This document shows, one piece after another, positions 1-33,105 of a stretch of 33,105 nucleotides of DNA; position 1 is the stretch's first letter; each line of letters opens with the position of its first letter. The notes under the pieces are model-generated. The model was not told where the DNA came from, did not search any database, and worked only from the letters and a program-made list of their open reading frames with translations. The position numbers and the translations under genes were made by a program. Where the stretch lies: positions 1 through 33,105 of the forward strand of contig JAIYDB010000071.1 in the NCBI GenBank assembly GCA_027487695.1. Direction: 5' to 3'. This DNA is from Cytophagaceae bacterium (lineage in GTDB: Bacteria > Bacteroidota > Bacteroidia > Cytophagales > Flexibacteraceae).

Positions 1-518
1 TGCCAACTAATTTCCACGTCAAATGGGGTAACTTCTTCTGGTTGTACGTTAAATACATTCAAGTATCCATCTCCATCTAAGATATTGGCGTATAGCATAC
101 CGTTTTCAATCACAAACAGACTGTAACGTCCTGGTTTTAAAGCTGCTTTAAAGCATCCATTCTTATCTGATTGTACCACAGCAACAGGTGCTTTGGATTT
201 GGAACCTTTGTAAAACATAGGTCCGTTTTCACTTTCGCCAGCGATAAGTTCTTTATCTGTCATCAATGGATAAATGACAACCGTTCTAACCACAGCTTGC
301 TTTTTGTTACTATTATCTCTGCCGGGACCAGGCATAAAGTTTCCTTTTAATTCAAAAACCTTGCCTGCTATGCCTGTTTTAAGTTTGAGGCTGCACGTAT
401 TTTTCTTGGCTTGCTTTACCAGTTTAGCTGGTGGCACATTCTTTAAAGTTTGGCATTGCCCTAAAAGTACTGTGGTACAAACCACCAATACTGAAAAAAA
501 CAATCTGGTTACTAGCAT
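1..518 (-). CDS. Small secreted carboxypeptidase-regulatory-like protein, 3' end cut by the window edge
   Basis: The minus frame is open without a stop from the ATG at 518 to the window edge (172 codons), so the C terminus is missing. The N terminus is a hydrophobic signal peptide (MLVTRLFFSVLVVCTTVLLG) followed directly by QCQ. That Cys could be lipidated, but the -1 Gln is not a normal lipobox residue. The mature part reads like a single beta-sandwich of the carboxypeptidase-regulatory-like (transthyretin-like) type: GIAGKVFELKGN near residue 48, then VVQSDKNGCFKAALKPGRYSLFV near residues 122-144. Such proteins of roughly 170-190 aa are common in Bacteroidota and their role is unknown, so only a few residues are probably lost. 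It starts 12 bp after the stop of the TonB receptor, on the same strand, and is probably cotranscribed. A plus-strand frame at 274-534 is its antisense shadow. Confidence 0.75.
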   Translation of the reverse strand, partial: MLVTRLFFSVLVVCTTVLLGQCQTLKNVPPAKLVKQAKKNTCSLKLKTGIAGKVFELKGNFMPGPGRDNSNKKQAVVRTVVIYPLMTDKELIAGESENGPMFYKGSKSKAPVAVVQSDKNGCFKAALKPGRYSLFVIENGMLYANILDGDGYLNVFNVQPEEVTPFDVEISW

Positions 519-530
519 ATTAAAGCGAAT

Positions 531-2861
531 TTAAAATTTACGTGTATAACTTAAACTTGGCACTATGGGCAATAAGCTTACCTGTTTGGCCTGGAATCCT
601 GTAACATTACCAGTGCCATTGGGACCACTATAAAGCGTTTCAAAGTAAAGAAAATATGGATTTCTGCGACTATAAACATTGTACAAACTTAAATTAAGTT
701 CACCACTGCCTTTTTTAGGATTCAATTTATAGGTTACAGAAACATCGGCACGGTGGTAGGGTGCCATTTTATAACTATTCCTTCGGCTAATTTCAGGGAC
801 TACGAAATACCCTGGCGGATTTCTGACTGTACCTGTAAAATCTTGAAATACAAACCTGCCTTCTGGTAACGATACGCTATTGCCAGTACCATAAACAAAG
901 GTGCCGCTTAGGCTCCAGCGTTCATTGATTTTGTGGATTATCACAACCGAAATATCGTGCCTTCTATCGTAGCGAGGGTGGAACTTTTGCCCAAAGTTGA
1001 TATCTGGAAACTGCCTCCAAGTCCACGATAAGGTATAGCCTATCCAGCCACGGGTACGTCCTTTCGTCTTCTCTAAATAGAATTCAGAACCATAAGCCCA
1101 GCCCCTGCCAAATACAAAGGTGGTATCTAATGAGTTATCAGAAAAAAGGTTAGTCCCATCTTTAAAATCTACCTGACGGCTTTGGTTTTTATAGTAGTAT
1201 TCGTTGCTGAAAAGCCAGTTGTTATCGGCAAATTCCCATTGGAAACCTGCAGATAATTGGTCGGAAATTTGAGGCTTAATTGCTGCTCCTGAAGGGTACC
1301 ATAAATCGGTTGGCAAGCTAGCGCCACTGCTATTTACCAAGTGCAAATACTGATACATTCTGGCATAACTTAACTTTAAGGCAATATTTTCCTTTGGATT
1401 ATACCTTGCAGAAAGCCGTGGTTCTAGTCCCCCGTACCAGTTATTTCCTCTTACATAACGACTATATCTGACACCTGAATTGATACCTAGTTTGGAATTC
1501 ACATTCCAATCTGATTGCACAAAACCGGCAATAGTACCACTGGTTAGCACCTTACCTGAACTAAAGTTTTGGTCGGCTTGGCTTTCGTTGGAGTTACCCC
1601 TACCTATGTTAAACTGGTTTATGGTATTAGAAATGCCATAGTTCAAGGTGATATCGTTTTTCAGATCTCTAATCCAGTCAATCTTTAGGGTATAGTCTTG
1701 CACATCAGAACCTACCCTCACCTTAAAAACATCGTAAGTGTAGTTTATACCATAACTGTAACCACTCCCTAATAGCGATACATTCATGCTTTTACCTTCC
1801 CCTTGGTAACGGTTGTATCGGGCAGTTACAGCATAATTCCCCCATCGGGTGCGGACAGAAAAGCCAGGCTTTTTTAACTCAAAAATATCGTTGCCGTAGT
1901 AGAAGCTAAAGTTCATTCGCTCATACTGACTTAGACTGATATTAGCTGAACCGTTTATATCATAAAAATAGTAGTCTGGTATAGGTTCGTATTTAGGATC
2001 GTTATCGTGCATACGGTTATTAATCCTCGTAAACACATCGAAATAGGTTCGCCTTGCCGTAATCAAATAACTCCCCAAATACCGTTTTATGGGTCCTTCT
2101 AAAGCTAGTTTAGTACTTATAGTACCAATACTCATACTTGGTTGAAAGCGTTCCTTATTCCCTTCCCTACTCTTAATATCAATAACTGAAGAAAGTCTGC
2201 CGCCATATCGTGCTGGGAAACCTGCCTTATACATGGTAGCATCTTTAATAGCATCTGAATTGAAAACAGAAAAAAATCCAAACAAGTGCGATGGATTATA
2301 GATAACTGCCTCATCAAGCATAATCAGGTTTTGGTCTGGTCCGCCACCCCTTATGTACATACCCGTACTCGCATCGCCTCCATTACTGGCGCCGGGCTTG
2401 TATTGGAGCATTCTTAGGATATCAGGTTCACCAAAAAGGTTGGGCAGCTCCTTGGCTTGTTCGGCAGTCATATAGGAAACACTGCCTTGGTTACTTCGTA
2501 CACCTCCGGGTGCTTTATGGATTATTTCAACCGCCTTTAACAGTCGTTGTTCCAAAAATACTTTAAAGGGACGTGCTTCATTCGGAGCCACTGAAAGTGT
2601 TAGCGGCTGGTATCCCGTTGCGGAAATGGTAAGCACAACAGAAGAGTCTGGATGCACATTAGGCAGATACATTTTAAAGTATCCAAACTCATCGGCATTG
2701 GTACCCTTAGCAAACTTCTTGCAAAACAGTACTGCAAACGGAATGCTTTCAGTACCTCCTTTTTCTATGACCCTGCCTTCAATAATCCTTTCCTGATTTT
2801 GAGCATATCCACTCAGGCCAAAAACAAATATTAGCAAGAAAAGGAGTAGGCGTTGTTTCAT
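531..2861 (-). CDS. TonB-dependent receptor with N-terminal carboxypeptidase-regulatory-like domain
   Basis: This is a 776-aa outer-membrane receptor. A signal peptide ends at GYAQ (residue 21). A carboxypeptidase-regulatory-like domain follows at about 23-108 (IIEGRVIEKGG, then a GYFKMYLP segment). The plug domain is at about 120-232, with PDILRMLQYKPG, MYIRGGGPDQNLIMLD and ARYGGRLSSVIDIK. The remainder is a 22-strand barrel type sequence that ends in the C-terminal aromatic residue Phe (SLSYTRKF). Length and order fit the compact Bacteroidota TonB receptors. No SusD partner is visible. It follows the TPR gene by 93 bp and precedes the small secreted protein by 12 bp on the same strand. The substrate cannot be told from the sequence. 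It lacks the Cys-Cys motif of the two other receptors in this window, so it belongs to a different subfamily. Confidence 0.9.
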   Translation of the reverse strand: MKQRLLLFLLIFVFGLSGYAQNQERIIEGRVIEKGGTESIPFAVLFCKKFAKGTNADEFGYFKMYLPNVHPDSSVVLTISATGYQPLTLSVAPNEARPFKVFLEQRLLKAVEIIHKAPGGVRSNQGSVSYMTAEQAKELPNLFGEPDILRMLQYKPGASNGGDASTGMYIRGGGPDQNLIMLDEAVIYNPSHLFGFFSVFNSDAIKDATMYKAGFPARYGGRLSSVIDIKSREGNKERFQPSMSIGTISTKLALEGPIKRYLGSYLITARRTYFDVFTRINNRMHDNDPKYEPIPDYYFYDINGSANISLSQYERMNFSFYYGNDIFELKKPGFSVRTRWGNYAVTARYNRYQGEGKSMNVSLLGSGYSYGINYTYDVFKVRVGSDVQDYTLKIDWIRDLKNDITLNYGISNTINQFNIGRGNSNESQADQNFSSGKVLTSGTIAGFVQSDWNVNSKLGINSGVRYSRYVRGNNWYGGLEPRLSARYNPKENIALKLSYARMYQYLHLVNSSGASLPTDLWYPSGAAIKPQISDQLSAGFQWEFADNNWLFSNEYYYKNQSRQVDFKDGTNLFSDNSLDTTFVFGRGWAYGSEFYLEKTKGRTRGWIGYTLSWTWRQFPDINFGQKFHPRYDRRHDISVVIIHKINERWSLSGTFVYGTGNSVSLPEGRFVFQDFTGTVRNPPGYFVVPEISRRNSYKMAPYHRADVSVTYKLNPKKGSGELNLSLYNVYSRRNPYFLYFETLYSGPNGTGNVTGFQAKQVSLLPIVPSLSYTRKF

Positions 2862-2954
2862 TTAAAAGGTGTACCAGAAGGCAAAAATTTGCCTAAAGAC
2901 TAACGCATAAGCTTTACTATTATTCCAGACAACTTATGGAACGGTAAGGTTGAA

Positions 2955-5900
2955 TTACTGACCTTTTAATTTCGATAATTTAACGCGAGCAGCTTCAACC
3001 GTAGCAGGGTTTGGACTTTTGTCAATTATCTTTTCAAGAGTATAAGTAGCTTGGTAATCTTCCTTTAAAGCGATGTAGTTATCAGCAATAAGTAAGAAGC
3101 TCTTATCGTACCAAAGAGAATAAGCCGCGAAAATCTTGTTTAATTCAAAGCACTTTTCTAACGATTCTCTGTACTTAGCTTGCTTATGTAAAATCTCAGC
3201 AAGGAGGTATTGTGCCTCAGCACCATTAACATCCTTTGCACCATTAAGGGTAGTTACAAACTGATCAATAGCGGCTTCAAAGTTTCCTTGTGCCATTTCC
3301 AATTTGCCTTTGTATAGGGCTGCCTTATTTTCAATATCGGCAGGGATACCCTCACGTTCCAAAATCATATTGGCATAATAACTTGAGCTATCATACTGTT
3401 GCTGCAAGTAGAAAGCATCCATCAATCCAGCCAAGGCTATAAACTGCTCCTTCTTGTTCTTTGCTACTCCAAGAAATTGCTTGTAGTAGAGAAGTGCATC
3501 GGCAGGTTTGTTTTCAGCAATAGAAAGCTCCGCTACTCTGGATAGCGACCTATTGAAGAAACTTCCTTTTCCTTCTTGCACTAACAGCTTATGGCTTTCT
3601 AAAGAGGCAGCCTTTTCTCCAGCACGGTACTGACATTCAGCTAAATAGAAACGAGCCTCATTAGTAAAACTGCTTGTTGGGTAGCTGGTTAAAAATGCAT
3701 CTAGCCCAGTTTTAGCTTTATCATATTTCTGACTGAAGTAAAGGCTTTTCGCAGTTTCAAATTCTATCTTTTCAGTGCTATTGCCCTCAGGATTAGCGGT
3801 TTTGAACTTAGCGAGGTATTCATTAAACTCTTCTACACTGCCTGTTGCTGTTAATGCCTCTTGCAAACCTAACAATGCAGTTTTAGAGGCAGGATATGCG
3901 GCATAATCGTTTAATACCTTTTTGTAATCGGCAATGGCCTTTTCAGGTTCTTTCAAGTTGTTATAAGCATTGGCACGACGCAAATAGCTGTAAGCCATTA
4001 CTTGAGGTTTAACATTTGAGTTAATTAGCTCCGTGAACAACTTGGCAGATTGTGCATATTCCCCTTCTTCAAAATCTTGGTTAGCAAGCTGATACAAGGC
4101 ATCGTCACGATAAATGCTTTTTGGGTAATTCTTGATTAACTCCGAAAAAGCAATCTTTGCCTGTCCTTTATTCTGGTTAAAGGCATATACTACCCCACGC
4201 ATAAAGGTGGCATAATCGGCATCGGTACTACCTTGAATAATAGCCTTTTGGTATGTAGCTAATGCAGCATCAAATGCCTTGGTAGCATATTGACAATCGG
4301 CCATTCTAACCAATGCATCTAGGTAATACATACGGTTTTCAGCACGCTCTAATTTCTTGGCATATTCCTGATAGTGACCTATAGCTTTGTCGTATTGCTT
4401 CAAGTTGAAATACGCATAGGCAATACCATATCTCCCTTTTATGTAGTAATCGGTTTCCATGGCATTATTCACCTTGAAAAGCGCACTATATGCTTTCACT
4501 GCTTCATTGTAGTTTTTATCAATGTTATAGCTTTCGCCTAGCCAATACCAAGCTGCAGTGGTTACATCTTCAGCCGCAGGGAATTGCAAAGCCTTGTCGT
4601 ACCATTCAATGGCCGACTTTATTTCGCCATCATTATAGTGCTTGCTCGCCTTCAAAAAAGCTAAACGTTGGAATGCCTTTTCTACCCTTGGCGAACGGGT
4701 TTCTAATTGCTTGATAAAGTCTAGGGCAATTTCAAAGTTGTTGGTGTTGAGGTAAGCCTCGCCAATTAAATCAACAGCCTCTGCACTGTTTTTACTTTGA
4801 GGGAAGTTAGTTCTGAACTTCTGTAAAATCGTTATGGCTTCATCATACTTACCTAAGTCGTACAATACCTTGCCATAATTAAAGGCCGAAAGCTCCTGTA
4901 AGTAACTTAAAGCTTGCATATTACTCGCCTGCTCAAAGGCTGATGAAGCAAAAGTTTTATTGCCCATTTCTAAGTAGGCAACCCCTAAATAATAGGCAGC
5001 AAATTGCACTAGGCTATCACGCTTCTGAACTGTATCGGCCTTCACTAGGGTGAGTTGCTTTAATTGTTCAGTGGCACGTTCTGCTTCCTTATTTTTTAGG
5101 AACGAATAGCCAGCACGGTAACGTAATGGGGCAGGTATTTGGTTATTTTTAGCTAGATAACTGGCAAACTTTGGGGCAGCTTTGGCAAATTCACCTTGGG
5201 CGTAGTACGATTCTGCCACCAATAAACTGATTTCTTCTGGTGAATTTGGCTTGGCAGTATCGGTCAACACCTTTTCGCCTATCTCAATTACTTTAGCGTA
5301 TTCTTTCCTTTTGTACAGAATTATAGTCCTTAATAAAGGCACCATTGGCTTAAACTGGGCATCCTTTTCAGCTTTATCTAATCCAGGTAATGCAGCATCA
5401 AACTTTCCGCTGCGCACTTTTAAATAGCTGGCATAGTAATTTGCTGCTGCAGTGTATGCGTGTTCTTTATTAATGATTAAACTGAAAGCACTATCGGCCT
5501 TATCAAATGCCTTTTGCGAAAGCTGACTGTAGCCAAGCTTAAATAATGCCTCGTACTTTTTATCGTCAGCAATAGCGGCCTTGCCTGCTTTGGTAAGGTA
5601 GGTAATTGCCTTATCGTACTTCTTTTGGTTGTAGAAGAATACCCCTGCGGCATAATAGGCTTCATTGGCCTTGTTATGTTCCGGATATTGGGCAATAAAA
5701 TCTTCAATGGCCTTTTCTCCATCCGGATTAAATAACACCAAGGCAGCATAAGCCTTACCATAATGCGCAGATGCTGTAGGATTATAGCCTGCTAAGTTCG
5801 GCTTGGTAACAGCACCATCTAAAAAATCGTAGTAACAACGAGCTGCCGCACTATAATGCCCTGCGCTCTGTAGCTCATTTGCTGTATTCAAAAATCGGAT

Positions 5901-5999
5901 AGGGTCGGTTTCTGAGGGTGTTCTTTGTGCCAATACCTCTTGGGTAAATGCAATCTGTACCAATAATAAAACCCAAACAGCAACACTAACACTACGCAT
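2955..5999 (-). CDS. Large secreted TPR (tetratricopeptide) repeat protein
   Basis: I place the start at the ATG at 5999, giving 1014 aa, because it begins a good signal peptide (MRSVSVAVWVLLLVQIAFTQ, cleavage near EVLAQ). The frame is open 20 codons further upstream, but that stretch is not signal-like. Almost the whole mature protein is TPR-type helical repeats, for example YGKAYAALVLFNPDGEKAI, YDEAITILQKF, YDKAIGHYQEYAKKL and PEKAIADYKKVLNDY. About 25 repeat units run to the C terminus and no other domain is recognised. Bacteroidota carry conserved periplasmic TPR proteins of about 1000 aa, presumed to be scaffolds. The T9SS TPR protein PorW/SprE differs in being a lipoprotein, and no lipobox is seen here. 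It is first in a run with the TonB receptor. A hairpin with a T-tract lies about 110 bp upstream of its start. Function is unproven. Confidence 0.88.
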   Translation of the reverse strand: MRSVSVAVWVLLLVQIAFTQEVLAQRTPSETDPIRFLNTANELQSAGHYSAAARCYYDFLDGAVTKPNLAGYNPTASAHYGKAYAALVLFNPDGEKAIEDFIAQYPEHNKANEAYYAAGVFFYNQKKYDKAITYLTKAGKAAIADDKKYEALFKLGYSQLSQKAFDKADSAFSLIINKEHAYTAAANYYASYLKVRSGKFDAALPGLDKAEKDAQFKPMVPLLRTIILYKRKEYAKVIEIGEKVLTDTAKPNSPEEISLLVAESYYAQGEFAKAAPKFASYLAKNNQIPAPLRYRAGYSFLKNKEAERATEQLKQLTLVKADTVQKRDSLVQFAAYYLGVAYLEMGNKTFASSAFEQASNMQALSYLQELSAFNYGKVLYDLGKYDEAITILQKFRTNFPQSKNSAEAVDLIGEAYLNTNNFEIALDFIKQLETRSPRVEKAFQRLAFLKASKHYNDGEIKSAIEWYDKALQFPAAEDVTTAAWYWLGESYNIDKNYNEAVKAYSALFKVNNAMETDYYIKGRYGIAYAYFNLKQYDKAIGHYQEYAKKLERAENRMYYLDALVRMADCQYATKAFDAALATYQKAIIQGSTDADYATFMRGVVYAFNQNKGQAKIAFSELIKNYPKSIYRDDALYQLANQDFEEGEYAQSAKLFTELINSNVKPQVMAYSYLRRANAYNNLKEPEKAIADYKKVLNDYAAYPASKTALLGLQEALTATGSVEEFNEYLAKFKTANPEGNSTEKIEFETAKSLYFSQKYDKAKTGLDAFLTSYPTSSFTNEARFYLAECQYRAGEKAASLESHKLLVQEGKGSFFNRSLSRVAELSIAENKPADALLYYKQFLGVAKNKKEQFIALAGLMDAFYLQQQYDSSSYYANMILEREGIPADIENKAALYKGKLEMAQGNFEAAIDQFVTTLNGAKDVNGAEAQYLLAEILHKQAKYRESLEKCFELNKIFAAYSLWYDKSFLLIADNYIALKEDYQATYTLEKIIDKSPNPATVEAARVKLSKLKGQ

Positions 6000-6404
6000 A
6001 AGTTTAAATCTGATTTTTGAAGTAGTAATAATACAGCATAGCTCACAACTTGCCACCATAAAAGGTATAAAATCTGAACCCTAAAACACTGTTGAGCAAA
6101 TAACGAAAAAAATGCCGGGCAATTACCCGGCATCTTTCTATCCAATATGATTTGCGTTATTACTATACTTTAATGTTGTTATGCCACGAAGGCTTTATAT
6201 TTTTAGGGCAGGAAAGAGGAAAACTTTTTTCTGAACCTGAATAAATCTTTCTTTGAGCAACGATTTCTTAAAATGAACTTTTAAACTTCCGTTGTTGAAA
6301 GCACTTTAAGCACATACTGTGCCAAACCAGTAAAACTAGCAAGGTTAAAATTAAATAAATTTTTAAATTGTTTACATAACGCTGTATAACAGCAACTTAA
6401 TAAA
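6000..6404. other. 405-bp divergent intergenic region between the TPR gene and gpmI
   Basis: No convincing gene is present: open frames at 5888-6145 and 6281-6520 on the minus strand run into the neighbouring genes and have no protein-like character. The region must hold the promoters for both divergent genes, but I found no clear TAnnTTTG box on either strand. The only clear structure is the GC-rich hairpin at 6112-6133, oriented as a minus-strand terminator. The part just before gpmI is very AT-rich. Confidence 0.6.
6105..6133 (-). terminator. Intrinsic terminator-like hairpin in the TPR gene leader
   Basis: An 8-bp perfect stem (atgccggg/cccggcat) with a 6-nt loop spans 6112-6133. On the minus strand it is followed by a run of T's, so it is a strong Rho-independent terminator shape. 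No gene lies upstream of it on that strand, since gpmI diverges. It therefore either attenuates the TPR gene leader or ends a short non-coding RNA starting between it and gpmI. The hairpin is seen directly; its role is inferred. Confidence 0.65.
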
Positions 6405-7943
6405 ATGAAAAAGGATAAAAAAGTAGCTCTAATCATATTAGACGGCTGGGGAATAGCGAAGGATAAATCAGTATCCGCTATCGACCAAGCTGTAACTCCA
6501 GTGTTCCACGGGCTTAACAAAAATTATGCCAACGCTACTTTAGAAGCAAGCGGTTTAGCGGTAGGTTTGCCTGATGGACAAATGGGTAACTCCGAAGTTG
6601 GGCACATGAATCTTGGTGCAGGCCGTGTGGTGTATCAAGATTTAGTAAAATTAAATTTAGCAGCACAGGATGGTTCCATAGGAAATGTACCTGTTTTGCA
6701 GGAGGCTTTTGCTTATGCAAAGGCAAACCACAAGAAAGTTCACTTTATTGGTTTGTATTCAGATGGTGGGGTGCATAGCCATTTGACCCATTTGAAAGCG
6801 CTGGTAAAAGCTGCAAACGAAGCAGCAGTGCCTAGCATTTATGTGCACGCCTTTACCGATGGTAGAGACTGTGACCCTAAGAGTGGTCTTGGCTTTATAG
6901 CTGATTTACTACCTCACCTAGAGGCGAATAACGCACACTTGGCTTCAGTTTGCGGACGATACTATGCCATGGACCGCGATAAGCGTTGGGAACGTGTAAA
7001 GCTAGCTTATGACGTATTGGTTAATGGCATAGGTGCGCCTACTACCAACGTATTGGAAGCCATTGAGCAATCTTATACTGAAGGAGTAACCGATGAGTTT
7101 ATCAAGCCAATTGTTGTAACTAATACAGAAGGCAAGCCTACGGCAACCATTTCAGAAGGCGATGTAGTGCTTTGCTTTAACTTCCGTACCGATAGAGGCA
7201 GGGAAATTACCGAGGTGCTTACCCAACAAGCATTCCCTGATTTTGGGATGACCCCGTTAAACTTGCATTACCTAACCCTTACGATGTACGATGAAACCTT
7301 CAAAAATGTAGGGGTATTGTACCATAAGGATAATCTAAATAAAACGCTAGGTGAAGTAATTGCAGGTGCTGGTAAAAACCAAATCCGTATTGCTGAAACT
7401 GAAAAATACCCTCACGTTACTTTCTTTTTCAGTGGTGGAAGGGAAGAGCCATTTGCCAATGAGAAGCGATTGCTTTGTCCGTCGCCTAAGGTGGCTACAT
7501 ACGATTTGCAACCTGAAATGAGCGCCCAAGATATAACCAATAGCATTGTGCCGCAATTAAAGGCTGGCTGGCCAGATTTTGTTTGTCTGAACTTTGCCAA
7601 TACCGATATGGTAGGTCATACGGGCGTATTTTCTGCAGCAGTAAAAGCTGCTGAAACGGTAGATGGTTGCTTGGGTCAGATTCTTGAGGCTGGTTTACCG
7701 AATGGCTATACCTTTATTGTAATTGCCGACCACGGCAATAGCGATATGATGATAAACCCAGATGGTAGTCCAAATACAGCACATACCACTAACCTAGTGC
7801 CGTTTATAGTGGTGGATTCTGAATTTGAGCAAAGCACAGGTGCTACTGTAAAGAGTGGTAAACTAGGCGATATTGCCCCAACTATACTAACTTTAATGGG
7901 TATTGCTATCCCTGAAGAGATGACGGGTAATGTGCTAGTCTAA
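6405..7943 (+). CDS. gpmI: 2,3-bisphosphoglycerate-independent phosphoglycerate mutase
   Basis: This 512-aa cytoplasmic enzyme interconverts 3- and 2-phosphoglycerate in glycolysis and gluconeogenesis, without a bisphosphoglycerate cofactor, using two Mn ions. It belongs to the alkaline phosphatase superfamily. Visible signatures are ILDGWG (metal ligand Asp13), MGNSEVGHMNLGAGR with the phosphorylated Ser63, GGVHSH (about 121-126), HAFTDGRDCDP (about 149-157), FNFRTDRGREIT, NFANTDMVGHTG and, near the C terminus, IADHGNSD with the last metal ligands. Length matches the family (about 510 aa). The ATG start gives the expected N terminus (KKVALIILDGWG). The gene stands alone on the plus strand, converges with mdh, and ends in the shared hairpin terminator at 7971-8000. 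Confidence 0.98.
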   Translation: MKKDKKVALIILDGWGIAKDKSVSAIDQAVTPVFHGLNKNYANATLEASGLAVGLPDGQMGNSEVGHMNLGAGRVVYQDLVKLNLAAQDGSIGNVPVLQEAFAYAKANHKKVHFIGLYSDGGVHSHLTHLKALVKAANEAAVPSIYVHAFTDGRDCDPKSGLGFIADLLPHLEANNAHLASVCGRYYAMDRDKRWERVKLAYDVLVNGIGAPTTNVLEAIEQSYTEGVTDEFIKPIVVTNTEGKPTATISEGDVVLCFNFRTDRGREITEVLTQQAFPDFGMTPLNLHYLTLTMYDETFKNVGVLYHKDNLNKTLGEVIAGAGKNQIRIAETEKYPHVTFFFSGGREEPFANEKRLLCPSPKVATYDLQPEMSAQDITNSIVPQLKAGWPDFVCLNFANTDMVGHTGVFSAAVKAAETVDGCLGQILEAGLPNGYTFIVIADHGNSDMMINPDGSPNTAHTTNLVPFIVVDSEFEQSTGATVKSGKLGDIAPTILTLMGIAIPEEMTGNVLV

Positions 7944-7970
7944 CTAATAAAAAGTAAGTTCTTAAAACAA

Positions 7971-8000
7971 GAAAAGCCGAAGAGCAATCTTCGGCTTTTC
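7971..8000. terminator. Bidirectional terminator between gpmI and mdh
   Basis: A 13-bp perfect hairpin (gaaaagccgaaga, gcaa loop, tcttcggcttttc) lies 27 bp past the gpmI stop and 20 bp past the mdh stop. It has A/T-rich flanks on both sides, including ttgtttt on the mdh strand. It can end both convergent transcripts. Confidence 0.9.
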
Positions 8001-8020
8001 TTATATATAGTTTATTAGGA

Positions 8021-8953
8021 CTATGCAAGTGTAGCTAATACATCGTTCATAGAACGAACGGCATCGGCACTGGCGTTAAACTTAGCTTGCTCATCGTCGT
8101 TCAAACCGAACTCAACAATTTGCTCCCATCCGTTTTTGCCAATAATAACTGGCACACCTAAGCAAATATCTTTCTGACCGTATTCGCCATCAAGAGCAAC
8201 ACAGCAAGTAAATAGTTTCTTTTCGTCACGTACAATTGCCTCTACTAAAGCAGCACCTGCAGCACCTGGTGCATACCAAGCAGAAGTACCAATTAGTTTA
8301 GTTAGGGTTGCACCACCTACCATTGTATCGTTTACGATAGCAGTTTGCTCATCGTGACTTAAGAAGTTAGATACTGGAACGCTGTTCCAAGTAGCAAAAC
8401 GAATCAAAGGAATCATGGTAGTATCGCCGTGACCACCAATTACCACCGCATTCAAATCTGATGGGCTGCAAGTTAAACGCTGAGAAATTTGGTATTTGAA
8501 ACGGCTGCTATCTAAGATACCACCCATACCAATAATTCTGTTTTTAGGCAAACCAGTGCTTTGTAAAGCAAGGTAAGTCATCGTATCCATTGGGTTAGAA
8601 ATAACGATGATGATAGCCTCTGGCGAATACTTTAAAATGTTTTCACAAACACCTTTTACAATACCAGCGTTGGTACCAATAAGGTCTTCACGAGTCATAC
8701 CTGGCTTACGAGGAATACCAGAAGTAATTACAACTACGCTAGAACCAGCAGTTTTGCTGTAATCGTTGGTGCTACCTGTAATCTTGGTATCGAAGCCAAG
8801 TAAGGTGGCAGTTTGCATCATATCTTGGGCTTTACCTTCAGCCAAACCTTCTTTTATATCTAATAAAACTAGTTCTTGGCAAAGTTCTTTACGAGCAATG
8901 TTATCTGCACAAGTGGCACCTACTGCTCCAGCTCCAACTACGGTAACTTTCAT
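8021..8953 (-). CDS. mdh: Malate dehydrogenase (NAD-dependent)
   Basis: This 310-aa cytoplasmic enzyme oxidises malate to oxaloacetate with NAD in the TCA cycle. It is of the lactate-dehydrogenase-like type common in Bacteroidota. The Rossmann loop is VVGAGAVG (residues 5-12), and Asp32 closes strand 2 (LLDI), which is typical of NAD preference. The substrate arginines sit in GIPRKPGMTRED (Arg82, Arg88) and in LDSSRF (Arg151). The catalytic His175 is in VIGGHGDTTM. Arg82 in the IPRKPG loop is the usual malate-dehydrogenase specificity residue, against Gln in lactate dehydrogenases. The gene has its own good promoter at 9038-9068 and the shared terminator at 7971-8000, so it is likely a single-gene transcript with a leader of about 78 nt. 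Confidence 0.97.
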   Translation of the reverse strand: MKVTVVGAGAVGATCADNIARKELCQELVLLDIKEGLAEGKAQDMMQTATLLGFDTKITGSTNDYSKTAGSSVVVITSGIPRKPGMTREDLIGTNAGIVKGVCENILKYSPEAIIIVISNPMDTMTYLALQSTGLPKNRIIGMGGILDSSRFKYQISQRLTCSPSDLNAVVIGGHGDTTMIPLIRFATWNSVPVSNFLSHDEQTAIVNDTMVGGATLTKLIGTSAWYAPGAAGAALVEAIVRDEKKLFTCCVALDGEYGQKDICLGVPVIIGKNGWEQIVEFGLNDDEQAKFNASADAVRSMNDVLATLA

Positions 8954-9037
8954 ATTTTGTATTGTTTAGGGTTCGTCAATGTTAAAAACTACAGAACTGA
9001 CCGTTGGTTTAACAACCATTCCTGCTTTTTGGCAAGG

Positions 9038-9068
9038 CAAAGTTAAGGTATTGAACGGTGCCTGCAAA
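9038..9068 (-). promoter_or_regulatory. Bacteroidota-type promoter of mdh
   Basis: Read on the minus strand, TTTG (9068-9065), a 19-nt spacer, and TAACTTTG (9045-9038) match the Bacteroidota consensus exactly (TTG at -33, TAnnTTTG at -7). The predicted transcription start is near 9031, about 78 nt before the mdh ATG at 8953. Confidence 0.7.
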
Positions 9069-9129
9069 TTTCAATTCGTTTTGGTTTAGTTAGGGCTACC
9101 AATTGCAACTTTCGTAGCACCAAAACCTG

Positions 9130-11121
9130 TTATTTTATAAGTCTTCTTATGCCCGCAATTTCTTCCCAGCCTGTGTATTCGGCTGGTTGAATCCATTGTC
9201 CTTGCATATTAATAACGCCCCACTTGCCATTGAGTTTTACATAGGTAAGTGCTTTTTGAAATGGCAAAACCGCTTGGTATTGAGGTTTAATAACCCAGTT
9301 ACCCGCTTGCGATACAAATCCCCATTTGCCATTTTGCATTGCTGGGGCTATTCTGCCTGCAAAGGGTTCTAATTGTTGGTACAATTCCACTCCTTTAACC
9401 TGACCTTGGCTATTGATGAGTTGCCAGCCACCTTTGGTTTTAGCGGCAAACATAGCATCAGTAAGTATTTTGAGGGAATCGTAGTAATTGGTTGGCTCAA
9501 CCCCTGGCTTTATAAGTATGCCGAACTTACTACGCTTTTGAACCAAGGTAGGGAAGCTAAAGCCAAGCATTCCGTTTTCATTTTGGTTGGCCATAAAGGC
9601 AAATTCAGGCTTTTGGAGCAGATTGCCTTTGATATCGGCAACGCCATAGCCTTTGTTATGTGCTACTTTAATAAAGTTACCTTCTACTGAAATAAGGTTG
9701 TATTCTTCTGGTAAAATACGGTTGCCTAAACCATCTATCAGTCCGCACTTATCAGTATTCCAAACTTGGAAATATAGTGTATTGCCCCGCTTGTAAATGT
9801 TAATCTTATCATACCCAAAAGGCACAATCTCTTTGCCTTGGGCATTGACTACTCCTTTCTTACCTGCCTTGGCGGCAATACCAAACCCGAAATAAGCTTC
9901 TTGCACTTCTGTAAATGCTGAACCTATTTCATTGCCTGTGCCTGCATTTATATAGCCCCAACTATTTCCTTGCTTAAAACGCATCATTGCCAAGGTATCG
10001 TTAGGGAATAGCATTGAATAATTGCCGCTTTGCCTACGGTTACCTTCGTTACCTACAATAAAATGCTGACCATCTTTCACCGCAATAATAATGCGGTTAT
10101 TAAAGCTGCGGTAAATAGAATCGTAAGCAAACTTAGTTGCTACAAACCGCTTAGAGCTTGGACGGTATAAATCGAACTTGCCGTTGTACTTTACAATAGC
10201 AACTGAATCTTGCACAAATCCTGCCTGTGTAAATAAAGTTTCACTTAATGGGTTGCGCGCTATTCTGGCAAAGCCCCATTTGCCGTCCTTTTGGTAGGGT
10301 AAGAAGCCCTCATTTGCTTTTCCTACGGCAGTAAGTTGTTCGTCAATAGCTTGCTTGCCTCTGAGCGAATACAAACCATACTTACCATTTAACTGAGTTA
10401 CAAAAAACTCACCTTCCTTGTAAACAGTATCATACTTGGGTACTAATAATGAACGAGCCGATTTTCCAATAACGCCCCATTTGCCAGCTCTTCTGTAGGC
10501 TAGGTAGTTTTCTGTAATGTTAAAGATGAACTCGATATTATCTAACACTACGGCATTATAGTCATAATCAACAATGGCAAATTGATTTCCCTTCTTTACA
10601 ATTGCGGCAGAGTCGCCCAAGCTATTTACAGCATCAAACTGAGGGTCTATGATGTACTTGACATTGTCCTTATCGAACATACCCCACTTGGTGCCTTTCT
10701 TTACCCAAGTAGGAGAACGGCGTTCACTAACAGGCTTAATATCAGCAAAAATATGAGGGGTTAATTGCTTGTTTTTATTGGTGATTAACGCCCATTGGTT
10801 ATCCTTTTTAGCCCAACCTCTGCCACTGTTAAAATACATAATATCATCGTACTCAGCAGGAACTACCAAAGTGCCATTACAATCAATAATGCCATACTTG
10901 GTACCCATTAAAACTATGGCATACCTTTCCTGATGTACCCAAGCTTGGGTATAGGTAGGAGGCACTATGTATTGACGGTTTATGCTGGTATATCCCCAAA
11001 GACGAGTCTTTTTATCGTAACGTGGAAAAATGGGTTCGTCGCAATCATAGCCTTGGGCAAACACATTACTTGACTGCCAAAACGTGGATAGCAATAGTAA
11101 AACAACAATTATTCTGTTCAT
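9130..11121 (-). CDS. Secreted WG-repeat protein
   Basis: I use the ATG at 11121 (663 aa), which starts a clean signal peptide (MNRIIVVLLLLSTFWQSS, cleavage near VFAQ); the open frame runs 21 codons further up without signal character. The mature protein is made almost entirely of WG repeats, units of about 50-60 residues with W/Y-G followed by I/V-D and V/I-P. Examples are KYGIIDCNGTLVVPAEYDDI, KWGMFDKDNVKYIIDPQFD, KGVVNAQGKEIVPFGYDKI and, at the end, KWGVINMQGQWIQPAEYTGW. At least ten units are visible. WG-repeat proteins are common in Bacteroidota and Firmicutes, are thought to form beta-propeller-like or solenoid surfaces, and have no known activity. Predicted location is the periplasm or cell surface. 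The terminator at 11170-11197 separates it from the PorE-like gene upstream, so it probably has its own promoter. Confidence 0.85.
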   Translation of the reverse strand: MNRIIVVLLLLSTFWQSSNVFAQGYDCDEPIFPRYDKKTRLWGYTSINRQYIVPPTYTQAWVHQERYAIVLMGTKYGIIDCNGTLVVPAEYDDIMYFNSGRGWAKKDNQWALITNKNKQLTPHIFADIKPVSERRSPTWVKKGTKWGMFDKDNVKYIIDPQFDAVNSLGDSAAIVKKGNQFAIVDYDYNAVVLDNIEFIFNITENYLAYRRAGKWGVIGKSARSLLVPKYDTVYKEGEFFVTQLNGKYGLYSLRGKQAIDEQLTAVGKANEGFLPYQKDGKWGFARIARNPLSETLFTQAGFVQDSVAIVKYNGKFDLYRPSSKRFVATKFAYDSIYRSFNNRIIIAVKDGQHFIVGNEGNRRQSGNYSMLFPNDTLAMMRFKQGNSWGYINAGTGNEIGSAFTEVQEAYFGFGIAAKAGKKGVVNAQGKEIVPFGYDKINIYKRGNTLYFQVWNTDKCGLIDGLGNRILPEEYNLISVEGNFIKVAHNKGYGVADIKGNLLQKPEFAFMANQNENGMLGFSFPTLVQKRSKFGILIKPGVEPTNYYDSLKILTDAMFAAKTKGGWQLINSQGQVKGVELYQQLEPFAGRIAPAMQNGKWGFVSQAGNWVIKPQYQAVLPFQKALTYVKLNGKWGVINMQGQWIQPAEYTGWEEIAGIRRLIK

Positions 11122-11162
11122 AGCACCTATTTGAATTTTGAAATATCGGGCTTGTTTGCCGC

Positions 11163-11197
11163 ATAAAAAAACTCCTGATACCAACGTATCAGGAGTT
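11163..11197 (-). terminator. Terminator of the PorE-like gene
   Basis: A 12-bp perfect hairpin (aactcctgatac, caac loop, gtatcaggagtt; 11170-11197) starts 23 bp past the minus-strand stop of the PorE-like gene. On that strand a run of seven T's follows. It is a classic Rho-independent terminator. Confidence 0.9.
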
Positions 11198-11220
11198 GAG
11201 TTATTTTATTGCTATAATAA

Positions 11221-13854
11221 TTAGCGGGTACGTAACTGCATACCTTCCATTAGCGTATAGAACTCTAAACGGTTAATTTCCTTTAAGCGATCTACCGAAA
11301 TACCTACTTTACCAGCGATAGACTTTAAGCTATCACCTTTCTTCACTAAGTAACGGCTTGCCTTTTTAGCGCCTGCGGTAATAACAATCTTAGTACCTGG
11401 CTCTAAGTTTTCAGTTGATAGGTTGTTTTGAGATTTGATGGCATCAACAGTAGTACCGAACAATTTAGCTACAGTAAACAAAGTTTGACCGCCTCTAATT
11501 TCGTATTCGCCATTTACCATTGGCATTGCAGTTGCGTTAACTGAAATTCTATCAGCGTTTGCAATCTCAGGGAATTCATCGTTTGCTTTCTTGCTTAAAG
11601 AAATTGACTGCTTAGCAACAACGCTAGCACCAGTTCTCTTCACACGTACTGGTTGGAAGGCGGCAATTGCATCTGAAGAAAGTGCATTTACTTGCTTTAC
11701 CTCATCGCCACTCATACCAAATTGCTCACCAACAGATGGTGCAGTAGTAGCAGTTTCTGGTACATAAACCATGTTACCACTTACTTTATGACCACCTAAG
11801 ATGTAGAATTCAACCCTACGGTTTAATTGACGACCTGCAGGATTTTCGTTAGTAGCTAAGAAGTTACGCTCACCATAGTTACGTACTACGAACTTGGCAT
11901 TTTCCATACCATTAGCCTTTAAGAATTCCTTAGCAACAGCGGCTCTGCGTTCTGCAAGTATTTTGTTGTAGGCAGAATTACCAATGCCATCTGTATAGCT
12001 ATTCATTTCTACTTGAATACCACTTTCGTTCTTTGAGTAAGCAACGATATCTTTTAGCGTAGCTTCTGCTTCTGGACGAAGTTTATCGCTATCAAAATCG
12101 AAATAGATGTTTTCGTAGTTGAAACGAGTAGAAGGCTTGTTGCTTCTTGTTTTATTTACAACCACTGCAGGCTCAGACTCTTCTTCAACAACTGGCTTTG
12201 CATTTTTCTTGCTTGGCTTAGTTGATTTTGCAGGCTTAGCAGGCTTAGTTGGTTTTGCAGGCTTTACTTTGTAATTTCTGTTATCAGGCAAGTTATTGAA
12301 TGCGAAATTACCTTTTTCGTCGGTTTCAGTTTTCTTAACTGTATTGCCTTTTTCATCAACTAATTCAACCACTTTGTTTGCAACATCAGCATTTTTAGTC
12401 GTATCAACTAGCTTGCCAGTTACATCTTGGCTGTTATCTGTTTCAGTTTTAACTGGCTCTTCTGGCTTGCCAGATGCAATACGCTCTTTATCTGATATAG
12501 CCTTAGCTAAAGAAGGAGATACATCAAACGGGCGCATTGAATAAATATCATCTGAACCAATACCGTTTTCTCTGTTACTAGAGAAGTAAGCGTAGTTCTT
12601 ACCCACAGTAAAGTAAAAATCGTCTCGGCTGCTGTTGAAAGGATAACCAGCGTTTACCACCTTGTCAAAGTCTTTACCAGTAGCCATATAAATATCTAGA
12701 CCACCGAAGCTTTCTCTACCGTTAGTTGAGAAGAAAAGAAGCTTTTCAGGCGCATAGTAAAACGGAGACATATCGTTTTGGTTGGTATTCAATGCCTCAC
12801 CTAAGTTTACAGGTACATCCCAGTTATCGTTTCCACGATTTACTGAATACCAAATATCGTTACCACCAAGGCCACCAGGACGGTTACTTACGAAGAACAT
12901 CGTATCGCCTTTTGGTGTAATGCTAGGCTGCTTGCTTGCAAAACCAGGCATATTAATGTTTGTATTTAAAAGTACTGGCTTGCCCCAGAAATCTTCGTCA
13001 AGCGTCATTACAAAAATCTGGCACTGGTCTTCATCGGCACAGCTAGTGTAATAGAATTTCTTGTTATCACCTGTAAAAACACCAGCACCTTCGCTAAGTT
13101 TAGAGTTAATTTCTTCAAAAGCCGATTCTGTAAAAGTGCGTTCCCACTCCTTACCAGCCTTTTTGAAGTAAAATAAATCGCTAAAGCTACCACCTAAAAC
13201 AGGGTCTTTAGAACCTCCACGCGCTTCAGGACGTGCAGTAGTTAAAACGATAGCTGAATCGTTCTCCCAAATAGTTGGAGCGTAATCACTAGCCAAAGAG
13301 TTAACTGGAGAAGGTAATAAACGTAATTTAAAATCAGGCGTCTTTTTGTCGCGCTCGTTAATAGCCAGATCGCAACCCTTTAATTCCAAACGGGCTAAGT
13401 CAGAATAAAATTCTTCTTCAGGCTTTTCTGGTTTAAAAGTGCTTAAAAACTCTGTAAAGTATTTCTTAGCCTCATCGTACTTGCCATTTAGCTTTAGCAT
13501 ATTGCCATAGCGGAATGTAAGTAAATTTTGGTTTTTTACTCTAGCTTGGTAAACTCTTTGGTATGCAAACTCTGCTTTGCCATATTCAAGCATGTTTTCA
13601 TACGCAACTCCAAGCTTATATTGTGCATACATATCGCTTGGTTTATTACGTAGTGCTTTTAAGTAGTAATCTACAGCATTTGCGTATTCACCGTTCTCTA
13701 AATACTTATCGCCAATTTTGGCGTTGGTGCTAATAGAACTTTTTGCTGCTCCTTCTGATGAAGATGGTGCTTTCTTCTGTGCAAATACTGGCGTATTAAT
13801 AACTAATGATGAAGCCATCACGAGCACTAAAGAGCAGAATATAGATTTTTTCAT
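11221..13854 (-). CDS. PorE-like envelope protein: TPR, PD40, CarboxypepD-like, OmpA, then two LysM-like repeats
   Basis: This is an 877-aa exported protein. In order: signal peptide (cleavage near VFAQ, residue 26); TPR repeats at about 45-140 (GEYANAVDYYLKALRN); PD40/WD40-like blades at about 190-440 (TMFFVSNRPGGLGGNDIW, LDIYMA, SSNRENGIGSDDIYSM); a carboxypeptidase-regulatory-like domain at about 477-530; a Lys/Pro-rich linker at about 531-552; an OmpA peptidoglycan-binding domain at about 578-686 (YFDFDSDKLRPEA, Asp622, Arg637, NRRVEF); and LysM-like repeats at about 783-826 and 834-876 (YLVKKGDSLKSIAGKV). The TPR-PD40-CRD-OmpA order is that of T9SS PorE, which tethers the secretion machine to peptidoglycan. 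PorE is a lipoprotein without LysM; this protein has no lipobox. It may be a PorE paralogue. Two T9SS cargo genes lie in the same window. It has its own promoter and terminator. Confidence 0.88.
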   Translation of the reverse strand: MKKSIFCSLVLVMASSLVINTPVFAQKKAPSSSEGAAKSSISTNAKIGDKYLENGEYANAVDYYLKALRNKPSDMYAQYKLGVAYENMLEYGKAEFAYQRVYQARVKNQNLLTFRYGNMLKLNGKYDEAKKYFTEFLSTFKPEKPEEEFYSDLARLELKGCDLAINERDKKTPDFKLRLLPSPVNSLASDYAPTIWENDSAIVLTTARPEARGGSKDPVLGGSFSDLFYFKKAGKEWERTFTESAFEEINSKLSEGAGVFTGDNKKFYYTSCADEDQCQIFVMTLDEDFWGKPVLLNTNINMPGFASKQPSITPKGDTMFFVSNRPGGLGGNDIWYSVNRGNDNWDVPVNLGEALNTNQNDMSPFYYAPEKLLFFSTNGRESFGGLDIYMATGKDFDKVVNAGYPFNSSRDDFYFTVGKNYAYFSSNRENGIGSDDIYSMRPFDVSPSLAKAISDKERIASGKPEEPVKTETDNSQDVTGKLVDTTKNADVANKVVELVDEKGNTVKKTETDEKGNFAFNNLPDNRNYKVKPAKPTKPAKPAKSTKPSKKNAKPVVEEESEPAVVVNKTRSNKPSTRFNYENIYFDFDSDKLRPEAEATLKDIVAYSKNESGIQVEMNSYTDGIGNSAYNKILAERRAAVAKEFLKANGMENAKFVVRNYGERNFLATNENPAGRQLNRRVEFYILGGHKVSGNMVYVPETATTAPSVGEQFGMSGDEVKQVNALSSDAIAAFQPVRVKRTGASVVAKQSISLSKKANDEFPEIANADRISVNATAMPMVNGEYEIRGGQTLFTVAKLFGTTVDAIKSQNNLSTENLEPGTKIVITAGAKKASRYLVKKGDSLKSIAGKVGISVDRLKEINRLEFYTLMEGMQLRTR

Positions 13855-13954
13855 ACCGTGCTAAGTTGTTTCTGGTGCCAAATAACACCATTCTACAAAT
13901 AATATTACGTTTAAATTAAATAATTTAACTATTTAGTAAAGAACATAAACATCC

Positions 13955-13986
13955 CAAAACTATGAATGTTTGGTGATTATGGCAAA
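13955..13986 (-). promoter_or_regulatory. Bacteroidota-type promoter of the PorE-like gene
   Basis: On the minus strand, TTTG (13986-13983), a 20-nt spacer and TAGTTTTG (13962-13955) match the -33/-7 consensus. The predicted start is near 13948, leaving a leader of about 94 nt before the ATG at 13854. Confidence 0.65.
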
Positions 13987-13993
13987 CAGTTTT

Positions 13994-14005
13994 CGTTAAT
14001 TAACG
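13994..14005. promoter_or_regulatory. 12-bp palindrome beside the PorE-like promoter
   Basis: The sequence cgttaattaacg is a perfect palindrome. It sits 7 bp upstream of the -33 box of the PorE-like promoter and about 30 bp before the divergent EVE-domain gene, so it could be an operator serving either gene. AT-rich palindromes also occur by chance. Confidence 0.3.
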
Positions 14006-14034
14006 CTCGAAAGTACAACTAAAAACTAAGAATT

Positions 14035-14442
14035 ATGCAATATTGGCTCATAAAATCTGAACCCTTCAAGTATAGCTGGGATACTTTTGAGCAAGACCAA
14101 CGTACCTTTTGGGACGGTGTAAGAAATTACCAAGCTCGCAACTATTTACGCCAAATGAAGCTAAATGACCTTGCTTTATGGTACCACAGTAATGAAGGTA
14201 AGGAAATAGTGGGAATTGCACAGGTTATAAAAGAGCACTATCCAGACCCTACCGCAACCGAAGGCGATTGGAGTGTGGTTGAATTTGCCCCCTTTAAAAA
14301 ATTAAAAAATCCTGTAAGCTTAGCCACCCTAAAGGCCCATCCTGTTCTAAGTCAGATGAACATTTTCAGGCAAATGAGACTAAGTGTGGTGGCCGTTACC
14401 CAAGAAGAGTTTGAAACTATTCTTGCCTTGAGCAATCAATAA
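14035..14442 (+). CDS. EVE domain-containing protein (THYN1-like)
   Basis: This 135-aa cytoplasmic protein is one EVE domain from end to end. It has the usual start YWLIKSEPFKYSW, then WDGVRNYQARNYLRQMKLNDLALWYHS, IVGIAQVIKEHYPDPT, and the C-terminal MNIFRQMRLSVVAVTQEEF. EVE domains belong to the PUA-like fold and are proposed to bind modified bases in DNA or RNA; human THYN1 is a relative. The aromatic residues near YWLIKSEP and WDGVRNYQ would line the base pocket. Length is normal for the stand-alone bacterial form. It diverges from the PorE-like gene and leads a plus-strand run with 50 bp to the next gene. No restriction or defence gene adjoins it, so a housekeeping role is as likely as a defence one. 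Confidence 0.93.
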   Translation: MQYWLIKSEPFKYSWDTFEQDQRTFWDGVRNYQARNYLRQMKLNDLALWYHSNEGKEIVGIAQVIKEHYPDPTATEGDWSVVEFAPFKKLKNPVSLATLKAHPVLSQMNIFRQMRLSVVAVTQEEFETILALSNQ

Positions 14443-14492
14443 TCTTACTAGGAAAGTGGATTTTAGTATTTCAGTTTATATCTTGCTCCAAT

Positions 14493-15020
14493 ATGGCGTT
14501 GTTCAATCCTTTCAGACGTGTGTATTCGGCCGACGAGTTGAGCACTTTCAGATTTTTGCAGAAGAACCAGCTTTTTAAGGAGCTCTCTCACGATGAGCTT
14601 TCTTACTTTCTGCCTTTTATTTACTTACGTGAATACCGAGCAGAGGAAGTACTTTACTTCAGGAACGATTTGGCGCAAGCATTATATATAGTAAAGAGTG
14701 GTACGGTTTCAATATCTATAGATATACGTGGTAATTTTGAGTTGTTAGATACCAAACGTACCTACCAGTATGTAGGTGAAACTTGTCTGTTCCCGAATGC
14801 GCGCCGTTTGGTGCATGCCATCGTAGGTAATACCAATGCCGAGCTTTATGTAATTCCACAAGCTAACTTGGTTGAGATACTTGAACGTAAGCCAGAAATT
14901 AAGGCTAAAATGATGGATGCCCTTGCCACTGAATACCATATTTTTATGCGCGATTTATTTGATGCCTACAGAAACAATGAAGGCTTCTTAGATTTGAGCG
15001 TTGCCTACAAGAATGTTTAA
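14493..15020 (+). CDS. Cyclic nucleotide-binding-like domain protein
   Basis: This 175-aa protein resembles a single cNMP-binding beta-roll, with no DNA-binding domain. Residues about 30-130 show LSHDELSYFLPFIYLREYRAEEVLYFRNDLAQALYIVKSGTVSISI in pieces typical of the CRP/PKA regulatory fold, then VGETCLFPNARRLVHAIVGNTNAELYVIPQANLVEIL. The phosphate-binding cassette normally carries GE followed by R-(S/T)-A. Here GE is present (YVGETCLFPNARR), but the Arg-Ser/Thr pair is replaced, so cNMP binding is doubtful. The C-terminal 40 residues are a helix without a winged-helix motif. Its stop codon overlaps the start of the next gene by 8 bp (ATGTTTAA), which points to translational coupling with the membrane protein. 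Confidence 0.8.
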   Translation: MALFNPFRRVYSADELSTFRFLQKNQLFKELSHDELSYFLPFIYLREYRAEEVLYFRNDLAQALYIVKSGTVSISIDIRGNFELLDTKRTYQYVGETCLFPNARRLVHAIVGNTNAELYVIPQANLVEILERKPEIKAKMMDALATEYHIFMRDLFDAYRNNEGFLDLSVAYKNV

Positions 15021-16599
15021 TGGTAAATCTGTTTACGAAAAGTTTAATCCCTTCCAATGGGGAGGGGAGCTTAGTGTAAAGCAATGGCTAATTCCTACTA
15101 CGTTAGTTTGGCTTTACTACCTTTTTTTAAGGTTTAGCTATATCGCCTCCAAAACTGAGGGCTACTTTACCTACCTATTAGATGATAGTTATATCCATTT
15201 AGGTATTGCCAGAAATCTGTTAGAACGTGGCGTTTTTGGCTTAACTGAGAACTTTAGTGCAGTGAGTTCTTCGCCTTTATATACGCTAGTAATTTACCTA
15301 CTTAACCTGTGCTTTGGGCTTAATGAGTACTATCCGCTGTTTATGAATATAGTAGGATCGGTAGGGGTGCTCTGGTATTGCTTACTCTATTTAAGGGAGA
15401 TGAAAGTCCACTTTATTATTGCCTTGGTGGTAGTAATTTCCTTGTTTATATTCTCTTCTATCGAGCTATTGGTGTTTACAGGAATGGAACATGTTTGGCA
15501 TATCCTATTCCTACTCATCCTTATTACTTTAGTAATCCAGCCTAAGCCTAACTTTTGGAAAGTAGCACTAGTAAGCTTATTACTTTCTGCTACACGTTAT
15601 GAGGGTTTGTTTTCAGTAGCGGTTGCTATGGTATGGCTCTTTTGGCAAGTGAAGATGCCTATTAAGCACCTTTTAATTATTGCCATTGCTGCTTGGCTGC
15701 CCGCTACTATTTATGGTTTGGTTTCCATTTACCATGGTGGGTTTTTCTTGCCTAATAGCTTAATGTTAAAATCGACCGATATCATATATACCAGTAGCTA
15801 TTTATTACCTATTACTAAGCTATTTAAACTGTGGAACCAATCGCCCCTTAATCTATTAAGCTTATTGGCAGGGTATATCCTGTATATGCATCGTGCAGAT
15901 TTGAGTAAGTTGGCACCACTATTTATTGTATTCGGTACGCTATTGCTGCACGCCATTTTTGGTAAATATGGTTGGGTTTGGCGGTATGAAACCTACCTTA
16001 TTTTTACATTAGGCTTTTTTAGTTTTGTACAGCTAGCCTACCTTCCGCTTAATGGTAAATGGCATGTTAGTCTTTATAAGTACCTTCCTATTTACTTGAT
16101 TTTGTTTTGGAGAGGTCCTGCCGTTTATCATGGCGAAGTGATTGCCTCCAAAAACATCTACGCTCAAATGGTGCAGATGGCAAGGTTTGCCAAAACCTAC
16201 TTAGGCACAGAAACCATAGCCGTTAACGATGTTGGCGCAGTATCCTTTTATGCTAATACTACCCCTATGGATTGCGCGGGTTTGTCTGATAATCAGATTA
16301 TGCACCTCGTTTTAAAGGGTGCTATGTTTACTCCAGAAAACTTCAGGAAACTAGCTAATGAACGGAAAGTAAATTACGCAATGGTATTCCCTCATATTTA
16401 TTGGCCTATGCACGATAAAAATTGGGTAGAATGCGGAAAATTTACCACCAAATATAATTTGGTCTGTGCCGATAGTACTGTGCTATTTTTCGCCTTAGAT
16501 AGTACTCATGCTCCCTATTTAAAGAGTAGTTTAGCGCAATTCAAAATGCAGGCCCCAACTGATTGTAAAGTAGAAGTTTATGGGCTTGATTATCAATAA
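15013..16599 (+). CDS. GT-C-like integral membrane glycosyltransferase
   Basis: I place the start at the ATG at 15013 (528 aa), which overlaps the previous stop by 8 bp; a TTG at 15001 is also in frame. About 10-12 hydrophobic segments fill residues 20-380, followed by a soluble C-terminal part. The first loop has LLDDSYIHLGIARNLLERG and then FSAVSSSPLYT. This is the pattern of GT-C glycosyltransferases (ArnT/AftB/GT39-like), where the acidic pair in the first periplasmic loop is catalytic. The C-terminal IAVNDVGAVSFYANTTPMDCAGL matches the segment that closes many such proteins. It would transfer a sugar from a lipid-linked donor on the outer face of the inner membrane; donor and acceptor are unknown. 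No O-antigen or capsule cluster adjoins it. The partner is the overlapping cNMP-like protein. Confidence 0.72.
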   Translation: MFNGKSVYEKFNPFQWGGELSVKQWLIPTTLVWLYYLFLRFSYIASKTEGYFTYLLDDSYIHLGIARNLLERGVFGLTENFSAVSSSPLYTLVIYLLNLCFGLNEYYPLFMNIVGSVGVLWYCLLYLREMKVHFIIALVVVISLFIFSSIELLVFTGMEHVWHILFLLILITLVIQPKPNFWKVALVSLLLSATRYEGLFSVAVAMVWLFWQVKMPIKHLLIIAIAAWLPATIYGLVSIYHGGFFLPNSLMLKSTDIIYTSSYLLPITKLFKLWNQSPLNLLSLLAGYILYMHRADLSKLAPLFIVFGTLLLHAIFGKYGWVWRYETYLIFTLGFFSFVQLAYLPLNGKWHVSLYKYLPIYLILFWRGPAVYHGEVIASKNIYAQMVQMARFAKTYLGTETIAVNDVGAVSFYANTTPMDCAGLSDNQIMHLVLKGAMFTPENFRKLANERKVNYAMVFPHIYWPMHDKNWVECGKFTTKYNLVCADSTVLFFALDSTHAPYLKSSLAQFKMQAPTDCKVEVYGLDYQ

Positions 16600-16616
16600 A
16601 CTATAACTTACATTTC

Positions 16617-16652
16617 GGCGTTTTAATAGTAGTAAAACACTCACAAAACGCC
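16617..16652 (+). promoter_or_regulatory. Inverted repeat just before the ndh start codon
   Basis: The arms ggcgtttt (16617-16624) and aaaacgcc (16645-16652) are perfect 8-bp complements separated by 20 nt. The right arm ends one base before the ndh ATG at 16654. If ndh is read through from the gene before it, the folded RNA would hide the ribosome-binding region. A protein operator is the alternative. Confidence 0.4.
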
Positions 16653-16653
16653 T

Positions 16654-17940
16654 ATGAATTTGCAAGCGAATATCCCCACAACAGCCCTCCCTAGGGTAGT
16701 AATTATTGGAGGTGGTTTTGCTGGTTTAGAACTAGCTAAGAAGCTAGATAACCAACAATTTCAAATTGTGCTTCTCGATAAAAATAACTACCATCAGTTT
16801 CAGCCGCTATTTTATCAGGTGGCAACAGCAGGTTTAGAGCCTAGCTCAATTTCTTTCCCGCTCAGAAAGCTATTTCAGAAAAACAAGAACACCCATATTA
16901 GGGTAACAGAAGTACAGGAAGTAGATACCCAGAATAAGGAAGTAATCACCCCTGTAGGCACCATTGCTTACGATAACTTAGTTGTTGCCGTAGGTGCAGA
17001 TACCAATTTCTTTGGGATGCCTAATATTGAAAAGTATGCCTACCCTATGAAAAATGTAGGCGAGGCCTTATTACTGCGCAATACACTCCTTCAAAACTAT
17101 GAGGATGCTCTTGTAGCTACCGACACTGAACTACGCAAAGCTTTAATGAATGTGGTTATTGTAGGTGGTGGTGCTACCGGGGTAGAACTAAGCGGTGCCA
17201 TAGTTGAAATGAAGAAATTCGTTTTACCGAAAGACCTTCCCGAGCTTGACTTTGCTCAAATGGAGGTTACACTTTTAGAGGCGGGGCCTAAACTGTTGAA
17301 CGGGATGAGCGAAAAGGCCCAAACCGATTCTCTCAAATTTTTGCAGGATATGGGCGTGAAAGTTAAGCTAAATGCCCAAGTAAAAGATTACGATGGCGCC
17401 CAAGTGATTCTTGCTGATGGTACCACCTTGCCGACAAAAACATTGATTTGGGCAGCGGGTGTTACAGGCAATAAAGTAAAAGGAATCCCTGCAGAAGCCA
17501 TTACCAGAGGTAACCGCATCGTAGTGAACCGCTTGAACGAGGTAACGGGCTTAAAAGATGTTTATGCCATTGGCGATATCGCCTATATGGAGGAAGAGAA
17601 ATTCCCAAAAGGTCACCCACAGGTAGCGCAAGTAGCTATGCAAATGGGTACCAATGTGGCCAAAAATTTAAAAGCAGGTCTGCACCAACAACCTAAAAAA
17701 CCATTCGTTTATACCGATTTAGGTAGTATGGCCACCGTTGGTAAAAACAAAGCCGTAGTAGATTTACCATTTATTAAGTTCTCAGGCTTTATAGCTTGGC
17801 TTACTTGGATGTTTATTCACTTGCTATCTATTATAGGAGCTAAAAACAAGGTGATCACCTTTATTAACTGGGTGGTTAGTTACTTTAGTTACGACCAATC
17901 TTTACGACTGATTATGCGCAGCAAAATAGAGAAGCAATAG
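16654..17940 (+). CDS. ndh: Type II NADH dehydrogenase (NDH-2)
   Basis: This 428-aa single-subunit flavoenzyme passes electrons from NADH to the quinone pool without pumping protons. It sits on the inner face of the cytoplasmic membrane. The FAD-binding loop is VVIIGGGFAGLELAKKL (residues 15-31), the NADH-binding loop is VVIVGGGATGVELSG (167-181) with an acidic residue at LLEA (209), and the FAD ribityl motif is VYAIGDIA (303-310). The quinone-site segment is HPQVAQVAMQMG (321-332). The C-terminal part (about 375-428) has the hydrophobic and amphipathic helices used for membrane attachment (IAWLTWMFIHLLSIIG). Length is right for the family. It lies 54 bp after the GT-C-like gene. Its terminator overlaps its own stop codon. 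Confidence 0.94.
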   Translation: MNLQANIPTTALPRVVIIGGGFAGLELAKKLDNQQFQIVLLDKNNYHQFQPLFYQVATAGLEPSSISFPLRKLFQKNKNTHIRVTEVQEVDTQNKEVITPVGTIAYDNLVVAVGADTNFFGMPNIEKYAYPMKNVGEALLLRNTLLQNYEDALVATDTELRKALMNVVIVGGGATGVELSGAIVEMKKFVLPKDLPELDFAQMEVTLLEAGPKLLNGMSEKAQTDSLKFLQDMGVKVKLNAQVKDYDGAQVILADGTTLPTKTLIWAAGVTGNKVKGIPAEAITRGNRIVVNRLNEVTGLKDVYAIGDIAYMEEEKFPKGHPQVAQVAMQMGTNVAKNLKAGLHQQPKKPFVYTDLGSMATVGKNKAVVDLPFIKFSGFIAWLTWMFIHLLSIIGAKNKVITFINWVVSYFSYDQSLRLIMRSKIEKQ

Positions 17941-17954
17941 CTTCTCTGTTTTTT
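17928..17954 (+). terminator. Terminator overlapping the ndh stop codon
   Basis: The 8-bp stem agagaagc/gcttctct with a 4-nt loop spans 17928-17947 and is followed by a T run (17949-17954). The ndh TAG stop (17938-17940) lies in the loop and stem. The convergent HTH gene ends 16 bp further on, so the compact arrangement leaves no other space for termination. Confidence 0.85.
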
Positions 17955-17955
17955 A

Positions 17956-18159
17956 TTAATCTCTATATTCTAAAATATCGGCAGGTTGGCAATCCAACGC
18001 CTTGCAAATTGCCTCCAAAGTACTGAACCTGATAGCCTTCGCCTTTCCTGTTTTCAAAATGGAAAGGTTAGAAAGCGTGAGGTTTACTTTTTCAGATAGC
18101 TCATTAAGCGAGATTTTGCGCTTGGCCATCATTACATCTAAGTTTACAATTATGGGCAT
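17956..18159 (-). CDS. Small Cro/C1-type HTH regulator (YozG-like)
   Basis: This 67-aa protein is nearly all one XRE-family helix-turn-helix. It opens with IVNLDVMMAKRKISLNELSEKVNLT, has the recognition helix around LSNLSILKTGKAKAIRFSTL, and ends LEAICKALDCQPADILEY. This is the short form found paired with DUF2975 membrane proteins (Bacillus YozG/YoaS type). The start lies 4 bp after the DUF2975 stop, so the two are cotranscribed. The pair is widespread. The regulator probably controls its own operon in response to a signal passed by the membrane partner, but that signal is not known. Confidence 0.93.
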   Translation of the reverse strand: MPIIVNLDVMMAKRKISLNELSEKVNLTLSNLSILKTGKAKAIRFSTLEAICKALDCQPADILEYRD

Positions 18160-18163
18160 AAAC

Positions 18164-18688
18164 TTAAATGGTTAAATCGTTATCGGTTTGCAATTGAGTG
18201 CCCTTTTTAAAGATTACCGAAACTATATAAAGAATACCAGCAAAGAATAAAAGTTCCTCTGCACCCCACTTATTAGGCACAATTAAGCCAAGACCAATAA
18301 ACCAATTACTTAAGCCTGTGGTAACTGCCGCAATTAAACCAGCTAAAAAAGCTAACTGACTTATGCGTGTTAAAACTGGGGCAAAACTGCTTTGAAAGGG
18401 ACTATTTAAATCTAATTTCAAAAAGATGGTAATTACCAAGTAAGCTATATAGGATTTCAAACCTTCAACAGCCACAATACAAGCAACAAAAAGGGAATAT
18501 GCCATTCTATCGTAAAAGAGAACCTTGTCGTAATCAATAACAGTGTATAAGTATTTAAACTTTTCGGGGTTAATAATTAACCTAAGAATACCTGCAACTA
18601 AAATAGAGCCAGTATTAACCATAAGCCCAATGAAGATAATCCAGAAGAGCACGTGGATAGTTTTAAAAATCAAGTTAGTGGCATTCAT
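18164..18688 (-). CDS. DUF2975 family membrane protein
   Basis: This 174-aa inner-membrane protein has four hydrophobic segments, at about 8-34 (IHVLFWIIFIGLMVNTGSIL), 60-88, 112-132 (LAFLAGLIAAVTTGLSNWFIG) and 145-162 (LLFFAGILYIVSVIFKKG). The topology and the C-terminal GILYIVSVIFKKG fit DUF2975, a family of four-helix membrane proteins almost always next to a small HTH protein, as here. It comes first in the two-gene operon. Function is unknown; the arrangement suggests a membrane sensor or a partner that holds the regulator. Confidence 0.9.
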   Translation of the reverse strand: MNATNLIFKTIHVLFWIIFIGLMVNTGSILVAGILRLIINPEKFKYLYTVIDYDKVLFYDRMAYSLFVACIVAVEGLKSYIAYLVITIFLKLDLNSPFQSSFAPVLTRISQLAFLAGLIAAVTTGLSNWFIGLGLIVPNKWGAEELLFFAGILYIVSVIFKKGTQLQTDNDLTI

Positions 18689-18732
18689 AGGCTTTGATGT
18701 TTAAGTGAGATGCAAATAACGGCAAACATTTA

Positions 18733-18762
18733 TTGATAAACAATAATATTTTATTATTTTTG
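18733..18762 (+). promoter_or_regulatory. Candidate Bacteroidota-type promoter upstream of metal module 1
   Basis: TTG (18733-18735), a 19-nt spacer and TATTTTTG (18755-18762) match the -33/-7 consensus on the plus strand. The surrounding DNA is AT-rich, so a chance match is possible. The start would be near 18769, far upstream of the HMA gene at 19106. Confidence 0.45.
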
Positions 18763-19061
18763 ACTTCCTTTTTATAACAGAAACCCAAGGCTAAAGGCAA
18801 GCCAATAGGTTAAACTATATACAGCTTTATCATTTTCGAGCTAAAAATGGTGTCCTTTGAAATCTCATTCGGTTAAGGGTGGCAAGGCTAACTATTCTTA
18901 ATATGGTAAATCTAATAAGGAAAGGATATATCCAACTTTATGTACTTTTGAAAACTGAAAAGCTTAGTTCTGTTTGGCTAAAAGGGTATTTGTACTTTGA
19001 TTCGCTTTGTTTGAACAAGGGTAAACAACTTTGTTAAACAGACCCTAATTCATAAAAGTTG

Positions 19062-19077
19062 TATTGTGGGTACAATA
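19062..19077. promoter_or_regulatory. Inverted repeat upstream of the HMA gene
   Basis: The arms tattgt and acaata form a perfect 6-bp inverted repeat around gggt, 28 bp before the HMA-protein ATG. Position and size suit a repressor or activator site for the metal module. Nothing in the sequence identifies the regulator. Confidence 0.3.
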
Positions 19078-19105
19078 AACTGACTAAAGCAATAAACATT
19101 TGAAA

Positions 19106-19450
19106 ATGAATCTAGTAAAATCATTAGCATTGGTATTTGCTTTAATGGCAGCCTCTATTAGTTTTTCCTTTGCGCAAGCACCAAATTCTACCCAGCAATC
19201 TGATAGCGTAATTACTGCAACCGTAAAGGTGAAGGGAATTACTTGCTCATCTGACTTGAAAACGATTGCCACCAATGTAGAAAAACTAAAAGGTGTTAAA
19301 AGTTGTAAGCCAGGCAAAACCGGACCTACTTCCACCTTTGAAATAAGATATACATCTTCTTTGGTTTCGGAAAAAGAAATTTACGCGGCTATTGAAGAAA
19401 CAGGTGGTTGTAAAAACCCTGCTGATCGCCCATATAAAGTAAAGAAGTAG
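19106..19450 (+). CDS. Periplasmic HMA-domain (heavy-metal-associated) protein
   Basis: I use the ATG at 19106 (114 aa); an in-frame TTG lies two codons earlier. A signal peptide (MNLVKSLALVFALMAASISF, cleavage after FAQ) is followed by one HMA ferredoxin-like domain at about 36-108: TVKVKGITCSSDLKTIATNVEKLKGVKS in pieces, then FEIRYTSSLVSEKEIYAAIEETGGC. The usual CxxC metal site is reduced to one Cys (GITCSSD). Two further Cys, in KSCKPG and GGCKNP, could supply ligands. Classical HMA chaperones are cytoplasmic; this one is exported, so it would handle metal in the periplasm. It is 58 bp before a TonB receptor with a Cys motif, on the same strand and probably cotranscribed. The metal is likely copper or another soft metal; this is inferred. 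Confidence 0.85.
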   Translation: MNLVKSLALVFALMAASISFSFAQAPNSTQQSDSVITATVKVKGITCSSDLKTIATNVEKLKGVKSCKPGKTGPTSTFEIRYTSSLVSEKEIYAAIEETGGCKNPADRPYKVKK

Positions 19451-19508
19451 TCAATAACAAAACCTTCCTAAGTGAAATGTACTTTTCCTGTCCTAAGAAA
19501 TAGAGCCA

Positions 19509-21740
19509 ATGAGTAGACTTTTATTCATTGTTGCCTTATTGCTTCCATTTGCCATTTCAGCGCAATCAATCACGGGAAAGGTAACTAGTACCAAAAGAGA
19601 AAAGCTGGTTGGGGCTAGTGTATTCTGGCTTGGTACAAATACAGGAGTTTTAACAGGACAAGATGGGGAATTTGAAATTTCTGCCAATGAAATTTTCAAC
19701 AAGAAGCTTGTTGCTACTTTTATTGGTCATTCTTCAGATACTATTCTTATCTCCAATCAAACCTATGTTGAGTTTAAGCTACAAGCTGTAAAAACGTTTG
19801 ACAATGTTGTTATTAAAGCGCAGCAAGATGGTGTGATTATATCTGACCTAAATCCGATAAAGACTGAAAAAATCACACAAATAGAACTTGGAAAATCTGC
19901 CTGTTGCGATTTAGCTGGTTGTTTTGAAACACAAACCACCGTTCAACCACAAACCACCAACGTAATTACCAACTCCAAAGAACTCCGTATTTTAGGATTA
20001 TCAGGAGTATATAATCAGGTTTTAATAGATGGATTCCCTGTAATTCAAGGACTATCCTATACCTACGGAATAAGTAGTATTCCAGGAATATTAGTTGATA
20101 ATATCTATGTTTCAAAAGGAGCAAATAGCGTTATTCAGGGATTTGAAAGCATAAGTGGGCAAATAAATGTAGAAACAAAGGACCCTGATAAAATGGAAAA
20201 GTTATTGCTAAATGTTTACATGAATAACTTTATGGAAAAGCATTTTAATGCTAACTATACTTTTAATCGAGGTAAATGGAGTAATCTGACCACGCTTCAA
20301 TCTGTACAGCCAGCAAACAAAATTGATAGAGATAACGATAATTTTTTGGACCTACCACAGCTTACCCGATACTTGGCTTTAAGTAAATGGAAGTATGGAA
20401 ACGAAAACGATTGGGGTTGGAGTAGTAGGATAAGTCTTCGGTTTTTAAATGAACAACGTATTGGTGGTCAAACTTCATTTAATCCAGAAATACATAAAGG
20501 GAGTACTAGTATTTACGGACAAAGTATAAGTATAAACCAACCAGAATTAAAAGCAAGAATAGGTTATAGACTTAACGATAGGCATAATATTGTTTTATAT
20601 ACTTCAACTTACAGTCAAAACCAAAATTCATATTTTGGCACAGTTAAATATAATGCCCAACAAACAAGTTTTTACGGGAATATACAGTATGAGTTGAATT
20701 ATAATAACAGTAATTTAAAATCTGGAATTAGTTACAGGCACCTAAACTTGAATGAAAATATCGGATTTACCGATACCTTGTTACGAAGAACCTACGCAGG
20801 AAATTATAAACGATTAGAATATATTCCTGGCCTATTTGCTGAAAACACAATGCGCCTTATGAGCAACAAGTTAACTTGGATTGCTGGCATTAGGGCAGAT
20901 AATCATAATCAGTTTGGAGTAACTGTTACGCCAAGAACACTTTTAAAGTATGACCTAACACCTCAAACAATTATTAGGGCAAACATTGGCACTGGATGGC
21001 GAACTGTCAATTTATTCAGTGAAAACATAGGATTGTTGGTTAGTTCAAGAGATATAGTATTTGCAGAACAACTGCAACCTGAAAAGGCCTTAAACTTCGG
21101 ATTTAATTTTACGCAAAAATTTAATACTAAAAACGAATTTATTTCAGGTTACATAAGTACAGATTATTACAGAACCGATTTTCAAAATCAAATATTTCCG
21201 GATTATGACACCGATCCCAAGAAAGCAATTATTAAAAATTTTACAGGTACAAGTGTTAGCAATGGCTTTCAGGCAGAACTGTATTTGAAAATTTGGAGTC
21301 GTTTTGAATTAAAGACAGGCTATAATTATTTAGATGTTTATCAGATAATTAAAGATAACAAGCAGCTATTACCTTTTAATCCTATGCATAAGGTAATTAC
21401 AACATTTGGTTATAAGCCATTAAATAATAAATTTCATTTTGATATGAATATACATTGGTATGGCGAACAACGTTTGCCTACTACTACCTTAAATCCAGTA
21501 GAATTTCAACGTGCATCGTTTTCTAAACCTTATACAATTGTAAATGCGCAGGTTACTTACACTTTTAAGAAATTTGAATTATATACAGGTTGTGAAAATA
21601 TATTTGACTTTAGGCAATTACAACCCATTGTAAGTTGGCAAAACCCCTTTAGCGAGTATTTTGATACCTCCTTTATTTGGGGACCTACCAGAGGAAGAGA
21701 AATATATGCTGGAGTTAGATTTAAGCTTATTAAAGGCTAG
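19509..21740 (+). CDS. TonB-dependent receptor with Cys-Cys-x4-Cys motif (HMA-associated)
   Basis: This is a 743-aa outer-membrane receptor. A signal peptide ends at AISAQ (residue 19). A carboxypeptidase-regulatory-like domain covers about 20-92 (SITGKVTSTKREKLVGASVFW). A connector carries SACCDLAGCFETQ with Cys132, Cys133 and Cys138. The plug is at about 140-225 (ELRILGLSGVYNQVLIDGFP, IYVSKGANSVIQGFESISGQINVE). The beta-barrel follows and ends GVRFKLIKG. The nearest relative in this window is the receptor at 28720-30996, which shares the ACC-L-FET motif, the LGLSGVY plug segment and the IxVxKGxxSVxxGFE block. Both lie next to HMA proteins. The family is known from many Bacteroidota without an established substrate; metal or metallophore uptake is the obvious guess. 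Codon use looks more AT-rich than in the housekeeping neighbours, by eye only. Confidence 0.88.
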   Translation: MSRLLFIVALLLPFAISAQSITGKVTSTKREKLVGASVFWLGTNTGVLTGQDGEFEISANEIFNKKLVATFIGHSSDTILISNQTYVEFKLQAVKTFDNVVIKAQQDGVIISDLNPIKTEKITQIELGKSACCDLAGCFETQTTVQPQTTNVITNSKELRILGLSGVYNQVLIDGFPVIQGLSYTYGISSIPGILVDNIYVSKGANSVIQGFESISGQINVETKDPDKMEKLLLNVYMNNFMEKHFNANYTFNRGKWSNLTTLQSVQPANKIDRDNDNFLDLPQLTRYLALSKWKYGNENDWGWSSRISLRFLNEQRIGGQTSFNPEIHKGSTSIYGQSISINQPELKARIGYRLNDRHNIVLYTSTYSQNQNSYFGTVKYNAQQTSFYGNIQYELNYNNSNLKSGISYRHLNLNENIGFTDTLLRRTYAGNYKRLEYIPGLFAENTMRLMSNKLTWIAGIRADNHNQFGVTVTPRTLLKYDLTPQTIIRANIGTGWRTVNLFSENIGLLVSSRDIVFAEQLQPEKALNFGFNFTQKFNTKNEFISGYISTDYYRTDFQNQIFPDYDTDPKKAIIKNFTGTSVSNGFQAELYLKIWSRFELKTGYNYLDVYQIIKDNKQLLPFNPMHKVITTFGYKPLNNKFHFDMNIHWYGEQRLPTTTLNPVEFQRASFSKPYTIVNAQVTYTFKKFELYTGCENIFDFRQLQPIVSWQNPFSEYFDTSFIWGPTRGREIYAGVRFKLIKG

Positions 21741-22068
21741 CTTCAATGGCTTTTGAAATTTTAAGATAACTACCGCATTTCAAAGTTTTGTGGGGCAATT
21801 AGGATTAAAGCCATCTGTAGCGTATGTACGTTTGTTTATGATAAATAGGTGGTTGTTTTGATTTAGGTTGTAAGTGACCAGAAATTTTGGGTCTTAGCTT
21901 AATCACTAGTTTAAAGTATTTTGGCAGCTTTCAGCCAAAATATGTAATCTACACAATGTGAGCAGTCCTAAAGCTGCAATTGGGATATCTGCCTATTTTT
22001 TTGAAGGTTTGGTGGCTATTGGCTTAATTCTTGATACCTTTACTACAAGTATATAACTCAATACAATA
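21741..22068. other. 328-bp intergenic region before trxA
   Basis: No gene was found. Two inverted repeats are visible: tttgaaat/atttcaaa (21752-21784), perhaps a weak terminator for the receptor gene, and the stronger 21917-21942. Possible -7 boxes are TACGTTTG (21827-21834), which lacks a -33 partner, and TACCTTTA near 22036, preceded 23 nt earlier by TTTG. The second is the better candidate for the trxA promoter. Confidence 0.4.
21917..21942. repeat. 9-bp inverted repeat in the trxA upstream region
   Basis: The arms tattttggc (21917-21925) and gccaaaata (21934-21942) are perfect complements around an 8-nt loop. No T run follows on either strand, so it is not a clear terminator. It may be an operator or an RNA structure. 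Confidence 0.4.
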
Positions 22069-22392
22069 ATGGCGAACAATACAATCGAGATTACCGACGC
22101 TAACTTTGAGCAGGTAATTGCTACCGACCAGCCTGTTTTGGTCGATTTCTGGGCTCCTTGGTGTGGTCCTTGTCTTATGGTTGGTCCTGTAGTGGAAGAA
22201 CTTGCCGGCGAACTAAAAGATAAAGCGGTTGTTGGTAAACTTAATGTGGACGATAACCCTAACGTGGCTGCTAAATTTGGTATCCGCAGTATCCCTACTT
22301 TGTTAGTTCTTAAGAACGGTGAAGTGGTAGAAAAGCAAGTTGGTGTTGCCAGCAAAGGCGCACTTGAAAAAATGCTTTTACAACACGCATAA
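22069..22392 (+). CDS. trxA: Thioredoxin
   Basis: This is a 107-aa cytoplasmic disulfide reductase. It serves as electron donor for ribonucleotide reductase, peroxiredoxins and other enzymes, and is kept reduced by thioredoxin reductase. The active site is WAPWCGPC, with the redox pair Cys32 and Cys35. Asp26 (VLVDFWA) is the buried acid, and the cis-proline is Pro76 in RSIPTLLV. Length and motifs are those of a standard Trx1 with no signal peptide. It is a single gene between its upstream region and a hairpin terminator. It sits next to a metal module, but nothing in the sequence links them. Confidence 0.97.
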   Translation: MANNTIEITDANFEQVIATDQPVLVDFWAPWCGPCLMVGPVVEELAGELKDKAVVGKLNVDDNPNVAAKFGIRSIPTLLVLKNGEVVEKQVGVASKGALEKMLLQHA

Positions 22393-22424
22393 GCTATTCT
22401 AGAAACATTGTTTCAATCATATAG

Positions 22425-22456
22425 AGCAACTTTACTTTGGTAAGGTTGCTTTTTTG
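22425..22456 (+). terminator. Terminator of trxA
   Basis: The stem agcaacttta/taaggttgct (10 pairs including one G-T, 6-nt loop; 22425-22450) is followed by ttttt. It starts 32 bp past the trxA stop. The reverse strand lacks a T run, so it does not serve scpA. Confidence 0.85.
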
Positions 22457-22485
22457 TGCTGAATGGTATTGGGGATATTCCTGCT

Positions 22486-23232
22486 TTAGGCAATAGGTTC
22501 AGGCTTAGTAAGCCAGAAGTTATTAAAGCCTTCACCTACGGTAATAAGCATTTTGCCAAGTTGTACCAAATCTAGTATTGCCAAAAAGTTGAACACTGCC
22601 GCTATTTTTCCAGGACTTTCCATTAGCAGTTCTTCAAAACTTATACGTGGTACTTCTTCTAACCGCTTTAGTAGGAACTCTCTTTGCCCTTCAATGGTAA
22701 AAGGATATTGTATAACGGTATGCTTTGGCTTGGTTTGCTGAATTTGGAAAGAGTTCATTACCCTTTCAAAAACGCGCATCAGTTTGTACAAGTCAAGGGT
22801 ATGCAGCTCCATTTCATTGGTATGCTGACCTGCAATTTCTTGTAATTCAAGGGCTACATTGCCTCTTTGGAATTGGGCTAAGCGTTGGGTTTCTAACTGA
22901 GCAAGGTCTTCTACAACACTTTTGTAGCGCTTGTATTCAATGAGGTGCCTGATTAGTTCTTCTCGAGGATCTATTTCTTCACCTTGATCGTTTATTTCTG
23001 GTCTGGGCAAAAGGGTTTTTGCCTTTATACGCATAAGCGTACTAGCCACCAGAATAAACTCACTTGCCACTTCCATATTCAAATGGTCTAGTTGCTGTAA
23101 GTAGGCAAAGAAATCGGTAGTGATTTTACTAATCGGGATATCGTAAATATCTAATTCGTCGCGTTCTATAAAGAACAACAACAAATCAAATGGTCCTTCA
23201 AAAAGGGCTAGTTTTATCTCAAAATCGCTCAC
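22486..23232 (-). CDS. scpA: Segregation and condensation protein A
   Basis: This 248-aa kleisin subunit bridges the SMC heads and ScpB in the bacterial condensin complex, which compacts and separates the chromosome. It opens with the family hallmark FEIKLALFEGPFDLLLFFIERDELDIYDIPIS (read in pieces), followed by the helical LIEYKRYKSVVEDLAQLE, and ends in the winged-helix part ISFEELLMESPGKIAAVFNFLAILDLVQLGKM. The start is a GTG at 23232, chosen because the conserved N terminus begins there. It starts 14 bp after the stop of the T9SS protease. A TATATTTG box lies in that gap only 5 bp before the GTG, so the mRNA may be leaderless. Neither scpB nor smc is in the window. Confidence 0.94.
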   Translation of the reverse strand: MSDFEIKLALFEGPFDLLLFFIERDELDIYDIPISKITTDFFAYLQQLDHLNMEVASEFILVASTLMRIKAKTLLPRPEINDQGEEIDPREELIRHLIEYKRYKSVVEDLAQLETQRLAQFQRGNVALELQEIAGQHTNEMELHTLDLYKLMRVFERVMNSFQIQQTKPKHTVIQYPFTIEGQREFLLKRLEEVPRISFEELLMESPGKIAAVFNFLAILDLVQLGKMLITVGEGFNNFWLTKPEPIA

Positions 23233-23237
23233 TGGTG

Positions 23238-23264
23238 CAAATATACCTATTTCATAATAAGCAA
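23238..23264 (-). promoter_or_regulatory. Candidate scpA promoter abutting the start codon
   Basis: On the minus strand, TTG (23264-23262), a 16-nt spacer and TATATTTG (23245-23238) lie directly before the GTG at 23232. The -7 box is perfect, while the spacer is slightly short. A start 5-7 nt downstream would fall on the GTG itself. Confidence 0.4.
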
Positions 23265-26200
23265 TAATTGGGTTCCAAGTATATGCTTTTTCATACTTGT
23301 ATTATGCTGCTGAATAGATACCAAATAAGTGCCTGCTTTTAAGTCTGTTATAGAATAAGATTTGCCAATTTCGTATGGGTAAGTAGCCAAAGTTACGCCT
23401 GCCATATTGGCAATACTTACCCGGCTATTCACAGGTATCGTATTACTACTAATTTGGAAACTGTTAGAAGCTGGGTTTGGATATAAATTAAACGGAACTA
23501 CGGACTTTTTACCCAAGACCGATAAAACCACATTGATAGAATCGGTAGCGATACAGCCGTTTTCAGACGTATATCGAACTACATAAACCCCGTTTTTAGG
23601 AACTGCAAGTTGGCTGCCAGATTGGTTAGCAACGAGGGTATCGTTTCGGAACCATTCAAAAATACCGTTAGATGTGGTGGCAGTGGCTGTTAAAACATTT
23701 TCAAACAGCACTAATGAAACAGTGCTATTAGGTGCAGTTTGAATATTCACGGCGTTGCTTGAAAGGCTTGTGCAGGCAGGGTTAATCCCCCTTACACTAT
23801 AAACCCCAGGATTACTCACTTCTATTTCTTGGGTGGTTTCGCCGGTGTTCCATACAAAGTTATTGAAACCTGTAGCGGTTGCTCTTAAGCGAATGGTGTT
23901 CCCATTACATAAATTCCCAACAGGATTATCGTCATTTATTATTGCAGTAGAGCTATAACAAACATATAATACCCCAGGGCTTAAAATATCGCCATCAGGA
24001 TGTCTGAACGCAATGTTATTAGAAGTTGCGTTATTAGGAATTACAATTCGCATTATGCTATTATTGGCGCCCGGCAAAGGTGTAATGTTTATATTGCCTA
24101 AATGTAAGCCATTGTTTTCCAACAGATTATCGCCAAATATGGTAATGGTATCGCCAACCAATCCAGAAACTGGCAAAAAATAGTTTACTACTGGCGCCAC
24201 AGAAAAATTAGATTGAAGATTAAACTTTAATGTATCGGTAGTGAAACCTAAACAAGGCCATTCGCTAAAAACTACGTAATAAGTACCATCTGATGGCGCT
24301 CTGAAAGTAAGGCTACTTGCTCTGGTTTGGCAAAATGGTCCATTATCATCTAGGTAGCCATCAAATGCGGTCTGACCAGCTCGGTAAATTCTTATTTCAG
24401 TATCAGTGCTACCCATATCGCAAGTGCTAATACTGTAAAATGCTCCTGCTGCGGCCTGAAAGCGGTAATACTGCTTAGTTCCCCTTACTCCTGACTTACT
24501 GTACGATAGCCAATTGGAACTAAAGATAGGCAAGTTGCCTGCGTTTATACTTGTTCCCCCGCAATCAAATGTTTGAAATAATACAGTAAAAATACCTGCA
24601 TTAAATGTAGCTGTTCCTGCCGCAATGCGTACCATTCCAGTATCAGCCCCTTCTGGTATCAGCATTCGAATTAGGGTATCTGTTTTGGAAGTGATTACGC
24701 ATTGTAATGTTCCAATTGAAATGGTGTTTACTTCTTGTAGGTTGGTTCCCCTTATAAAAACTTCTGTTCCTGCAAAACCTGAAACAGGTGTCATGCCACT
24801 GTAGGTTGGCCTTACGCCAGAAGATACTCTGTACCTCATTACTACATCTTTTGTTAGTATGCCGCAGGCGCTGTCTGTTAGCAGAATATAGTAGGTTGTA
24901 TTTCTTATAGCTGGCCAACTGAAAGAAGAAGCAGTACCAGTACAAAGCGGTCCGTTATCGTTTGGCGCTTGGAAAGCCAGTGAATTGGTTGTTGAATCGT
25001 ATACGCGCAATAATGTATTCTGACCATTATTATCGCAAGTTTCAAATTGGTAAATTACATCGGTTGTAGCTCTGAATTTGAAAGCGTAGGTGCCTTGCAT
25101 TTGACATAGTGTACTTTGCCAATTTGCAGTAGGGATGATAGTTCCCCTTTGAAAAGCATAAGGGCTACATAGAAAGGGAAGAGAATTTACAGTAAATTCT
25201 GCATTACTTTCTGTAACTAAGCCAAGGCTATTTCTTATGGTGAATACTCCTGTGGTTGCCCCAAATGGGATAGTTGCCCTTATTTCTGTAGGACTCAAAA
25301 TTGTAAATGGGATGTTAACTCCATTCATTCTGAGTACAGTGATTAGGTTAAAGGCTGCCCCTCGAAGGGTAACCGTTGTCCCTACAGGTCCGTTTGTTGG
25401 AGAAAAACTATTGATTACCGTTTGACTTGGCTTTAACTTAATATTCCCTGAGAATGAAAAAATAGCCGAATTTGCAACTGATACTGCCTTAAGTTGGTAG
25501 GTGGCGTTGGTATCTAAATCTGCATTTGGTATCCACTGGTAGGCTGGACCTTGAAGGTTGCTGGCTAAAATTGATAGGAAACTTCCATTTTGCCACAATT
25601 CTAAATTCACGGCACCTGCAAAGCTTTTACGAAAGTGAACAGCTCTGGGAATGCCAGTAAACGCTTGAATACTACTACTCGGGTTGGTAAACAAAAGCGT
25701 ATTTGCTGCGGGTAACTGTGTGCCAGAAATAGCTAATCCGTAGGTTTGAGCACCGTTTGTAAGGGTGCCTTTGTGGTTAATTCTTATGCGCCAAGTTCCG
25801 CTTTCCGTTACGTTCCCGATGTATATCTTTTCTACGTTATCTCTGAAGTTATCGGCTTTAGTGGCAGCTGCACTAGGGTTTTCAGGATCTAAAATATAAG
25901 GAAAATACGTTATACCGCTTGGACTTATAAGTCTGATATCTAGGTCGTTTATTAGTTTAGGTGTTCTATCGTTAGCAACTCTTGGCGTAACTGTGCCTGC
26001 AGGGTCGGTCCAGCAAATAGTAGCAACAAGCGGACTACCCACAGTAGCCACTACATGGATAGTGGTATCAAAAATGGTATTGTTAACTAGAGTTTTCTCC
26101 GCCAAGCCGTGGGTGAACTTATTGCCAATAATCACATCGGCCATAGCACCAGCATCTACTAGTCCCCAACCGTACATATAATCTGGCCCTTCCGCAGGTC

Positions 26201-27458
26201 CACATTCTCTGGCGGTATGGATAGTAAGTCCTTTAAGCGTACTATTTCTAAGATATTTACCTGAAACTTGTTCATAGAGCTGTTGAACAAGTAATAACGT
26301 ACCAGCTACATTAGGTGCACTCATACTGGTACCGCCAGATGTATAATAGTTATCGTCGGCAGTGCCGCCTGTACTAAACATACCTTGTCCTTTAGCCACA
26401 ACATCAGGCTTAATTCTGCCATCGTCTGTTGGTCCCCAAGAACTTACTGGGGTTATGTTAACAGAAGCAGGACCCGTATAATTAGTTACTGGCGAAACCG
26501 CACCAATGGTCAAAATATTTTTGGCATTGCCTTCAGTAGGGATGCAATCATAAAACGGAGCTCTTTGTTGCCTATTTCTTGTACTAAATACCGAAGGAGC
26601 TACTGATACAATTCTGTAACGAGTACCACCACTAGGTCCTAGTTGATTTCGATTATTTCCAGCCGATTTTACAATTAGGTAATTCGGAGCCTGTTCTGCA
26701 ATTCTGTCCCATAATCTGGCATCTGGTGCATAATATCCAAACAGATAATCTAATGAATCATTAACTGTAGTATCGCCTAGCCATTCCCAAGTGCCACCAT
26801 TTAAACGCCAACCAGCTCCATCTGCATAAGAGTGATTACTAATTAGCAATCCTTCGGCAGCTCTGGCGGCCATTTCGCTATTATCGCTATTCCAATCGTG
26901 TGCCCAAAGCATAGCCGCATCGGCCATGCCCCTTGCAGTTGGGTTTACACCTGCTGCCATCATAGTGCCAGCAACGTGAGTAGCGTGGTTATCGTTTAGG
27001 GTTGTGGGAACATCTCTTTGGAAGGCTCTATCTACAAATTCTCGGTGGGTAAGGCGCACTCCGCCCCCGTCCCAAATACCAATAGCCAACCCTCTACCAT
27101 TCAAATTACTTCCTATTCTGCCACCAACTTTAAGGTCTGCCGCCCTTGTAGTGATAGCTGCACTGGCATTTGATGTAGTTCTCCAAAGTGGCGTTCCGTT
27201 TTCCGAAATAGCATAAACCTGCCATAAACCACCCTTTGCATCTCGCCATTCTGTTGGGCTATTGTGCAGTAAAGACCATGTTAAAACTTGCTTAGCATGC
27301 TCTTTTTCAAGGGCTTCTGCCTCTTGTTGTATAAGCTGTAAGTTTTCCTTCACTTTTGAAGTATTTACCACCTGAGCATTGCTTAAGCCATATGCCAATA
27401 CCCAGATAATAAATGCCCATTCCAATCGGGAATTTGAAGGGAACCTTAATAAATGCAT
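23247..27458 (-). CDS. Subtilisin-like (S8) protease with KP-43-type, TIG/IPT and T9SS sorting domains
   Basis: This is a 1403-aa secreted protease. After a signal peptide (WVLAYGLSNAQ) and a propeptide-like segment, the S8 domain spans about 110-445. Its triad is Asp130 (GIWDGGG), His158 (NHATHVAGT) and Ser378 (GGTSMSAP), with oxyanion Asn268 (SAGNN). A beta-sandwich like that of the KP-43 proteases follows at about 450-582 (LINDLDIRLISPSG). Three TIG/IPT domains (SFSPTNGPVGTTVTLRG; MTPVSGFAGTEVFIRG; FLPVSGLVGDTITIFG) alternate with two Cys-containing PPC-like sandwiches. Next comes an Ig-like module (FVWNTGETTQEIEV), and last a T9SS type A sorting domain (FNLYPNPASNSF, TYLVSIQQ). It would be exported through T9SS and released or anchored at the surface. 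The tail after KKHIL is several residues longer than in most sorting domains. All catalytic residues are intact, so it is probably an active exoprotease. Confidence 0.93.
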   Translation of the reverse strand: MHLLRFPSNSRLEWAFIIWVLAYGLSNAQVVNTSKVKENLQLIQQEAEALEKEHAKQVLTWSLLHNSPTEWRDAKGGLWQVYAISENGTPLWRTTSNASAAITTRAADLKVGGRIGSNLNGRGLAIGIWDGGGVRLTHREFVDRAFQRDVPTTLNDNHATHVAGTMMAAGVNPTARGMADAAMLWAHDWNSDNSEMAARAAEGLLISNHSYADGAGWRLNGGTWEWLGDTTVNDSLDYLFGYYAPDARLWDRIAEQAPNYLIVKSAGNNRNQLGPSGGTRYRIVSVAPSVFSTRNRQQRAPFYDCIPTEGNAKNILTIGAVSPVTNYTGPASVNITPVSSWGPTDDGRIKPDVVAKGQGMFSTGGTADDNYYTSGGTSMSAPNVAGTLLLVQQLYEQVSGKYLRNSTLKGLTIHTARECGPAEGPDYMYGWGLVDAGAMADVIIGNKFTHGLAEKTLVNNTIFDTTIHVVATVGSPLVATICWTDPAGTVTPRVANDRTPKLINDLDIRLISPSGITYFPYILDPENPSAAATKADNFRDNVEKIYIGNVTESGTWRIRINHKGTLTNGAQTYGLAISGTQLPAANTLLFTNPSSSIQAFTGIPRAVHFRKSFAGAVNLELWQNGSFLSILASNLQGPAYQWIPNADLDTNATYQLKAVSVANSAIFSFSGNIKLKPSQTVINSFSPTNGPVGTTVTLRGAAFNLITVLRMNGVNIPFTILSPTEIRATIPFGATTGVFTIRNSLGLVTESNAEFTVNSLPFLCSPYAFQRGTIIPTANWQSTLCQMQGTYAFKFRATTDVIYQFETCDNNGQNTLLRVYDSTTNSLAFQAPNDNGPLCTGTASSFSWPAIRNTTYYILLTDSACGILTKDVVMRYRVSSGVRPTYSGMTPVSGFAGTEVFIRGTNLQEVNTISIGTLQCVITSKTDTLIRMLIPEGADTGMVRIAAGTATFNAGIFTVLFQTFDCGGTSINAGNLPIFSSNWLSYSKSGVRGTKQYYRFQAAAGAFYSISTCDMGSTDTEIRIYRAGQTAFDGYLDDNGPFCQTRASSLTFRAPSDGTYYVVFSEWPCLGFTTDTLKFNLQSNFSVAPVVNYFLPVSGLVGDTITIFGDNLLENNGLHLGNINITPLPGANNSIMRIVIPNNATSNNIAFRHPDGDILSPGVLYVCYSSTAIINDDNPVGNLCNGNTIRLRATATGFNNFVWNTGETTQEIEVSNPGVYSVRGINPACTSLSSNAVNIQTAPNSTVSLVLFENVLTATATTSNGIFEWFRNDTLVANQSGSQLAVPKNGVYVVRYTSENGCIATDSINVVLSVLGKKSVVPFNLYPNPASNSFQISSNTIPVNSRVSIANMAGVTLATYPYEIGKSYSITDLKAGTYLVSIQQHNTSMKKHILGTQLLLIMK

Positions 27459-27603
27459 AATAATGTGGTAGTTATGTTATAAAAGTAGGGAAGAATGAGA
27501 GTATTTCAAAAAATAACCAAAATTTTAACGCCTTTCAATCGTTTTAAAGGCAACAAAGTAGGTACCATACCTCACCTAGAGGTAATAAAACCATAGGTTT
27601 CCT

Positions 27604-27611
27604 TAACTTTG
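27604..27611 (+). promoter_or_regulatory. Candidate -7 box for the OmpA lipoprotein gene
   Basis: TAACTTTG is a perfect -7 box 34 bp before the ATG at 27646. No TTG is found at the expected distance upstream, so the promoter call is incomplete. Confidence 0.4.
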
Positions 27612-27645
27612 TACCTGAATAATTACACGTATCTATTAACATTCA

Positions 27646-28602
27646 ATGGATTTCAATTTAAATAAGTGGTCATCGGTAGTTGTTGCCTGTGGTATACTCC
27701 TATTAACTTTTAACAGTGGTTGTGTTACCAAGAAGAAATACGACCAACTAGCTCAGGAAAAGTTCAAGCTGCAACTGCAAAAAAATCAATGCGATAGCAC
27801 ACTATCTAATCTTGAGCGTAAGTTTAGAGATATTAGCAATAAAGCCGACAACCTAAAATCTGATACCGCAAGCCTAGGTTCTGAAATCAGGAAAATGCGT
27901 AGAGATTTTACCCAGTTAGATAAGAGCTATAACCAACTCCTAACCAATTCCGCAAACGAAGCTGCTTCATTGAGCAGAGATTTAAAGCGTAAGGAAGAAG
28001 AACTTGGTAAGTTAGAAACTAACTTAAATACCAGCAGACTTCAGGTTGAAGCACTGAACAAGAACCTGAAAGAGCGTGAAAAGCGTGTTGCAGAACTTGA
28101 AAAAGTATTAGCTGATAAAGAAAAGGCAGTAAAAGACCTGAATGATATTGTTAACAAAGCCTTACTTGGTTTCAGTAATAAAGACCTTACCGTAACCGTG
28201 AAAAATGGCAAAGTATATGTATCGTTAAGTGAGCAATTGTTATTCAAATCTGGCAGATACGATGTAGATGCTAAAGGTCAGGATGCTATTAGAAAGCTAG
28301 CGGTAGTATTAAAAGATAACCCAGAAATTAGTGTTGCTGTTGAAGGCCATACCGACGATGTTCCATTGGCGCCAGGTTCACTTTTGAAAGACAACTGGGA
28401 TTTAGGTGCTTTGCGTGCTACCTCAATCATTAAGATTTTGACAGCTGAAGGAGTAACAGGTTCTAGACTATCGGCCAATAGCCGTGGCGAGTTTACCCCG
28501 TTAGACCCTAGCCGTACTACGGAAGCTAGAACTAAGAACCGCCGTACCGAAATCATCTTATCACCAAAATTAGATGAGCTGTTTAAGATATTAGGGAACT
28601 AA
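27646..28602 (+). CDS. OmpA-family peptidoglycan-binding lipoprotein with coiled coil
   Basis: This 318-aa protein begins with a lipoprotein-type signal (VVVACGILLLTFNSGC, lipidated Cys26). Residues about 30-170 are a long charged coiled coil (EEELGKLETNL, LKEREKRVAELEKVLADKEK). The C-terminal OmpA/MotB domain is at about 183-306, with LLFKSGRYDVDAKG, VAVEGHTDDVP (Asp237/Asp238) and LGALRATSI (Arg257), which bind diaminopimelate in peptidoglycan, and NRRTEIIL. It is expected to anchor the outer membrane to the cell wall across the periplasm. It diverges from the protease gene and has its own terminator. The layout is common in Bacteroidota; the specific partner is unknown. Confidence 0.92.
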   Translation: MDFNLNKWSSVVVACGILLLTFNSGCVTKKKYDQLAQEKFKLQLQKNQCDSTLSNLERKFRDISNKADNLKSDTASLGSEIRKMRRDFTQLDKSYNQLLTNSANEAASLSRDLKRKEEELGKLETNLNTSRLQVEALNKNLKEREKRVAELEKVLADKEKAVKDLNDIVNKALLGFSNKDLTVTVKNGKVYVSLSEQLLFKSGRYDVDAKGQDAIRKLAVVLKDNPEISVAVEGHTDDVPLAPGSLLKDNWDLGALRATSIIKILTAEGVTGSRLSANSRGEFTPLDPSRTTEARTKNRRTEIILSPKLDELFKILGN

Positions 28603-28618
28603 GGAAAGAATTAAGAAA

Positions 28619-28645
28619 GGGCTAACATCAGTTAGCCCATTTTTT
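28619..28645 (+). terminator. Terminator of the OmpA lipoprotein gene
   Basis: The 8-bp stem gggctaac/gttagccc with an atca loop (28619-28638) is followed by attttttg. It begins 16 bp past the stop codon. Confidence 0.88.
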
Positions 28646-28719
28646 GTGGGAGGTATATGAATAGCCTCCAGTTTTAACTGGGGGTCAGTATTATCAAGTC
28701 ATCAACCTCGTAATAACTC

Positions 28720-30996
28720 CTACCCCACCTTCCCCGTCCTATACCTAAACCCGAAGTAGAACATTCTTCCGAAGGTAGGTCCCCATACGAGGCTGCCATC
28801 AAAGTTGGGGGCAGGGGCATCAGGACGGTATATGAGATTGCGTTGCCAAAAATCTAAGGCGTTTTCTACACCTACATACAAGGCTAGTTTCTTGCTTGGG
28901 TTATAGGTGGCTTGGGCATTCACAATAAAGTAGCTTGGCGATTTTGTCCTGCTAATACCGCCATCAACTAGGTTGGTGGTGGGTACTTCTTTACTGCCCC
29001 AATATTGCAGGGTCCCATCAAAGCCCCATTTTTTGCTTTTGGTTTCGTAGGCTATGTTCAAAAAGGCTCGGTTGGTGCTTACAAATGGTCTGCTTCTTTC
29101 AATACCATCTAAAAAGGTATTTGTGATATTGTAGTATTTATAGCTGGTTCTAACGCTTAATCGCTTTACGGGACTGTATTCAAATTCTGCCTGTATGGCT
29201 TGGGCGCTGCTTTTGCCATTGGTAGGTAGGTTAAAGATACTTGCCTCTTCCCACTTGGAATATAGGTCAACAATCACTTGGTCCTCAAACCAAGTATTAT
29301 AGGCATCAATGGTAAAGGAGGCATCACGGTATAGTATCTCAAAGTTGTGCACGAGGCTAATCCCTGTATTCCAACTTACTTCGGGACGTAAGCCATAAGT
29401 TCTTGTACCATCATAAAGTGGGAAGGTGATATTCCTGCTGCTAATTAGAATTCCTGGATTTTCCGCTATTGGGTTGGCTGTCCGCTGACCTCTACCTGCG
29501 CTCGCTCGCAAGGTGGTTTTATCCGTAATATCCCATTTGGCGTGTAGTCTTGGCGTAATGAAAGTTCCGAACATATTATGGTAATCGGTCCTTATACCGC
29601 CAATCATACTAAAGGTGGGTGCGGGCGACCAAGTGAATTCAAAAAAGGCACCTGGTACTTTTTCAGTTCTGTATATTCGCCCAAACTCAGCAGACTTGTT
29701 AATAGGCACTCGCTCATTTATTTCATCTATTTGAATCGATAGCCCTGTTCTGAACTTATAACGGGTATCTGAAATTATACTCTGGTAAATGAGGTTGGCA
29801 TAAGCGCTTCTTTGTAAGGCATTGTAGCCGTTAAAATCGATGCTTGTATTATAATCTTGTTGATGCCACAGTCCCTGCACTTGTAAGCCAATGCTCTGGT
29901 ATTGCTTGCCAGCAAAAACGTAACCCAGTTTACCATTTACTTCAGCACGCTTATTCAAGATATTCAATTGGTATTTTTCACCAGCGAGTTTCTGGTGGGT
30001 TTCGCCCGCTATCCTTTCATCGTCTAAATAGCGAACTGAAAACTGACCTACTACCCCTTTACCATCGTTATACTTCCAGCGATTCAAGAAGTTATACTGT
30101 CTGCCAGTTGGTAAATCGAGAAAATGATCGTCGTTCATATCCCGTTTTACGGTGAAATAATCGGTATGCAAAAGCACTCCCGTAGCCCATTTCTTATTGA
30201 TGATAGCGGCAGAATTTACGTTCAATTCACTTCTGCCCATACTATTTACATAGCCGTTTAAGAATAACTTTTCGGCACTTTCAGGCTTATGCAGTTCCAC
30301 ATTAATCTGACCTGTACCCCCTTCAAATCCATTCGCTACCGAGCCTACCCCCTTGGTAACTTGAATGCTTTCTACCCAAGTGCCGGGTGTAAATCCCAAT
30401 CCTGTGCTACTGCTTATTCCTCTGGTGCCTGGCATACTTTCTTGGGTAAGCGTGGCATACACCCCACTTAAACCAAGCATACTAATTTGCTTAATACCGG
30501 TGGCAGCATCGGCATAGCTTACATCTATACTTGGGTTCGTTTCAAACGATTCGGAAAGGTTACAACAGGCAGCCTTAAAGAGTTCCTTTTCGCTCATATT
30601 CTTGACATTGAGCACACTAAGTCCAGATATATAGGTACTTGCACGCTCCTTTATAATTTGAACGTTGCCCAATTCATAATTACTTTTCAGAATGATTTTA
30701 AGCTCATTCTTTTCATTGATACGAACGGTATCGGTATTGAAACCCACATAGCTCACTACAATTTCAAAGGCACCCGCCAATTCTGGCATTACGAAAACGC
30801 CGTTTTCATTGCTGGTAGCCAATAAGTTAGTGCCCTTCCAAACCAAGTTGGCACCTACTAAAGGATGGAATTCACCTTTGGCATCAACTTCCAATACAAT
30901 CCCCTTTACTGGCGGTCGCTTTGCAGATTGGGCAAATGCGACAGCTTGTAAAAAGAGTATCAGCACTAAGGCAATTCTAGTGGCACGATTTGCCAT
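28720..30996 (-). CDS. TonB-dependent receptor with Cys-Cys motif, overlapping the HMA-DUF4396 gene
   Basis: This is a 758-aa outer-membrane receptor. The signal peptide ends at AFAQ (residue 23). A carboxypeptidase-regulatory-like domain is at about 30-105 (LVGANLVWKGTNLLATSNENGVF). A connector carries KAACCNLSESFETNPS (Cys144, Cys145). The plug is at about 150-240 (ISMLGLSGVYATLTQESMPG, ESIQVTKGVGSVANGFEGGTGQINVE). The barrel ends FGFRYRTGKVG. It shares the ACC-L-FET motif and plug signatures with the receptor at 19509-21740, although overall identity looks modest. Its ATG lies inside the end of the HMA-DUF4396 gene (20-bp overlap), so the two are cotranscribed and probably translationally coupled. 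It is therefore likely to handle the same metal as that partner. The substrate is inferred, not shown. Confidence 0.9.
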   Translation of the reverse strand: MANRATRIALVLILFLQAVAFAQSAKRPPVKGIVLEVDAKGEFHPLVGANLVWKGTNLLATSNENGVFVMPELAGAFEIVVSYVGFNTDTVRINEKNELKIILKSNYELGNVQIIKERASTYISGLSVLNVKNMSEKELFKAACCNLSESFETNPSIDVSYADAATGIKQISMLGLSGVYATLTQESMPGTRGISSSTGLGFTPGTWVESIQVTKGVGSVANGFEGGTGQINVELHKPESAEKLFLNGYVNSMGRSELNVNSAAIINKKWATGVLLHTDYFTVKRDMNDDHFLDLPTGRQYNFLNRWKYNDGKGVVGQFSVRYLDDERIAGETHQKLAGEKYQLNILNKRAEVNGKLGYVFAGKQYQSIGLQVQGLWHQQDYNTSIDFNGYNALQRSAYANLIYQSIISDTRYKFRTGLSIQIDEINERVPINKSAEFGRIYRTEKVPGAFFEFTWSPAPTFSMIGGIRTDYHNMFGTFITPRLHAKWDITDKTTLRASAGRGQRTANPIAENPGILISSRNITFPLYDGTRTYGLRPEVSWNTGISLVHNFEILYRDASFTIDAYNTWFEDQVIVDLYSKWEEASIFNLPTNGKSSAQAIQAEFEYSPVKRLSVRTSYKYYNITNTFLDGIERSRPFVSTNRAFLNIAYETKSKKWGFDGTLQYWGSKEVPTTNLVDGGISRTKSPSYFIVNAQATYNPSKKLALYVGVENALDFWQRNLIYRPDAPAPNFDGSLVWGPTFGRMFYFGFRYRTGKVG

Positions 30997-31657
30997 ATTT
31001 CTTAATCTTAAAATAGTTATAAGGAAGGGGAACCAAAAAGCCCATCACAGCGCTAATAGCCAAGGCCTGCCAAAAGAAAGGATGGTGCATAGGCACTGCG
31101 TTACCAGTAAGTAAGTAGTCCGTTATATTTTCGCTGAACTCCATCACGAGCATGGATATAAAGCTCATACCAAAAGCAGTTTGTAGGGCTTGCGACCAGC
31201 TAAAGGTTTCTCTAATTTTTAAGATTACCGTTTCCAGCATTATAGAGGTGGTAAGACCAGTAGCCATAGCTAATGACATCATCAACCACATATTCATTTC
31301 TGGATGAAAGGCTTGCAGATAGATAAGCATCCCGAAATCGCCTATGGTGCAACCAATTAAACAATTTAGGGTATTAAATGAAGCACGTTCCCAAACCGAC
31401 TTATCGCCCCAGAAGGGAATAGGTTTGGTAGGAAAGGCATTTTGGGCTAATCCTTTCACTTCAAACCCAACCGATTGCAGGGCTAATTGCAAACTTTCTA
31501 TTTTAATACCGTTACCAGAAACGGTGAGTATTTTATCAGGATTGGTAGTATCTACCTCCCAGTGAGTAATTTCCTGTAAGGCATTGAGGGCAGGACTTAC
31601 CTTAGCCACACAAGAACCACAGTTGAGGTTAGTTTTCAGTGTGAGTGTATTTTCCAT
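30977..31657 (-). CDS. HMA domain fused to DUF4396 membrane protein
   Basis: I use the ATG at 31657 (226 aa) because the HMA domain begins right after it (MENTLTLKTNLNCGSCVAKV); the frame is open 11 codons further up. The HMA domain (residues 1-70) has an intact CxxC, Cys13 and Cys16. From about 92 the protein is a DUF4396-type membrane domain of four helices. It has NTLNCLIGCTIGDFGM (Cys99, Cys103), a helix with MATGLTTSIMLETVILKI, VMEFSEN and PMHHPFFW (His191, His192), and ends GFLVPLPYNYFKIKKYGKSCH. No signal peptide is seen, so the HMA part should face the cytoplasm. The Cys, His and Glu residues along the helices suggest metal handling within the membrane. Function of DUF4396 is unknown. 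The gene overlaps the TonB receptor by 20 bp. Confidence 0.88.
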   Translation of the reverse strand: MENTLTLKTNLNCGSCVAKVSPALNALQEITHWEVDTTNPDKILTVSGNGIKIESLQLALQSVGFEVKGLAQNAFPTKPIPFWGDKSVWERASFNTLNCLIGCTIGDFGMLIYLQAFHPEMNMWLMMSLAMATGLTTSIMLETVILKIRETFSWSQALQTAFGMSFISMLVMEFSENITDYLLTGNAVPMHHPFFWQALAISAVMGFLVPLPYNYFKIKKYGKSCH

Positions 31658-31661
31658 ATTG

Positions 31662-31669
31662 CAAAGGTA
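31662..31669 (-). promoter_or_regulatory. Candidate -7 box abutting the HMA-DUF4396 start
   Basis: TACCTTTG on the minus strand is a perfect -7 box, 4 bp before the ATG at 31657, which would give a leaderless mRNA. The nearest TTG (31697-31695) is 25 nt upstream, longer than usual, so the call is weak. Confidence 0.3.
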
Positions 31670-31751
31670 AGGCAGCCAAGGTACTACCATGTTACAAGAT
31701 TATGGATAGGAGTTATATAGTTTTGAGGGGGAGGGGAAAGTAGTAAAATGC

Positions 31752-31776
31752 AAAAAGCCCGCGCAGCGGGCTTTTT
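31752..31776 (-). terminator. Terminator of the right-edge T9SS cargo gene
   Basis: An 11-bp stem (aaaaagcccgc, gca loop, gcgggcttttt) lies 21 bp past the minus-strand stop at 31798. It has T runs on both strands and so is potentially bidirectional. It separates this gene from the HMA-DUF4396 operon. Confidence 0.9.
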
Positions 31777-31797
31777 TGATGAATTACATTTTTTCCT

Positions 31798-33105
31798 TTA
31801 CTCCCGTACCACCTTACGCACATAAAACTTGCCACCCACACTTTGCAAACGGAGCAAGTACATACCCTTTGGTAAGTTTCCTACTTTAAGTTCCTCACCT
31901 GCTTCCACTAGTTGGGAGAGTATTACCCTGCCATGGACATCCAATAACTGGGCGGTACCTTTATGAGATAGACGCAAGGTATTAGTGAACGGGTTAGGGT
32001 ACACTTGAAGGTTAGGTTCTTGATTTTGCCTTTGGTTGCTATTTAAAACAGGGCCTACTGGCGGGTAAATAGGGTTGTAGGGGGTGCCAATGCTATCTAT
32101 TTTACAGAAGTAGAGATATTCACCTCTTTGGAAATCGTTTCCACCTCCACCGAAAATAGCTGAACCATTAGTGAAATACCCAGCCGATTTTAGATAACGT
32201 TCGTAAACGCTTGACAACAAAATCGAATGTAAAACAACTCCGTTACTATCAAATTTCTGAAATGTGAAAGTGGGAATTCCACCGCTTTGGTAAAACAAAC
32301 TCCAACAAGTAGAATCTGACATAGGATATACCATTGTTCTGTTATTTCCAGAAAAACCTCCACGTATCATTCTTCCATTATGGTTTATGTTAGCATAAAA
32401 GAAACTTGTGTCGGTAGCGTTTGTAGATTCTAAGGCCGATACAGCATAACCGAACGGTGTCCGCTGGACCTCCAAATTCGTCCACTCAAAACCTCTGGGA
32501 TGGGAAAACAAGATCTTCCGATCAAGCATTCTTCCATTTCCCGTATCTACTTCTATACCTTGGATATTTCCTCCATTATAACCGCTTACGAATAAGTTAC
32601 CATTAGGTAAAAACTCGGCTCTGGTTGGTACACCTCTAGTATATTCAAAGGCATACTCACGTACCCACTTTCTGTTGATTACAGAATCCCACCTGCTTAA
32701 TTGCCATAAGGTAACTCTACGATTATTTATGGTTCGACCTCTTGCGCCAATGCAATAAAATCCTCCATCTGGAGAGGTAAACATATATCCGCTACTGATA
32801 GAATCTGAAAGCATATCATTGGCCCCGAATGTCCTCGTAGCTAATGTAAAACCTCTGAAATTTATCCTTCTATACACAATTGCAGCTTCATTTCCAGCTA
32901 AAATATAAGAAAGCCAAATACTTTTCCTATCTCTATCTAATGCACATCTCAAAAATGAAGTAGTATCGTCTCGGAGTATTATTGTATCCAGAAGAGCTCC
33001 ATTAATAGGATTTATCTTAAGAATTATTGGATAATAACCTCCTGAATATGGATTTGAACTCTCTGTATTAATGAAGGCAAATGCTGTGGTGGTATCTTGT
33101 ACCAA
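31798..33105 (-). CDS. T9SS type A sorting-domain protein, N terminus beyond the window
   Basis: The frame is open from the window edge to the stop at 31798 (435 codons plus), so the start, signal peptide and perhaps further domains are outside. The visible part is beta-rich with repeating segments such as GGFYCIGARGR, FLPNGNLFVSGYNGG, YAVSALEST and GSAIFGGGGNDF. These recall the propeller-like or delta-60-type repeats found in Bacteroidota secreted proteins that report on event data. No enzyme motif is visible. The last 75 residues are a clear type A sorting domain: LQVYPNPFTNTLRLSH, the middle strand LLDVHGRVILSQ, LPKGMYLLRLQS and the basic end KFYVRKVVRE. It should be exported by T9SS. It is a single gene with a terminator at 31752-31776. 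Confidence 0.9.
   Translation of the reverse strand: MVQDTTTAFAFINTESSNPYSGGYYPIILKINPINGALLDTIILRDDTTSFLRCALDRDRKSIWLSYILAGNEAAIVYRRINFRGFTLATRTFGANDMLSDSISSGYMFTSPDGGFYCIGARGRTINNRRVTLWQLSRWDSVINRKWVREYAFEYTRGVPTRAEFLPNGNLFVSGYNGGNIQGIEVDTGNGRMLDRKILFSHPRGFEWTNLEVQRTPFGYAVSALESTNATDTSFFYANINHNGRMIRGGFSGNNRTMVYPMSDSTCWSLFYQSGGIPTFTFQKFDSNGVVLHSILLSSVYERYLKSAGYFTNGSAIFGGGGNDFQRGEYLYFCKIDSIGTPYNPIYPPVGPVLNSNQRQNQEPNLQVYPNPFTNTLRLSHKGTAQLLDVHGRVILSQLVEAGEELKVGNLPKGMYLLRLQSVGGKFYVRKVVRE

Follow-up and report, generated by a model that had tools for sequence, protein, structure and literature searches.

Introduction

Crossing of the inner membrane by copper is known for few bacteria. CcoA imports copper in Rhodobacter (PMC5829832), and CcoI-type ATPases are described as taking cytosolic Cu(I) for the cbb3 oxidase (PMC8475189). 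For mercury, the cysteine pair in helix 1 of MerT and MerE is required for uptake (PMC5715351). DUF4396 has so far had no assigned activity, and the sole paper that we found naming it lists it on the margin of a metal-resistance cluster (PMC7760498).

Here we analysed a 33,105-nt stretch of a Cytophagaceae bacterium (GCA_027487695.1, contig JAIYDB010000071.1, positions 1 to 33,105; hereafter the window), in which a gene joining an HMA domain to DUF4396 overlaps a gene for a TonB-dependent receptor.

Results

An HMA domain is joined to a predicted four-helix membrane domain

The fusion proposed by the first-pass annotation at 30977-31657 was confirmed by the open reading frame, the Pfam match to PF14342 and the HMA fold, and the intact CxxC that it had reported was present as Cys13/Cys16. 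The gene and its parts are as follows.

30977..31657, minus strand: HMA-DUF4396 fusion gene, ATG start, 226 aa
31439..31657, minus strand: N-terminal HMA domain with CopZ/Atx1 fold, residues 1-73 (profile and predicted model)
31610..31621, minus strand: metal-binding CxxC of the HMA domain (Cys13, Cys16), found in 17/17 HMA-bearing relatives with the N-terminus present, the window protein included
30989..31393, minus strand: DUF4396 membrane domain, four helices, predicted N-in/C-in (Pfam match 89-223)
31349..31363, minus strand: Cys99-x3-Cys103 in helix 1, cytosolic half (alignment of 60 sequences; depth estimate)
30980..30985, minus strand: C-terminal Cys225-His226, predicted cytosolic and a likely metal ligand (27/27 of the subfamily and every viral copy with the C-terminus present)

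An alternative in-frame ATG lies at 31690, and the start of the 226-aa form was preferred because the HMA domain begins at residue 1 of this shorter form. DUF4396 was matched at 140.5 bits against a curated cut-off of 27 (PF14342, residues 89-223), and the HMA domain scored 22.5 bits as a single sequence against a cut-off of 24.8 (PF00403, residues 10-65). The family profile matched ATP7B (E 4.5e-30) and CopZ (6ff2, E 6.4e-8) in the PDB, and the predicted HMA model matched Atx1 (1cc7) with a Z of 11.1 and 1.7 Å over 70 residues. The profile and the comparison of this predicted fold leave no doubt about the fold despite the sub-threshold Pfam score.

The CxxC lies in the first loop and reads Cys13-Gly-Ser-Cys16. 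A methionine ahead of CxxC is a feature of many Cu(I) sites, and the loop of the window protein has none, so zinc or another soft metal has to be weighed. The same type of protein serving zinc, silver, mercury, cadmium or several metals is given a small chance: HMA domains occur in proteins for Cu, Zn, Hg and Cd, the profile list includes ZntA, MerP and CopZ relatives, and the single sequence scored best in NCBIfam against CopZ models and the HMA portion of MerTP, each time far under cut-off, while the wider DUF4396 family keeps copper-specific partners, a fusion to multicopper oxidase included. The HMA part also shares about 37-48% identity with free-standing HMA proteins on Bacteroidota plasmids, and each of the three of these that we checked adjoins a heavy-metal P-type ATPase.

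In the membrane part, helices were predicted at residues 86-117, 123-150, 154-184 and 193-208 plus 210-221. The two structure models, built on nine sequences only, reached a pLDDT of 77.9 at full length and 85.6 for the membrane domain alone, and both agreed with the four helices of the earlier description. Across the 27 members of the window's subfamily (class 1, below), the mean number of Lys and Arg was 2.7 ahead of helix 1, 2.0 in the inner loop and 3.6 in the C-terminal tail, against only 0.1 and 0.3 in the outer loops. By the positive-inside rule, both termini of class-1 proteins are predicted to be cytosolic, which would place Cys99, Glu142, Asn214, the terminal Cys-His and the HMA domain on the cytosolic side and Cys103 slightly deeper.

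Fold searches point to no established membrane relative

Because a fold search with the full model covered the HMA part only, the membrane domain was predicted alone. Its best match was TRIC (5wuf; Z 9.6, 3.2 Å, 106 aligned), and we do not claim a TRIC relationship, the Z lying below the tool's helical-bundle bar of about 13. MerT, MerC and copper transporters were absent from this fold list, an absence that excludes nothing, and BFVD returned nothing at E 0.001. Subunits of NqrD/Rnf, known for their Cys-ligated clusters, appeared among the weak Foldseek and VIA matches (Z 6.5 and below) and would suggest a redox or iron-sulphur role for the intramembrane cysteine pair; with these scores under the same bar, and with Cys103 replaced by Asp in an entire class of the family, we regard such a role as very improbable. 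Scanning Genome_contigs with the single protein returned one match, in a histidine-kinase-like frame, which was set aside.

Conservation separates three classes and relocates the candidate site

PF14342 was searched in relatives (matches in 12/59 genomes, 11 above cut-off), the phylum (18/395, 13 above cut-off), the order (49/390, 46 above cut-off) and one further class (7/98), these four samples overlapping, and three queries were run against named plasmids. Matches from the order search at G546, G554, G562, G649, G711, G476 and G735:C3 were left out of the survey. Rows were dropped where a partial PF14342 match lay in a long frame and was missed by phmmer (L041, L180, L181), where they were weak or fragmentary (L013, L014, L027-L031) or where they were partial and viral (L203-L205, with L203 retained in structure alignments); the frame-shifted L179 was kept out of the alignment of 60. 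L184 is a named record of apparently the same plasmid as L164, both being 135,024 long.

The sixty aligned sequences were classed by motif. Class 1 (27 sequences), to which the window protein belongs, carries GD[FY]G after the cysteine pair and a C-terminal Cys-His; its N-termini comprise 15 full HMA domains, one half HMA (L035), one truncated at the end of its contig (L171), one Cys-rich tail (L157) and nine with none. There is an HMA-less clade, so the tethered chaperone is dispensable. Class 2 (12 sequences) is the remainder fitting neither other motif, and is mixed, partly with His-rich tails. Class 3 (21 sequences, a count inflated by 15 rows from the single genus-level group g17) has an N-terminal extension reading as two extra helices, Asp in place of Cys103, and either tails rich in Met/His or a multicopper oxidase fused in the same chain.

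Cys99, Gly102, Gly106, Pro212 and Asn214 were invariant (60/60 each, window protein included). Cys103 was present in 39/60, all 21 class 3 sequences having Asp instead; Glu142 occurred in 27/27 of class 1 and 0/33 elsewhere; and Glu173 in 27/27, 10/12 and 0/21 of classes 1, 2 and 3. Met164, Met169 and Met172 were found throughout class 1 (27/27), and Met169 also in 21/21 of class 3. The terminal Cys-His was likewise universal in class 1 (27/27), the other classes ending in HQH, HVH, HGM, EGM or otherwise. Position 191 was His in 7/27 of class 1 and gapped in 9/27, and His192 showed no conservation in the 60-sequence alignment.

The first-pass annotation had put Cys99, Cys103, Glu142, His191 and His192 inside the membrane and raised the question of whether they meet in one site. 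All five occupy the positions given, and conservation held for Cys99, in large part for Cys103, and within the window's subfamily only for Glu142. The histidine pair fared otherwise: it lies in the loop that joins helix 3 to helix 4, on the predicted periplasmic side, across the membrane from Cys99 and Glu142. A single site including His191/His192 was thus rejected on conservation and predicted topology. The terminal Cys-His, predicted to lie on the same, cytosolic face as Cys99 and the HMA CxxC, is the better candidate.

The wider DUF4396 family keeps copper company

According to Pfam, DUF4396 and Cu-oxidase domains occur in one chain in Roseateles and Leifsonia. On plasmids of Hymenobacter, Roseateles, Leifsonia, Deinococcus, Brasilonema, Acidithiobacillus and haloarchaea, its neighbours encode heavy-metal P-type (P1B) ATPases, HMA, cupredoxin, DUF305, DUF411, CusA or multicopper oxidases, and class 3 sits in copper-resistance islands. 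Two Streptomyces plasmids and one Frigoribacterium plasmid carried DUF4396 without copper neighbours. The tails vary as well, being His-rich at the N-terminus in Streptomyces, Cys-rich at the N-terminus in G525 and Met/His-rich at the C-terminus in Hymenobacter.

A class-1 DUF4396 without HMA was also found on 13 viral loci in an IMG/VR scan. One copy (L200) is surrounded by genes for tail sheath, tail tube and head closure, two (L193 and L194) adjoin a phage DNA ligase and one (L199) adjoins a clamp loader. PHROG and INPHARED gave no match. In the tree, the viral copies group with the HMA-less copies of the small-genome family f8 (support 100/99).

The gene recurs beside a Cys-Cys TonB receptor

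The receptor gene and the elements around the pair are as follows.

28720..30996, minus strand: TonB-dependent receptor (TBDR) of the Cys-Cys plug family, 758 aa (Pfam, relatives, alignment)
30977..30996, minus strand: 20-bp overlap of the HMA-DUF4396 and TBDR genes (coordinates)
30562..30567, minus strand: receptor plug Cys144-Cys145 (Cys-Cys in 44/45 aligned receptors, the remaining one gapped)
31752..31776, minus strand: terminator-like hairpin separating the pair from the upstream gene (hairpin found)

The overlap was as first annotated, but it is ordinary and makes no special case for coupling, since the window holds a second overlap of 20 bp, making 2/11 of the listed pairs of same-strand neighbours. 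TAnnTTTG, the Bacteroidota promoter motif, was found 8 times against 12.5 expected by chance, a number that gives no support.

Among 50 DUF4396 loci, a count in which neighbours may be missed as several contigs are short, the receptor family occurred in four, each time directly downstream on the same strand. These come from four families (G000 from f1, G011 from f2, G550 from f15 and G469 from f4), with spacings of -20, -10, +9 and +211 bp, respectively. Pairing was confined to loci with an HMA or contig-cut N-terminus (4/18, against 0/32 of the others), and the four receptor-linked copies did not form one clade in the tree. Since 46/50 DUF4396 loci showed no such receptor in the fetched stretch and most receptor loci lacked DUF4396, the partnership is not obligate.

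The receptor family itself is common (40/59 relatives at E 1e-40). Within 1 kb on the same strand of 44 receptor loci, we found an HMA gene at 29, an upstream HYC_CC_PP-like gene at 23 and either at 36, using HMMs seeded from 8 of the same 44 loci, against a background of 2 HMA matches in 237 kb of flank more than 2 kb away. One HYC protein was confirmed by NCBIfam NF047658, a family with no match in the source genome. Two relatives, G016 and G027, encode an HMA-MauE membrane protein where the window has HMA-DUF4396, MauE being confirmed for the G027 protein. Our literature search found no paper on HYC_CC_PP, and among the papers listed for copper receptors with HMA in Bacteroidetes none was seen to describe this pair.

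The annotation had suggested metal passage or sensing at the inner membrane. Receptor-linked metal handling is supported because the pair recurs in four families, the receptor is tied to HMA genes, and DUF4396 occurs elsewhere with copper genes and multicopper oxidase fusions. Of the two, passage is the more likely, since G011 and G469 have separate genes close upstream for AraC-type regulators, each bearing MVCxRC at the N-terminus. A membrane sensor or adaptor controlling the receptor, or a scaffold giving copper to oxidases without any membrane crossing, would suit the small size, the soluble metal-binding module and the tight receptor pairing; with these dedicated regulators nearby and no output domain in the protein, we give it a slim chance.

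Copper ATPases of the host genomes allow two directions

In the source genome (96% complete), one Cu-type P1B ATPase was found, a CcoI-like protein of 800 aa with CPC and DKTG that scored 267 bits against a CopA cut-off of 397, and COX1 matches lay on three contigs. COX1 did not discriminate, being present in 27/29 subfamily genomes and 7/10 others searched. CopA was above cut-off in 2/29 class-1 genomes against 10/21 chosen comparison genomes (Fisher p 0.0017), and in 1/12 against 10/21 after excluding f8 and f48 (p 0.027), p values that overstate independence because the comparison genomes are interrelated and several f8 assemblies are incomplete. This scarcity is compatible with export replacing CopA or with a low-copper lifestyle focused on uptake.

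Export or detoxification would have the HMA domain gather cytosolic Cu(I) and DUF4396 carry it out in place of the missing CopA, class 3 feeding its fused multicopper oxidase. The CopA pattern agrees with this, as do the copper-resistance islands and oxidase fusions of class 3. Nevertheless, we consider export unlikely: the recurring partner of the window protein's subfamily is an uptake-type receptor, the p values overstate independence, and no energy-coupling motif was seen. The P1B copper ATPase motifs CPC and DKTG are absent from the 226-aa sequence.

Discussion

From domain make-up, conservation, predicted topology, gene pairing and the copper context of the family, we tentatively propose, at a little short of an even chance, that HMA-DUF4396 handles copper at the inner membrane, most probably as a carrier of Cu(I) that keeps its own chaperone tethered on the cytosolic side. 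We infer the metal, its transport, its path and its inward direction as follows. The Cys-Cys receptor family would admit copper, free or chelated, to the periplasm; Cu(I) could then enter the four-helix bundle by way of Met164, Met169 and Met172 and pass to Cys103 and Cys99. At the cytosolic face, Cys225-His226 would take the ion and hand it to Cys13/Cys16 of the HMA domain, which could deliver it to the CcoI-like protein, the only Cu-type P1B ATPase found in the genome, for oxidase assembly. An importer feeding such an ATPase would fit the source genome because CcoI-type enzymes take cytosolic Cu(I) and CcoA imports it. The receptor pairing argues for import, and the CopA pattern and the multicopper oxidase fusions make export possible in some members. 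Counting against a carrier are a membrane domain that has no homologue of known activity, the Asp in place of Cys103 in class 3, and the plasmids lacking copper neighbours.

A broader proposal, possible but doubtful, is that the DUF4396 proteins are compact Cu(I) carriers of a hitherto unrecognised family, in which a four-helix core with the invariant cysteine and a soft-ligand C-terminal tail would be combined with exchangeable copper-docking modules (an HMA chaperone, tails rich in Cys, His or Met/His, or an entire multicopper oxidase). The HMA form in Bacteroidota would then be the inner-membrane half of a two-membrane uptake route with the Cys-Cys TonB receptor, and phages would carry a stripped-down copy. 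If so, a family of about 140 residues would tie together copper uptake, copper resistance and multicopper oxidases, the phage copies would bring a metal-handling gene into viral genomes, and Bacteroidota would gain a candidate inner-membrane copper step for which Cys99, the terminal Cys-His and the HMA CxxC offer a ready test system.

Set beside known systems, the protein shares DUF4396 and Cys99 with the DUF4396-multicopper oxidase fusions, which differ in carrying about 75 additional residues at the N-terminus and Asp where the window protein has Cys103, and in having no HMA match. The CrtA operon resembles the locus in placing a copper TonB receptor gene beside an inner-membrane partner tied to the copper supply of oxidases, but that partner is PepSY_TM, and CrtA orthologues have no conserved cysteine, unlike the Cys-Cys family of the window receptor (PMC12914433). 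CcoA/CalT may share the task of bringing copper to the cytosol for CcoI and the oxidase (PMC5829832), although CcoA belongs to the MFS, with 12 helices and the motifs MxxxM and HxxxM, and the window protein has four helices and a tethered HMA domain. The HMA-MauE proteins of Bacteroidota likewise join an N-terminal HMA to a membrane domain and are encoded upstream of receptors from this family, with MauE (PF07291) where the window protein has DUF4396. Closest in plan are the MerTP-type fusions: in the window protein the HMA domain is N-terminal, and the MerTP model matched it only in the HMA part, at model positions 128-185, yet MerTP and the MerT/CopZ-like fusions of mercury uptake (NF033556, NF045683) also combine a small polytopic inner-membrane protein carrying a helix-1 cysteine pair with an HMA domain.

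DUF4396 on phage contigs and in other domain contexts

DUF4396 genes without an HMA domain were carried by the viral (IMG/VR) contigs L193-L205, chiefly at L200:4992-5414 and L193:1994-2413. These phage copies encode proteins of 139-140 aa that end in Cys-His, and their genes sit among structural and replication genes. Searches of the phage proteins against PHROG families and INPHARED records returned no match.

Domain composition also varied among the other DUF4396 loci surveyed. DUF4396 shares one chain with multicopper-oxidase domains at L185:4201-6093 and L186:5983-7830, is joined directly to half an HMA domain at L035 (genome G012), where the CxxC is kept and the remainder missing, and at L157 (genome G525) bears two Cys-Cys pairs on a short tail that takes the place of the HMA domain. 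At L050 and L052, an HMA-less DUF4396 gene lies in a row with genes for an AraC-type regulator, an HMA-MauE-like protein and a His-rich outer-membrane-like protein. Within a single class that includes families f48 and f37, 7 of the 9 genomes of f48 carry the HMA-DUF4396 fusion, and no listed f37 genome does.

Second receptor and start region of the fusion gene

The window holds a further receptor locus:

19100-19450, + strand: secreted HMA-like protein, 5' of the second receptor, CxxC reduced to CSSD
19509-21740, + strand: second TonB-dependent receptor, same family as that at 28720-30996, Cys-Cys kept

One feature lies just 5' of the HMA-DUF4396 gene:

31661-31669, - strand: promoter-like box TACCTTTGC, ending a few bases 5' of the start codon

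Motifs resembling a -7 box were not above chance when counted across the window. TACCTTTGC is similar to the Bacteroidota -7 box; its use as a promoter would leave the HMA-DUF4396 mRNA nearly leaderless.
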